This document shows, in pieces, positions 1 to 54,401 of a stretch of DNA of 54,401 bases. Under the pieces are notes generated by a model. The model was not told the origin of the DNA. It searched no databases and was given only the letters and a program-made list of their open reading frames with translations. Position 1 is the stretch's first letter; each line of letters begins with the position of its first letter. The position numbers and the translations under genes are program-made. Location of the stretch: assembly GCA_016207095.1 (NCBI GenBank), contig JACQQF010000009.1, positions 1-54,401 of the forward strand, written 5' to 3'. This stretch comes from Candidatus Methylomirabilota bacterium. Lineage in GTDB: Bacteria > Methylomirabilota > Methylomirabilia > Methylomirabilales > Methylomirabilaceae.

Positions 1-589
<589 letters not shown>

Positions 590-639
590 GCTTCACTCCT
601 TCTTCTCAAATGGTTACAGCATCTACTGAATGTATCGAT

Positions 640-1530
640 TTAGAGTAAGCCGGCGTTTCCGAGCGCCGTGCGAACCGTCTCCGTCTCGTCCGGTTGCAGC
701 GGAAGCAGCGGCGGCCTCGGAGGCCCCCCATAGTAGCCCCGCAACGACATGGCCGCCTTCACCCCGGGGATCCCAAAGCGCGAGTCGATAGCGCGGCTGA
801 GCGGCATCAACCTGAGCTGCAGCCGCCTCGCCTCCTCGTGCTTCCCATCCTCAAAAAGCCGGTGGATCAGAACGCACTCCTGGGGCGCGATATTCGCCAG
901 CAAGAGGATGCCGCCACGGGCCCCCAGGCAGAGCCCTGCATAGAAGGTCAGAGCGGTCCCTACGACGAGCTGGAAGGAGGGAGGGGTGACTCGGACGAAC
1001 TCGGCGAACGTCCCCATGACACCAGAGCTGTCCTTCATTCCGACGATGTTCGGATGCCCCGCCAGCTTCGCCACCGCGTCGGGTTCGATCACCACCCCGG
1101 TGAACTGTGGGACATTATACAACAGAATCGGGATCGGAGCGGCATCGGCCACAGCAGTGAAGTGCACCTCCAGCTCCCGGCTCTTCATGGCACCTTTATA
1201 ATACCATGGCGTCACCACAAGGGCGGCCTCGGCGCCTATCATGGCCGCCTGCTTTGTCAGGGCAATGGTCTCGCGCGTCGATTCGCACCCGGTCCCGGCG
1301 ATGAACCGCTTCTCGCCCGGGATATGCTTCCTCGCCACCTCCCAGAGGCGGAGCTTTTCATGCTCTGTGAGGGTGGCACATTCTCCGGTGGATCCTACCA
1401 CCAGATACCCGCTGAGGTCGGTCCGGCTCCAGCGTTGCAGATTCTCCGCCAACCTGTTGTACGCCACCTCACCATCCTCCCCGAACGGGGTCGGGACGGG
1501 AGGCAGCACCCCCCTCAGCTCAATCGACAT
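640..1530 (-). CDS. DapA-family class I aldolase, HOGA-like (4-hydroxy-2-oxoglutarate aldolase or dihydrodipicolinate synthase)
   Basis: A 296-residue TIM-barrel aldolase that uses a Schiff-base lysine. The lysine is in NIVGMKDSSG (about residues 165) and the catalytic tyrosine is in LLYNVPQFTG (about 138). Full length matches the family. By memory, several stretches look closer to 4-hydroxy-2-oxoglutarate aldolase (HOGA1) than to E. coli DapA: GTGCEST, VVTPWYYKG, HPNIVGMKDS and, near the end, RFGIPGVK and GYYGGP. HOGA cleaves 4-hydroxy-2-oxoglutarate to pyruvate and glyoxylate; DapA condenses pyruvate with aspartate semialdehyde for lysine synthesis. No other lysine genes are adjacent. The ribosome binding site GGAGGGG lies just before the ATG. 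Family certain, substrate not. Confidence 0.8.
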   Translation of the reverse strand: MSIELRGVLPPVPTPFGEDGEVAYNRLAENLQRWSRTDLSGYLVVGSTGECATLTEHEKLRLWEVARKHIPGEKRFIAGTGCESTRETIALTKQAAMIGAEAALVVTPWYYKGAMKSRELEVHFTAVADAAPIPILLYNVPQFTGVVIEPDAVAKLAGHPNIVGMKDSSGVMGTFAEFVRVTPPSFQLVVGTALTFYAGLCLGARGGILLLANIAPQECVLIHRLFEDGKHEEARRLQLRLMPLSRAIDSRFGIPGVKAAMSLRGYYGGPPRPPLLPLQPDETETVRTALGNAGLL

Positions 1531-1608
1531 ATCCCCTCCGGCCGGTCTACACCGCTCGATATTGCCGCTTCAGCTCTTCCCTTTCCCACAGCAAGCCGCC
1601 ATGAAAGA

Positions 1609-2082
1609 TTACAACGGTTCTTTGCCCATCAGGATTGCGTCTTCCCGCGGGCGCTCATAGTAGTTGCGGCGGCGGCCGATCTGTCGGAAACCGTACCGTT
1701 GATACAGTGCGTTCGCCGCCTCGTTGGAGGCCCTGACTTCCAGGTAACCGGCCTTCGCTCCCATCACCTTGGCCCGGCGGAGCATCTCCTCCAAGAGCTG
1801 GGAGGCGACGCCTCGACGCCGGTAGCCTGGGTGGACAGCGATATTATTGATGTGAAGTTCCCCCGCCACGATCCAGGCGCACAGGAATCCGACGATCCGT
1901 GGCCCAGACCCTTCGTCCGCCCTCGCCACGAGGACGTGTGCGACCCCCTCGGCCGAGAGCTCGTACAGGAACATCTCCTCGGTCCAGGGCTCAGTAAACG
2001 AAAGGCTCTCGATGGCCAGGACCTCCGGCAGATCCTCCCTGCGCATCGAATCGAACGCGACGGGAAGTGCAGCCTCGCTCAC
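1609..2082 (-). CDS. rimI: Ribosomal protein S18 alanine N-acetyltransferase-like GNAT enzyme
   Basis: A GNAT acetyltransferase of 157 residues, close to the usual length of RimI (about 150), which acetylates the N-terminal alanine of ribosomal protein S18. The acetyl-CoA signature RRRGVA is at about residues 87-92, after HINNIAVHPGY, and the C-terminal NxxAxxLYxRxGF pattern (NEAANALYQRYGF) is typical. I chose the GTG at 2080-2082 because AGAGGAGG lies a few bases upstream; a longer start at 2127 would run into tsaB. It follows tsaB by 16 bases, the common tsaB-rimI pairing. Substrate is inferred from family and neighbour. Confidence 0.85.
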   Translation of the reverse strand: MSEAALPVAFDSMRREDLPEVLAIESLSFTEPWTEEMFLYELSAEGVAHVLVARADEGSGPRIVGFLCAWIVAGELHINNIAVHPGYRRRGVASQLLEEMLRRAKVMGAKAGYLEVRASNEAANALYQRYGFRQIGRRRNYYERPREDAILMGKEPL

Positions 2083-2098
2083 CGGTCCTCCTCTGATC

Positions 2099-2803
2099 TT
2101 ACGATGTCGATCGGGTATGCGTGCCAAGGCGCTTCAACTCCGCTTCGAATTCCCGCAAGTAGCGGGGAGCCAACCCTGAGATCTCATCGTGCTGCCCCTG
2201 CAGTAGGCGGCGGCGACCCAGCTCGGCCACGGCCGCCGGGCGGCCCCCACGCTGCGAGAAGGGTGGAAAGAGGGCCAGCTCGCCCAGTCGGCCCTTCAGG
2301 AGGTCCCCGTAGACCGGCAGCCCGTCGCCAAGGAACACGGTTCGCTCCTGGATCCGGCCCACCAGGAGGTCGGGCGAGAGGGCTGCCTCGTCCATGAGGC
2401 GAATCAGCCGGTCCCCCTCATGGCGGAACAGGGCGCAATAGATCTCACCCTTCCGGGCATCGAGGATGGGACAGATCTGATGGACGCAGAATGGGAGGGT
2501 CCAGGCCATTGCTTCGAGCGTGGAAACGCCGATAAGCGGCTTACCGGCCGCAACCGCGAGCCCCTTGGCGGTACTGAGCCCGATCCGCAGGCCGGTAAAG
2601 GAGCCGGGACCTGTGGCCACGGCGATCCCCTCGACCTGGCTGAGTGTGATTCCGGCGTCGCGCAGGACCCGGTCGATCGAAGGCAGTAATCGCTCGGTGT
2701 GGGTCGCCTTTATGTTCAGCAGATATTCCGAGAGCAGTCCCTGCTCCGACAACAGGGCCACTCCCCCTTGCATCGTCGAGGTCTCGATCCCCATCACGAG
2801 CAT
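2099..2803 (-). CDS. tsaB: tRNA threonylcarbamoyladenosine biosynthesis protein TsaB
   Basis: A 234-residue ASKHA-fold protein of the t6A pathway. It partners TsaD and TsaE in transferring threonylcarbamoyl to A37 of ANN-decoding tRNAs. The protein begins MLVMGIETSTMQGGVALL, the nucleotide-binding phosphate-1 region, and contains ATGPGSFTGLRIG (about residues 70-82), the hallmark of TsaB. The ATG at 2801-2803 is preferred over an upstream in-frame extension to 2860 because known TsaB proteins start at this point. rimI follows immediately, and tsaE is further along the same strand at 9091. Length matches E. coli TsaB. Confidence 0.92.
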   Translation of the reverse strand: MLVMGIETSTMQGGVALLSEQGLLSEYLLNIKATHTERLLPSIDRVLRDAGITLSQVEGIAVATGPGSFTGLRIGLSTAKGLAVAAGKPLIGVSTLEAMAWTLPFCVHQICPILDARKGEIYCALFRHEGDRLIRLMDEAALSPDLLVGRIQERTVFLGDGLPVYGDLLKGRLGELALFPPFSQRGGRPAAVAELGRRRLLQGQHDEISGLAPRYLREFEAELKRLGTHTRSTS

Positions 2804-2912
2804 AGCAGCCACACGATAGCACGCCCTGCGCGATCGGACAAGGGAACGAAGCGGGGTCACGCGTCCCCAGATGGCGTCCGGGCCTCACCCCATCCGCCAT
2901 GAAGGCACTCCC

Positions 2913-4136
2913 TCAGCCGCGGATCGTCGGGCCGCCAGCACGTACTCGCAAGAGTAGGACCAAACCGAAGACGAAGAATGACCCGACGGCAAGAACGGCC
3001 GCTCGCTGGTTGCCTCCCGTCGCATGGGAGACCGCGCCGAATACCAGAGGGCCGAGGATGGAAGCCGACTTCCCGCAGAGCACATAGAATCCGAAGAACT
3101 CCCCCTCCCGTCCTCTCGGGATCAGGGTGGCCATGAAGGTCCGGCTCGCAGCCTGGATGGCGCCCAGGCTGCTCCCGGCGAAGACAGCGAGGAGGTAAAA
3201 TTGGCCCTGGGTCTGTACGAAGTAGGCGGCGATGACGACGCCGCTCCAGAGCGCCAGCATGCAGATCACCACGACCTTCGGCCCGAGCCGATCGGTGGGC
3301 CACCCCCAGAGGAAGGCCCCGATCAACGCCGTGACCTGTATGAGGATGTACAAGGTAATGAGCTGGGCGATCTCGAAGCCGAGGGTCTTGGCCGCGAAGA
3401 TCGAGGAAAAGAACACCACCGTGTTCACCCCGTCCTCATACAGGAAATATGCCCCCAGAAACCGCCTCAGGTCGCGGTATGAGAGGATGTCCTTCACGGT
3501 CTGCACCGTGCCCACAAGACCTTCCCGCATTGCCCGGGCAACTCCTAAGTGGCCCGGCCGATCGCGGGGCAGGGCCACGAACGACGGGATGGCAAACAGC
3601 CCGAAGAGGGCCGAGCTGGAAAGGAAGCACCAGGCCAAGGCGTTCGCCTTCGCGAACGGCAGCGCCACCAACAGGGCCACAATCGACCCCCCATAGCCGA
3701 CCGCAAAGCCGTAGGCCGAAATTCGGCCCTGCCACTGCCGAGATGCGATCTCCGGGAGGTAAGAGTTGTAGAAGACCATGGCCCCCTCGTATCCCACCAT
3801 GCCGACCACGCCCAGCACGAATCCCCGGACGATCATCCCTGGCTCTACACTGGCCATACATGCCGTCGCTCCGACGCTCAGGTAGGTGGTGATGAAGAAA
3901 AGGCGCTTACGGATCCCGGCGTGGTCCGCGATAGCTCCGAGGAGAGGGGAGGTCAACGCGACAATTGCCATCGAGGTGGAGACCAACCATCCCCACCAAA
4001 GATCGCCCTCTCCCCTCGCGTTGCCGACGACCGATTGGGCGTAGTAGGCGGAATAGATCGTCGCAGCGATAACGGCGGCGAAGGAGGAGTTGGCGAAATC
4101 GTAGAGCGCCCAGGCCAGTACCTGACGACGATTCAT
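2913..4136 (-). CDS. MFS transporter of the Atg22-like UMF1 family
   Basis: A 407-residue integral membrane protein with about twelve hydrophobic segments. The N-terminus MNRRQVLAWALYDFANSSFA is the characteristic opening of Atg22-like UMF1 permeases, whose yeast member exports amino acids from the vacuole; bacterial substrates are not established. The interior has MFS-type loops (for example WPTDRLGPK in the middle and EGEFFGFY in the C-terminal half). ATG codons at 4134-4136 and 4140-4142 are both usable; I took the one giving the family's standard N-terminus. It lies 110 bases upstream of tsaB and about 120 bases downstream of panE, so operon membership is uncertain. Confidence 0.85.
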   Translation of the reverse strand: MNRRQVLAWALYDFANSSFAAVIAATIYSAYYAQSVVGNARGEGDLWWGWLVSTSMAIVALTSPLLGAIADHAGIRKRLFFITTYLSVGATACMASVEPGMIVRGFVLGVVGMVGYEGAMVFYNSYLPEIASRQWQGRISAYGFAVGYGGSIVALLVALPFAKANALAWCFLSSSALFGLFAIPSFVALPRDRPGHLGVARAMREGLVGTVQTVKDILSYRDLRRFLGAYFLYEDGVNTVVFFSSIFAAKTLGFEIAQLITLYILIQVTALIGAFLWGWPTDRLGPKVVVICMLALWSGVVIAAYFVQTQGQFYLLAVFAGSSLGAIQAASRTFMATLIPRGREGEFFGFYVLCGKSASILGPLVFGAVSHATGGNQRAAVLAVGSFFVFGLVLLLRVRAGGPTIRG

Positions 4137-4260
4137 GGTCATCGCTCGGCCGAGAAAGGCTCCCAGGGAGGGGGGAGGACTGAGGGCAGGTCGTCGAGAG
4201 GGGAGTGCTCGACGGTTGGTGCAGGGTCGAGTGCGGAGGGGTCTCCGTCGAAAGAGGACA

Positions 4261-5250
4261 TCAGTGCCGGACCGCTTCGCTGACCCCTTTGACGAGACGA
4301 TAGATGAGATCGATCTTCGGCACCTGGATCTCCAGCCGCGCCGCCTCGCGGACCACATACCCGATGATCTCCTCGACCTCGGTCCGCTTGCCGCGCTCGA
4401 TATCCTGCAACATGGAGATCTTCACGTGTGTCATCCCGGCTGCCTCGATCTTCTGGGCATACTCCCGCACGAATGCGATGGCCTGCTCCAGCGGCTCCTC
4501 GCAGACGGTCTTCACCTCGAAGCCGGGAAAATCGTCCAGCGGGATCCCCTGGGCCTTGGCGAGCTGCGCGCACTCTCTGGTCAATTCGACGAACAGGGCC
4601 GCGAGCGTTCGATTCTTCAACACGCGGTGAAATTCGAGGCGGGTGAGGACGGAGAGGCCGGCTGATGGGAGGATGTGGTTCAGTTTGCACCAGGTCACGG
4701 AACGAATATCGGCGGCCGCCTGAATCCTGAGTCCCGCCTTGTCGAACATCTCAGCGACCGCCCCGACGCGATCCGTCTCACGACGATCGAACTCCCCCAC
4801 GTAGGTGGTCGAGGGCGCGGTATAGTGCACCTTGCCGGGGCCCGTCAGCGTCGCCCCGATCATGGTGGCGGCTCCGATCACCGACTCGGGTCCAAAGACC
4901 GCGCCGAGTGCCCTATCCTTGAGGACGCCGTTCTGGAGCGAGAGGGCACAGCGAACCCTCCCGCTCAGGTGGGCCACCCCCTTCAATGCCTCATCGGTGT
5001 CGTAGGTCTTGACGGTGAGGATCAGCAGGTCGGCGGCCGTCACGGTTTTCGGATTGTCGGTAGCCTGGACCTCCCTGATCAGATGGCGGCCATCCACCGC
5101 CGCGATCTCCAGGCCGCTGTCACGAATCGCTTTAACGTGGGCGGGCCTGGCGATCAGGGTGACGGGATAGCCGGCCTTGGCCAAGTACCCGCCGACCACG
5201 CTGCCAAGCCCTCCCGCACCGACGATCACCGTTCGCACCGCGTCACTCAT
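4261..5250 (-). CDS. panE: 2-dehydropantoate 2-reductase (ketopantoate reductase)
   Basis: A 329-residue NADPH-dependent reductase that makes pantoate for the coenzyme A pathway. The Rossmann motif GAGGLGSVVGG is at residues 11-21, the NAD(P)-loop region continues as AGYPVTLIARP, and the helical C-terminal domain contains WCKLNHILPSAG (about residues 187-198), where the conserved catalytic lysine of the ApbA/PanE family is expected. Length is typical. The start ATG overlaps the end of a possible 22-codon upstream ORF (5243-5311) that has a strong ribosome binding site. Some family members reduce other 2-oxo acids, and no other pantothenate gene is adjacent. Confidence 0.85.
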   Translation of the reverse strand: MSDAVRTVIVGAGGLGSVVGGYLAKAGYPVTLIARPAHVKAIRDSGLEIAAVDGRHLIREVQATDNPKTVTAADLLILTVKTYDTDEALKGVAHLSGRVRCALSLQNGVLKDRALGAVFGPESVIGAATMIGATLTGPGKVHYTAPSTTYVGEFDRRETDRVGAVAEMFDKAGLRIQAAADIRSVTWCKLNHILPSAGLSVLTRLEFHRVLKNRTLAALFVELTRECAQLAKAQGIPLDDFPGFEVKTVCEEPLEQAIAFVREYAQKIEAAGMTHVKISMLQDIERGKRTEVEEIIGYVVREAARLEIQVPKIDLIYRLVKGVSEAVRH

Positions 5251-5311
5251 CCCCGGCTAGTAGTGTGGCTGGCATCAATGCGGGCAGGATCAGGCGTCTG
5301 AGGGTGTTCAT
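5243..5311 (-). CDS. Possible 22-residue upstream peptide overlapping the panE start
   Basis: A 22-codon ORF beginning MNTLRRLILPALMPATLLAG. It has AGGAGG eight bases before its ATG, the strongest ribosome binding site near panE. Its TGA overlaps the panE start region by several bases, so ribosomes finishing it could re-initiate at panE. The peptide looks like a short positively charged hydrophobic leader or the stub of a signal peptide. No homologue is recognised. It may be a coupling leader for panE or simply the remains of a deleted gene. Confidence 0.35.
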   Translation of the reverse strand: MNTLRRLILPALMPATLLAGDE

Positions 5312-5465
5312 CGCCGAAACCTCCTGTCGCGAACCGCACAGCCTCGCCATCGGCTAGCGGCAGCCGTCCCCACGGCACGTCACGGATGACGCCCTCGCCC
5401 CCTTCCCACGATCACCTTGGGGCCGTGGCTGCAACGCTCCCTTGTTGCGCGCCCTACCCCTCTTT

Positions 5466-6479
5466 TCACGGTAGGGTGTGCTGCTTCAAGAAGGACAGCA
5501 TGTCGTCTGCCAGTACGTTTTCCGCCGGCCAACGAATGTGTTCGAACAGTCCCTCTCCTCTCGAGCAGGGTTGGGCGCAGACTCGGTCTTGGTCTGTTCT
5601 CGTGCCTGTGACGTTGAGGCTGTGGTAGTCGAATGGCCAGCCCTGCTCCGTGAGGGTTTCGATCCAATCGTTGGTCGCGTCGCAGGGAACCAAGGCGTCA
5701 CAGAGATTGCGCAGCAAGACCAGCGGCACTTGCCTGTCGTACTGCAACGGCACCGGACAGGGAAGACGTGACCATGAATCGGCACCGGCATATTGGGCGA
5801 TGGCCGCGATCCGGTCACTGCGCCACACGCCATAGAGCGCTGCCATATAGGCGCCATTGCTCCAGCCGAAGACGTAGATCCTGGCGGTATCGACCAGTCC
5901 CGTCGAAACAACCTCATCCAGAAAATGGTCGATGGCGAGCGCGTCCAGATTGTGAATGCGGTTGCGATACCATGAGTCCCAGTGGAACCCCCAGCCTGTC
6001 TCAGGGCCGGATGATGAAGGCCAGGGAACGGCCTTTCTTCCTTCTGGAGAAAGGAGAATAAAACCGAGGACGTTGGGGTCGCCGGAAAGCGGGTAGAAAT
6101 GATGCAGATTAAACAGGCCCCTGCCAAGAGTATACAGGCTGTTCGGGGTCGTCAGCGACCCGTGAAGATAGATGAATAGAGGCCACTGTTTTCCTGCACT
6201 CTGACTCTGTTCTTCTTCGGCCTGTTGAGGCAGATTGAGGCAGGCGTAGCGGGTAATGCCCCCCTGAACAAAGGAAAGGACCTGCCCCTGCTCACAAGAC
6301 GGCCGTCGGGTAGTTCGCGGCACGATCCTAATGGGTGGTGCTCCATCCGCTGAACAGGTGAACCCATTGCCGTTCTCTGAAACCTGTGACTGTATGACCT
6401 CTTGTGCCGCTCCAACAGCATCGGTGCAGGCAAGAACCAGCAACAGACCGATCCACCAGATCATCAGCTCGGATTTCAC
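5466..6479 (-). CDS. Secreted alpha/beta-hydrolase (PHB depolymerase/feruloyl-esterase-like)
   Basis: A 337-residue serine hydrolase. The N-terminus has a hydrophobic stretch (MIWWIGLLLVLACTDAVGA, about residues 6-24) typical of a signal peptide, so export is likely. The nucleophile elbow GWSNG puts the catalytic serine at about residue 207, the oxyanion region is IYLHGS (about 103-108), an aspartate in LCDALVPCD and a histidine in FEHIRWP complete a plausible triad. Many cysteines suggest disulfides. The fold resembles polyhydroxyalkanoate depolymerase or LpqC-type esterases; the substrate is unknown. The start is GTG. It stands alone between panE and a repeat-rich gap. Confidence 0.75.
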   Translation of the reverse strand: MKSELMIWWIGLLLVLACTDAVGAAQEVIQSQVSENGNGFTCSADGAPPIRIVPRTTRRPSCEQGQVLSFVQGGITRYACLNLPQQAEEEQSQSAGKQWPLFIYLHGSLTTPNSLYTLGRGLFNLHHFYPLSGDPNVLGFILLSPEGRKAVPWPSSSGPETGWGFHWDSWYRNRIHNLDALAIDHFLDEVVSTGLVDTARIYVFGWSNGAYMAALYGVWRSDRIAAIAQYAGADSWSRLPCPVPLQYDRQVPLVLLRNLCDALVPCDATNDWIETLTEQGWPFDYHSLNVTGTRTDQDRVCAQPCSRGEGLFEHIRWPAENVLADDMLSFLKQHTLP

Positions 6480-6792
6480 CCTTACCGATCTCCTCCCTTT
6501 ACGGCTCAGTGGCGATATCTGTCAGAGTTGTCTAACGGTGCAGTTCACCGGCTCGCCTGCGCGAGCGCACCGGGTTTTGCCTGGGTCGGTGCAGCGACTT
6601 GCCAGGACGCGCCCAGCCCCGCTCCTTGCTCTCCACACCCCGCACCTCTTACATCGCACTTCGCACTTCGCACATCGCACCCCGCACCCCTTCGCTCTTA
6701 CTTCGCACCCCGCACCCCGCACCTCGCACTTCGCGGTTTGCCCCTCGCACCTCTTATCCCGCACCTCGCACTCCGTACCCCGCACCGCTCTT
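6480..6792. other. Intergenic stretch, half of it heptamer repeat
   Basis: From 6480 to about 6629 I see only the presumed upstream region of the esterase gene (a GGGAGGAG purine run near its GTG) and no convincing promoter. From about 6630 to 6790 the sequence is a degenerate tandem array of seven-base units, described separately. No RNA gene or credible small ORF was recognised; every ORF across the array is low-complexity repeat translation. Confidence 0.7.
6630..6790. repeat. Degenerate heptamer tandem array (CGCACCC/CGCACTT/CGCACCT units)
   Basis: About 160 bases of imperfect seven-base units that on the plus strand read CGCACCC, CGCACTT, CGCACCT or CGCACAT, interrupted by short pieces such as CTCTTA. 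It starts right after the stop of the kinase-like/BON gene (6793, minus strand) and is the longest of several such arrays in the window. The units recall short tandemly repeated repetitive heptamers known from some cyanobacteria, but no function is known here. Confidence 0.85.
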
Positions 6793-7617
6793 CTACATCA
6801 TCGGCCCAGGATAGATTCGTGGGACCTCGACGACCTCGCAGTCAACCGACTGCACCCCCGCAACCCGCCTGGCCACGGCCGCGGCGGCCTCCATGGTCGC
6901 TGGGTCGAAGACGACGCCCTTCAACGCCACGACACCGGAACGCGCCAGCACTTCGATATGCAGGTTCCCCACTAGCGGGTCGGCCGCGAGCGCTGCCCGG
7001 ACCTCGGAGGCCAGCGTCAGGTCCCGGATCTTCTGGAGCGACGCATCTGTCGCCTGATAGAGGGGCATCTTCGCTGCCTGGACAATCAGTTCCGCCGCAG
7101 TGTCCAGCGATCCTCGCCCGGTATTGACGACCAGATCGTAATGCTCTGGAAGGGTCCAATCGACGCCGAACAGATGGTCGAAGCGCGCCGCCTGCTCCTT
7201 GTCATGTCCCTTGACCCGCATCGTCCCGGAGCGGTGGTCAAGCCCCTCCCGCGCCATCATCCGCTCCACCCGCACCTCGAGCGGCGCGACGATTCGGACC
7301 TTCATCGCATGATCGATACCCTTCAGGAGCAACGGCGCCCCACGCCCGGCGATGACGACCCTCCCATCCCTGGCGAAGGAGAGGAGGGCGGATTCGATGA
7401 AGATGCGGTACCGCCGTTTGTCTTCGTCGAATTTCTCCCAGAACGAGAGTGTGCGCTCGTCCACTTGAGCCAGGGTCTCTTCTTTCACCGCGTATTTTTC
7501 AGCGGCCTGCAGCAATACCTCGCGCTCGATAAGCCGATAGGCGAGCGTCCCGGCGACGCGCCTGGCGACCTCGCGCGCCTCGCTCCCTAGCTCCATGGAG
7601 ATGGCGACAATGTTCAT
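6793..7617 (-). CDS. Cytidylate kinase-like protein fused to a C-terminal BON domain
   Basis: A 274-residue two-domain protein. Residues 1 to about 195 resemble the cytidylate-kinase-like family: MNIVAISMELGSEAREVARR, then AYRLIEREVLLQAAEKY and VVIAGRGAPLLL. The nucleotide-binding loop of that family normally reads like GSGGRE; here it is ELGSEARE, so the P-loop may be degenerate. Residues about 205-270 form a BON-like domain (DPLVGNLHIEV, VVALKGVV, VQSVDCEVVEVP), a module often tied to membranes or ligand binding. The ATG at 7615-7617 was chosen from homology of the opening strand. It lies 28 bases after the HtrA gene. Activity is uncertain. Confidence 0.7.
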   Translation of the reverse strand: MNIVAISMELGSEAREVARRVAGTLAYRLIEREVLLQAAEKYAVKEETLAQVDERTLSFWEKFDEDKRRYRIFIESALLSFARDGRVVIAGRGAPLLLKGIDHAMKVRIVAPLEVRVERMMAREGLDHRSGTMRVKGHDKEQAARFDHLFGVDWTLPEHYDLVVNTGRGSLDTAAELIVQAAKMPLYQATDASLQKIRDLTLASEVRAALAADPLVGNLHIEVLARSGVVALKGVVFDPATMEAAAAVARRVAGVQSVDCEVVEVPRIYPGPMM

Positions 7618-7645
7618 CGCCGCGCCCTCTCGTGAGACGGGACTC

Positions 7646-9064
7646 TTACCCCTTCGAACGAACCGCCACGTAGAAGACGGCCTCACCGCGCTTGATCAGG
7701 AGGAGGTCGATCTTTCCCTTCATCGATTCCCCCAGGAAGCGCCGGTACTCCTCCAGCGACGAGACGGGCTGTTGATTCACCTCTTTGATCAGATCGCCTG
7801 GCTGAAGGCCTGCCTGGGCTCCGGGCCCACTCTTCGCGACGTCCGTGACCACCAATCCTTCGTCCTCCTTCAGCTTGAACTTCTTGGCCTTGTCCTGATC
7901 CAGCGTCTCGACGGTAAACCCCAGGTCTTTCCTGGGCGGCTCGACGGAAGCGACAGTTTGCTGTGGGAGCTCACCAACCTGTATCGGGATCTCCTCCGTC
8001 GTCCCCTTTCTGATGATCTTCACGACAGAGGTCTGACCTATCGGGGTCCTCCCCACCTTCCGCTGTAGATCGCGCACATTGTCAATCGTCATGCCGTCGA
8101 AGCCTGTAATGATATCGCCGGGCCTCAGGCCGGCTCGCTCGGCGGCCTGTTTGGGGACCATGCCGTTCACCAAAACCCCCTTCGTCCCTTCGACGCCCAG
8201 GGCCTGCGCCAGAGTCGCTGTCAGCTCCTGGATGGAGACACCGAGGAACCCCCATCGGACTTTCCCGTACTCCTTCAATTCAGGGAGAAACGTCTTCGCC
8301 CGATTGATCGGGATGGCGAACCCGACACGGCGGTTCGGCACGGTGGCGGTGTTGATCCCAACGACCTCGCCCCTGAGGTTCAGGAGTGGACCGCCGCTAT
8401 TGCCGGGGTTGATCGCCGCATCGGTCTGAATAAACTCATCATAAGGACCGCCTGCGTTCAGAGTCCGGCCTTTCCGGCTCACCACACCCATCGTGACCGA
8501 GTGGTCAAGACCGAACGGATTCCCGATGGCAAGTACCAGTTCACCCACCTTGAGCGTGTCCGAATCGCCAAGGGGAAGGGCGGTGAGCGGACGGGGAAGA
8601 TCGACCTTCAGCAGGGCGAGATCGGTGCGCGCGTCCCGACCGACCACGGTGGCCATGGCCCTCTCTCCCCCGAAAAGCTCCACCTCTATCTGGCCGGAGC
8701 GACCCAGAACGTGCTGGTTTGTGATCAGATAGCCGTCAGGGTGAATGATGAAGCCCGAACCGATCCTCGGCCGCTCCTCCGGGACCTGGGGGTGCTCCTT
8801 GGGCAGTTCCCGATCCACGTCTCGATTCTCGAGAAGGCCGACCTGAACCACCGATGGCCGCAATTGCTCAGTCAGCTTCGACAACGCGTCACTGAACTGG
8901 AGAAGTTCAGCGGAGCCGGCGGGGATCGGCCCGTGTTCGATCCACAGGCCGGGCGCCGTGGCCGAGGCGCTTGAGGCGCTGAACAGGAACCACTGCAACA
9001 GGGCTGCAATCAAAAGGGAACGCCCCCGCGTCGCGGGGCGCGCCATTAAATCTACTCCAGTCAT
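7646..9064 (-). CDS. degP: HtrA/DegP-type periplasmic serine protease with two PDZ domains
   Basis: A 472-residue protease/chaperone of envelope quality control. A hydrophobic N-terminal segment (about residues 16-35) acts as signal peptide or anchor. The trypsin-like triad is visible: His118 in ITNQHVL, Asp148 in DARTDLALLKV and Ser223 in GNSGGPLLN. PDZ1 covers about 270-360 (GVLVNGMVPKQAAERAGLRPGDII) and PDZ2 about 375-465 (GLVVTDVAKSGPGAQAGLQPGDLI). The ATG at 9062-9064 has GAGGAG upstream; a much longer in-frame extension overlaps tsaE and is not credible. It follows tsaE by 26 bases, probably in one transcript. Confidence 0.92.
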   Translation of the reverse strand: MTGVDLMARPATRGRSLLIAALLQWFLFSASSASATAPGLWIEHGPIPAGSAELLQFSDALSKLTEQLRPSVVQVGLLENRDVDRELPKEHPQVPEERPRIGSGFIIHPDGYLITNQHVLGRSGQIEVELFGGERAMATVVGRDARTDLALLKVDLPRPLTALPLGDSDTLKVGELVLAIGNPFGLDHSVTMGVVSRKGRTLNAGGPYDEFIQTDAAINPGNSGGPLLNLRGEVVGINTATVPNRRVGFAIPINRAKTFLPELKEYGKVRWGFLGVSIQELTATLAQALGVEGTKGVLVNGMVPKQAAERAGLRPGDIITGFDGMTIDNVRDLQRKVGRTPIGQTSVVKIIRKGTTEEIPIQVGELPQQTVASVEPPRKDLGFTVETLDQDKAKKFKLKEDEGLVVTDVAKSGPGAQAGLQPGDLIKEVNQQPVSSLEEYRRFLGESMKGKIDLLLIKRGEAVFYVAVRSKG

Positions 9065-9090
9065 CGGGCTGTCTCCTCTCTTGTTCTGGA

Positions 9091-9609
9091 TCATGCGAGA
9101 AGTCTTGTGGCGGCTGCAAGATCGCTGGTCATCCTCCGGAGAAGCGTCCGATACCGATCCCCCGCCGGCACGAGTTCGACCGTTCGCGTCTCCAACCCGG
9201 TTTGCCGGAGGCGCACCGTCAACCGTTCCTTGGGCAACATCCTCACGCCATGCTCGGCCCACTCGATCGCCGCCACACCATCCCCTTCCAGATACTCTTC
9301 CAGACCCAAGGTAGCGAGCGCCTCCGGCGTCTCTATACGGTACAGATCGATATGATAGAGGGGAAGGCGTCCGAGATATCGGTGCATGATGGTGAAGGTC
9401 GGGCTGCTCACGTGAGCGGTTGGATCGACGCCGAGCCCTGCCGCCAGCCCTGCGACGAACACCGTCTTGCCGGATCCCAGCTCGCCGATGAGGGCGATCA
9501 GATCGCCCGCGCCGACGTGTCGACCCATTACCTCGCCCAGGGCGCGCGTCTCCTCGGGTGATGCGGAGATGCAAACGGCCGTTGGCCCCTCCGGGGGCAG
9601 GTCGATCAT
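9091..9609 (-). CDS. tsaE: tRNA threonylcarbamoyladenosine biosynthesis ATPase TsaE
   Basis: A 172-residue P-loop ATPase that works with TsaB and TsaD in t6A37 formation. Walker A is GELGSGKT at residues 42-49. It is followed by the family pattern VSSPTFTIMHRY and PLYHIDLYRIE, and by EYLEGDGVAAIEWAE, which holds the conserved tryptophan and acidic residues. The start ATG overlaps the malic enzyme stop as ATGA (9606-9609), suggesting coupling. The last 20 residues are a short non-conserved tail. Confidence 0.93.
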   Translation of the reverse strand: MIDLPPEGPTAVCISASPEETRALGEVMGRHVGAGDLIALIGELGSGKTVFVAGLAAGLGVDPTAHVSSPTFTIMHRYLGRLPLYHIDLYRIETPEALATLGLEEYLEGDGVAAIEWAEHGVRMLPKERLTVRLRQTGLETRTVELVPAGDRYRTLLRRMTSDLAAATRLLA

Positions 9610-10943
9610 TGCCGCCGGGCAAGCCCAGATCGATGCGCCGCCTGCTCCACTGCCGCCGCCACGGCCCGGTGCACCTCTATATCGAGCAACCCCGGCACCA
9701 ACTCACCCTCGGGCGCCCTGGACGCGATGGTCTCGGCCGCGGCGATCTTCATAGCGTTATCGATCGTCCGGGCGCGGGCATTCAGCGCGCCGCGGAAGAG
9801 GCCGGGAAAGGCCAGCGCATTATTCACGTACCGACCGTCCGTGGCAAACGCGGCGCCCGCGGCCAGGGCGTCCTCAGGCCGTATTTCCGGATTCGGATTG
9901 CTGAGGGCCAACACGACCTGTCCGCTGCGCACCATTTCGGGCGTGATGAGATCCGGAGAGCCGGTCGTGGCGATGACGATGTCAGCCAGCGCCATGACCT
10001 TCTCCATCGTTTCTCGGCGACCACCTGCCTCTTCCAATCGTTCCATCGCTTCCGGCTTGAGGTCATTTCCGAAGAGGCGCTTGACGCCATAGGAGAGCAG
10101 CAGCCTCGAGATCCCCGTCCCGGCGGCGCCCAGGCCGACGATTCCAATGGTCTGATCCAGCAGGGAGATCTTGGCCAGGCGACAGGCATTCAGGAGGGAC
10201 GCGAGGACCACCACCGCCGTGCCGTGCTGGTCGTCGTGCATCACGGGTATATCCAGCGCCTTATCCAGTCGACGCTCGATCTCGAAACAATCAGGCGCCG
10301 CCACATCCTCCAGATTAATGGCCCCGAAGGTAGGGGCGATCGCCTTCACCACCTCCACGAAGTGATCCACCCCCCGGTCCTCGAGCAAGATCGGCACGCC
10401 ATTGACCCCGGCCAGCCGATCCAAAAGAACCGCCTTCCCCTCCATGACCGGCATCCCTGCCACCGGGCCGATGGCACCGAGACCGAGGATCGCGGTGCCG
10501 TTCGTGACGATGGCGACCGTGTTGGCGATGGAGGTGTACTCGTGGGCCTTCTCACGATCAGCCTCGATCAGCCGGCACACCGACGCCACGCCAGGGGTAT
10601 AGACCTTTCGGAGGTCGGCAATGCTTTCCAGTGGATAGCGGCTCTTCATCCCGATCTTCCCGCCCTGATGCCGCCGCAGCACCTCGTCCACCACCTCGAT
10701 GACGATAATCCCTTCGAGCTGCGTGACCGCGCGAAGGATCTCTCGGAGATGACTCTCATCATCGACATAGATGGAGATGTCCCGGGTGTTGTGGGTGAGG
10801 CCAAGGCTCACTGTCTCGATCTCCCCCACGCTTCCGCCCTCCTGCCCGATGGCGGTGCAAAACTTCCCCAGGTAGCCGGGCGCATCCCTGATCAGGACCT
10901 TGAGCGTCTTTTCCAGCTTGTCGGCATTCTTCTCGATCTGCAT
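9606..10943 (-). CDS. NAD-type malic enzyme with N-terminal ACT domain
   Basis: A 445-residue enzyme converting malate to pyruvate and CO2 with reduction of NAD(P). Residues 1 to about 95 form an ACT-like regulatory domain (LEKTLKVLIRDAPGYLGKFC, GSVGEIETVS, HLREILRAV), and the malic enzyme core follows: DLRKVYTPGVASVC, NTVAIVTNGTAILGLG, FGAINLEDVAAPDCF, MHDDQHGTAVVV, then the Rossmann motif IGIVGLGAAGTG (about 270). The ACT domain suggests allosteric control by a small metabolite, probably an amino acid. The enzyme sits inside the nnr-tsaE cluster, overlapping tsaE by four bases and 43 bases after nnr. Confidence 0.92.
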   Translation of the reverse strand: MQIEKNADKLEKTLKVLIRDAPGYLGKFCTAIGQEGGSVGEIETVSLGLTHNTRDISIYVDDESHLREILRAVTQLEGIIVIEVVDEVLRRHQGGKIGMKSRYPLESIADLRKVYTPGVASVCRLIEADREKAHEYTSIANTVAIVTNGTAILGLGAIGPVAGMPVMEGKAVLLDRLAGVNGVPILLEDRGVDHFVEVVKAIAPTFGAINLEDVAAPDCFEIERRLDKALDIPVMHDDQHGTAVVVLASLLNACRLAKISLLDQTIGIVGLGAAGTGISRLLLSYGVKRLFGNDLKPEAMERLEEAGGRRETMEKVMALADIVIATTGSPDLITPEMVRSGQVVLALSNPNPEIRPEDALAAGAAFATDGRYVNNALAFPGLFRGALNARARTIDNAMKIAAAETIASRAPEGELVPGLLDIEVHRAVAAAVEQAAHRSGLARRQ

Positions 10944-10986
10944 CGGCGCTCCCTCAACCCCCTCCTTCGCTCTCAGCGTTCGATTT

Positions 10987-12549
10987 TCAGCTCCCCGCCT
11001 TCAGTCGCCGAATCGCATCCGGAACCTGTGCCATCACGTCAGAGGCCAGCATCGCTTCCTGGCCAACCACCTCGGCCGCCAGATCTCCGGCCACACCGTG
11101 CAGATAGACCCCGGCCCTGGCTGCCAGGCCGGGGTTCACCCCCTGAGCCAGGAGGCCTGCGATCAGGCCGGTCAGCACGTCGCCTGTCCCCCCGGTCGCC
11201 ATGCCGGGGTTGCCCGTCATATTGATCGCCACGCGCCCATCCGGGTCCACGACGAGTGTCCGTCCCCCCTTCAATACCACGTGTACCCTGAAACTGGTCG
11301 CCACCTTTTGGGCGATCGGAATGCGGTTCTGCGCCACCTCCTCTCGGCTGATGCCGAGCAATCTGGAAAGCTCGCCGGGGTGCGGGGTGAGGATGAGCGG
11401 GGCGGCGGCCTTCGCAAGTGCCTCGAGTTTCGGAGCCAGCGCATTGATGCCGTCCGCGTCCACCACCATCGGGACCCTGACCGTGCTCACCAACTCCCGT
11501 ACCAGCTCGGATGTCTCGGGGTGGTTCGAGAGGCCAGGGCCGATCGCCAGGGCCCGCTTCCCTTCCATCAGGGTCAAGATCTTACCCCAGGCGGCCAGCG
11601 CGACCGTCCGCTCCCTCGTCTCGGGCAGCGGCTCCGTCATCACCTCGGTGAGCTTCGCCTCCATCACATCGTTCAGGCTCTCGGGGACGCCAAGCGTCAC
11701 CAGCCCAGCCCCAATCCGAAGGGCAGAGAGCGCGCACATCGCCGCGGCTCCGGTCTTGCCGGGCGAGCCGGCCAGGACCAGCACGTGGCCATAGGTCCCT
11801 TTGTGGGCGTCCGGCGCCCGCGGCTGGAATGCACCCGCAGCCTCCTTCGGTTCCAGAAGTGAGACCTCCAGGCTCGCGTCAGAAAGAAGCTGACGGGGAA
11901 GCCCGATATCCACGATCGCCACCCGCCCGGCCCACGAGGCGGCTGGGAAGAGGACGAGACCCCGCTTCGGGAGGCCAAAGGTGATTGTCAAGGTCGCATT
12001 GATGCTCGGTCCGGGAACCCCGCCCTCGTCGCTGCTAAGGCCGGATGGGATGTCCAAGGCCACGATCGGCCGCCCCGATTGATTCAGGAGATCGATCCCT
12101 TCGGCGAGCAGGCCCTTGGCGGCGCCCGTGCTGCCGGTGCCCAGGAGCGCGTCCACGATCAGGTCGGCGCTTCCGACCGCCGCGCGAATCGCCTGGAGGT
12201 CGTGGCTCGTCGTGACCTCGTGGATCGGGATCTTCAGACGTTTCACAATCTCCAGATTCGTCCTGGCATCTCCCTTTATCTCACTTCTCTTGGCGAGCAG
12301 GAAGACCTCAACGGCCGTCCCCCGGTCGAAGAGGTGGCGGGCGACGACCAGGCCATCGCCGCCGTTATTCCCCTTGCCGCACGCGATTGCGACGCGCGAT
12401 GTGCTGAGACGAGGGAACGAGCGATCCATCTCCAGGACCGCCTGAAGCCCGGCGTTCTCCATCAGAAGCAGTGAAGGAATGCCGAACTCTTCCGTCGCTC
12501 GCCGATCCAGCTCCCGCATCTGACTCGCCGTTGCGACCTTCATCTCCAT
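10987..12549 (-). CDS. nnr: Bifunctional NAD(P)H-hydrate epimerase/dehydratase
   Basis: A 520-residue repair enzyme that returns damaged NAD(P)H hydrates to NAD(P)H. The N-terminal YjeF/AIBP epimerase domain (about 1-215) has ACGKGNNGGDGLVVAR and LDIPSGLSSDEG. The C-terminal ADP-dependent dehydratase (about 225-515) has GTYGHVLVLAGSPGKTGAA, VVDADGIN, LTPHPGELSRLL and the signature NPGMATGGTGDVLTG. Length is normal for the fused form. acpS ends 24 bases upstream and the malic enzyme starts 43 bases downstream, consistent with one operon. Confidence 0.95.
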   Translation of the reverse strand: MEMKVATASQMRELDRRATEEFGIPSLLLMENAGLQAVLEMDRSFPRLSTSRVAIACGKGNNGGDGLVVARHLFDRGTAVEVFLLAKRSEIKGDARTNLEIVKRLKIPIHEVTTSHDLQAIRAAVGSADLIVDALLGTGSTGAAKGLLAEGIDLLNQSGRPIVALDIPSGLSSDEGGVPGPSINATLTITFGLPKRGLVLFPAASWAGRVAIVDIGLPRQLLSDASLEVSLLEPKEAAGAFQPRAPDAHKGTYGHVLVLAGSPGKTGAAAMCALSALRIGAGLVTLGVPESLNDVMEAKLTEVMTEPLPETRERTVALAAWGKILTLMEGKRALAIGPGLSNHPETSELVRELVSTVRVPMVVDADGINALAPKLEALAKAAAPLILTPHPGELSRLLGISREEVAQNRIPIAQKVATSFRVHVVLKGGRTLVVDPDGRVAINMTGNPGMATGGTGDVLTGLIAGLLAQGVNPGLAARAGVYLHGVAGDLAAEVVGQEAMLASDVMAQVPDAIRRLKAGS

Positions 12550-12573
12550 CCGCCCCTCACCGTACGAAGGTGC

Positions 12574-12957
12574 TCAAGACCCATCCGTCGCAATCACAAA
12601 CGCGAGGGCGTAGTCGCCGTCGTGGGTCAAGCTGACCAGCGTCCGTTTGATCCCAAGGCGGGCAGCCGCGTCCTTCGCCCGCCCAGAGAAAACCACGCTG
12701 GACGGCCGACGGCCGCCGCCCTCGATCTCCACTTCCCGCCACGCGACCCCTTGCCCCCACCCGGTGCCAAGCGTCTTGAACACCGCCTCCTTGGCGGCGA
12801 ATCGGGCCGCCAGATGCCGCTCAGGGAACGGGTGGCGACGAAACCGCTCCCGTTCCGCGGGCGTGAAGAGACGATCAAGCAACCGACCTCCGTGCCGTGC
12901 CATCGCCCGCTCAAATCGATCGATCCGAACGAGGTCGGTCCCAATCCCGATCACCAT
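12574..12957 (-). CDS. acpS: Holo-[acyl-carrier-protein] synthase
   Basis: A 127-residue phosphopantetheinyl transferase that activates acyl carrier protein by moving 4'-phosphopantetheine from CoA. It has the two family signatures: GIGTDLVRIDRFE at the N-terminus, with the metal-binding aspartate, and RFAAKEAVFKTLGTG at about residues 52-66, with the E and K of the active site. The ATG at 12955-12957 follows a GGGAGG/GGAGG purine run; a 14-residue upstream extension lacks conservation. The neighbours pdxJ and nnr match a common gene order. Confidence 0.95.
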   Translation of the reverse strand: MVIGIGTDLVRIDRFERAMARHGGRLLDRLFTPAERERFRRHPFPERHLAARFAAKEAVFKTLGTGWGQGVAWREVEIEGGGRRPSSVVFSGRAKDAAARLGIKRTLVSLTHDGDYALAFVIATDGS

Positions 12958-13029
12958 GGCCTCCCCTCCCGAACCAGATGAGAACAGTGCGAAATCCAAG
13001 GTACGAAGGACTCCTCGATCCAGCTCCTA

Positions 13030-13065
13030 TTACCCCGCACCCCGCACCCCGCACCCCGCACCCTT
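13030..13065. repeat. Heptamer array (CCCCGCA units) inside the pdxJ 3' end
   Basis: Four consecutive, almost perfect CCCCGCA units at about 13033-13063 on the plus strand. They lie in frame in the last codons of pdxJ and before acpS. This is the most regular copy of the heptamer family in the window, which suggests recent expansion. Confidence 0.85.
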
Positions 13066-13779
13066 ACTATCCATGGCAACCAACATTTCGCGGACCGCCC
13101 GCTCCACGCCCACGAGCGCGGCCCGCGCAATCACGCTGTGTCCGATATTCAACTCTTCCACCTCGGGGATGGTCGCAACCGGGCCGACGTTACGATAGTT
13201 CAATCCGTGCCCCGCATTGACCCGGAGCCCCAGTTCCCTCGCCTGCATCGTCGCTCCGATGAGTCTGGCCATCTCATTCTGCAGCGCCTTGCGATCCCCC
13301 GCCTCGGCATACATACCGGTGTGCAGCTCCACCAGCTCAGCGCCCGCGCGCGCTGAGTCTGAGACCTGCTCAGGATCAGGATCGATGAAGAGGCTAACAG
13401 CGATTCCCTCTCCCTGCAATGTCCGCACGGTCCTCGTCACGGCATCGAGGTGTCCACGAACATCCAGCCCGCCCTCTGTGGTCAGTTCCTCACGTCGCTC
13501 CGGGACCAGCGTCGCCATATCCGGTTTCAGGGCGATCGCGATCCGGATCATCTCCTCGGTAACAGCCATCTCCAGATTCAACTTGGTCTTGACGAGACGC
13601 CGGAGCAGTTCGACATCGCGGTCCTGGATGTGCCGGCGGTCCTCACGTAGATGGCACGTGATCCCGGAGGCGCCGGCCAACTCCGCCAGCATCGCCGCCT
13701 GAACCGGATCAGGCTCCTGCGCCCGCCTCGCCTGCCGGATCGTCGCGATATGATCGACATTCACGCACAGCAGGGCCAT
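13030..13779 (-). CDS. pdxJ: Pyridoxine 5'-phosphate synthase with a repeat-derived C-terminal tail
   Basis: A 249-residue TIM-barrel enzyme that condenses 1-deoxyxylulose 5-phosphate with 3-amino-2-oxopropyl phosphate to make vitamin B6. It opens [19 protein letters not shown] and contains [13 protein letters not shown] (about residues 40-52), both diagnostic, plus VELHTGMYA and NAGHGLNY. The expected end is around REMLVAMDS; after that come eleven residues, [11 protein letters not shown], translated straight from four near-perfect CCCCGCA heptamers, with the TAA just past them. The array has therefore extended the reading frame. The tail is unlikely to matter for catalysis. Confidence 0.94.
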
Positions 13780-13802
13780 CGACTCGCTCCGCTTATCGAA
13801 TT

Positions 13803-13831
13803 CACACTTCGCACCTCGGACCTCGCACAGC
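13803..13831. repeat. Short heptamer array between glmM and pdxJ
   Basis: About four degenerate units (CACTTCG, CACCTCG, GACCTCG, CACAG...) fill most of the 54-base gap between the glmM stop (13834) and the pdxJ start (13779). Same family as the array at 6630-6790. Confidence 0.7.
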
Positions 13832-13833
13832 CT

Positions 13834-15183
13834 TTAGCCGAGCTCCTTTTTGATCATCAGCGCAAGCTCTCGGGCCAGGCGCTCGATCGTCCGCTGCTCC
13901 TGCCCTTCCACCATCACACGAGCCACCGGCTCCGTGCCCGAGAGGCGTACCAGGACCCGCCCGGTCCCTCCCAGTCTCGCCTCTACCGATCGGACCCCCT
14001 CTTGCAGACTCGGGAGTTCCTCCAAGGCCGATCGCCGCCGCACCGGGACATTGACCAACACCTGCGGATATGACGTCATGCACGCCGACAGCTCCGACAA
14101 CCGCTTCCCCTGCCTGCGCATGATGGCCAGGACCTGAAGGGCCGTGACAATACCATCGCCAGTGGTGTTGTGCTCCAGGAAAATGATGTGGCCGGACTGC
14201 TCACCGCCCAGGGTGTACCGGTTGGCCAGCATCTCTTCCAGGACGTACCGATCCCCCACGGTGGTCCTGACGACCCTGATCTCGGCCTCGCGCATGGCAA
14301 CCTCAAAGCCAAGGTTGCTCATGACGGTTGCGACAACGGTGTCCTCGCGGAGCCGGCCCACCGCCTTGAGGTCGAGCGCGCAGAGGGCCAGGATGTGATC
14401 GCCATCGACCAACGCACCCCGTTCATCTACAAAGAGGACCCGATCGGCGTCGCCATCATGGGCAAACCCAGCGTGCGCTTTGTGTTTCACCACGGCCCGC
14501 CTCAGGGCCTCCGGGTGCAACGAGCCACAGCCTTTATTGATGTTGGTGCCGTCCGGCTGGACATTGATCGGCATCACATCCGCATTCAACTCCTTGAGCA
14601 CCGTCGGAGATACCTTATAGGCTGCGCCGTTCGCGCAGTCCACAACGACTCGCATCCCCTTGAGCGTCATTCCTTTGGGGAAGCTGTTTTTGGCGAATTC
14701 GATGTAGCGGCCAACTGCGTCGTTAATTCGGTAGGCTTTTCCGATCTCACGCGGGGCAGCCCGGATTCCGTCCACCTCTCCACTGAAGATCAACCCCTCG
14801 ATCTTTCGTTCCAGGGCATCAGGAAGCTTCAAGCCATCTCCCGAGAAGAACTTGACCCCGTTATCATCGTAGGGGTTATGCGACGCCGAGATCACCACAC
14901 CGGCGTCGGCCCGAAGGCTCCGCGTGATGAACGCGATCCCGGGGGTGGGGAGCGGCCCCACCAGGAGGACGTCCACTCCCATGGACGTGATACCAGCCGT
15001 GAGAGCCGTCTCCACCATATAGCCTGTCAGGCGCGTGTCCTTCCCGATGACAATCGCCGGCCGCTGTGTAGACCCCTTGAGAAGATGCGCGGCCGCACGG
15101 CCCACTTTCACCATGGTCTCCGGGGTCATCGGCTCCCTGTTGGCCACACCCCGAATCCCGTCGGTGCCGAAAAGCTTTCGCAT
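13834..15183 (-). CDS. glmM: Phosphoglucosamine mutase
   Basis: A 449-residue alpha-phosphohexomutase that converts glucosamine 6-phosphate to the 1-phosphate for peptidoglycan and, in most bacteria, lipopolysaccharide. It starts [15 protein letters not shown]. The phosphoserine loop [12 protein letters not shown] is at about residues 98-109, the metal loop is DGDADRVLF (about 240), the sugar-binding loop is [10 protein letters not shown] and the phosphate-binding loop [14 protein letters not shown] is near the C-terminus. The ATG at 15181-15183 matches the family's N-terminus; a ten-residue extension is possible. It follows cdaR by 41 bases, the classic cdaA-cdaR-glmM order in which c-di-AMP synthesis is linked to cell-wall precursor supply. 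Confidence 0.96.
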
Positions 15184-15224
15184 CACCCTCCCCTCGACCT
15201 GGCGTCCGGACACGCCGGGCCGTT

Positions 15225-15890
15225 TCAGGACGACTGGCGCCTGCCGCCGCCGCCTATCTCAACAGACACCTGGACGGAGTCGGCTCCGTCCACTTTCACA
15301 GACTTCCCAACCGGCTCGAGAGTCGTCCAGACGGCGAAGTCACGAGACCGCCCCTCGATGCTGATGGTCGCCGTATAGACCCGGGTGACCCGCCGCACTT
15401 CGCTCTTTGGCCCTACCACACGGACACGATCCGGGCGCGCAGAGACCCGTCTGAAATAGTGCCCCGCCGCCGGCGTTCCTTCCACCCGAGCCGCAACCCG
15501 CACCTCTCGATCTGCCATCGACTCCAAGACCAACCGCACCACCTTCGGGGAGGCCTGGAGAACCTCCACCCCACGGGGGACCTGTATCTCCTCGACCCTG
15601 ACACCCACCAGATTCTCTCCCTCCACAAGCCGCGAGAGTTCGAGGTTCAGGTTCACCTCATCGGGGGGCAGGCCACCCACCAGACTCTTCGGACCGCGCA
15701 GCTTCACCGTCACCACGTCTCCCGGGTCATTGACGAGTACCATCCTCTCCGGAAGGTGTGTGAGCTTCAACGGGACCTTCAGCGTGTGATCCTCCCTCTG
15801 CTCTCCTGCAACGACCAACCAGAGCGCGAAGGCAAGACACAGGGAGAAGAGTTTGAGACCGAGGTTGCGAAACAGCCCTTCTTTCATCAT
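15225..15890 (-). CDS. cdaR: YbbR-domain regulator of c-di-AMP synthesis
   Basis: A 221-residue protein with one N-terminal membrane helix ([20 protein letters not shown], about residues 9-28) and an extracytoplasmic part with about two YbbR-like repeats ([20 protein letters not shown], then VKLRG/RVVGP-type strands). YbbR proteins modulate the diadenylate cyclase CdaA through the membrane. Firmicute versions usually have more repeats, so this is a short form. It lies 106 bases after cdaA and directly before glmM. Assignment rests on topology, residual motifs and gene order. Confidence 0.85.
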
Positions 15891-15996
15891 TTCTGTTTTG
15901 GAGATGCCCCGTCACCCTCCCCTTCCCCGCTCATGGGAAGGGAGCGCGAATGGGAGGTTGTCTCGTGTGCGGGTGGGCCATGACGCCGGAGGCTCC

Positions 15997-16827
15997 TCAC
16001 GGTTTGTCACGTTGCGGGGCGGCGGAGGGCACAGCGGCCTCCCTCGGCCTCGGCGCGAGAGGGCCCTCACGGCGCGGTTCCAATAGCTTGCCCAGGAACC
16101 GTCGCAATGCCGTGGCATCGAGGTCGTGACTGATGGTCCCCGCTCTGACGAGGGAGATGCTCCCGGTCTCCTCAGACACGACGACGACGAGGGCATCCGT
16201 CTCCTCCGTTAGTCCGATGGCCGCACGGTGGCGGGTCCCGAACTCCTCACCCACATCGGGATTCAGGCTCAACGGGAGGAAACACGAGGCCGCAGCCACT
16301 CGTCCGCGTTGGACGATAACTGCCCCGTCGTGCAACGGCGAGCCGGGATTGAAGATCGATTCCAGCAGTCGCTTCGACAAGGTCGCGTCAATTCGTACGC
16401 CGGACTCGATAGAGTCGGAGAGCTTCGTCTCCCGCTCCAAGACGATGATTGCTCCGATCTTCTTGGCGGCCAAGGAGCTGACAGTTCGAACGATCTCGTC
16501 GATCATGTGCGCCTCCTCGTGTCTGGCGAAGGCGCGAAGGAGTCGGGAGCGGAGCCCGAAGCTGGCCAGGGCGCGTCGGAGTTCCGGCTGGAACAGGATA
16601 ATGATCAGGAGAAACCAGACCCCGAGGAGGTTCTGCAGGACCCAGTTGACCGTCAACAGACCGCCCCTAAGCGCGATCCTTGAGGCAAAGTAGACGAGTA
16701 CCAGGCCCAAGATCATTTGAACGGCTTTCGTCCCCTTGAACATCAGTAATAGCTGATAGACCGCGAACGCCACGATCACGACGTCCACTGCGTCGATCCA
16801 CCTGAACTGGGCAATGCTCGCCCACAT
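15997..16827 (-). CDS. cdaA: Membrane diadenylate cyclase CdaA
   Basis: A 276-residue enzyme making c-di-AMP from two ATP. Three N-terminal hydrophobic segments (about residues 13-35, 38-58 and 63-82) anchor it. The DisA_N catalytic domain follows, with LHDGAVIV (DGA motif, about 180) and GTRHRAAIG (RHR motif, about 213), both intact. The start is ATG at 16825-16827 with GGAGGGG about eight bases upstream. That ribosome binding site lies in the end of the inverted-repeat element at 16829-17001; an in-frame extension to 16968 is translated repeat and should not be annotated. The proline-rich C-terminal 30 residues look disordered. Confidence 0.95.
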   Translation of the reverse strand: MWASIAQFRWIDAVDVVIVAFAVYQLLLMFKGTKAVQMILGLVLVYFASRIALRGGLLTVNWVLQNLLGVWFLLIIILFQPELRRALASFGLRSRLLRAFARHEEAHMIDEIVRTVSSLAAKKIGAIIVLERETKLSDSIESGVRIDATLSKRLLESIFNPGSPLHDGAVIVQRGRVAAASCFLPLSLNPDVGEEFGTRHRAAIGLTEETDALVVVVSEETGSISLVRAGTISHDLDATALRRFLGKLLEPRREGPLAPRPREAAVPSAAPQRDKP

Positions 16828-16828
16828 G

Positions 16829-17001
16829 CTAGTGCCCCTCCAAGCATTTCGTCCTAAATTGGGGGGCATCTTGCCGATCCAAGAAACGAGCATAGCAAGG
16901 CGCGGCCCCCGGGGCCAACCGAGACGTACGATATCGGTACGTCGCAGGGAGGACTCCGGGGGGTGCAACGCCGCTAGGCGAAGTTAATTGGACCGGCACT
17001 T
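16829..17001. repeat. Inverted-repeat element, family A (about 170 bp), between folP and cdaA
   Basis: The ends read CTAGTGCCCCTCCAA and TTGGACCGGCACTTA, imperfect inverted repeats. The interior contains AACGAGCATAGCAAGGCGCG, a partial palindrome around CGTACGATATCGGTACG, and CAACGCCGCTAGGCGAAGTT. The same order recurs at 42954-43128. It exactly fills the folP-cdaA gap: the right end overlaps the folP TAA, and the left end stops one base before the cdaA ATG. No transposase is inside, so it behaves like a MITE or palindromic repeat. Confidence 0.88.
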
Positions 17002-17905
17002 ATGCCCTCCTGATCGCGTCCAGCATCCTAACCAGACGGACGGTAGGCCGGACATCGTGGACCCGGACGAAGGCCGCGCCCTGCAGCACCGCCGACGCAA
17101 CGCAGGCCGCCGTTCCCTCCACGCGCTCATCAACCGGCAGGTCCAGGACCTTCCCGATAAACGACTTGCGCGATGGGCCGATCATGATCGGCCTCCCCAG
17201 ACTGTGAAACCGCGACAGGTGCCGAAGCAGGACCAGGTTATCCTGCAGCCGCTTCCCGAACCCCAGGCCCGGGTCCACGACGATCGCCTCCGAGTCAATG
17301 CCCATCGCCTCGGCAAAGGCCACGCGTTCTCGCAGAAACGACAGGATCTCCCCCACGGCATCGTCGTAGGATGGGTTGATCTGCATATCAGGAGGGGTCC
17401 CCTTCATATGCATGATGACGAGACCGGCACCGAACTTGGCCACGGGCTCTGCCAGAGCGCCCTGCCCACGCACGCCGAGGATGTCATTGATGATCTCTGC
17501 GCCCTCATCCAAGACGACCCTCGCCACCTCCGGCTTGTAGGTATCGACCGAGAGAGGTATCGTAAGCCGTGTCCGGAGGCGGCGGAGGACCGGAAGCAAC
17601 CTCCCAAGCTCCTCCTCCTGCGACAGCGTCATGGCGCCCGGACGGGTTGATTCGGCGCCAAGCTCCAGGATATCGGCCCCCTCCTCGGCCATTCGCACTC
17701 CTTGCTCGACGGCCGTCCCGGAATCGAAGAAGCGCCCGCCGTCGGAGAACGAATCCGGGGTGATGTTCAAGACTCCAACAACCAAGGTCTTTTCGGTCAA
17801 ATCCAACACGTGACCCCGACAGCGGAAGCGCTTGGGCCCGGTGGAGAGCGAGGGTGTTGCGTCGCTGCTGTGAGTCACGGATTGCCTCGAGCGGAGTTCC
17901 AACAC
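17000..17905 (-). CDS. folP: Dihydropteroate synthase
   Basis: A TIM-barrel enzyme of folate synthesis joining 6-hydroxymethyl-dihydropterin pyrophosphate to p-aminobenzoate. Signatures: VVGVLNITPDSFSDGGRF (about residues 42-59), ADILELGAESTRPG, SVDTYKPEVA, IINDILGV, LVIMHMKGTP and MIGPSRKSFIG. At 301 residues with the GTG start at 17905 it has about 25 more N-terminal residues than E. coli FolP; the true start may be internal. The TAA stop touches the inverted-repeat element. It sits between ftsH and cdaA, as in many Deltaproteobacteria-like genomes. Confidence 0.95.
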   Translation of the reverse strand: MLELRSRQSVTHSSDATPSLSTGPKRFRCRGHVLDLTEKTLVVGVLNITPDSFSDGGRFFDSGTAVEQGVRMAEEGADILELGAESTRPGAMTLSQEEELGRLLPVLRRLRTRLTIPLSVDTYKPEVARVVLDEGAEIINDILGVRGQGALAEPVAKFGAGLVIMHMKGTPPDMQINPSYDDAVGEILSFLRERVAFAEAMGIDSEAIVVDPGLGFGKRLQDNLVLLRHLSRFHSLGRPIMIGPSRKSFIGKVLDLPVDERVEGTAACVASAVLQGAAFVRVHDVRPTVRLVRMLDAIRRA

Positions 17906-18004
17906 GCGATGTGATGGCGGGCGAGACCGGCGGGGGATGTGGGAGAAAAGAACGCCCCAAGCGCATCCGCCTGAGGCCCATGACGAGATGCGGAGTGCAA
18001 CCCC

Positions 18005-19816
18005 TCAAGCGGGCGCCGGCGCCGGGGCGACGGTCCCGTTTACGATGGCGTCGATTTGGGAAGCGTCCAGCACCTCCTCTTCCAGCAGGGCCTTGGCCAG
18101 GGCATGGAGGATTGCGAGCCGCTCCTTGATCAGCACCTTGGCCTTCTCGTAGTTCGTCATGACGATCTGCTTGACCTCCCGATCGATCTCCACCGCCGTC
18201 TGCTCGCTGTAGTCCTGATGCTGGGCGATCTCGCGCCCCAGAAAGATCATCTCTTCCCGCTTTCCGAACGTCAAGGGGCCCATTCTTTCACTCATGCCCC
18301 ACTCGCACACCATCTTCCTTGCCAGTTCCGTCGCCCGCTCGATATCGTTACCGGCCCCCGTAGTGATCTGGCCGAAGACCACCTCTTCGGCGACGCGCCC
18401 GCCCATCATGATCGCGATTTCGTTGAGCAGGTACTCTTTTTGATAGTTGTGCTTCTCGTCGATAGGCAGTTGCTGGGTCACACCAAGCGCCCTGCCCCTC
18501 GGGATGATCGTGACCTTGTGGATAGGGTCGGTCCCGGGAAGGGACTTCGCGACCAGGGTGTGCCCGGCCTCATGATAGGCAGTCACCTTCCGCTCTTCTT
18601 CACTGATGACGATGCTCTTTCGCTCGACCCCCATCAGTACCTTGTCCTTGGCGGTCTCGAAATCCTTCATGCACACGGTCTTCTTGTTCTGGCGGGCGGC
18701 AAGGAGGGCCGCCTCATTCACGAGATTGGCCAGATCAGCCCCCGAAAAGCCCGGCGTGCCCCGCGCCAGGACCGTCAGGTCAACATCGGCGTCGAGAGGA
18801 ATCTTCTTCGTGTGAACCCGCAGGATCCCTTCCCGTCCCTTGATGTCCGGTCGCGCCACGACGACCTGGCGGTCAAACCGCCCGGGCCGCAGGAGGGCCG
18901 GGTCCAGGACATCGGGGCGGTTGGTGGCCGCGATCAGGATCACCCCATCGTTCGACTCGAACCCATCCATCTCGACCAGGAGCTGGTTCAGGGTCTGCTC
19001 CCGCTCGTCATGACCGCCACCCAGGCCCGCCCCTCGGTGCCGCCCAACCGCGTCGATCTCATCCATGAAGATAATGCACGGCGCATGCTTCTTCCCTTGT
19101 TCGAACAGGTCCCGTACGCGCGAGGCTCCGACCCCCACGAACATCTCGACAAAGTCCGACCCCGAGATGCTGAAGAAGGGAACATTGGCCTCGCCGGCGA
19201 TGGCCCGAGCCAGGAGTGTCTTGCCCGTCCCCGGCGGGCCCATGAGCAGGACGCCCTTGGGGATCCGCCCGCCCAGTTTCTGGAACTTCGGGGGGTCCTT
19301 CAGGAACTCGATGATCTCCTGCAGCTCCTCTTTCGCCTCGTCGACACCCGCGACATCGGCAAAGGTGACCTTGCTCTGCTTGTCGGACGACAAGCGGGCT
19401 CGACTCTTGCCGAAGGACAGCGCCTTCGCTCCGCCGCCTTGCATCTGCCTCATGAAGAATATCCAGACGCCAATGAAGAGCAACATCGGAAGCCACGACA
19501 GCAGCATATTGATGTACCAGGGGTTGCCGTCCACCGGCTTGGCGGTGATGCGGACACCCCTCCGCCGCAGCTCCGAAATCATATCCTTGTCATCGGGGGT
19601 ATAGGTCCGGAAACTCTCGCCGCTCGTCAGTTTCCCCTTGATATCCGACCCCTTGACGACGACCTCAGAGACTTCACCCTTGGCCACGCGAGCCATGAAG
19701 TCACTGAAGATCATCTCCTTTTCCTGTGGCTGGCTTTGGTTGAAGATGTTGAAGACCAACACCATGATCAATCCGATAACGAGCCACAGTGCCAGATTCT
19801 TAAAGAACGGGTTCAA
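18005..19816 (-). CDS. ftsH: ATP-dependent zinc metalloprotease FtsH
   Basis: A 603-residue membrane AAA+ protease that degrades misassembled membrane proteins and short-lived regulators. Two membrane helices (about residues 6-26 and 103-123) flank a small periplasmic domain. Then come Walker A GPPGTGKT, Walker B IIFMDEID, the second region of homology ([20 protein letters not shown]) and the zinc motif HEAGH. I chose TTG at 19814-19816 because AGGAGG lies seven bases upstream and the protein then begins at the conserved [11 protein letters not shown]; the upstream GTG lies before that site. A good minus-strand promoter is at 19907-19935. Confidence 0.96.
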
Positions 19817-19906
19817 CCTTGTACCTCCTGCCCCCACACCTTGTGCCGCATCCCCCTACGCGAGCCGTCAGATCCTTTCCTTTCAAGCCGTTTTCTCTTT
19901 ATATCT

Positions 19907-19935
19907 ATCATATACCTCGTTGTTTTTCAACGCAA
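19907..19935 (-). promoter_or_regulatory. Putative sigma-70-type promoter for ftsH
   Basis: On the minus strand, TTGCGT (19930-19935) and TATGAT (19907-19912) are separated by 17 bases in an A+T-rich island 90 bases upstream of the ftsH start. It is the only clear promoter-like match in the tilS-ftsH gap and may drive the whole ftsH-folP-cdaA run. Confidence 0.55.
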
Positions 19936-20052
19936 AAGCCATGTCGGATCGTCGTTTCGGCCCATCGGGGAGTGTCTGGCACATTTCGGCGGGCGGGAGT
20001 GAAGGCCTCACAGCCCATCGGCCCTGCCCGCCTACCCAGCTTCCGACTCCTT

Positions 20053-21501
20053 TCAGGAATCGCCCTGATCGATGAGAGGCCTGCCGAGCTCTGCTTTCGG
20101 CGCCCCTGTGTAGGCCGCTCGCACCCTGAGGATTCGCTGTGTCGAGTCAGTCACCTTGAACCGTTCATCCACTCGGAAGCCTACCACCCATGCAATCTCA
20201 CCGCCCGATACCACCAGTGGCACAGTCCAACGTTGGTCGCGTGGCACCCTTGCGTCCACAAAGAAATCCTGAAGCTTCTTACGCCCTCGCATGCCAAGAG
20301 GGACGAACCGATCGCCCCGCTCCCAGAACCGGACGACCAACTCCCCCCCGGCGCGGTCTGCATCCAATAGCGCCGTCCACGGATCACCGGCAAGCAGACC
20401 ACCCGTCGCTCCCTCAAGGGTGTCGGTCCGGAATCTGAGTGAGCACGTGGGAAGCTCGGTCTGCCCCGGCACGGCAAGACAGATGGGCCGACCGCTGTCC
20501 CGGGCTCCATGCGCTCTCAGCGACAGGATCAAACGATCACCTGCCTTCGTCGCGCGGATGCCGCCCGAGAGGTGCAAGACACCTTGGGCCTTATTGCTCA
20601 GCAGGAGTCGCTCGAGGGCCAACGTGTGCCGAAAGCTGAATCCCGGGCCGCCCCCAAGCAGATGGGCGCTCCGCCGGAGGATGCGTCGCCTGAGGCCCGT
20701 GGGGACGGGTGAGGCGTGAGGGACGGACAGGACCAATTCGCGATCTGATCGAAAGATCACCACGGCGGGAAGCTGTTCCTCCGTCATCGCGGTGAGCAGC
20801 GCGTCCTCTGCTTCGAAGATCGCCGCAGCAGAGGCCAGGGCTTCGGCAACACGAGGGTTATACCCCTTCGCCAGCTCGGGCAGGAGTTGTAGACGGATCC
20901 GATTCCGACTATACGATAAGAGGTGGTTGGACGAATCCTCGACATAGGGGATCACCTGGTGTCGGGCATACGCCTCGATCTCCTCGCGAGAACACTCGAT
21001 CAACGGTCGAATAATCCGGCCTCTCACTGGGGGGATCCCGCCAAGCCCGCGCGTCCCGGAACCGCGGAGCAGATTCATCAGCACGGTCTCGGCTTGATCA
21101 TCCTGGTGATGGCCCATGGCGATCCTGGTCGCCCCCTGCTCGTCCGCTACCCGCTCGATAAACCGGTAACGGAGATTTCTGGCGGCGTTCTGTAGTGATC
21201 CGCCCGGTCGGTCTCGAAGCGCCGTCGCATCGGCGGCCGTGATGGTCGCAGGGACCTCATGCCTCTCGCACTGGCGACCCACAAAGGCAGCCGCCTCTGC
21301 CGACTCAGTCCCCCGCAAGCCATGGTCCAAATGGGCCACATGAAGGGACAGGCGATAGCGCTCGCGCAACTCCAAAAGGACGCGCAGAAGTACCATCGAA
21401 TCAACGCCCCCGGAGACGCCGATGACCACCGTCTCGCCCGGCGTCAGCATCCGATGCCGGTCGATGGTGCGTTGAACCCTCTGGAGCAGCGCGTCGCTCA
21501 T
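20053..21501 (-). CDS. tilS: tRNA(Ile)-lysidine synthetase
   Basis: A 482-residue N-type ATP pyrophosphatase that converts C34 of the CAU-anticodon tRNA-Ile to lysidine, so it reads AUA. The PP-loop SGGVDSMVLLR is at about residues 30-40, with HLDHGLRGTES and GHHQDDQAETVLMNLLRGSG following. The C-terminal substrate-binding part contains RKKLQDFFVDARVPRDQRW, which is well conserved in TilS. The ATG at 21499-21501 has only a weak ribosome binding site; an in-frame extension upstream has no recognisable conservation. It precedes ftsH, a frequent pairing. Confidence 0.93.
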   Translation of the reverse strand: MSDALLQRVQRTIDRHRMLTPGETVVIGVSGGVDSMVLLRVLLELRERYRLSLHVAHLDHGLRGTESAEAAAFVGRQCERHEVPATITAADATALRDRPGGSLQNAARNLRYRFIERVADEQGATRIAMGHHQDDQAETVLMNLLRGSGTRGLGGIPPVRGRIIRPLIECSREEIEAYARHQVIPYVEDSSNHLLSYSRNRIRLQLLPELAKGYNPRVAEALASAAAIFEAEDALLTAMTEEQLPAVVIFRSDRELVLSVPHASPVPTGLRRRILRRSAHLLGGGPGFSFRHTLALERLLLSNKAQGVLHLSGGIRATKAGDRLILSLRAHGARDSGRPICLAVPGQTELPTCSLRFRTDTLEGATGGLLAGDPWTALLDADRAGGELVVRFWERGDRFVPLGMRGRKKLQDFFVDARVPRDQRWTVPLVVSGGEIAWVVGFRVDERFKVTDSTQRILRVRAAYTGAPKAELGRPLIDQGDS

Positions 21502-21827
21502 TGAGTCAAATCCGCAAACTCGCCTGGGGCGGCCATCCGCTGAGGACCCTCCTCCCTTACTGTAGTGAGGCACCCAGCCTCTGTCAACAGGAATTGATGC
21601 GGTCGCCTCCGTCCGTTCAAGCAACGCGGATGGGGCCTTCAACGGAAGATCCGAACGCTGTCGCCGGGCTTCCGGCAGATCATGCCCACTATCCTCCAGA
21701 CGGGGGCGTTCCTGGACATCACTGCCGCCGCTGCCAGGGCGCCGGACGTGGCCTGCGGCCCCTGCATAGGGTACGCGGGCAGGCACCGGTCGTGATTCCG
21801 GTCACTCCGAAACACAGGCGGCAACGA
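21502..21827. other. Gap between the phosphatase gene and tilS, nothing recognised
   Basis: About 326 bases. Open frames exist on both strands, including an in-frame extension of tilS, but none has a ribosome binding site or recognisable motif. No tRNA fold, terminator with a T-run or inverted-repeat element end was found. It may hold a decayed gene or the promoter of tilS. Confidence 0.5.
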
Positions 21828-22478
21828 TCAGCGACGGGAGCCGAGGATTGCCGCGCGGGATGCGTTATCGAGCGGGTTCGAAACCTGGATGAGCTCACGT
21901 GAGGGAAGGATGAGGCAGGTCAATTTGTTGCCATAGACGCAGGCCGTGTCGATGCCGATCCGGTCCTCCGCCATAAGAACCTCCCGCATCGGCGTATGAC
22001 CGAAGACGACCGTCTTGGGGTAGCGGCCCGGAAAGGCGTAAAACTCTTCGCGAATCCAGAGAAGATCCTTGGGGTCCTGCTGCTCCAGCGGGATGCCCGG
22101 CCTGGTCCCACCGTGCACAAAGAGATACTCATCGGTGTCATAGTACAGACGCAAACAGCTCAGAAAGTCAAGGTGGGCCGCCGGGAAGCTGCTCAGCCCG
22201 GCATAGCTTTCCATCGTCTCGGTCCCACCGTTGTAGAGAAACAGGAAGCGCTCCTTTCCCTGCAGGTAGTCGAGAAACATCCGCTCGTGATTCCCCATGA
22301 GAAAGGTAAGGCGACCCTTGAGACCGAGCAGGTAGTCGATCACCCCCTTCGAGTCCGGACCACGATCAACATAGTCCCCCATGAAGACCACCTCGTCCGT
22401 CTCGGACGGGTGGATCTGGTCCATGAGGCGCCGCAGGGGGTCAAGACAGCCGTGAATGTCCCCGATGGCGTAGATCAA
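21828..22478 (-). CDS. Serine/threonine protein phosphatase-like metallophosphoesterase (PrpA/ApaH-like)
   Basis: A 216-residue calcineurin-type phosphoesterase. The three metal-binding motifs are intact: GDIHG at residues 6-10, GDYVDRGPDS at about 34-43 and GNHE at about 62-65. Later metal-ligand histidines are in FVHGGTRPG and VVFGHTPM. Length and motifs fit PrpA/PrpB-type protein phosphatases of phage lambda type; diadenosine tetraphosphatase is less likely because ApaH is longer. The start is TTG (22476-22478) with GGGAG six bases upstream. A strong hairpin at 22541-22567 separates it from the gene upstream. Confidence 0.85.
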   Translation of the reverse strand: MIYAIGDIHGCLDPLRRLMDQIHPSETDEVVFMGDYVDRGPDSKGVIDYLLGLKGRLTFLMGNHERMFLDYLQGKERFLFLYNGGTETMESYAGLSSFPAAHLDFLSCLRLYYDTDEYLFVHGGTRPGIPLEQQDPKDLLWIREEFYAFPGRYPKTVVFGHTPMREVLMAEDRIGIDTACVYGNKLTCLILPSRELIQVSNPLDNASRAAILGSRR

Positions 22479-22540
22479 TCGCGACTCCCGTACATTCCCT
22501 TCAGATCATTTTGTGGAACACTCGGATGGCTGAAACAACA

Positions 22541-22567
22541 AGAGCTCGCAATCATGCTGCGAGCTCT
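22541..22567 (-). terminator. Hairpin terminator downstream of the 81-residue gene
   Basis: A perfect 10-base stem, AGAGCTCGCA with TGCGAGCTCT, and a 7-base loop. On the minus strand it is followed by TTGTTGTTTC, an imperfect T-rich tract. It is placed 33 bases after the stop of the gene at 22600-22845, so Rho-independent termination of that minus-strand transcript is the simplest reading. Confidence 0.65.
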
Positions 22568-22599
22568 CTGTGAGTCAGTCTGAATCGTGGGAGCCCGAA

Positions 22600-22845
22600 C
22601 TACTTATGACCGATGGCGTCCAAGACTCGTGCGATGTCTTCCTTGACAAGGGTGTTGATCTTTAACCGTGAAAGAATATCCGGCTGATGCTTCGCCAGAT
22701 GCTGAATGAGAGCCGTGCCATCAAGCGGCGACCCGTGGGGCTGCGTATCGAGGATCCAATCCGTCAGCAGGTCCTTATACAACCTGCGTGTACCTGGATC
22801 ACGATACAGGATATCCAAGACTTCCTTGGCCAATGGCTCGTCCAT
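22600..22845 (-). CDS. Hypothetical 81-residue protein
   Basis: A small, soluble, mostly helical protein beginning MDEPLAKEVLDILYRDPGTR and ending VLDAIGHK. No family was recognised. It looks real: AGGAGG stands four bases before the ATG, codon use is ordinary, and a hairpin terminator follows. The residues are mixed charge, with no cysteines, no membrane segment and no signal peptide. It could be a small regulator or a partner of a neighbouring protein, but nothing in the sequence says which. Confidence 0.7.
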   Translation of the reverse strand: MDEPLAKEVLDILYRDPGTRRLYKDLLTDWILDTQPHGSPLDGTALIQHLAKHQPDILSRLKINTLVKEDIARVLDAIGHK

Positions 22846-22936
22846 CGTCCCTCCTTTATCTCCCCTGGGAGAAGAATATCACCTTCTTGCCCGATTCACA
22901 AGCGCAAAGTTCGGGTGGCGAAGGGCGGCGAGCCTG

Positions 22937-23143
22937 CTACGATTCGAACGCCGCTGTTCCGCCCTTCAGGAAGTTCTCCCGCGCTTCGAGCAGCGTGTCC
23001 AGGAATGCATTGAACTCATGTTTATAAAAGCTCAACTGGAGAAACTCGTACTGGACGATGAACGTCTCCTCCTCGTCATCGAACCAGATTGCGGTCACCG
23101 TGCCATGCTTGTTGCTCTTCTGAGCCAGATTCTTAATCGCCAC
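22937..23143 (-). CDS. Hypothetical 68-residue protein
   Basis: Begins at GTG (23141-23143) with AAGGAG five bases upstream, and reads MAIKNLAQKSNKHGTVTAIW followed by an acidic and aromatic stretch with FDDEEETF and YKHEFNAFLDTLLEARENF. No family was recognised. The pattern of short beta strands followed by an amphipathic helix suggests a small folded domain. It starts 36 bases after the membrane-protein gene at 23180 ends, so the two may share a transcript. Confidence 0.6.
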   Translation of the reverse strand: MAIKNLAQKSNKHGTVTAIWFDDEEETFIVQYEFLQLSFYKHEFNAFLDTLLEARENFLKGGTAAFES

Positions 23144-23179
23144 GAGGTTCTCCTTGAGGGCTAGCCCCTGGTGGGCCGG

Positions 23180-23956
23180 TCAAAGCGGGATGGCGGTCAC
23201 GCCCCAGAGATAGCGCCCTAGAAACTCTCCGATCATCGCGGTCAGGATCGCGATGTAGAAAAAGCCTGTAGCCGCTTGGACGTTCGGGATGCGCAGGGTA
23301 TCCCAGATCACGCATGCAAGTATGAACGAGCCGAGAATCCCAATCAGCAGACGACCAAGCAAGACCAGTCCATACGAGGTCGAGAGAAGCCCGATCCGTG
23401 CTGCTGCCTCGGCCCCACCGAACAGGTAGAGGACACCCACGTTCGCTACCAACAAGAGGCCCTGCAATACGGTCGCCAGCAGAAAGAGGTTGGCGACGCG
23501 ACGGATCAGCGCCACAGGCAGTTCCGGATCTCTGAGATAATAGTGTCCAAGCAGCATACCGATCAGGGCCGAGCCCAGCAGGAGGGTTGATGCCAGCGTG
23601 ACCGCCACGTGCGCCGCGGTCTCGGGCGACAAGGACGCTCTATTGAGAGCGGTAAGAGATGGGAGGAATACCCCCATCGACCCCACCGCCAGGCTTAGCC
23701 GGAGCGCAAGCGTCGACCATCGCTTCGGGACGATCCAGAGTGAGCCACCGTAGAATAGGAGTGACAGGAACAAGCTGATCAGGGCCGATGTCGGGCTGAC
23801 CCATATTCCCAATCCCACGGCGATGGCAAGGATCAACACGCAGGTCTGGAAGAACCCTCGCCTGATCAGGTCCGAGGGCAGCAGCGCCAAGCAAAACAGA
23901 CTTCCGACTGCAAGCTCCTGCACGGCGCGAAGAACGGGGCGAGCGATCTCTGTCAC
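23180..23956 (-). CDS. Multi-pass membrane protein of unknown function
   Basis: A 258-residue protein with about seven or eight hydrophobic segments spread over its whole length and few charged residues. It starts at GTG with a GGGGGA run upstream. A loop reading GHYYLRDPELPVALIRR near the middle could hold a ligand-binding histidine and may be the best handle for homology searches. No transporter or enzyme signature was recognised; a haem- or quinone-linked membrane subunit is one possibility but is only a guess. Confidence 0.65.
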   Translation of the reverse strand: MTEIARPVLRAVQELAVGSLFCLALLPSDLIRRGFFQTCVLILAIAVGLGIWVSPTSALISLFLSLLFYGGSLWIVPKRWSTLALRLSLAVGSMGVFLPSLTALNRASLSPETAAHVAVTLASTLLLGSALIGMLLGHYYLRDPELPVALIRRVANLFLLATVLQGLLLVANVGVLYLFGGAEAAARIGLLSTSYGLVLLGRLLIGILGSFILACVIWDTLRIPNVQAATGFFYIAILTAMIGEFLGRYLWGVTAIPL

Positions 23957-24036
23957 GCGCTATCCCCCAGATATGTGCCCCTGGCGGTTCTAGAGGGGGT
24001 CAACGCGATCTCGGCACCTGCCGCGCCTCGCATTGA

Positions 24037-25188
24037 TCACTCGATCTCAAACTCTGGAAGACCCTTCGGGAACTTGGTCAGATTCCGACATCCGGTCGAG
24101 GTGACAACCACAAGGTCCTCAATCCTGACCGCACCGGCGTCCAGATAGTAGAGTCCCGGTTCGACCGTCACCACGTATCCGCTCTTGACGACCGCGCCCG
24201 TCTTACTGATCCGAGGCGGCTCGTGGATGTCAAGGCCCAGGCCATGGCCGGTCCCGTGGAAGAACCCCTGCATTCGGCCCCCGACCATGCCGGTGGTGAA
24301 GCCGTCCCTTTCCAGCACGTGGTTCACCTCCGAATGGATCGCCTTGCCGTCCGCCCCGTCCCTGATCAATTCGATCCCGCGTTCCTGGGCGTTGAGGACC
24401 GAGCGATACATTGCCTTGAGCCTTGGCGACGCCCTGCCCTTCACCACCGTCCGGGTCATGTCCGCGAAATAACGGCTCCGCCCCGACCGCGGAAAGACGT
24501 CCATGACGATCGATTCGTTCGCCCGGATCGGCCCGGCTCCTTGATGGTGCGGATCGACACCATGGACCCCGGCAGCCACGATGGTATGCTGTGCGATGCA
24601 GTCCGACTCCATCAGTTTCACGTTGATGATCTTCTTGAGCGCCTCCGAGGTCAGCAGTTCGCCATCTAAGCGGAGGAAGCCGTCGCCTCCCACCTTGGCG
24701 GCTCGAATCGCCCCCATCGCGGCGTCCACGGCCTCTTCCGTGGCACGCTGTGTGGCGGTGATATGTTCAATCTCCTCTTCGCTCTTGACTACTCGCTCGT
24801 CGAAGAACGGCTCTCGCTTCACGGTCAGGGTATAGCCCCGTGCCCGGAGTGAGTCGGCGTACTCGATCCCGAAGTTACCGGGGACCAGAAGACGGCTGGC
24901 TTTTCGCTCAAGCAGCACCATGTCCAGGACATCCAGCAACCCCGGGGGCTTCGTCCCGCTCTCCCTGAGCCTGGCCTCGTACGCGCTGTACGAGAGCACG
25001 GTGTCCACCCTCCCCTGGCTCCTGGCGCGGTCGACCTCCAGGTCGCTCATCACCAGGATCTTCTCCTCCCCGCATTGGATGAACATGAACGGATCCGGCG
25101 CCAGAAACCCGGTCGCGTAGTACAGGTTCGAATCGATCTCACTGGCGGCGATCATGACGATCGCATCGCAGCCGTTCAGCGTCGCCAC
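24037..25188 (-). CDS. M24-family Xaa-Pro peptidase (aminopeptidase P/prolidase type)
   Basis: A 383-residue pita-bread metallopeptidase that removes residues next to proline. The five metal ligands can be placed: Asp in VMDVFPRSG and in FADMTRTVV, His in FFHGTGHGLGLDIHE, Glu in TVEPGLYY and Glu in GAVRIEDLVVV. The N-terminal creatinase-like domain (about residues 1-125) is present. PepP and PepQ types cannot be separated by eye. The start is GTG at 25186-25188, preceded by AAGGGA. It follows the small membrane-protein gene by 13 bases and is probably cotranscribed with it. Confidence 0.88.
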   Translation of the reverse strand: MATLNGCDAIVMIAASEIDSNLYYATGFLAPDPFMFIQCGEEKILVMSDLEVDRARSQGRVDTVLSYSAYEARLRESGTKPPGLLDVLDMVLLERKASRLLVPGNFGIEYADSLRARGYTLTVKREPFFDERVVKSEEEIEHITATQRATEEAVDAAMGAIRAAKVGGDGFLRLDGELLTSEALKKIINVKLMESDCIAQHTIVAAGVHGVDPHHQGAGPIRANESIVMDVFPRSGRSRYFADMTRTVVKGRASPRLKAMYRSVLNAQERGIELIRDGADGKAIHSEVNHVLERDGFTTGMVGGRMQGFFHGTGHGLGLDIHEPPRISKTGAVVKSGYVVTVEPGLYYLDAGAVRIEDLVVVTSTGCRNLTKFPKGLPEFEIE

Positions 25189-25201
25189 AGAAGCGTCCCT
25201 T

Positions 25202-25474
25202 TCAATCGGAGAGAATTACCTTGCCCATGCCGACCGCCGCAAAGAGCCCAAGAGTCCACAGCCAGGGAAACGCGCCGGTATAATACCAGATGATGACCGG
25301 ATAGACCGGGGCCGAGATCGGCAGCAGGGCAGTCGCCACGAACATTCCTCTCATCCCCCATGCGGCGCTGTACCCGGCCAGCATGACGCCGAAGAGGACC
25401 AGCATCAACGCCACCCAAGAAAACCCGTAGCAAATGCCCCAGATGGCCGGACCTCTGGGTGCCGCTCGCGCCAT
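25202..25474 (-). CDS. Small membrane protein, two to three helices, unknown function
   Basis: A 90-residue hydrophobic protein: an N-terminal MARAAPRGPAIWG, then helices at about residues 14-38, 42-64 and 69-86. No motif was recognised. The ATG has GGGAGA upstream. It sits between the inverted-repeat element at 25501-25599 and the M24 peptidase gene, and could be a partner of either the peptidase or an absent protein. Confidence 0.6.
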   Translation of the reverse strand: MARAAPRGPAIWGICYGFSWVALMLVLFGVMLAGYSAAWGMRGMFVATALLPISAPVYPVIIWYYTGAFPWLWTLGLFAAVGMGKVILSD

Positions 25475-25500
25475 CGACGACGTCTCCCGATACCGCCTCG

Positions 25501-27098
<1,598 letters not shown>

Positions 27099-27117
27099 AA
27101 GTCCCTCGTTCATTGCG

Positions 27118-27146
27118 ACTCTACCCCGAGTCGGCGAGGAAGTCAA
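27118..27146 (-). promoter_or_regulatory. Putative thiC promoter
   Basis: Minus strand: TTGACT (27141-27146), a 17-base spacer and TAGAGT (27118-27123), about 20 bases before the 5' end of the riboswitch. The position is as expected for a leader transcript that starts with the THI box. Confidence 0.6.
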
Positions 27147-27244
27147 CTTTCTCCGACGGCTGGAGTGCGACCAGCACTGAACTCGCGGACGGACGGCAGA
27201 GGTCATTGTGGTTTCATAGACACAGCCACCTCGAACCCTGCCTC

Positions 27245-27346
27245 GTGCCGTTCCAACTTGTTTCGGCTAATGGCAGAGAGTGACGCAGCACATACGTCGC
27301 TTTCACCGAAGCATCACTGTATCGGCGCAAATAGTTGGAACGGCAC
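27245..27346. repeat. Decayed inverted-repeat element (about 102 bp)
   Basis: Ends GTGCCGTTCCAACTTG and AATAGTTGGAACGGCAC; the 13 terminal bases are perfect inverted repeats. TTTCGGCTAATGGC near the left end resembles the reverse complement of the inner right-end piece of the family B copies. The interior otherwise differs from both full families, and the flanking TAG/CTA is missing. Confidence 0.8.
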
Positions 27347-27553
27347 CAGCAGTTTCAGCGGCAGATTGGCACAGCAAGGCACCGTACGTCCCCATGCGTC
27401 CCAATCGTAATGCATCGTGCCCAGTTTCGTAAACGATTGTGACGTGATACTATGTCAGGGCGAGGCGATGAAACCCTTGCGAACTCGGTTGAGGATACCA
27501 TTCCCCTCTCCTAGCGTCCAGACTCGCCCTCACCCTCAAAAGGAGGAGTCCCC

Positions 27554-28018
27554 ATGGCCGAGCTGATCCATGTCTCCAAGGTGAAGATCGTGAAGGACAA
27601 AGGCCCGGTCCGCCGGGCCTACATCGAGGCCTTTCCCGAGCCCGTACGATACGGGGTCCACGGCGGGATCAAGAAGTTTTACGGGGTGGAGCCGGAGGAG
27701 GAACTGCCCACCACCCTCGACCACATCATCGCTGCGGTGGCCGGGTGAATGACCGGCACGCTAGCCGTGGCGCTAGCAGCGCGCAAGATCCCGACCCAGC
27801 CCGATCGCCTGTCATCGGAAGTCGAGGGGTTCATCGAGAACGTGGACGGCAAGCCCCTGATCACGAGGATCAAGGTCCACTACGCGGTCAAGGTCCCCAA
27901 GGGCAAGCGCGAGGAGGCCCTGCGCGCCATCGAGGTCCATGAAAAAGGCTGCCCCGCCTCTCAGTCTGTGCAGCGCGGCATCGCCATCGAATGGGACGGG
28001 ACGGTGGTAGAGGAATAG
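27554..28018 (+). CDS. OsmC-family peroxidase-like protein with probable selenocysteine (TGA at 27746-27748)
   Basis: Read through the in-frame TGA, this is one 154-residue OsmC/Ohr-family protein, the usual length. The N-terminal half ends TTLDHIIAAVAG, then TGA (codon 65), then MTGTLAVALAARKI. In the family a redox cysteine that attacks hydroperoxides sits exactly at that helix start. The second cysteine is in EKGCPASQSV (about residue 133). A stem GCTAGC/GCTAGC with loop CGTGGC lies 12 to 29 bases after the TGA, a plausible bacterial SECIS. The AAGGAGG site seven bases before ATG supports the start. Two separate genes or a pseudogene are the alternatives; the exact match to the active site argues against both. 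Confidence 0.82.
27760..27777 (+). promoter_or_regulatory. Candidate bacterial SECIS hairpin in the OsmC-like gene
   Basis: Stem GCTAGC (27760-27765) and GCTAGC (27772-27777) with a six-base loop CGTGGC. The loop begins 18 bases after the TGA and has G at its second position followed by U. Loop distance and an early loop G agree with what is known of bacterial SelB-binding elements. It lies inside the coding sequence, as bacterial SECIS elements do. Confidence 0.5.
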
Positions 28019-28118
28019 CCGTAGGGTCTGTGTGGCATCGTCTCTTCTCGAGCAGCGACCAACGAGCCGGCACACGTCAGCCCCTCAATCAAAAAAAGAC
28101 ATAAGAGGAGGCGCAACT

Positions 28119-28240
28119 ATGCGAGCCGCACTGCTTCCTAAGGTGCGATTCAGGGCGGTGATCACCAACTGAGACAGGTGGGGAGAAACGGCCGAGGATA
28201 CTGCACCTGAAACAGGTAGGAGGAAGGCTCCCCAGCGTGC
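28119..28240 (+). other. Unexplained small ORF and possible structured RNA between osmC-like and rtcB
   Basis: AGAGGAGG stands eight bases before ATG (28119), which opens a 17-codon ORF starting MRAALLPKVR and ending at 28172. After it come a short hairpin ACCTG-AAA-CAGGT (about 28205-28217) and a longer pairing of GGGGAG (about 28180) with CTCCCC (about 28229). MRAALLPK is a common opening of zinc alcohol dehydrogenases, so this could be a stub of a lost gene, or the whole piece could be a small RNA. No known RNA family was recognised. The region is convergent to rtcB. Confidence 0.3.
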
Positions 28241-28243
28241 GCG

Positions 28244-29686
28244 TTATCCCTTGATGACGCCCATGGGGCGGAGGCGGGCGACCATCTTGGAGAGGCCGGC
28301 ATGGTGGACAACGGTCACCACCTGGGTTACGTCCTTATACGCGTCCGGCATCTCCTCGGCCAATGACTCGCGGCCCGATGCCTTCACGACGATCCCCTGG
28401 TCTTCCAGTTCCCGATGGATGGCCCGACCTTTCGCCGCCTTGATCGCCGCGTGGCGACTCATGACCCTGCCGGCGCCATGACAGGTGCTTCCGAACGTCT
28501 GCTCCATCGCGCCCGTGCCGACCAGGACAAACGACGCCCGACCCATGTCGCCGGGGATCAGCACCGGTTGGCCGATGGATCGGTAATGGGCCGGTAGCTC
28601 CGGGTGGCCTGGCGGGAAGGCTCGTGTGGCGCCCTTCCGGTGGACGGCCAGCTTCATTCGCTTCCCATCCACCTCGTGCTCTTCGACCTTGACGATGTTG
28701 TGAGCGACATCATAGACCGTAGAGAGCAGTAACTTGTCGGGAGGAACCGCAAGGGTTTTCAGGAGCACCTCGTTCGTCCAATGGGCCAGGCAGTGGCGGT
28801 TGGCCCAGGCATAGTTAGCGGCGGCGCGCATGGCACCCAGGTACTGCTTTGCCTCTGGGGAGTTCCAGGGCGTGCAGGCAAGCTGCCTGTCCGGCAGGAC
28901 GATCCCATACTTCATGACCGCGCGCTCCATCTCAACCAAGGCATCGGTACAGACCTGGTGGCCCAGGCCCCGGGAGCCGGTATGGATCATGATGGTGACC
29001 TGGCCCTCGAACAGGCCGAGGACGTGCGCTGCCTGCGGATCGTAGATCTCGGCGACCGATTGCACCTCCAGGAAGTGATTGCCCGACCCGAGCGTTCCGA
29101 GCTGGCCGCTTCCGCGCTCGAGCGCCTTGCGGCTGACCGCATCCGGATCGGCGCCAGGAAGGCACCCTCCCGATTCCATCAAGGCGAGGTCTCGCGGGTC
29201 GCCGTACCCCTGCTCCATGGCCCAGGCCGCCCCTTTCAGCAACGGCCCCTCCATTTCCTTCTTGCCCAATCTGATCCGGCCCCGCGATCCGACCCCGGTT
29301 GGCACCTCGTTGAAGAGGGCAAGGACCAACTCCTTCAGCTTCGGCTTCACCTCTTCTCTGGTCAGCTCGGTCCGGAGTAACCGGACCCCGCAGTTGATGT
29401 CGTAGCCGACGGCACCAGGAGACACGACGCCATCGGTTATGTCGGTGGCGACCACCCCGCCGACCGGGAGACCGTACCCTTGATGGATATCGGGCATGGC
29501 AAAGGAGGCCTTGACGATCCCGGGCAGCGTGGCGCCGTTCGCCACCTGCTCCAGGGAGGCATCCTTCATGATCGCTTGCATCAGCGTGTCATCGGCATAG
29601 ATGATCCCCGGAACCCGCATTCCGGGCTTATAGTCCTGCGGGAGCAACCATCGATAGTCATCGAGTTTCTGCACGCCCTTGCCCAT
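28244..29686 (-). CDS. rtcB: RNA-splicing ligase RtcB
   Basis: A 480-residue GTP- and Mn-dependent ligase that joins 2',3'-cyclic phosphate or 3'-phosphate ends to 5'-OH RNA ends in RNA repair. Features: MPDIHQGYGLPVGGVVATDI, GAVGYDINCGVRLL with the metal-binding DxxC, GSGNHFLEVQ, HTGSRGLGHQ, and the C-terminal HGAGRxMSR form (CHGAGRVMSRHAA) with the guanylylated histidine. I prefer ATG at 29684-29686, with TAGGGG six bases upstream, to the TTG two codons before. No archease partner is visible nearby. Confidence 0.95.
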   Translation of the reverse strand: MGKGVQKLDDYRWLLPQDYKPGMRVPGIIYADDTLMQAIMKDASLEQVANGATLPGIVKASFAMPDIHQGYGLPVGGVVATDITDGVVSPGAVGYDINCGVRLLRTELTREEVKPKLKELVLALFNEVPTGVGSRGRIRLGKKEMEGPLLKGAAWAMEQGYGDPRDLALMESGGCLPGADPDAVSRKALERGSGQLGTLGSGNHFLEVQSVAEIYDPQAAHVLGLFEGQVTIMIHTGSRGLGHQVCTDALVEMERAVMKYGIVLPDRQLACTPWNSPEAKQYLGAMRAAANYAWANRHCLAHWTNEVLLKTLAVPPDKLLLSTVYDVAHNIVKVEEHEVDGKRMKLAVHRKGATRAFPPGHPELPAHYRSIGQPVLIPGDMGRASFVLVGTGAMEQTFGSTCHGAGRVMSRHAAIKAAKGRAIHRELEDQGIVVKASGRESLAEEMPDAYKDVTQVVTVVHHAGLSKMVARLRPMGVIKG

Positions 29687-29793
29687 GATCAACCCCTACC
29701 CTACTGTTCTATACGTTTCAGAGTCCTTGGCGAACCGCTTCTGAAATTCCCTATCGTGTGTCCTGCCATCTGGGGGCGCAGCAAGCGGAGCCC

Positions 29794-30363
29794 TTACGCC
29801 TGACCCTCTTTTTCGGCGTTCTCGAGGAGCTCCCCATAAGCCAGAACCGGGATGGAGGCCGCCCAACTTCTGGCACCCTCATCGTCTTTGAACTTTTGAA
29901 CGACGTAGCCCTCGGCATCTTCCCTGGAGCGGAAGAGCCGCCAGAGGTAATAGTACTTCGCCCCCGGCTTGCTCAGGTAGAAGAGCGCATCTTTCGGGTC
30001 GGTCGGTTCCTCCGGCGGCATCGTCTGGCCGTCGCCGATGAAGAACAGCACGGCGCCGACCCCGTGCCCCGCCAGGACCCGCGCCTTCACTGAATCCTCG
30101 TTCGGGAGGCTCTCAGGGTCGGGTTGAAGATGGGGGGCGTAGTACACTCTCACCCGATCGGCCGGGATCTGGCCCGTGATCTTGAAGGGGACCTTCACCT
30201 CTTCCAGCGCCTTTCTTGCCTCATCCGCCACCCAGAAGATGCTCTCCTCGAAGACATCGGACCATATCTCGACATAGCGCCCTTTCAAGGCCTGGCGAAG
30301 TTGCCGCCAGAGATCGCCAAGGCCCAATCCCTGACGCAGCGTGATCCTGGAGATCATGCTCAT
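29794..30363 (-). CDS. Hypothetical 189-residue protein
   Basis: No family was recognised. The protein is soluble. It has a basic N-terminus (MSMISRITLRQGLGLGDLWR), then alternating strands and helices with KVPFKITGQIPADRVRVYYA and a glycine-rich GHGVGAVLFFIGDG. The C-terminal part is KYYYLWRLFRSREDAEGYVVQKFKDDEGARSWA. Its ribosome binding site is weak and the start could be the second or third codon. It lies about 75 bases after mqnC and 108 before rtcB. A role with either is unproven. Confidence 0.65.
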   Translation of the reverse strand: MSMISRITLRQGLGLGDLWRQLRQALKGRYVEIWSDVFEESIFWVADEARKALEEVKVPFKITGQIPADRVRVYYAPHLQPDPESLPNEDSVKARVLAGHGVGAVLFFIGDGQTMPPEEPTDPKDALFYLSKPGAKYYYLWRLFRSREDAEGYVVQKFKDDEGARSWAASIPVLAYGELLENAEKEGQA

Positions 30364-30438
30364 GGAGTTTCTCGGCTGGAGTGTTTCGGCGAGGTGGCAG
30401 TTCGCCGACCCATATCAGGCCTTGCAGAGGGCGCGCGT

Positions 30439-31515
30439 TTACGCTTCTAAGATCTGGTACCGGGTATTTCGGCGCTTCGGGACAAACCCTGCATCCTGGA
30501 TATTCCGACGGATCTCGTCCAGCGTCATGAGATGCTGCGTCGTCTCCGTGGTCACCACATTCTCCTCGAGGACCGTGCTCCCAAAGTCGTTGACCCCGTA
30601 CTGGAGGGAAAGTTGGCCGATCTTCGGACCCATCGTCAGCCAGGAGGCCTGGATATTCCTCACATTGTCCAGCATGATCCGGGAGATAGCGACGGTCCGA
30701 AGATAGCCGTACCCTGTGCCCGCCTCCCCCCTGAGCTCGTCGTCATTCGGTTGGTAGCTCCAGGGAATGAACGCCGTGAAGCCGCCGGTCCGATCCTGCA
30801 GATCCCGAACCTTCATGAGGTGCTCCACCCGCTGGGCCAGGGTCTCGCCCATGCCGTACATCATCGTGGCCGTGCTGGGAATATTCAGCTCGTGGGCGGT
30901 CTGCATCAGGTCAAGCCACTCCGCTGGCGTGTCTTTGAGCGGCGACACCCGGTCCCGCACCTCATCGACCAATAGCTCCGCACCAGCGCCTGGAATTGAA
31001 TCAAGACCGGCGGCCCTTAAACGCTTCAACGTCTCCTTTAGAGAAATCGCAGAAATCTTTGCAATATAAATGATTTCCGCTGCTGAGAGCGCGTGCATGT
31101 GGATTGGGAACCGAGCCTTTATCGAGCTCAGTAAATCTTCATAGTAGTCGATCTTCAGGCTTGGGTTCAGGCCCCCCTGCATCAGGACCTCGGTGCCGCC
31201 GAGGTCGAGCAACTCCTGGACCTTCTGAAAAATCTGCTCCCTGGAAAGGACATACCCCTCCTTCGAACCAGGCAGCCGGTAGAAGGCGCAGAACGAACAC
31301 TTGACCCAACAGACATTCGTGTAATTGATATTCCGGCCAATCACGTAGGTCACGACCGGCTCCGGGTGCAGGCGCCAGCGGACGCGGTCGGCCAGGGCAG
31401 AAAGCTCCAGCAAGGTCGCCCGTTCGACGAGTTCCACCCCTTCATCGAAGCTGAGTCGCTCCCCCGCCTCGACCTTCTCGGCGATCGCCTCGATCCTACC
31501 GTTCGACTCCCTCAC
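30439..31515 (-). CDS. mqnC: Cyclic dehypoxanthine futalosine synthase (radical SAM)
   Basis: A 358-residue radical SAM enzyme of the futalosine menaquinone pathway, cyclising dehypoxanthine futalosine. The cluster motif CWVKCSFCAFYR is at about residues 68-79 (CX3CX2C). Further family stretches are MQGGLNPSLKIDYYEDLL, SATMMYGMGETLAQR (as TATMMYGMGE) and the C-terminal GFVPKRRNTRYQ, which separates MqnC from MqnE. The start is GTG (31513-31515) with AGGAG seven bases upstream. mqnE ends 11 bases before it, so the two are cotranscribed. Confidence 0.93.
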   Translation of the reverse strand: MRESNGRIEAIAEKVEAGERLSFDEGVELVERATLLELSALADRVRWRLHPEPVVTYVIGRNINYTNVCWVKCSFCAFYRLPGSKEGYVLSREQIFQKVQELLDLGGTEVLMQGGLNPSLKIDYYEDLLSSIKARFPIHMHALSAAEIIYIAKISAISLKETLKRLRAAGLDSIPGAGAELLVDEVRDRVSPLKDTPAEWLDLMQTAHELNIPSTATMMYGMGETLAQRVEHLMKVRDLQDRTGGFTAFIPWSYQPNDDELRGEAGTGYGYLRTVAISRIMLDNVRNIQASWLTMGPKIGQLSLQYGVNDFGSTVLEENVVTTETTQHLMTLDEIRRNIQDAGFVPKRRNTRYQILEA

Positions 31516-31526
31516 CCCGCTACTCC

Positions 31527-32636
31527 TCAGTGTAGTGGGAGCAGGTTATAGAGCGCGTCCCGCTCCACCGGTTTGCGGCCGGCCTCGCAGATCATCGCGA
31601 GAAGCTGCTCGTGGCTGAGCTCCTGGTGGTGGGAGGTGTCACCCAGGGCATGCGTGATCTCGTAATGGCTGACGGTCCCGTCGATGTCATCCGCACCGTA
31701 CCAGAGCGCGAGCTGGGCGACCGCGGGCGTGATCATAATCCAGAACGCCTTGATGTGCGGGAAATTGTCCAGCAGCAGCCTGGCGATAGCGATCTCCCGC
31801 AGGTTGGCGTATCCGGTCGTGACCGGGATGTGGCTCAACTCGGTGTTGGCCGGATCGAACGCCAGCGGGATAAAGCACATGAATCCGCCGGTCTCGTCCT
31901 GCAGGTCGCGGATATGAAGCAGGTGTTTGACCTTCTCCTCCACGGTCTCGATGTGGCCATAAAGCATCGTGGCGTTCGAACGGATGCCCGCCCGATGAAC
32001 TTCCCTGGCCACCTCGAACCACCCCTCATTGTCCAACTTGGCCCGGAACAGCTCCTCGTGAACCCGGTCACTGAAGACCTCCGCCCCGCCACCTGGACAG
32101 CAGTCGAGCCCGGCCGCTTTCAGGTCGACCAACATCTCGCCCATCGGCTTCTTCGCCACCCGCTGGATCTGGGCCAGCTCGATCATCGTAAAGGCCTTGA
32201 CATGGACACTGGGCTTGACCTCCTTCACCGCCCTGATCAAGTCGAGGTAGTACTGGTATGGCAGCCTCGGATTGATCCCGGCCACCATGTGAATCTCACG
32301 AATCGGGACATCGCCGTGCTTGCGGATCCGATCCTGGACATCCTGGATGCTGAGGACATACGCCCGCGAGTCGTTGGGCAGCGCATAGAATGAGCAGAAC
32401 TTGCACCCTTTATTGCAGATGTTGGTGTAATTGATGTGGAGGTTGCGGACGAAATAGGTCAGGTCCCCGCTCTTCCGCTCGCGGACGAGGTTGGCAAGGA
32501 ACCCCACTGATGTCAGGTCGTGTGTTCGATACAGCGCGAGCCCGTCGTCGAAGTTCAAGCGAACTCCGTCCACTATCTTCTGATAGATCTTCTCCAGGCC
32601 GGAGGCGGCCAGTTTGGACTCCATAAGACGGCTCAT
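31527..32636 (-). CDS. mqnE: Aminodeoxyfutalosine synthase (radical SAM)
   Basis: A 369-residue radical SAM enzyme adding the adenosyl radical to 3-[(1-carboxyvinyl)oxy]benzoate, an early step of the futalosine menaquinone pathway. Motifs: YFVRNLHINYTNIC, then CNKGCKFCSFYAL (CX3CX2C, about residues 72-84), VAGINPRLPYQYYLDL, CCPGGGAEVFSDRVH and ATMLYGHIETVEEKVKH, which fit MqnE better than MqnC. The ATG overlaps the ccmI-like stop as ATGA (32633-32636), tying it to the cytochrome c maturation operon. Confidence 0.93.
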   Translation of the reverse strand: MSRLMESKLAASGLEKIYQKIVDGVRLNFDDGLALYRTHDLTSVGFLANLVRERKSGDLTYFVRNLHINYTNICNKGCKFCSFYALPNDSRAYVLSIQDVQDRIRKHGDVPIREIHMVAGINPRLPYQYYLDLIRAVKEVKPSVHVKAFTMIELAQIQRVAKKPMGEMLVDLKAAGLDCCPGGGAEVFSDRVHEELFRAKLDNEGWFEVAREVHRAGIRSNATMLYGHIETVEEKVKHLLHIRDLQDETGGFMCFIPLAFDPANTELSHIPVTTGYANLREIAIARLLLDNFPHIKAFWIMITPAVAQLALWYGADDIDGTVSHYEITHALGDTSHHQELSHEQLLAMICEAGRKPVERDALYNLLPLH

Positions 32637-32953
32637 CGGCTCTGCTCTTTTCGGGATCTCGCGTCCTTGACGCCGCGACCTTCACTCAATCGGTCGATCT
32701 GCTCGAGAAGGGCCACCGCCCGTTGTTCGTAACTGTGACGTGTCTGCTGATAGTCCTCGAGCGCAAGCTTGCCGGCCTGATAATCGAACTCCACCTCCTT
32801 GATCGCGGCATAGAGTGTCTGCTTCTCGCCCAGAAGTTCTTGCAACTCGGCATGTCCCGGCTGCGGTGGAGGTTCCTCCCTCGCCCTCAGGAACGGCGCG
32901 ATCACCGGCGTGAGGGCGAGAAAGACCAGAAGGGCTGCGATTAGATATTCCAC
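32633..32953 (-). CDS. CcmI-like short membrane protein of the cytochrome c maturation cluster
   Basis: A 106-residue protein with one N-terminal helix (EYLIAALLVFLALTPVIAPFL) and a charged coiled-coil-like tail (LLGEKQTLYAAIKEVEFDYQAGKLALEDYQQTRHSYEQRA). This matches the N-terminal part of CcmI/CycH, which usually carries TPR repeats after it; here they are missing. The pattern EKxxLxxAIKELEFDYxxGKxxxxDY is often seen as a stand-alone ccmI-like gene. The GTG at 32951-32953 follows the ccmH stop by four bases. It probably helps deliver apocytochrome c to the haem lyase. Confidence 0.75.
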   Translation of the reverse strand: MEYLIAALLVFLALTPVIAPFLRAREEPPPQPGHAELQELLGEKQTLYAAIKEVEFDYQAGKLALEDYQQTRHSYEQRAVALLEQIDRLSEGRGVKDARSRKEQSR

Positions 32954-32957
32954 GCCC

Positions 32958-33425
32958 TCACTGCCCCCACTCCTTGAGCTCCGCTTGCAACCGGCTGGCG
33001 TACCGGGGATCGAGCGGGGGTAGCTGCGCATCCCCGGGAGCCCGGCTCCTTGACACGGAGCGGCGAACCACGAAGCCGATGACGCCGACCCCGCCCAGGA
33101 TGGCGCCGAAAGGCAGCAGCCACGCAACCCAGTTGAACCCCTGGCGTTTCGGGGCGAGGAGAATCCACTCGCCGTAGCGACTGACGAAATAGGCTCGGAT
33201 CTGCTCGGGGTTCTCCCCGTTCTTCAGCTTCTCCCGGACCAGCTCACGCATCTGGTTGGCCATCTCTGAGGGCGAGTCGCCTACCGACAGGTTCTGACAC
33301 ACGGGGCACCGCAGCTCTGACGCCAGCAGTTGCGCCTGCTCCTCAAGCGTGACCGCGAGACCGGTACCTGGGCAGCAGAGCCAGACAACAGCAACTATCA
33401 GCAGAGAGAGCATTACACTACGCAT
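32958..33425 (-). CDS. ccmH: Cytochrome c-type biogenesis protein CcmH/CcmL
   Basis: A 155-residue periplasm-facing membrane protein that reduces apocytochrome c cysteines before haem attachment. It has a signal or anchor helix (about residues 4-24), the redox motif LRCPVCQNLSVGDS with the LRCxxC signature (about 38-43), then MANQMRELVREKL, and FVSRYGEWILLAP, all typical. A second membrane helix lies at about 100-120. A 50-base gap with heptamer repeats separates it from ccmG upstream. Confidence 0.94.
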   Translation of the reverse strand: MRSVMLSLLIVAVVWLCCPGTGLAVTLEEQAQLLASELRCPVCQNLSVGDSPSEMANQMRELVREKLKNGENPEQIRAYFVSRYGEWILLAPKRQGFNWVAWLLPFGAILGGVGVIGFVVRRSVSRSRAPGDAQLPPLDPRYASRLQAELKEWGQ

Positions 33426-33440
33426 GGGTCCTCATGCCTG

Positions 33441-33478
33441 GCGCCCCGCACTTCGCACCCCGCACCCCGCACTTGACA
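33441..33478. repeat. Heptamer array between ccmG and ccmH
   Basis: About five units (CCCCGCA, CTTCGCA, CCCCGCA, CCCCGCA, CTTGACA) fill the space between the ccmG stop (33479) and the ccmH start (33425). Same family as at 6630 and 13030. Confidence 0.75.
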
Positions 33479-33997
33479 CTAAAGCATCTCCTCGATCTTG
33501 GCCTTCAGGATCTCCTTGGTCAACGCCCCGACATGCTTATAGTGGATCTTGCCGCCGCGGTCTATGAAAAAGGTCTCCGGCACCCCGTAGACCCCATAGT
33601 CGATCGAGATCTTCCCGTGGGGATCCGGACCGTTCGGGAAACTCAGCTTGAACCGCTCGATGAACGCCTTGGCGTCGGCTTCTCGATCCTGGATGTCCAC
33701 GCCGAGCACCACGACCCCCCGATCCTTGTAGGCCCGCCACGCCGCCTCCAGCGCCGGCGCCTCCTCAAAGCAGGCCGGGAAGCACCAGGAGGCCCAAAAG
33801 TTCAGCACGATCGCCGTGCCGCGGAGCTGCTCCAACCCGGTGGTCCCCCCGTCAAAGCTCGACAGGGCGAACGGCGGCGCCGAGTTGCCGACCAGCGGCG
33901 ACGGGACCTCCCGTGGGTTGGTCTTGAAGCCGTACGCCAACAGCAGAAGGATCGGCGTGATGGCGATCGGAACGATCAGCTTCTTCCAGGTTGCCAC
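33479..33997 (-). CDS. ccmG: Thioredoxin-like CcmG/ResA protein with CFPAC active site
   Basis: A 172-residue membrane-anchored thioredoxin of cytochrome c maturation. An N-terminal helix (KKLIVPIAITPILLLLAYGF) is followed by the thioredoxin fold with VLNFWASWCFPACFEEAP. The usual family motif is WCxPC; here one residue is inserted, giving Cys-Phe-Pro-Ala-Cys, so spacing is CX3C. The cis-proline loop VYGVPETFFID and GGKIHYKHVG are normal. The GTG at 33995-33997 overlaps the ccmF end by about 22 bases. Whether the CX3C pair is redox-competent cannot be judged by eye. Confidence 0.9.
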   Translation of the reverse strand: MATWKKLIVPIAITPILLLLAYGFKTNPREVPSPLVGNSAPPFALSSFDGGTTGLEQLRGTAIVLNFWASWCFPACFEEAPALEAAWRAYKDRGVVVLGVDIQDREADAKAFIERFKLSFPNGPDPHGKISIDYGVYGVPETFFIDRGGKIHYKHVGALTKEILKAKIEEML

Positions 33998-35973
33998 GCG
34001 ACTCGCTCTTTCACGGGCTCGGCCACCAGCACGCGCCGATCGGGCCAGATCGCCACCAACGCGCCGAGGGCCATTACAGCCCCGCCGATCCATATCCACA
34101 TCACCAGTGGCCGAATCAAGACCTTCAGCGTCGCCGAGGCGCCGTCCTGTGTGAAGGACGAGAGGATCAGGTAGAGGTCCTCCCGCGGCGTCGAGCGGAC
34201 ATCAACGGTCCCGATCGGCTGCTGCTCGGACGGATAGAACCGCTTGGCGGGCCGCATCTCCGCCACCTGGCGGTTCGCGTTCAAGACCGTGAAGGTCCCC
34301 TGCACGACGAAGCGATGAGCCTCCTGCCAGGCAGTGAGGTCATCGAATCGAACCTGGTACCGCCCAAGGTGCATCGATTCGCCCCGCTTCAGTGAGACCT
34401 CCTTCTCGAGCCTAAAGACGGTCGAGGCGGTGATCCCGATCACGACGAGCACCACCCCCAGGTGCACGATGAGCCCTCCATATCGCCGCCGGCTACGCTT
34501 GGTGAGATTCGAGAGCGCCGTGAGATACCCTTCCCCGGAAATCTGTCGCCGTGCCCGCACGCCCCGGGCGAACTCCTGGATAACGGTCGCGGCCGCGAAC
34601 ATGGCCAAGCTGAAGGCCAGGAGCGGATACAGCCCCCGCACCCCCAAGATGGACGACACCCCGGTGCCGAGGAACGCCAGCAGCAAGGGGAGGCTGAAGT
34701 TGCGGCGCAGGCTGTCCAGCGAGGCGCGCCGCCAGGCGATCAGTGGCCCGATCGCCATCAGAAAGATCAGCACCAACCCGATCGGGACGTTTACCTTGTT
34801 GAAGAATGGCTCGCCCACGCTGACCTTCACACCGCGCACCGCTTCAGAGATGAGCGGAAAGAGCGTGCCAAGGAACACGGCAAAGGCGAACCCCAGCAGC
34901 AGGAGATTGTTCATGAGGAAGGCGGTCTCGCGGGAGACCAGGGAGTCAAGGTCCCCCTCGGCCTTCAACCCGTCGCTCCGATAGACCAGGAGGCCGAAGG
35001 AGACGAGGAGGATCACGCCGATGAACGCCAGAAACATCGGGCCGATGGTCGATTCCGAAAAGGCGTGCACAGAGGAGAGGATGCCGCTTCGCGTGAGAAA
35101 TGTGCCGAAGATGGTGAGCGCAAAGGTGGTGATGATCAGGGCAAGGTTCCACACCTTCAGCATCTTCCGCCGCTCCTGGATCATTATAGAATGCAAGAAG
35201 GCGGTGCCGGTCAGCCACGGGAGCAACGAGGCATTCTCCACCGGGTCCCAGGCCCAGTAGCCACCCCACCCCAGCACTTCGTAGGACCACCATCCACCGA
35301 GGATAACCCCGACGGTCAGAAATCCCCAGGCGACGATCGACCAGCGCCGGACCGTTCGGATCCATTCTTCACCGAGCCGACCCGTCATCAGGGCAGCCAT
35401 GGCGAAGGCGTAGGGGACCGACCAGCCGACGTAGCCGGCATACAGGCAGGGAGGATGGATCGCCATCAGCGGATGATTTTGCAAAAGCGGGTTCGGTCCC
35501 CGCCCGTCGGCGGGGGGTGGAAAGATCGCCGCGAACGGATTGGCCGGGAAGGCCGCCAGGAAGAGGAAGAACGCCGAGATGGACAGGAGGACCGCGGTGG
35601 CATACGGGATCGCCTCGCGGTTGCGCCTCCCCTCGATCACCACCGCAAGGAGGCTCATGAGGGCCAGGATCCATATCCAGAGGAGGATCGACCCCTCGAG
35701 CGCTCCCCACAGGGCGATGACGGTGTAGAGGAGCGGCGTCCCGAGGCTGGCGTTCCTGGCCACATACTGGATGCTGAAGTCACGGCCGACCAGGGCCGCC
35801 TCCATCAGCAGGACGGCGAAGGTGGCGAGGCCGAAGACGGCGAAGACGGCGCCGCGGCCGCTCTCGATCAATGCCGGCTTTCGTCGCCGCACTCCAAGGA
35901 TCGAGACGATCGCCCCATAGAGGGCAATGCCCAGGGCCAGCACCATCGTGAAACGGCCCAGCGTCGAGATCAT
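33976..35973 (-). CDS. ccmF: Haem lyase subunit CcmF
   Basis: A 665-residue polytopic membrane protein that, with CcmH, attaches haem from CcmE to apocytochrome c. About 15 hydrophobic segments. The tryptophan-rich WWD-type signature is GWGGYWAWDPVENASLLPWL (about residues 230-249), with flanking conserved histidines such as HPPCLYAGYVG. The periplasmic C-terminal region before the last helix is present. The start ATG overlaps the ccmE stop (35970-35973). Confidence 0.96.
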   Translation of the reverse strand: MISTLGRFTMVLALGIALYGAIVSILGVRRRKPALIESGRGAVFAVFGLATFAVLLMEAALVGRDFSIQYVARNASLGTPLLYTVIALWGALEGSILLWIWILALMSLLAVVIEGRRNREAIPYATAVLLSISAFFLFLAAFPANPFAAIFPPPADGRGPNPLLQNHPLMAIHPPCLYAGYVGWSVPYAFAMAALMTGRLGEEWIRTVRRWSIVAWGFLTVGVILGGWWSYEVLGWGGYWAWDPVENASLLPWLTGTAFLHSIMIQERRKMLKVWNLALIITTFALTIFGTFLTRSGILSSVHAFSESTIGPMFLAFIGVILLVSFGLLVYRSDGLKAEGDLDSLVSRETAFLMNNLLLLGFAFAVFLGTLFPLISEAVRGVKVSVGEPFFNKVNVPIGLVLIFLMAIGPLIAWRRASLDSLRRNFSLPLLLAFLGTGVSSILGVRGLYPLLAFSLAMFAAATVIQEFARGVRARRQISGEGYLTALSNLTKRSRRRYGGLIVHLGVVLVVIGITASTVFRLEKEVSLKRGESMHLGRYQVRFDDLTAWQEAHRFVVQGTFTVLNANRQVAEMRPAKRFYPSEQQPIGTVDVRSTPREDLYLILSSFTQDGASATLKVLIRPLVMWIWIGGAVMALGALVAIWPDRRVLVAEPVKERVAWQPGRS

Positions 35974-36422
35974 CGTCGCTCCTCGGGTGGCTTCATCAAC
36001 GTCCGGTACAGATCCTTGGCCTGGGCCTGACCAGCCTGAGGCGGTCGGTACTCCTCGGAATGTTTGGCCAGGATCGTGCTCGCGATAAACAGATTACCGC
36101 TCATGTACTTTCCCTCAACTATCGCCCCCGTCCCCTCCTTGAACAGGTCGGGCGGGGAGCCGGTGTGCATCACCGCAACCTGCTCCTTCCCGTCGGTCAG
36201 GCGAAAGGTAAGCTGAAGCGTCCCCGGGTCCCAATGCACTGACCCGGGGACAACCATGCCGCCGAGGCGGAATGACCTGTCGGCCGCCGACGCCCCTTTC
36301 TCATGCAATTCCGCCGGCGTAATGTAGTAAACAGCGGCCTCCCGGATGCCTCCATAGATCAGATAACTAAGGGCCGCCGCCACGATGATCGCACCCATCA
36401 ACAACTTGCTCTTTCTCGTCAT
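35970..36422 (-). CDS. ccmE: Periplasmic haem chaperone CcmE
   Basis: A 150-residue OB-fold protein with an N-terminal anchor (LLMGAIIVAAALSYLIYGG, about residues 7-25). The haem-binding histidine and following tyrosine are in ILAKHSEEYRPP (about 117-128), the HxxxY type that binds haem covalently. It has LGGMVVPGSVHW and GKYMSGNLFIAS as expected. The ATG at 36420-36422 overlaps the ccmD stop. In-frame codons upstream to 36557 are ccmD shadow. Confidence 0.95.
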   Translation of the reverse strand: MTRKSKLLMGAIIVAAALSYLIYGGIREAAVYYITPAELHEKGASAADRSFRLGGMVVPGSVHWDPGTLQLTFRLTDGKEQVAVMHTGSPPDLFKEGTGAIVEGKYMSGNLFIASTILAKHSEEYRPPQAGQAQAKDLYRTLMKPPEERR

Positions 36423-36565
36423 CGCATCGTGTCTTTCGAGAATCGCCTGAGGGTTGCGATCTGGGCCACCATCGCTTTGGTCCGCCTGCTCACCGATAAA
36501 AGATAGCATAGCAGGCCGACGGCAGCCAGTAGATACGCAGCCAGGATATAGGGCCACGGATTCAC
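36419..36565 (-). CDS. ccmD: Small membrane protein CcmD
   Basis: A 48-residue protein: VNPWPYILAAYLLAAVGLLC with one membrane helix, then a basic cytoplasmic tail (SVSRRTKAMVAQIATLRR). Position between ccmC and ccmE, length and topology fit CcmD, which helps release holo-CcmE from CcmABC. The GTG start (36563-36565) overlaps the ccmC stop as GTGA, and its TGA overlaps the ccmE ATG. Confidence 0.85.
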   Translation of the reverse strand: MNPWPYILAAYLLAAVGLLCYLLSVSRRTKAMVAQIATLRRFSKDTMR

Positions 36566-37245
36566 GCCGCCCCCTCCATCCTCAGCCGGATCAGCTCCCA
36601 TCTGGCCTTCTCAAGTCGGACCCGCTTGACCAGGAAATATCCGTACAGCAACACGAAGGCGGCGAGGTTCGTATAGAGGGCCACCTGCATGTCGGGGGCC
36701 ACGGTCGATGGGCCGGGCCGAAGAACCGACGCGGGCTGGTGCAGGGTGCGCCACCAGACCACCGACATGTGGATGATCGGGACATCCAGGAAACCGATGA
36801 TCCCCAGGACTGCGCCGAAGGTTGCACCCCGGGACGGGTCGTCCACCAGCGCCCGGAGCATCAGATAGCCGATGAAAATCAGCAGCAGGATGGTGGTGGT
36901 CGTCAGCCGCGCATCCCACGTCCACCAAGTCCCCCAGGTGGGCCGCCCCCAGATTGACCCGGCCGCGATCGCCAATGCGGTGAAGAGGACACCGATCTCG
37001 GCGGAGGAGTGCGCGATCGCATCGTGTCGCTCGCAACGGCGCGCGAGGTACAGGATGCTCGTCACGAACACGACGAAGAAGGCGAAGTAGCTGACCAGGA
37101 TCAGGGGAACGTGCAGGTACATGATCCGCTGCACCTCCCCCTGCACGGCGTCGGGCGGGGCATAGAGAAACCCGGTGTAGAGCCCGGTCACGAGGCCGAT
37201 TACTGCCAGGATACCCAGTGCCCGCTCCAAACCCCGCCCGATCAT
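36562..37245 (-). CDS. ccmC: Haem exporter membrane subunit CcmC
   Basis: A 227-residue, six-helix protein that loads haem onto CcmE. The WWD-type signature is GRPTWGTWWTWDARLTTT (about residues 100-117); the conserved flanking histidines are in LHVPLILVS and IHMSVVWWRTLHQP. I chose ATG at 37243-37245; the in-frame GTG four codons upstream lies in heptamer repeats. The only purine run before the ATG, GAGGT, is itself from a repeat unit. Confidence 0.95.
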   Translation of the reverse strand: MIGRGLERALGILAVIGLVTGLYTGFLYAPPDAVQGEVQRIMYLHVPLILVSYFAFFVVFVTSILYLARRCERHDAIAHSSAEIGVLFTALAIAAGSIWGRPTWGTWWTWDARLTTTTILLLIFIGYLMLRALVDDPSRGATFGAVLGIIGFLDVPIIHMSVVWWRTLHQPASVLRPGPSTVAPDMQVALYTNLAAFVLLYGYFLVKRVRLEKARWELIRLRMEGAA

Positions 37246-37277
37246 CGCACCTCGCACTTCGGACTTCGCACCGCTTT
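37246..37277. repeat. Heptamer array between ccmB and ccmC
   Basis: About four units (CACCTCG, CACTTCG, GACTTCG, CACCG) fill the gap between the ccmB stop (37280) and the ccmC start (37245). Read on the minus strand, the unit next to ccmC gives GAGGTGCG before ATG and is the probable ribosome binding site. Confidence 0.7.
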
Positions 37278-37279
37278 TA

Positions 37280-37957
37280 TCACTCCTCCACCAGATATTC
37301 GAACGTCAGCAACGAGGCCACCAGAATGACGGTGTCAAAAGCCACCATCAGCTTCAGCCAGGGCACGGCGAGTTCGAACGGGTCGCCGCGCAGCACGACC
37401 TCCGTTCCCTTCACCGCGGACAGGATGAGCGGGATGGTCAGGGGAAACAGGAGGAACGGCAGCATCGCGTCCCGTGCCTTGAGGCCGGCCGTCATGGCAG
37501 ACAGCAGCGTCCCCGCTGCGGCGAAGCCGATCGTCCCCGGGACGGCGATCAGCAGCAGCTTGGGGAGACGCGACCAGAGATCCATATTATAGAGCACGGC
37601 GAAGAGGGGAAAGATCACCAACTCCACCACAAGGATCACCGTGAAGTTCACAAGCAGCTTCCCCAGATAGATCGCCTCTCTCGGAGCCGGATACAGGAGT
37701 AAGCCGTCCAGGCAGTCGTTCTCCAACTCACCCTGAACCGATCGAGCCAGGCCGAGCACGCTGGTGAAGGTAAAGGCCAGCCAGAGGAGACCGGACGACG
37801 CTCCACGAATCAACGTCTGATCGCCGCCGAGCGCGAAGTTAAAGAGGAACAGGACCAGGAAGGCAAAAAAGAACATGGCGCTGAAGCTCTCGCGATCCCG
37901 CCACTCAGCGAGCAGATCCTTTCGCGCGATCGCCACGACGCGCCGGACAAAGCTCAT
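37280..37957 (-). CDS. ccmB: Haem exporter membrane subunit CcmB
   Basis: A 225-residue, six-helix ABC-transporter membrane protein working with CcmA and CcmC. The N-terminus RVVAIARKDLLAEWRDRESFSAM is a good family match, as is LARSVQGELENDCLDGLLLYP (about residues 68-88), the region that contacts CcmA. Its ATG overlaps the ccmA stop (37954-37957). Confidence 0.94.
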   Translation of the reverse strand: MSFVRRVVAIARKDLLAEWRDRESFSAMFFFAFLVLFLFNFALGGDQTLIRGASSGLLWLAFTFTSVLGLARSVQGELENDCLDGLLLYPAPREAIYLGKLLVNFTVILVVELVIFPLFAVLYNMDLWSRLPKLLLIAVPGTIGFAAAGTLLSAMTAGLKARDAMLPFLLFPLTIPLILSAVKGTEVVLRGDPFELAVPWLKLMVAFDTVILVASLLTFEYLVEE

Positions 37958-38709
37958 TCCACCTCCCCCAACTCTCCGTGCAGCGAGAACAGAGCGCGAA
38001 ACGCGTCCAGGCTGGTTTCGTCTCGACGACCTTCGAAGACCAGGCGTCCCTGTCGCAAGATGGCCAGGCGGTCTGCCACGCCGAATCCCATCGTGAGATT
38101 ATGGGTGGCCAGAATCGTGGCTGCCCCCCCGATCTTCGACGCCATGAGGAACTCCTCCAATAGCTTCGTAGCCTGCAGGTCCAGGCTCGCGTAGGGCTCA
38201 TCCAATAAGATCACCTTACACTCACGGAGCATCAGCTTGGCCAGGGCAAGGCGACGCTTCATTCCGCTGGAGAGTGTCCTGACGCTCGAACCGGCCGCCG
38301 CTTTCAGACCGACACGGAGGAGGACCTGGGCGATGCGCTCGCCTGCCCGATCCAGTCCCAGCATGGCCGCGGCGAAGGCAAGGTTCTCACTGGCGGTTAG
38401 GGTCTCGTACAGTTGGTGCCCGTGGGCGAGGGTCCCGATGGCACCTCTCGCGCTGTCGCCGCCCTTGCCGACCTCGAATCCAGCGACCCGCGCAGTTCCG
38501 GCGGTCGGTCGAACCCGTCCAGCAAGGATCCTGAGCAGGGTGGTCTTCCCGGCACCATTCGAGCCGAACAGGGCTAGGATCTCACCCGGGGCGACGCACA
38601 GGTCGATCCCCCTCAGGGCCGGATAGCCGCCATACCACTTGACCAGCCGCCTGGTCTCGACCGCCGGCGCCGGACCCGGCATTCGCCCTTCCGCATCAGG
38701 CGTCACCAT
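37954..38709 (-). CDS. ccmA: Haem exporter ATP-binding subunit CcmA
   Basis: A 251-residue ABC ATPase that releases holo-CcmE using ATP. Walker A GSNGAGKTTLLRIL (about residues 50-63), ABC signature LSSGMKRRLALAK (about 147-159), Walker B VILLDEPYASLD (about 167-178) and the switch histidine in ILATHNL are all present. It opens the ccm cluster apart from the membrane protein just upstream, whose end it overlaps by a few bases. Confidence 0.95.
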   Translation of the reverse strand: MVTPDAEGRMPGPAPAVETRRLVKWYGGYPALRGIDLCVAPGEILALFGSNGAGKTTLLRILAGRVRPTAGTARVAGFEVGKGGDSARGAIGTLAHGHQLYETLTASENLAFAAAMLGLDRAGERIAQVLLRVGLKAAAGSSVRTLSSGMKRRLALAKLMLRECKVILLDEPYASLDLQATKLLEEFLMASKIGGAATILATHNLTMGFGVADRLAILRQGRLVFEGRRDETSLDAFRALFSLHGELGEVE

Positions 38710-39206
38710 CCCCGTCCCATCGCCAGGCCCAGGTACAGCGCGGCCCCGCCGAGGGCCGCGCCGATCCAGGCGCAGCGTTGCAGCCGACCAACCAGCATGA
38801 ACCCCGCCGCTATCCGATCACCCTCCACCACTTCCTGCCCCCCAGCGTCCTGTACCATGGATCTGGTCAGACGAAGCCCCAGGCCGAAAAACTGGTAGCT
38901 GTTCAGCAAGGCCAGGACGAATACCACAAGAAGCTTTGGTCCCAGCGTGGAGAACAGTTGGCTGAAATAGCGGCCGCCGAGCGCCGCCTTCAGATCGGTG
39001 AGCATAGCGGCGCCCGTGATGATCAACAGGCCAAGAGAGGCCAGAGAAATTGGATGAACAACCGTGATAACTTGCGAGATCGATTGAAGGGTCTGTCGCG
39101 CCTCCTGATACCGGCGCGCCGCCGGTATCAGAAAACCTCCGACAAACACCATTCCGCTCAGATACAACAACGCCACCACCAGATGCAGGTACGGCAGAGG
39201 GGACAT
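38703..39206 (-). CDS. Four-helix membrane protein preceding ccmA (CopD/HemJ-like)
   Basis: A 167-residue protein with four hydrophobic segments. The first helix has LHLVVALLYLSGMVFVGG and the second IISLASLGLLIITGAAM-like sequence with HPISLASLG; the histidines in these helices could bind haem or copper, as in CopD-like and HemJ-like proteins. I chose ATG at 39204-39206, giving MSPLPYLHLV; longer GTG starts are possible. Its stop overlaps the ccmA start region (38703-38709), so it is part of the ccm transcript and probably aids haem or redox handling. No firm family assignment. Confidence 0.65.
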   Translation of the reverse strand: MSPLPYLHLVVALLYLSGMVFVGGFLIPAARRYQEARQTLQSISQVITVVHPISLASLGLLIITGAAMLTDLKAALGGRYFSQLFSTLGPKLLVVFVLALLNSYQFFGLGLRLTRSMVQDAGGQEVVEGDRIAAGFMLVGRLQRCAWIGAALGGAALYLGLAMGRGW

Positions 39207-39249
39207 ATTGACCACACGCACGCGTTCACGAACCAACGCGACCAGGAAC

Positions 39250-39269
39250 GCAGGCGCACACGCGCCTGC
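39250..39269. other. Perfect 8-bp hairpin upstream of the ccm cluster
   Basis: GCAGGCGC and GCGCCTGC with loop ACAC. It lies 44 bases before the first gene of the ccm transcript and about 115 bases after the HD-GYP stop. There is no T-run on either strand, so it is not a classical terminator; it may be a protein-binding or attenuation hairpin. Confidence 0.4.
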
Positions 39270-39363
39270 AGGGATGCCACCAACTCACTATAGAAGTAGA
39301 ATATTTCGACTGAAATTGCAAGGAGGAAGGGATGGAACGGGGGGAAGTAAAGAAGGTGACGTA

Positions 39364-40377
<1,014 letters not shown>

Positions 40378-40425
40378 CTGCTCCGAACCGCGTCCAACGA
40401 GCCTCTATCAAACCCTCATAAGCTA

Positions 40426-40447
40426 GAAGCCCATGCCTTAGGGCTTC
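40426..40447. other. Hairpin in the leader of the HD-GYP gene
   Basis: GAAGCCC (40426-40432) and GGGCTTC (40441-40447), an eight-base loop. It lies between the putative promoter and the start codon. No T-run follows; it may stabilise the leader or form part of a weak lipB terminator. Confidence 0.3.
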
Positions 40448-40458
40448 CCGGGGTTGAT

Positions 40459-40487
40459 AGGCTATAAGACCCCACACGGCGTGTCAA
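40459..40487 (-). promoter_or_regulatory. Putative promoter of the HD-GYP gene
   Basis: Minus strand TTGACA (40482-40487), perfect -35, followed after 15 to 17 bases by TATAGC/TAGCCT near 40459-40466. It stands in an A+T-rich pocket between lipB and the HD-GYP gene. Confidence 0.45.
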
Positions 40488-40566
40488 CACAAATTATCAA
40501 TCTTGGCTAAATCTTCGCATGTTGTCGTTGAAATAGCTCGGGACAGGCTCGAGGAGCCGCCTGCAG

Positions 40567-41331
40567 TCATGGGACGGAGGACGCCGTGGAAAGCACCGGG
40601 CCGTGGGCTTCCAGAGGCCGATAGGTCGAGTGCACACCCTGATGCGCCGCGCCGATCGCACCGAGAATGACGTCTCGTGAGGTGGGAAGCAGATCGACTC
40701 CAAAGCTCGCCTCGAATCGTTGAACGAGGACCGGTATCACCTCCTTTACCGCCACGGGACGAGAGAGCTCGTCGGCTATGCTCGTCGCGCTTGCGCTCTT
40801 GATGCCGCAGGGGACGATCAGCTTGAACGGGGCCAGGTTCATATCGACATTCAGCGCGAAGCCGTGTCGGGTCACCCACCGGCTGACATGAATGCCGATC
40901 GAGGCGATCTTCCCGCCCCGGACCCATACGCCCGTCCGACCGATCCAACGGCTGGCACCGAGGCCAAACGTTATGAGGGTCTCGATCAAGATCCCTTCAA
41001 GTCGCCGAAGGTAGACATGTACGTCGCGGCCATGTTCCGCCAGATTGAGGATCGGGTAGCCCACCAACTGGCCAGGGCCGTGATACGTAATGTCGCCCCC
41101 ACGCTCCACGTTGAAAAACTCGATCCCCCGTGCGGAAAGCGACGATTCCGGGACCAGCAGATGCGCGTGCTGTCCACCGCGTCCGAGTGTGATCACCGGG
41201 GGGTGCTCGAAGAGCAGGAGCAGGTCCCCCACCCGGCCCTCGACACGAAGGGCGGCCAGACGGCGCTGGAGCTCGAGCGCCTCACCGTACGGGGTGAGGC
41301 CTAGCTCTATCACGTGGCACGTCGTCACCAT
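40567..41331 (-). CDS. lipB: Octanoyl-(acyl-carrier-protein) protein N-octanoyltransferase
   Basis: A 254-residue enzyme moving octanoate from acyl carrier protein to lipoyl domains. Family motifs: RGGDITYHGPGQLVGYP (about residues 77-93), GGKIASIGIHVSRWVTRHGFALNV with the catalytic lysine (about 139-162) and PCGIKSASATSI with the catalytic cysteine (about 174). The ATG start gives MVTTCHVIELGLTPYGEALELQ, as expected. Lipoyl synthase and dihydrolipoyl dehydrogenase lie upstream on the same strand. Confidence 0.95.
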   Translation of the reverse strand: MVTTCHVIELGLTPYGEALELQRRLAALRVEGRVGDLLLLFEHPPVITLGRGGQHAHLLVPESSLSARGIEFFNVERGGDITYHGPGQLVGYPILNLAEHGRDVHVYLRRLEGILIETLITFGLGASRWIGRTGVWVRGGKIASIGIHVSRWVTRHGFALNVDMNLAPFKLIVPCGIKSASATSIADELSRPVAVKEVIPVLVQRFEASFGVDLLPTSRDVILGAIGAAHQGVHSTYRPLEAHGPVLSTASSVP

Positions 41332-41345
41332 CGCATGTTCGACCT

Positions 41346-41378
41346 AGGGTCTAGGGTATAGGGGTTAGGGTCTGGCAT
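41346..41378. repeat. TAGGGTN heptamer array, upstream side of lipB
   Basis: Four seven-base units, TAGGGTC, TAGGGTA, TAGGGGT and TAGGGTC, right before the lipB start. Partner of the array at 41459-41502, which has the opposite orientation. Confidence 0.75.
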
Positions 41379-41458
41379 CATAGTGGAGGGTTAAGGAATC
41401 ACGCTATTGCGCCGTGATATTCTTGATATATGCTCACTGTAAATTCTCTTCTCCACAC

Positions 41459-41502
41459 GCTCTGCCCTATCCTCTCTACCCTAAACCCTCTGCCCTTTAC
41501 CC
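41459..41502. repeat. CCCTNNN heptamer-like array downstream of lpd
   Basis: Imperfect units built around CTACCCT, AAACCCT, CTGCCCT and TTACCCT, just after the lpd stop (41507). Complementary in sense to the TAGGGTN array 80 bases away, so the two could pair in RNA into a long imperfect hairpin across the lpd-lipB gap. Confidence 0.6.
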
Positions 41503-41506
41503 TGTG

Positions 41507-42916
41507 TTAAAGATGAATCGCACGACCGAGAGCAGCCAGGGCAGCCTCGCCCATCGCCTCGGAGCGGGTCGGGTGCGCGTGAATCGAGCGCGCGATCGTC
41601 TCGGGCGAAGCCTCTGTTGACAACGCCAGGCCCGCCTCGGCGATCAACTCCGTGGCCTCTGCGCCAACGATGTGGACACCCAGGATTCGTCCTTGCTTTG
41701 CATCGGATATCACCTTCACCATCCCCTCCGTCTCGCCCAAGGCGATTGCCATCCCGCTGGCAGTGAAGGGAAACCGACCGATGTTGATCGCGTACCCTTC
41801 CGCCCTGGCGCTGGCTTCGGTCAAGCCGATACTGGCGACCTGAGGGTGGCAGTACGTGCAGCTCGGAATCTTGAGGTGATCGATCGGGGCCACACCATTG
41901 AACTTGGCGATCTTTTCGACAGCCACGATCCCTTCGTGCGAGGCCTTGTGGGCCAGCAGCGGCCCGCCCACGACATCACCGATTGCGTAGATGCCGGGGA
42001 TGCTCGCCTCCATCCATTGATTCACCGCCACGAACCCTCGATCCTTCGCCACGCCCAGCTCATTCAAGCCGCCCATCTCCGAGTTGGCTGCCCGGCCCAC
42101 CGCCACCAGGACCGTCTCGGCAGCCAGCTCTTCCGTCTTGCCATCGGTCGAGACCCTGACCTTGGCGCCCTCCGCCTCGACCACCACCTCCTCGACCTTC
42201 GTCCCGGTCATGATCCTGACCCCTCGCCTGCGGAGGGAGCGGTTGAGCAACCCAGCGATCTCGGCATCCTCTTGGGGAAGGATCATCGGGAGCATCTCAA
42301 CGACCGTGACCGCCGTGCCGTATGCGTGATAGATATCAGCGAACTCCACGCCGACCGCACCTCCCCCAATGATGATCATGGAGGCGGGCGCCCGGGGGAG
42401 GAGCATCGCCTCGGTGCTGGTGAGCACGATCTTACCGTCGGCCCTGAGGCCCGGCAGCATTCTGGGTCGCGACCCGGTGGCCAGGAGAATCCGCTCGGCC
42501 CTGATCGCCTCGACCGTCTTCCCGGCTCCATCCGTAATCTCAAGTTCATTGGCCGAGGTGAAGCGAGCCTCTCCCATGCAGACGGCAACCTTGTTCTTCT
42601 TCATAAGGTACTCAACGCCTTTGGAGAGCCGCTCCGCCGCCTGCCGGCTCCGCTTCACGGCGTGCCCGAAGTCTGCCCGGAGGTTTTCGACATGAATGCC
42701 GAATTCTTCCGCGCGGCGAAACAACGAGAGGACCAGCGAGTTTTGCAGCAGGGCCTTGGTCGGGATACAGCCCCAGTTCAAACAGATCCCACCCAACCGA
42801 TCCCGTTCAATAACAGTCACGCGCATCCCAAGTTGTGCCGCCCGGATCGCCGCGACGTACCCGCCCGGCCCCGCCCCGATCACTGCCAGATCGAATGCCC
42901 GCTCGTCCTGTTCCAT
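41507..42916 (-). CDS. lpd: Dihydrolipoyl dehydrogenase
   Basis: A 469-residue FAD flavoprotein, the E3 of 2-oxoacid dehydrogenases or the L-protein of glycine cleavage. FAD motif GAGPGGYVAAIRAAQLG (about residues 14-30), redox disulfide GGICLNWGCIPTKALL (about 43-58), NAD motif IIIGGGAVGVEFA (about 176-188), second FAD motif GIYAIGDVVGGPLLAHKA and the C-terminal HAHPTRSEAMGE with the catalytic His-Glu pair. It sits between lipA and lipB, a set for making and using lipoate. An inverted-repeat element separates it from lipA. Confidence 0.96.
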   Translation of the reverse strand: MEQDERAFDLAVIGAGPGGYVAAIRAAQLGMRVTVIERDRLGGICLNWGCIPTKALLQNSLVLSLFRRAEEFGIHVENLRADFGHAVKRSRQAAERLSKGVEYLMKKNKVAVCMGEARFTSANELEITDGAGKTVEAIRAERILLATGSRPRMLPGLRADGKIVLTSTEAMLLPRAPASMIIIGGGAVGVEFADIYHAYGTAVTVVEMLPMILPQEDAEIAGLLNRSLRRRGVRIMTGTKVEEVVVEAEGAKVRVSTDGKTEELAAETVLVAVGRAANSEMGGLNELGVAKDRGFVAVNQWMEASIPGIYAIGDVVGGPLLAHKASHEGIVAVEKIAKFNGVAPIDHLKIPSCTYCHPQVASIGLTEASARAEGYAINIGRFPFTASGMAIALGETEGMVKVISDAKQGRILGVHIVGAEATELIAEAGLALSTEASPETIARSIHAHPTRSEAMGEAALAALGRAIHL

Positions 42917-42953
42917 CCCCTTCCCGCCCTAGAGAACTCGTTGATGCGAATAT

Positions 42954-43128
42954 TAGTGCTCCTCCAACTATTTTGCCCTAACTTAGTGGGGCATCGTGCC
43001 GGGCCAAGAAACAAGCATAGCAAGGCGCGGACCCCAGGGCCGACCGAGGCGTACATACGGTGGTACGTCGCAGGGAGCGCCCTGGGGGCCAGCAACGCCG
43101 CTAGGCGAAGTTAGTTGGAACGGCACTA
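42954..43128. repeat. Inverted-repeat element, family A (175 bp), between lipA and lpd
   Basis: Ends TAGTGCTCCTCCAACTA and TAGTTGGAACGGCACTA. Interior segments AACAAGCATAGCAAGGCGCG, CGTACATACGGTGGTACG and CAACGCCGCTAGGCGAAGTTAG match the copy at 16829-17001 in order and spacing. It begins five bases after the lipA stop. No ORF of significance inside. Confidence 0.9.
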
Positions 43129-43133
43129 GCCTT

Positions 43134-44066
43134 TCACTTCCGCCCTTCCACTCGCCGCTTCTGGTTCACCTCCTCGATCTGGCCGCGGGCATGATAAGAG
43201 CTCCGCACCAACGGGCCGGCCTCCACATGCTTGAATCCCATCCCTTCCCCGATGGCCTTGAGCTCCCTGAATTCCTCCGGAGTGTAGTATCTGATGATCG
43301 GCAGATGTTGCTGGCTCGGCCGGAGGTACTGTCCCATCGTCAGGATGTCGCAATCCACCTGCCGTAGGTCCGCCATTGTCTTGAGCAACTCCTCCCGCTC
43401 CTCCCCGAATCCCACAATGATCCCTGATTTGGTTACCAGCGCGGGCGCCATCCGGCGTGCCTTTGCGAACAACTCAAGTGATTGCTCATATCGTGACCCG
43501 GGGCGGACCTCGCGGTACAGCCGAGGGACGGTTTCCATGTTGTGATTTAGGATGTCCGGCGCAGCCTCGACCACCGTGCGAAGGGCCGCCTCGTTGCCGC
43601 GGAAGTCTGGGATCAGCACCTCGACGCCGCACCCCGGCGAGAGTTCCCGGATCCGACGGATGACTGTAGCAAAGATGGCCGAGCCGCCATCGGCCTGGTC
43701 GTCTCGGTTGACTGAGGTGATGACCGCGTGTTCCAACCCCAGTCGCTGAATCGCCTGGGCCACCCGATCCGGCTCGGCCAGGTCCAACTCAGACGGCTTG
43801 CCGTGCGTCACGGCGCAAAACCCACAATTGCGGGTGCAGATGTCACCGAGGATCAGAAACGTTGCGGTGAGTTGCTCCCAACACTCGCCGATATTGGGAC
43901 AGTGGGCCTCCTCACAAATGGTGTGAAGCCTCCGGTCTTGGACGAGACGTTTCAACCTGAGATAGTTGGGGCTTCCTGGCGCTTTGACCTTCAGCCATGA
44001 GGGCTTGCGGGCCGGGAGGATTTCGGCAGTGGAGATGAGCGGTCCTACGCTTACGGGTCCCGACAT
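43134..44066 (-). CDS. lipA: Lipoyl synthase
   Basis: A 310-residue radical SAM enzyme inserting two sulfurs into octanoyl domains. The auxiliary cluster motif CEEAHCPNIGECW (about residues 51-63) and the radical SAM motif CTRNCGFCAV (about 78-87) are both complete, and the C-terminal RSSYHARGQ supplies the conserved serine ligand region. Length and N-terminus (KPSWLKVKAPGSPNYLRLKRL) are typical. It leads the lipA-lpd-lipB run. Confidence 0.96.
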   Translation of the reverse strand: MSGPVSVGPLISTAEILPARKPSWLKVKAPGSPNYLRLKRLVQDRRLHTICEEAHCPNIGECWEQLTATFLILGDICTRNCGFCAVTHGKPSELDLAEPDRVAQAIQRLGLEHAVITSVNRDDQADGGSAIFATVIRRIRELSPGCGVEVLIPDFRGNEAALRTVVEAAPDILNHNMETVPRLYREVRPGSRYEQSLELFAKARRMAPALVTKSGIIVGFGEEREELLKTMADLRQVDCDILTMGQYLRPSQQHLPIIRYYTPEEFRELKAIGEGMGFKHVEAGPLVRSSYHARGQIEEVNQKRRVEGRK

Positions 44067-44437
44067 CGGTGCCTCGCCTCAGTCGCCGAAATTGATTGAC
44101 CTTCGAGACGACGGACAGAACTGGCTTGTGTTATATGCCCTCATACCATGTCTTGATGCGGCTGTCAATCACACAACACCCTCTCCTCCCTGCTCTCGCC
44201 GCCTCGCCATTCCTTCCAAATGCGGTCTGTTTTGAAGCATTGAAAACGGAAGGGGGAGATCTGGGCAAAAAGCTCCTCTATAGCTTCTCTCTTTTGTCCA
44301 AGAAGCCCGCCTCCACGACTCTTTCTTGACAGATTGACAGCGGGACAAAAGATGACTATTCTCATGGGACTTTTGGGAAGCAAGGAGGGTTATCACTCGT
44401 GCCACGGCCGCAAAGACCGGCGGGTGTGCCCTGACCC
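44067..44437. other. Divergent intergenic region lipA / TPR membrane protein
   Basis: A 371-base gap between genes facing apart. The right part contains a good plus-strand promoter (44334-44362). The left part should hold the lipA promoter, but no clear -35/-10 pair was found. Purine-rich GGAAGGGGGAGAT near 44248 and pyrimidine runs near 44280 have no assigned role. No RNA gene was recognised. Confidence 0.5.
44334..44362 (+). promoter_or_regulatory. Putative promoter of the TPR membrane-protein gene
   Basis: TTGACA (44334-44339), exactly 17 bases, TATTCT (44357-44362). A second TTGACA starts eight bases earlier (44326). The start codon follows 75 bases later. This is the best sigma-70 match in the window. 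Confidence 0.6.
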
Positions 44438-46519
44438 ATGAGCCGCACGAGCAAGGCTCGCAAGCGAAAAGTGGTGCCCCCGCGTGAGGCCCGTGGGCCG
44501 GTCCCCCGCCCTTCAACCCAGCGCTGGGTCCACTGGCTCGTCCCCGTGCTGATCGCTTTCATCACCGTCGGCGCGTTCCTGCCCACGTTGCACAACCAGT
44601 TTGTCAGCTGGGACGATGATCAAACTTTCTTGAACAACCCTCACTACCGGGGGCTCGGCTGGCCCCAGGTCCGCTGGATGTGGACCACGTTTCACATGGG
44701 CCACTACGTCCCCCTGGCCTGGATGACCCTCGGCCTCGACTACCTGCTCTGGGGCATGAAGCCCTTCGGCTACCATCTGACCAGCCTGCTCCTGCACGCG
44801 ACCAATGCGGTGGTCTTTTACCTCGTGGCGCTCCGGATCCTGGGCGTGGCTCGGTCCGGGCCGGGGGAACGAGATAAACTGGGCCTGGTCGTTTCCGCCG
44901 CGTTCACCGCCCTCCTGTTCGCCCTTCATCCCCTGCGCGTCGAATCCGTCGCCTGGGCCACCGAGCGGCGGGATGTCCTCTCGGCGCTCTTCTACCTGTT
45001 AACGGTCCTCGTCTACCTCCGGACCTGCGAGCGGGGGGAGCGTGGCCGCGGGGCGTATTATTGGGGGGCCGTCGCCCTGTTCGCCTGTGCGCTGTTGTCC
45101 AAATCCATGGCCCTGAGCCTTCCGGTCGTGCTGCTGATCCTGGACGTCTATCCCCTCCGACGCCTCGGCGGGAGCACCGGGTGGTGGGGCGAGGACGCGC
45201 GCCGGGTCTACCTGGAGAAGCTCCCGTTCGTGCTGCTGGCCGCCGCGGTATCCGCCATCGCATTCATGGCGCAGCTTTCGGTCCACGCCGCGATCTCGCT
45301 GACTCAACTGAGCGCGCTCGGGAGGCTGTCGGTCGCGGTGTACGGCCTGAGCTTCTACCTTTGGAAGATGGTCCTGCCCGTGAACCTCTCGCCCCTCTAC
45401 GAGTTGGGCACGGTGAGCCCCTGGGCACCGCCGTTCCTCCTGAGCTACGGCGTGGTGCTCGCCCTCACCGCGCTCGCGCTGGCCTGCCGCCGCCGAGTGC
45501 CGGGGCTGCCGGCGGCCTGGCTCGCGTACGTGGTGATCCTGCTGCCGGTGCTCGGCATTTTTCAGAGCGGCCCACAGATTGCCGCGGATCGCTATACCTA
45601 CCAGGCCGGCCTGGGCTGGGCGCTCTTGGCTGGGGCCGCCCTGCTCTCCGGGTGGCGACGGCGCCCTGCCCTGGTGACCGGACCTGTCATCTGTGTCCTC
45701 CTTGGCTTGGGGGCTCTCACCTGGAACCAAGTCCACGTCTGGCACGACTCGGGGAACCTGTGGGCCCACGCCCTTGCTATAGACCCCACATCGTCCATCG
45801 CCCACAACAACTTGGGCAGTGCGCTCGCCGACCAGGGCAAGCTGCCTGAGGCGGTCGAACACTACCGGCAGGCCCTGCAGATCAAGCCGGACTACGCCGG
45901 CGCCCACAGTAACTGGGGTGTTGCGCTCGCTGACCAGGGCAAGCTGGCGGAGGCAATCGAGCACTACCGGCAGGCCCTGCAGATCAAGCCTAACCACGCC
46001 GGCGCCCACAACAACTGGGGCTTGGCGCTCGCCCGGCAGGGCAGGCTGGCGGAGGCAATCGAGCACTACCGGCAGGCCCTACAGATCAAGCCGGACCACG
46101 CCGGCGCCCACAACAACCTGGGCAATGCGCTCGCTGACCAGGGCAAGCTGCCCGAGGCGGTCGAGCACTACCGGCAGGCCCTGCAGATCAAGCCTGACTA
46201 TGCCGACGTCCACAGTAACTGGGGTGTTGCGCTCGCCGACCAGGGCAGGCTGGCGGAGGCAATCGAGCACTACCGGCAGGCCCTGCAGATCAAGCCGGAC
46301 TACGCCGGCGCCCACAACAGCTGGGGCGTGGCGCTCGCCCGGCAGGGCAGGCTGGCGGAGGCAATCGAGCACTACCGCCGAGCCGTAGAACTGAGACCAA
46401 ATTTTGAAGATGCCACCTCCAACCTGGTCAATACCCTCCTGAGGATACAAATGGGGTCAGACAAATCGTTGACCAAGCCTGACGCAGCCCTGAGTCGAAA
46501 GGGCAAAAAAGTAGAATAG
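44438..46519 (+). CDS. Polytopic membrane protein with C-terminal TPR repeats (GT-C/TMTC-like)
   Basis: A 693-residue protein. About ten membrane helices cover residues 30-440. The first loop has NQFVSWDDDQTFLNNPH, the acidic-pair loop typical of GT-C glycosyltransferases, and later FHMGHYVPLAWMTLGLDY and FALHPLRVESVAWATERRDV resemble TMTC/O-mannosyltransferase-like bacterial proteins. Residues about 455-660 are six 34-residue TPRs (consensus AHNNWGVALADQGRLAEAIE then HYRQALQIKPDY). A lipid-linked sugar transferase acting on proteins is a reasonable guess, not shown. The TPR part is repeated almost exactly at DNA level. Confidence 0.8.
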   Translation: MSRTSKARKRKVVPPREARGPVPRPSTQRWVHWLVPVLIAFITVGAFLPTLHNQFVSWDDDQTFLNNPHYRGLGWPQVRWMWTTFHMGHYVPLAWMTLGLDYLLWGMKPFGYHLTSLLLHATNAVVFYLVALRILGVARSGPGERDKLGLVVSAAFTALLFALHPLRVESVAWATERRDVLSALFYLLTVLVYLRTCERGERGRGAYYWGAVALFACALLSKSMALSLPVVLLILDVYPLRRLGGSTGWWGEDARRVYLEKLPFVLLAAAVSAIAFMAQLSVHAAISLTQLSALGRLSVAVYGLSFYLWKMVLPVNLSPLYELGTVSPWAPPFLLSYGVVLALTALALACRRRVPGLPAAWLAYVVILLPVLGIFQSGPQIAADRYTYQAGLGWALLAGAALLSGWRRRPALVTGPVICVLLGLGALTWNQVHVWHDSGNLWAHALAIDPTSSIAHNNLGSALADQGKLPEAVEHYRQALQIKPDYAGAHSNWGVALADQGKLAEAIEHYRQALQIKPNHAGAHNNWGLALARQGRLAEAIEHYRQALQIKPDHAGAHNNLGNALADQGKLPEAVEHYRQALQIKPDYADVHSNWGVALADQGRLAEAIEHYRQALQIKPDYAGAHNSWGVALARQGRLAEAIEHYRRAVELRPNFEDATSNLVNTLLRIQMGSDKSLTKPDAALSRKGKKVE
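45800..46411 (+). repeat. Six near-identical 102-bp tandem repeats encoding TPRs
   Basis: Each unit is 34 codons. Stretches such as GAGCACTACCGGCAGGCCCT recur unchanged or with single changes in five units; GGCGCCCACAACAAC-type starts are also shared. Nucleotide identity between units is much higher than protein constraint would need, implying recent duplication or gene conversion. Copy number is likely to vary between strains. Confidence 0.9.
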
Positions 46520-46781
46520 CCGTGATGGGCTCGGTCTCATCCCGTTGGCGACGATCGCCAGTCGCTCGTCCTTCGAACTCTTTGCAGCGCCAATCCCCTA
46601 ATCCATCGTGATGATGAGCCCCTTGGCTTCCGAGGTCGATCTGTTCGTATCGCGACATCGCCGATTCTGCGTTTCAGAACCGGCCCGCTCAACTTTTGAC
46701 TTGTCGTTTGGCGTATCTTTTGCTAGCGTAAATTTTCTGCTGAGCCGTGATGCTGTTTGGGAGCGTCCCCAAAGGATTCGC

Positions 46782-47957
46782 ATGTCCGATTTGCGGCAAT
46801 TGAGTGAGGTTCCCCACCTCGAGCCGGTGATCAAGGAGTATGAATCGGCTTTTAGGGTTGCCTTGCATCTGCATCGTCCCTCGCGAGCTCGTTCGAAGCC
46901 AAGGGATGACCCCGGCCTTCATGTGCACCTCTTCGCCCTTCCCAGCCGGTTTCCATTGACGGCGTTTATGGGCGAGACTCGGATGTTCATGCTTCCCATG
47001 GCATTCGGCCTCACGTTACGAGAGGGCGCTCGACAGGCGTTGACCCTCCCGAACCGGATGAAAAAGGGGGTGGTGCTGCGCGACGATGAGGGGAATGCGC
47101 TGGCGTTCCTGCACCAACGGAACATCTTCATCCTGCTCGATGTGATTGGCCAGACGAAGGATCTCGCCCCATTGCTTCTGAGAAGGCTTCTGGATCACAG
47201 TCTCGCAATGATGATGGCAGATCTCGCTGCGCAGAGCGGCCTGCATCCGGAGCGTCTCCAACTTATCCTGGTCGGGCAGCGGCGGACGACGGAACTCCAG
47301 GCATCGAGGTGGCAACAGACGCGAAGGGCCTCAGTTATGGGCCAGCTCAAGGAAGGGCGCGGTGGACGGATCGCGGACGAGATAGGTTTTTTGGAGTCCG
47401 AGATCCGATCAACCGAGGAGACGCTCGAGACTGCCTCCCGGCGAATCACCGCGGAAACCCGCCACTTGCAGGCCTGCCGACGCCGGCTCGGACAGCTCCG
47501 CGGGGAACTGGACGAAGGTGGGGCCGATCTCGCCCGCGAGCTGGACCGGCTGTCGGAACATCGCGACGTGGCTGAGGTGACGGGCCTCCCGGCGGGGCTT
47601 CGGATCATCACCCGACATCTACAGGTGGAACATCGTGGGAAGCAGTACGCGCTGGGGAGGTTCCAGGTCGATCTGCTCTACAACGGAGAGATCACGATCC
47701 ACAACCTGACCAACAGGCACGGGTACTATGACCACCCGCACATCTGGAATGGAACGCCCTGTCTGGGCAACGTCAGGGAAGGGCTGGCGAAGTTGATCGG
47801 CGAATTTCAACTCGCGGCTGCGTCCGAGGTCATCGTGGACTTCCTGAAGACGATCAATCATAAGGATTGGCACATCTCCATCGAGCATTGGGGATCAATA
47901 CCGGATGAGGGACGCCCCGCATCCCTCCCCCCTGGCGCCCCAAAACTCGTCCGGTAG
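46782..47957 (+). CDS. Coiled-coil protein with C-terminal E2 (ubiquitin-conjugating)-like domain
   Basis: I place the start at ATG 46782, with AAAGGA five bases upstream; in-frame codons back to 46608 cover the likely promoter region. The 391-residue protein has an unrecognised N-terminal domain (about 1-190), a charged coiled coil (about 195-265) and a C-terminal domain (about 267-370) with E2 features: strands LGRFQVDLLYNGEITIHNL, the flap HPHIWNGTPCLGN, and a following helix. In E2s the HPN...CL stretch carries the catalytic cysteine; here it is Cys327, with HPH at 318-320. The E1-like gene starts 12 bases later and the Ubl gene follows it. Confidence 0.78.
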   Translation: MSDLRQLSEVPHLEPVIKEYESAFRVALHLHRPSRARSKPRDDPGLHVHLFALPSRFPLTAFMGETRMFMLPMAFGLTLREGARQALTLPNRMKKGVVLRDDEGNALAFLHQRNIFILLDVIGQTKDLAPLLLRRLLDHSLAMMMADLAAQSGLHPERLQLILVGQRRTTELQASRWQQTRRASVMGQLKEGRGGRIADEIGFLESEIRSTEETLETASRRITAETRHLQACRRRLGQLRGELDEGGADLARELDRLSEHRDVAEVTGLPAGLRIITRHLQVEHRGKQYALGRFQVDLLYNGEITIHNLTNRHGYYDHPHIWNGTPCLGNVREGLAKLIGEFQLAAASEVIVDFLKTINHKDWHISIEHWGSIPDEGRPASLPPGAPKLVR

Positions 47958-47969
47958 GGACCGAAGACC

Positions 47970-48617
47970 ATGGATCTCTCGCGACAAATCGACCTGGTGG
48001 AACCGGAGGCCCTCGAGATCCCGGTGACCATGATCGGTTGCGGGGGGATCGGCTCCTTTTCCGCGCTGGCGCTGGCGAAGATGGGGTGCGTTCATCTGAC
48101 CGTCTACGATGACGATCGGGTGGAAGAGCACAACATCCCGAATCAGCTCTACCGGCTCGGCGATGTCGGCCAATTGAAGGTCATCTGCCTGGCCGAGATT
48201 ATCAAGGACTTCACTGGGACTGGCGTCGACGCGCGACCGGAGCGCGTGCAAGGCCAGCGGCTCCAGGGGATCGTCGTCTCAGGCGTGGACAGCATGGAGG
48301 CAAGGCGGCGTATCTGGGACCGATCGATCCGGTACAAGGCCGGCGTCACGGCCTACATCGACGCCAGGATGGGCGCCGAGGTAGCCAGGATTTACACCGT
48401 CCGGCCCGTGGATCCTGACCACGTCCGGTTGTACGAACGGACGCTCTACTCCGACGACGACGCGATGCAGGTTCCATGCACTGCCCAAGCGATCGTCTAC
48501 AACAGCTTCGGGATCGCCGGTCTTGTGGCAGGAGAGGTGAAGCGGGTCGCGATGGGCGAGGCGTGTCCATTCGAGATCATTTTCGATCAGAGAACGCTCA
48601 CCTTCCTCACCGCCTAG
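47970..48617 (+). CDS. ThiF/E1-like ubiquitin-activating-type enzyme
   Basis: A 215-residue single-domain E1-like protein. Nucleotide loop IGCGGIGSFSALALAKMG (about residues 22-39), then VYDDDRVEEHNIPNQLYR (about 45-62), which holds the acidic residue and the Asn/Gln/Arg set that bind ATP and magnesium. A candidate catalytic cysteine is Cys170 in MQVPCTAQAIVYNSFG. No zinc CxxC pairs and no rhodanese domain, unlike MoeB. It should adenylate the C-terminus of the small Ubl at 48772. The TAG stop (48615-48617) is the first three bases of an inverted-repeat element. Confidence 0.85.
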   Translation: MDLSRQIDLVEPEALEIPVTMIGCGGIGSFSALALAKMGCVHLTVYDDDRVEEHNIPNQLYRLGDVGQLKVICLAEIIKDFTGTGVDARPERVQGQRLQGIVVSGVDSMEARRRIWDRSIRYKAGVTAYIDARMGAEVARIYTVRPVDPDHVRLYERTLYSDDDAMQVPCTAQAIVYNSFGIAGLVAGEVKRVAMGEACPFEIIFDQRTLTFLTA

Positions 48618-48712
48618 TGCCGTTCCAACCGTTTGGGCAAAAGAATATTTGTTGGCGATTAGGCGAGAAGAGTTGGAACGGCATTAGCCGCAACAAGTTG
48701 GAACGGCACTAG
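48614..48712. repeat. Inverted-repeat element, family B, plus an adjoining extra end
   Basis: CTAGTGCCGTTCCAAC ... GTTGGAACGGCATTAG ... GTTGGAACGGCACTAG, the same layout as 25501-25599, including the doubled right end. Directly after it, sharing CTAG, comes CTAGTGCCGCACCAACTATT (to about 48728), a solitary left end that resembles another copy. The E1-like stop codon is inside the left end. The element separates the E1-like and Ubl genes. Confidence 0.9.
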
Positions 48713-48771
48713 TGCCGCACCAACTATTTCCCGTCACCGGGTGAACGCCCCGGAAGAAAAGGAGAGATGCG

Positions 48772-49008
48772 ATGACACTCGGAACCACGCAAGAGCAAGA
48801 GACCATCGTCGTGAAGGTCGTCACGCTTGGCAAGAGCACGCAGGAAGTCCGGCGGGACAGCCCCTTCAATCTGGACAGCCTTCTGAAAGAGCTGGGGGTG
48901 AACGGGGGTCTGGAGATACGGGTCAACGGCCAAACGGTGGAGCGAACCCGCCGTCTCGCGCACGGCGACACCGTCCTGATGGTCCCGAAGATCAAGGGGG
49001 GCCGGTAA
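48772..49008 (+). CDS. Small ubiquitin-like (ThiS/MoaD-type beta-grasp) protein ending in Gly-Gly-Arg
   Basis: A 78-residue protein. Strand-turn-strand IVVKVVTLGKSTQEVRR, helix DSPFNLDSLLKELGV and strand GLEIRVNGQTVERTRRLAHG with GDTVLMVPKIKGGR fit the ThiS/MoaD/ubiquitin fold. The end is Gly-Gly-Arg and not the exposed Gly-Gly of ThiS/MoaD. So either the arginine is removed, or conjugation uses a trimmed form, or the last residue blocks activity. AAGGAGA stands six bases before ATG. It is most likely the substrate of the adjacent E1-like and E2-like proteins; sulfur-carrier function is the alternative. Confidence 0.82.
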   Translation: MTLGTTQEQETIVVKVVTLGKSTQEVRRDSPFNLDSLLKELGVNGGLEIRVNGQTVERTRRLAHGDTVLMVPKIKGGR

Positions 49009-49089
49009 GGCGAGACCCTCACCCCACTCCCTCTCGCGGCCTGTTTTCGCTGGACCAGGCCCGAAAGAGAGCAGCCTGAGGATCGGGCC

Positions 49090-49482
49090 TCATCTGATCT
49101 GGACGATCACCTTCCGTTCCCGCGGGCCGTCGAACTCCACCAACATCAGGCTCTGCCAGGTGCCCAGGAGGAGTGTGCCGTTCTTGACGGGCACCATCTC
49201 GCTTGGGCCGATGATGGCCGCCTTGATGTGGGCCGCCGCGTTGTCATCGATACGATCGTGCCGCCAGATCCCCTCTGGGATCAGCTTTGCGAGGGCGTCC
49301 TGGAGGTCCTCGCCGATATTAGGGTCGGCGTTCTCGTTGACCGTGACGGCCGCGGTTGAGTGCGGGATGAAGACACAACACAGCCCCTCTTGCGTGGCGG
49401 CCCGCTCCACGATCTCCCGAACGTTCGGGGTGATGTCGATCACCTGAAACTTTCGCTTCGTTTTGACGAAGAACTCTTCCAT
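49090..49482 (-). CDS. yjbQ: YjbQ-family protein (UPF0047)
   Basis: A 130-residue beta-rich protein: GLCCVFIPHSTAAVTVNENADPNI (about residues 33-56) and the later HIKAAIIGPSEMVPVKNGTL with LGTWQSLMLVEFDGPRERKV are the standard family signatures. Some members rescue thiamine phosphate synthase mutants, so the family carries that name, but the physiological role is unclear. It is convergent with the Ubl gene, ending 80 bases from it, and is not likely to be part of that system. Confidence 0.92.
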   Translation of the reverse strand: MEEFFVKTKRKFQVIDITPNVREIVERAATQEGLCCVFIPHSTAAVTVNENADPNIGEDLQDALAKLIPEGIWRHDRIDDNAAAHIKAAIIGPSEMVPVKNGTLLLGTWQSLMLVEFDGPRERKVIVQIR

Positions 49483-49512
49483 CCTCTCCCCTGATGGCGT
49501 CGCGGATCCCGT

Positions 49513-50352
49513 TCACCCGCTTCCCCTACTCCCGTCTCTCGCCGCGATCGCCAGCCGTTCGAACTCCGCCTCCGGCAGCGACGGCCTACCCAGGCTGCTT
49601 GTGCGCAAGCCGGGGGCGCCATGATAGTCGGAGCCCCCGGCCGCCAACATCCCATAGCGCAGCCGCATCCGCTCATACCGGAAAATCGCGTCGGCATCGT
49701 GATCCGGGTGGTGCACCTCCAGTCCCATCAGCCCCTGCTCCACCAGGCGGGGGATCATCTCGTCGCGGCGATACACCCCGGGATGCGCGAGGGACGGGAC
49801 ACCGCCGGCCCGCTTGATCGCCGACATCACCTCGGCCGCCGGGATTCTGGCGCGCTCGACGTGCGCCGGCTTCCCCGCCGTAAGGTACCGGTCGAACGCC
49901 TCTTGCACCGAGCTTACATATCCGCGCCTCACCATCGCCTGCGCGAGGTGAGGCCGGCCGACCGAGGCGCCGGGGGCATGCTTCAAGATCTCCTCAGCGT
50001 CAAGTGGGAGGCCAAGCGACCAGAGCTTATCAATCATCCGGCGGATCCGCTCGATCCGGTCATCACGGGAGACGGCCAGAAACTCGGTGAGTCGAGCGTC
50101 GTCAGGATGGATGAAGTGCCCGAGGATATGAACCTCCAGGTCATCCACATAGGCGGTCACCTCGACACCCGGGACGATCTCGAGGCCCACCCGCGCCCCC
50201 TCAGCCATCGCCGACGGGATGCCCGCCAGCGTGTCATGATCGGTCACGGCCAGGACCGAGACACCGCGCGCCTTCGCGAGGCGCACGAGCTCCTGGGGGA
50301 GCAACGCCCCGTCGGAGGTGGTCGTGTGGGCGTGCAGATCAATGACGCGCAT
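49513..50352 (-). CDS. PHP-domain metal-dependent phosphoesterase (TrpH/YciV, RNase AM-like)
   Basis: A 279-residue PHP-family hydrolase. Metal motifs: RVIDLHAHTTTSDGALLP (residues 2-19), VTDHDTLAG (about 37-45), VPGVEVTAY, HILGHFIH and SDYHGAPGLR near the C-terminus. Bacterial homologues act as 5'-3' exoribonuclease RNase AM or as 3',5'-nucleotide bisphosphate phosphatases. The ATG at 50350-50352 gives the family's N-terminus; upstream in-frame codons overlap fdhD. It begins 16 bases after the fdhD stop. Confidence 0.9.
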   Translation of the reverse strand: MRVIDLHAHTTTSDGALLPQELVRLAKARGVSVLAVTDHDTLAGIPSAMAEGARVGLEIVPGVEVTAYVDDLEVHILGHFIHPDDARLTEFLAVSRDDRIERIRRMIDKLWSLGLPLDAEEILKHAPGASVGRPHLAQAMVRRGYVSSVQEAFDRYLTAGKPAHVERARIPAAEVMSAIKRAGGVPSLAHPGVYRRDEMIPRLVEQGLMGLEVHHPDHDADAIFRYERMRLRYGMLAAGGSDYHGAPGLRTSSLGRPSLPEAEFERLAIAARDGSRGSG

Positions 50353-50368
50353 CAGGTCAGCCCGGCGA

Positions 50369-51151
50369 TCATGAGCGAGGGAGATTACTGGCCTCCGACT
50401 GCTGCGCGACCAGACGCTCGGGGTGGGCATAGACATTAAACCCCTCCCCCCGGACGTACCCGATGACGGTGATGCCAAAGCGCTTGGCCGCCTGGATCGC
50501 CAGGCTGGTGGGCGAGGTCCGAGAGATGACGAACGGGGTCCGCATGTGAGCCCCCTTCCGAAGCATCTCGGATGAGATGCGGCCGGTGGAGAGGAGGATA
50601 TTGCCGGCTGTTGAAATGCCTCGGAGGAGCGCCTCGCCGAGGATCTTGTCAAGGGCGTTGTGGCGCCCAACGTCCTCGGCGACCAGCAGCAGTTTCTCCC
50701 CATCGCTCATGGCCGCAGCGTGAATCCCCCGTGACTCCCGATACAGGCGAGCCTCGGCATAGAGCTGCTTCATCAAGACAAAGGCCTGCTCCGGGTGCAG
50801 TGTCGCCTCCTTCGGAAAGGCCTTGAACCCTTCCATCGGCATTCCAAAGGTGATGCCCCCTGTGCAACCGGAGGTGAAGATGCGACGACGAGGCGGGATA
50901 AAGGCCTTCGTGAGCCGGACATCCGCCACCGCCTCCTCGGGAAAGACCTCCAGTGTCTTAATTTCATCGAGACCCTCGATGACCCCCTCAAAGCTTAAGA
51001 ATCCCAGGACCAGACAATCGACCTTGATCGGCGTGCATTGCAGCGTCGCCAGCTCGGTCCCGTTCACGAAGATGGTGATTGACTGCTCCGCGACCACCGG
51101 AAGGTCGAGGGTCTCAAAGGAGCCGCCACGATATCGAACGATCCGATGCAT
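50369..51151 (-). CDS. fdhD: Formate dehydrogenase sulfurtransferase-like protein FdhD
   Basis: A 260-residue protein that in E. coli passes sulfur from IscS to the molybdenum cofactor of formate dehydrogenase. Motifs: VNGTELATLQCTPIKVDCLVLGFL, AAMSDGEKLLLVAEDVGRHNALDKILG and LLSTGRISSEMLRKG are strongly conserved. The flexible loop that is CxxC in E. coli reads SGCTGG here, with one cysteine. I use ATG 51149-51151, which has GAGAGAA upstream; ATG at 51181 is possible. A cofactor-bearing formate dehydrogenase should exist elsewhere in the genome. Confidence 0.92.
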   Translation of the reverse strand: MHRIVRYRGGSFETLDLPVVAEQSITIFVNGTELATLQCTPIKVDCLVLGFLSFEGVIEGLDEIKTLEVFPEEAVADVRLTKAFIPPRRRIFTSGCTGGITFGMPMEGFKAFPKEATLHPEQAFVLMKQLYAEARLYRESRGIHAAAMSDGEKLLLVAEDVGRHNALDKILGEALLRGISTAGNILLSTGRISSEMLRKGAHMRTPFVISRTSPTSLAIQAAKRFGITVIGYVRGEGFNVYAHPERLVAQQSEASNLPRS

Positions 51152-51158
51152 GGTTCTC

Positions 51159-51323
51159 TCAACGCCCCATGGGACCCACATGGTCCCAGACGCTCACTCG
51201 ATTCCTTCCTTCACTCCCTTCGGCTCGGAAGGTGTCGTGCGTGACCTTCACGATCGCCTCTCCCACCTCGGGATAGAACAGATCGACCGGGCACGTGACG
51301 AAGAGGGATGCTGTCAGCGACAC
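51159..51323 (-). pseudogene. Remnant of the N-terminus of a LutA/GlcF-type iron-sulfur oxidoreductase
   Basis: Reading from GTG 51323, the frame gives VSLTASLFVTCPVDLFYPEV then GEAIVKV, which matches the opening of LutA/YkgE-type proteins (SLFVTCLVDLFYPEVGEA as I remember it). After about 25 residues the match stops (THDTFRAEGSEGRNR...) and the frame closes at 51159. None of the cysteine-rich CCG domains follow. I read it as a truncated gene left between the cupin and fdhD genes. Confidence 0.6.
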
Positions 51324-51350
51324 GATGCACTCCGAGAGGACGCCGGAGGG

Positions 51351-51686
51351 CTAATGGCCCTTGTCCTTGGGAAAGGGCGGCGCAAGAACCACAAGCAGGA
51401 CCAGCGAGCTGGAACCTGGATTCTCAACTCCATGCTCCACGGATGCCGGGGCCAGGACCGCCGAACCGGCTGACAGCTCTCGTTCCTCAGGTCCGATCCT
51501 GAAGCGGCCCGTCCCTTCAATGACGTAGTAAATCTTATCCGACGTCTCATGGACATGGGGCTTCTGGACCTGGCCAGGCAAGAGGCAGTAGAGGTCGGCC
51601 ATGGACCGCTCGGTCCTGAAGAGCCCGACCTTCTGTGCCTTCTCGGGCGAGAAGCGCTTCAATGCGGCCGCCTCGACCCACTCCAT
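51351..51686 (-). CDS. Small cupin-domain protein
   Basis: A 111-residue single cupin. Motif 1 is PHVHETSDKIYYVIEGTGRF (about residues 43-62), which has the metal-binding HxH and Glu spacing; motif 2 is PASVEHGVENPGSS (about 80-93), with the last histidine. It could be a metal-dependent isomerase, dioxygenase or sensor; the substrate is unknown. GGGAGG stands five bases before ATG 51684-51686; a TTG one codon upstream is also in frame. Confidence 0.8.
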   Translation of the reverse strand: MEWVEAAALKRFSPEKAQKVGLFRTERSMADLYCLLPGQVQKPHVHETSDKIYYVIEGTGRFRIGPEERELSAGSAVLAPASVEHGVENPGSSSLVLLVVLAPPFPKDKGH

Positions 51687-51710
51687 CAAGCCCTCCCTAC
51701 CCCGTTCTCC

Positions 51711-51752
51711 GGGGGCCAGAAACGCTGCCAGGAGAAGTTAATTGGACCGGCA
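51711..51752. repeat. Partial, decayed family A element end next to nuoI
   Basis: GGGGGCCAGAAACGCTGCCA then GGAGAAGTTAATTGGACCGGCA aligns with the right end of the family A elements (GGGGGCCAGCAACGCCGCTA then GGCGAAGTTAGTTGGAACGGCAC). Only the right end is left. It lies six bases beyond the nuoI stop, again at the 3' end of a gene. Confidence 0.75.
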
Positions 51753-51757
51753 ATCGA

Positions 51758-52219
51758 CTACCAATCGGGGTGCAGATCCGGCCGCTGCTTCAGCGCGTCT
51801 TTCAAGGAGGTCGAGAGGCGCTCCTTTCCATAGATGAAGTCAGCCCGATTGTAGGAGGCAATCTCATACTCCTTTCCCAACACAATCGCCTCCTCCGGGC
51901 AGGCCTCCTCACAGTAGCCGCAAAAGATGCAGCGGAGCATGTGAATCTTGTAGATCTTCGCGTACCGCTCTCCCCGGGAATGCCGCTCCTGCTCGGTATT
52001 CTCGGCCGGCTCGATGTAGATCGCGTCGGCGGGGCAGGCGACGGCGCACAGTTCGCAGCCCACGCACCGTTCCATCCCATCCTCGTTCACGACGAGCATA
52101 TGCAGGCCACGATAGCGGGGGGCGAGGGGAAGGCGCTCCTCTGGATACGAGACCGTTACAGGCTTACGAAAGATGTGTTTGAAGGTGGTCGCCATCCCTT
52201 TAAGGATCTCAATGATCAT
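51758..52219 (-). CDS. nuoI: NADH-quinone oxidoreductase subunit I
   Basis: A 153-residue complex I subunit carrying clusters N6a and N6b. Two ferredoxin motifs: CVGCELCAVACPADAI (about residues 52-67) and CIFCGYCEEACPEEAI (about 96-111). The N-terminal helix (MIIEILKGMATTFKHIFRKP) and RYRGLHMLVVNEDGMERC are typical. Other complex I genes are missing around it, except nuoB at 53629, with two redox selenoprotein genes between. It begins 11 bases after the selenoprotein gene ends. Confidence 0.94.
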   Translation of the reverse strand: MIIEILKGMATTFKHIFRKPVTVSYPEERLPLAPRYRGLHMLVVNEDGMERCVGCELCAVACPADAIYIEPAENTEQERHSRGERYAKIYKIHMLRCIFCGYCEEACPEEAIVLGKEYEIASYNRADFIYGKERLSTSLKDALKQRPDLHPDW

Positions 52220-52230
52220 AGACTACATCC

Positions 52231-52917
52231 TCACGTGCCCCCGCTTTCAGGGTAGCGCATCTCACGGATCTTTCCCGGATCGGGCGGGCCCAGGAACAGA
52301 CCCAAGGCGTCACGTAACACCTTGCGCTGCAATGTATCCTGTCCCGGGCCCCCCAAGCTGCAGCCCAGCCTGAATCCGACCGGATAGAGCGCCCTCGGTG
52401 GCCGCATCAGCGCCGATTCCTCGGGGACCACGGTAATGAGCACCGTCGGAAGTCCCCGCATCTCAATCTCTCGCTGGGCCGACACGACCGCGCGGTGGCA
52501 GACCGGTCATCCTGCTGTCAGCACCACGAGGTCCGCCTTCGACCGCTCAATGGCATCGGCCACCTGAGGGGCCGTGACCTCGTAGGTCTCTTTCAGATTG
52601 AGGCTGTAGCCGAATCCGACGTGCTTGTCGCCCAGTCCACCGATCAGTCCCTCCTGCCGAAGCTCCCGCAGGCGATCGATCGGGAAGACACAGTTGATAT
52701 CCCGGTCGGCATCCGCATGGTCATAGTGGCTGTGCGTGACCATTAGCTCGGCGCCCTTTACGTCGCCAGGCACTACCCTCAGGCTGTTGTCCCCCTCAGG
52801 GCTGAACGACTCCTGGCTCTTCAGGTGGATGCCCGCGTTCGAGACAAGGGCCACCAGCGACTCCGAGAGTTTTCCCTCGAAGGGCGCAAACGGGACGCAC
52901 CGCCGGGACATACCCAT
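52231..52917 (-). CDS. PrdB/GrdB-like redox protein with probable selenocysteine (TGA at 52507-52509)
   Basis: Read through one in-frame TGA, this is a 228-residue protein of the glycine/betaine/sarcosine/D-proline reductase selenoprotein B family. Before the TGA: VTHSHYDHADADRDINCVFP, IDRLRELRQEGLIGGLGDKH and ADLVVLTAG; after it: PVCHRAVVSAQREIEMRGLP and TVLITVVPEE. The TGA is codon 137 and makes the motif U-Pro-Val-Cys, a Sec-x-x-Cys redox pair. D-proline and glycine reductases use this type of subunit; no other reductase subunits are nearby, so the substrate is unknown. Start could also be GTG 52923 or ATG 52911. Confidence 0.8.
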
Positions 52918-53039
52918 GCCCACACATGCTCCAGGCTAGATAAGACAGCTCGCGCTAACCGTGCCGGCTCGCAACTCGCGAACCACACAGCCGTTACCTC
53001 GCCGACTGATCAAATGCGGCACGCCAAGTATATCAGAGG

Positions 53040-53510
53040 TCAGAGCTTCCTGACGATGGCCAGCAGCTCCTCGTTGTCCGGCTGCTGGCGCAGCTCATAG
53101 AACTTGATCGTCTTCAGGTTGCCCTGCTTATCGATGATGAACACCGCCCGCTGGGGGAATCCTTCCTCTCGAAGAACACCGTACTTCAAGGAGACCTGCC
53201 CGTGAGGCCAGAAATCACTCAGCAGCGGGTATCCCAAACCGCCGCACTTTTCGGAGAACGCCGCCAGGGTAAACAGACTGTCTGTGCTGATCCCCAGAAC
53301 CTGGGTATTGTAATCCGCGAACTTCTGCATATCAGCATTGTACGCGGACAGTTCCGCTTGTCAGACCGGGGTGAAGGCCAAAGGAAAGAACGCCAGCATG
53401 ACGTTCTGTTTTCCCTTGAAACTCGAGAGGCTGACCTCGTTCTTCTTGGCATCCTTCAGGGTGAAGTCCGGCGCCGCCTCTCCAACCTTGAGCTGATGAA
53501 TCATGCGCAT
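53040..53510 (-). CDS. Peroxiredoxin with probable selenocysteine at the peroxidatic site (TGA at 53361-53363)
   Basis: A 156-residue AhpC/Bcp-type peroxiredoxin when read through one TGA. Before the TGA: VGEAAPDFTLKDAKKNEVSL, NVMLAFFPLAFTPV; after it: QAELSAYNADMQKFADYNTQ, VLGISTDSLFTLAAFSEKCG, and the conserved Arg region FPQRAVFIIDKQG. The TGA (codon 50) replaces the peroxidatic cysteine of the TPxC motif. Cys89 may be resolving. AAGGAGG lies six bases before ATG 53508-53510. A 5-bp hairpin (53344-53357) follows the TGA closely. Confidence 0.85.
53344..53357 (-). promoter_or_regulatory. Short hairpin just after the TGA of the peroxiredoxin gene
   Basis: On the minus strand GCGGA-ACTG-TCCGC, perfect five-base stem and four-base loop, beginning three bases after the TGA. 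This is closer to the TGA than the usual SECIS loop distance. A second, longer pairing, TCCGCG with a CGCGGA further downstream, could place a loop at a better distance. Either might be the SECIS; neither was computed. Confidence 0.3.
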
Positions 53511-53628
53511 CCTCGTCCTCCTTTCGCTCGGCCGAAGCCGATTCGAAAACCCTTATCAGTATCGCTCCATCAACGCCTTCACGATCACACAACAATGGGG
53601 TCCTTCCTGCACCTTGCCTGCTCCTGGC

Positions 53629-54168
53629 CTATTTCCTCGACCGCCACGGGACATGAAACAGTCCTCGCCGGCTCGGCCGCTCCTTCATGATTTTCTCCTG
53701 AAGCAACATGATCCCGTGGATCAGTTGCTCCGGCCTGGGCGGGCAGCCGGGAACGTAGACATCCACCGGAACAATCTCGTCCACCCCCTGCACGATGGTA
53801 TAGGTGTTGAATATCCCGCCACAAGAGGCACACGCGCCCATCGCGATGACCCACTTCGGGTCAGGCATCTGATCGTAGATTCTCCTGAGGACCGGGGCCA
53901 TCTTGCGGCTTACGCGCCCGGCCACGATCATCAGATCAGCCTGACGCGGCGACCCTCGAAAGACCTCGGCCCCAAACCGGGCAAGATCGAAGCGCGACGC
54001 ACCCGTCGCCATCATCTCGATGGCACAGCAGGCAAGGCCGAAGCTCGCCGGCCAGATGGACGATTTCCGCGCCCAATTGACCAGGCTGTCGAGGGTCGAG
54101 AGAAGAAGACCGCGCTCGAGCTCCGCTTCCTCTGCAGGCGTGACCTGCGCGTCAACCTCTGTCGTCAC
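53629..54168 (-). CDS. nuoB: NADH-quinone oxidoreductase subunit B
   Basis: A 179-residue complex I subunit that binds cluster N2, next to the quinone site. The paired cysteines are in [14 protein letters not shown] (about residues 45-58), the third in GACASCGG (about 110) and the fourth in [12 protein letters not shown] (about 138). [20 protein letters not shown] is a good family match. The start is GTG (54166-54168), with GAGGAG about nine bases upstream. nuoI lies 1.4 kb downstream, and the rest of the complex is not in the window. Confidence 0.95.
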
Positions 54169-54182
54169 GTGATAGCGCTCCT

Positions 54183-54401
54183 CTACGCCGTGAAGGACGA
54201 CCCACAGCCGCAGCCGCCCTTCGCGTTGGGGTTCTTCAGGCTGAAGCCGGCCCCCTGCAAGCCGTCGATGTAGTCGAGCTCCGTCCCGGCGAGGTAGAGG
54301 TAGCTCTTCGGGTCCACGAGGACCTTGGCGCCGTGGGCCTCGAAGACCTGGTCGGCCGGCTGGGGCTGGTCGAACTCGAGCTGGTAGGAGAGGCCGGAGC
54401 A
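54183..54401 (-). CDS. Iron-sulfur cluster insertion protein, IscA/ErpA/HesB type (N-terminus outside window)
   Basis: The last 72 residues are visible. The first cysteine is at the window edge ([10 protein letters not shown]), and the C-terminal pair is in [11 protein letters not shown], giving the three conserved cysteines that hold a transferable Fe-S cluster. [20 protein letters not shown] matches the family closely. It lies 14 bases upstream of nuoB, in keeping with maturation of the Fe-S proteins that follow. Confidence 0.93.

Follow-up and report, generated by a model that had tools for sequence, protein, structure and literature searches.

Several prokaryotic ubiquitin-like systems combine the parts considered here. 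In the portion of the 2006 survey by Iyer that is used here, bacterial operons that encode an E1, an E2, a Ubl and a JAB are assigned to types 6a-6e, of which 6a-6c fuse the E2 to the E1, 6d has an E2 without the classical His and 6e an E2 domain without the Cys; a lambdoid tail Ubl/JAB pair is also described there (PMC1779556). The Bil system (BilABCD) consists of a Ubl, an E2, a JAB and an E1, and in the excerpted description BilA comprises two Ubl domains and BilD an inactive and an active adenylation domain together with a Cys domain (PMC11354881). A Caldiarchaeum Rpn11 homologue trims pro-ubiquitin, the untrimmed form of which cannot be used by the E1, according to the excerpted report of that system (PMC5654768). 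The nearest phage modules are those of L089, L132-L154, crAss001 (gp79-gp76) and Flavobacterium phage FpV4.

We analyzed a stretch of 54,401 nucleotides (the window) that carries a compact set of E2-like, E1-like and Ubl genes (Table 1). Similar to the window, the phage Ubl-E2-JAB-E1 modules retain the E1 Cys170 in all 28 viral rows, and L089 and most of L132-L154 encode E2 and JAB proteins of the window families. With its E1 inside the viral group and its E2 and JAB belonging to the same families, the set falls with these phage-type modules, from which it differs in that the JAB of the window genome is unlinked and the window Ubl has a single domain. In crAss001 and FpV4 neither the E2 nor the Ubl is matchable to that of the window by profile.

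The earlier note had likened the set to Bil and PRTRC, and this likeness survives as a functional one only, since the defining features of both fail. Bil shares functional parts with the window set but was rejected on the excerpted architectures, as the window Ubl is one domain of 78 aa and the E1 a single ThiF stretch of 215 aa. PRTRC shows ThiF homology to the window E1 (2.4e-16) but was also rejected, as the E1 reaches 59.8 bits against the PRTRC_ThiF cut-off of 144.75; comparison of the window E2 and Ubl with PRTRC B and C gave hhalign E values of at least 0.011 (two B) and 0.4 (one C), weak results from single sequences. CBASS type II and operon types 6a-6c were rejected because the window E2 and E1 are separate ORFs, and none of the 2006 operon types, in the portion used here, has the E2 form of the window (PMC1779556). 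The Caldiarchaeum E1/E2/RING system resembles the window in JAMM processing of a pro-Ubl, as proposed below (PMC5654768, in part); it differs in that we saw no RING gene next to the window set, and the window E2 has its N-terminal domain and HPH in place of HPN. In the open-licence literature, a scope outside which most subscription papers fall, no title among the matches listed described a Methylomirabilota ubiquitin-like system or such a phage module.

Layout and conservation of the gene set

Table 1. Features of the gene set and its surroundings, in window positions.
Feature	Positions	Strand	Basis
E2-like gene, 391 aa	46782-47957	+	ORF confirmed
E2 N-terminal domain, residues 1-177	46782-47312	+	Profile comparison
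E2 active-site flap HPHIWNGTPCLGN, residues 318-330	47733-47771	+	Alignment
Putative catalytic Cys327 codon of E2	47760-47762	+	Alignment
Minimal E1, ThiF family, 215 aa	47970-48617	+	Pfam; start 12 bases past E2 stop
Putative catalytic Cys170 codon of E1	48477-48479	+	Invariance
Ubl, SAMP2/ThiS-like beta-grasp, 78 aa	48772-49008	+	Pfam ThiS, PDB profile matches
Repeat element of ~99 bp between E1 and Ubl, 16-bp perfect inverted repeats	48614-48712	.	Sequence
~5 kb with TPR gene and E2-E1-Ubl, between lipA and yjbQ	44067-49089	.	Synteny with sister genomes

The assignment of these genes as E1, E2 and Ubl in the earlier note is supported, and the three ORFs lie where that note placed them. Relative to the nearest relative, genome G028, dN/dS is 0.27 for the E2, 0.15 for the E1 and 0.22 for the Ubl. 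The three genes are real and conserved, and purifying selection acts on them.

The E1 matches Pfam ThiF (2.4e-19) over a single ThiF stretch, and its profile matches the PDB structures of PaaA, MccB, ThiF, UBA1 and the NEDD8 E1. Cys170 is present in 44/44 E1s compared (16 NC10, 28 viral), and the N of the HNxPNQ motif is kept in 39 of these rows. In PADLOC the E1 matches 32 families, all E1-E2 for the 25 listed, and these E1-E2 models match the E1 only and not the separate E2 ORF. A plasmid tblastn search with the E1 returned two PRTRC ThiF proteins, and the same search with the E2 gave no match.

Two further observations concern the DNA in and around the set. The 15-base end of the repeat element occurs 257 times in the genome with at most one mismatch, compared with once for a control; the E1-Ubl gap in G028 is only 57 bases. 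The TPR gene directly 5' of the set contains six register copies at 102-base spacing (45697-46489), which are 67-93% alike relative to the reference copy.

The E2-like protein

The E2 consists of an N-terminal domain (residues 1-177), a coiled coil (about 178-252) and a UBC-like domain (253-391). The long coiled coil and the unrecognized N-terminal domain of the earlier description both hold, the latter with no convincing match in Pfam. No Pfam family matches the window E2, and its 18 homologues give weak matches, mostly to coiled-coil families (best CREPT, 0.00076, 4 members). Similarly, a PDB search with the E2 profile found mainly coiled-coil proteins (best E 0.013), matched through the coiled coil of the E2, and a search with the UBC part returned two chance-level matches only (E 0.58 and 0.8).

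All 18 rows of the E2 alignment keep Cys327, and in 19 E2 rows the HPH flap and Cys327 are both invariant, giving the UBC/E2 feature of HPN or HPH followed by a catalytic Cys. No loss of the cysteine, which the earlier note had named as grounds for abandoning its reading, was seen among the homologues that reach the catalytic stretch, a comparison made partly by eye. Against a profile of five human E2s, four of them as provisional sequences, the UBC domain scored 29.1 (hhalign P 33.7), with a strand, the HPH/HPN flap and the Cys in register; none of 300 column shuffles equaled this score, and the reversed profile gave 16.9. Comparison with UBE2D2 alone was weak (19.7, exceeded by 4/200 shuffles), as was that with the same five human E2s in another format (20.9, reached by 3/200), and the whole-E2 profile scored 23.8 against human E2s but in a different register. 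The C-terminal domain, for which the earlier note had named a fold unrelated to UBC as a further counter-case, lines up in register with UBC enzymes, but the controls are mixed and not every one was passed. We consider it a probable UBC domain. Prok-E2_B had no match in the class genomes, and this search is uninformative because the controls likewise gave none.

The Ubl tail and the JAB protease

The Ubl matches Pfam ThiS (2.9e-5; 24.9 bits, cut-off 22.5), and its profile finds PF1061 (1.6e-6) and SAMP2 (3.1e-6) as best matches in the PDB. It ends in KIKGGR, with Gly76-Gly77-Arg78 at the C-terminus. The absence of a JAB-type protease beside the set stands, as the one JAB-profile match of the genome sits on another contig. 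On the accompanying question of what trims the tail, no JAB adjoins the set, but contig C23 of the window genome (G000) encodes a JAB of the same family with an intact JAMM motif. Because of this JAMM protease, and because a JAB lies inside four relative loci, the set is not JAB-less. Homologues of the C23 JAB in the same genus are 88% (G023) and 73% (G028) identical, and ten of ten aligned JABs conserve the JAMM residues. In the PDB, the JAB profile best matches the N11-like protease 6fjv (E 0.0011), which we take to be from Caldiarchaeum. The C23 JAB is a candidate to trim the Ubl Arg.

Seventeen genomes encode a Ubl, and all 11 in which residues follow the Gly-Gly also have a JAB, a count in which the G016 Ubl, which reaches a contig end, is scored as tailed. 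The Ubl ends at the Gly-Gly in the other six, of which three (G011, G013 and G014) are without a JAB (tail test p 0.029, with genomes that are not independent). As these three belong to one genus, the association between tail and JAB amounts to little more than one event. In L096, L097, L098, L099 and L101 the unlinked JAB has a transporter-like gene of one family as its neighbor, which on our reading of the sequence would encode an MFS protein.

Distribution in the class

We surveyed 95 NC10/Methylomirabilota genomes and found an E2 homologue in 21, a JAB of the family in 19, and the E1 and the Ubl in 17 each. G001 is counted for E2 on an N-terminal stretch only (1.3e-5), and one of the 17 E1s is cut by a contig end. 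E1s were counted below 1e-15, with the next match at 2.5e-14 and some ThiF match in 88/95 genomes; Ubls were counted below 1e-30, with the next at 7.2e-10 and some match in 24/95. The E2 occurs with the E1 in 17 genomes and without it in four, some of them incomplete, and the E1 never occurs without the E2. Similarly, 18 genomes have both E2 and JAB, three the E2 alone and one the JAB alone. A single strict E2 pattern run over genome contigs matched 16 stretches, 11 of which are relatives, all of NC10/Methylomirabilota/Methylomirabilis.

The earlier note had proposed a survey for co-occurrence of the three genes; an E1 and a Ubl adjoin the E2, in the order E2-E1-Ubl, in 14 of the 26 extended relative loci. 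In four of these 14 (L035, L036, L038 and L048) an intact JAB separates the E2 from the E1, and in L037 an E2-JAB pair runs to the contig end. L049 and L052-L056 have E2-JAB without an E1. Gene order is preserved across several families of the class.

Some of these loci have features of their own. L051 (2570-3424) joins the N-terminal part of the E2 in frame to a JAB, with the UBC part absent. An uncharacterized family of ~280 aa (NLWNV or NLFNV, then CRACL) is encoded 3' of E2-JAB in L052 (11054-11902), L053 and L054, with two copies each in L053 and L054, and it has no profile match to the E2s. Family C86, near some E2-JAB loci, is E2-like by eye and was rejected for lack of profile support.

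Viral relatives

A scan of viral contigs with one E2 sequence gave no relative; the E2 alignment found L089 and the E1 found 23 contigs. By NC10 profiles, L089 encodes an E2 (2.2e-18), a JAB (2.5e-16) and an E1 (1.3e-37) consecutively, and a Ubl-like gene without a profile match (0.022). Up to 5.5 kb from the E1, the 23 contigs contributed 484 plus-strand ORFs, which were tested by hhalign with NC10 profiles. At P of at least 90, an E2 and a JAB were each found in 20/23, and at P of at least 75 a Ubl was found in 10/23; the contigs are partly non-independent, the L144 and L145 E1s being identical. The exceptions are L145, which is truncated, L153 and L154, with no E2 and a weak JAB only, and L151, with no JAB. 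Each of the 20 viral E2s shows the catalytic Cys (four by eye), and three contigs encode tandem Ubls (by eye). The L132 E1 is 52% identical to that of the window. L132 also encodes, upstream of its main E2 with one gene intervening, a second UBC-like protein (3891-4646; P 82.8 over 36 columns, FVCLGN), the sole match at P of at least 75 outside the module parts in the 23 contigs.

We scanned ten neighbor proteins from six viral contigs against PHROGs. Six match nuclease, helicase or polymerase families (L133, L144, L146 and L150), and the remaining four were assigned to unknown families, a lipoprotein or a cobalamin-type protein, or had no match. Replication or repair genes adjoin the module in four of the six contigs tested.

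Among annotated phages, the E1 matches 79 of 50,697 records, including 29 Flavobacterium and 29 Bacteroides phages. In each of the three of these genomes that were inspected, a JAB-like gene with hhalign E 2e-4 to 1.5e-5 and P 47-79 sits directly 5' of the E1, with a Ubl-like gene and a His/Cys-bearing gene further 5', neither matched by profile. A Xanthomonas phage encodes an 892-aa E2-like protein (3.2e-5) ahead of its E1. None of the annotated phages searched was matched by the L089 E2, the L132 JAB or the L142 E2. Genes annotated as "thiamine biosynthesis protein" or "E1 enzyme family protein" in L091 and L093 (crAss001, bajarodcaudo virus 1) are E1s related to the NC10/viral group, and each has a JAB-like gene immediately 5'.

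Descent and the lipA-yjbQ site

In a midpoint-rooted tree of 49 E1s, which has some long branches, the viral and NC10 sequences group apart from those of PRTRC and other ThiF proteins (99/93). All 16 NC10 E1s fall in a single clade (99/96) that lies within the viral rows, next to L132 (94/94). The E2 N-terminal domain has 69 columns in common with the L132 E2 (score 36.6, reached by 0/300 shuffles) and no convincing similarity to other viral E2s. Among the NC10 genomes, viral contigs, annotated phages and plasmids searched with the E1, the closest kin found are viral, a kinship that the earlier note had not suspected. As these relatives sit in virus genomes, an ancestral uptake from phage is suggested, and within a cellular E1 and JAB survey confined to NC10, capture from phage by NC10 would be the simplest reading.

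The nesting of the NC10 E1s among viral E1s would also fit a decaying prophage remnant that has no function in the cell. We regard this as highly improbable given dN/dS values of 0.15-0.27 and the order preserved in several families of the class; in addition, no phage family was found among the 11 flanking proteins compared with Pfam, two of which had no match at 1e-10. The set is most likely functional.

The site itself bears on two other explanations. The gene yjbQ is present in 14/15 genomes of the genus, and in five of eight fetched stretches (L173, L174, L175, L179 and L180) lipA and yjbQ are adjacent, 130-155 bases apart; the two genes are not neighbors in L176, and the L177 and L178 stretches gave no lipA. 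From the E2 onward, G028 keeps synteny with the window. The order yjbQ, FdhD, nuoI, nuoB is the same in sister genomes without the set.

One explanation is that the ThiS/MoaD-like and ThiF-like proteins form a sulfur-carrier pair that serves a cofactor or the thiolation of tRNA, in which case the E2-like protein would be an accessory. Although the Ubl matches the ThiS and MoaD families and FdhD and yjbQ are nearby, this proximity is incidental, because the order is kept in sister genomes without the set. The set is not the MoaD/ThiS gene beside cofactor genes that the earlier note had offered as a counter-case, and a ThiS/MoaD cofactor locus was rejected. The co-occurrence of the E1 with a JAMM protease and with an E2 that bears a Cys, the three further ThiF-family genes in the window genome and the absence of a Pfam rhodanese domain on the E1 also argue against sulfur transfer, which we judge improbable.

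Cellular anti-phage defense, in which the Ubl would be conjugated to phage proteins in a Bil-like manner, would account for the patchy distribution of the set (2/15 genomes of the genus) and for the lipA-yjbQ site without it in relatives, and the Bil system is known with the same kinds of parts (PMC11354881, in part). However, PADLOC gives the E2 only LmuB (0.016, over the coiled coil) and the Ubl nothing, the same 11 flanking proteins include no defense family, and many relatives are phage-encoded, which fits a viral benefit better. A defensive role appears doubtful to us.

Discussion

Collectively, these comparisons make it quite likely that the set is a working ubiquitin-like conjugation system of a lineage common in phage genomes. 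The best reading of the sequences would be that NC10 bacteria acquired a complete phage-type Ubl-E2-JAB-E1 system. In the mechanism we propose, the C23 JAB, encoded at its unlinked locus, would cut off the C-terminal Arg and expose the Gly-Gly. To judge from its family and the invariance of its cysteine, the E1 would then adenylate the Ubl and load it on Cys170, from which it would move to Cys327 of the E2. The E2 N-terminal domain and coiled coil may replace an E3, so that the Ubl would be placed on lysines of bound targets, and the JAB may also take the Ubl off again. The targets are probably picked by the N-terminal domain. That they are DNA-handling proteins is a guess, made because four of the six viral contigs tested carry adjoining replication or repair genes.

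The interest of the set lies mainly in its viral kinship. The prokaryotic ubiquitin-like systems known so far would gain a phage-borne branch, one that would take in the E1s of crAss-like gut phages now annotated as thiamine biosynthesis proteins, and the set provides a minimal E1 and an E2 that possibly needs no E3. It also raises the question of which proteins phages or their hosts tag with the Ubl, perhaps during DNA replication. We give an even chance to the broader view that there is a distinct lineage of complete systems of a Ubl (in some cases tandem Ubls), an E2 that brings its own targeting domain, a JAMM protease and a minimal E1, widely phage-borne beside replication genes, of which NC10 kept one phage copy. 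If NC10 did keep such a copy, ubiquitin-type signaling would have moved from viruses to cells.
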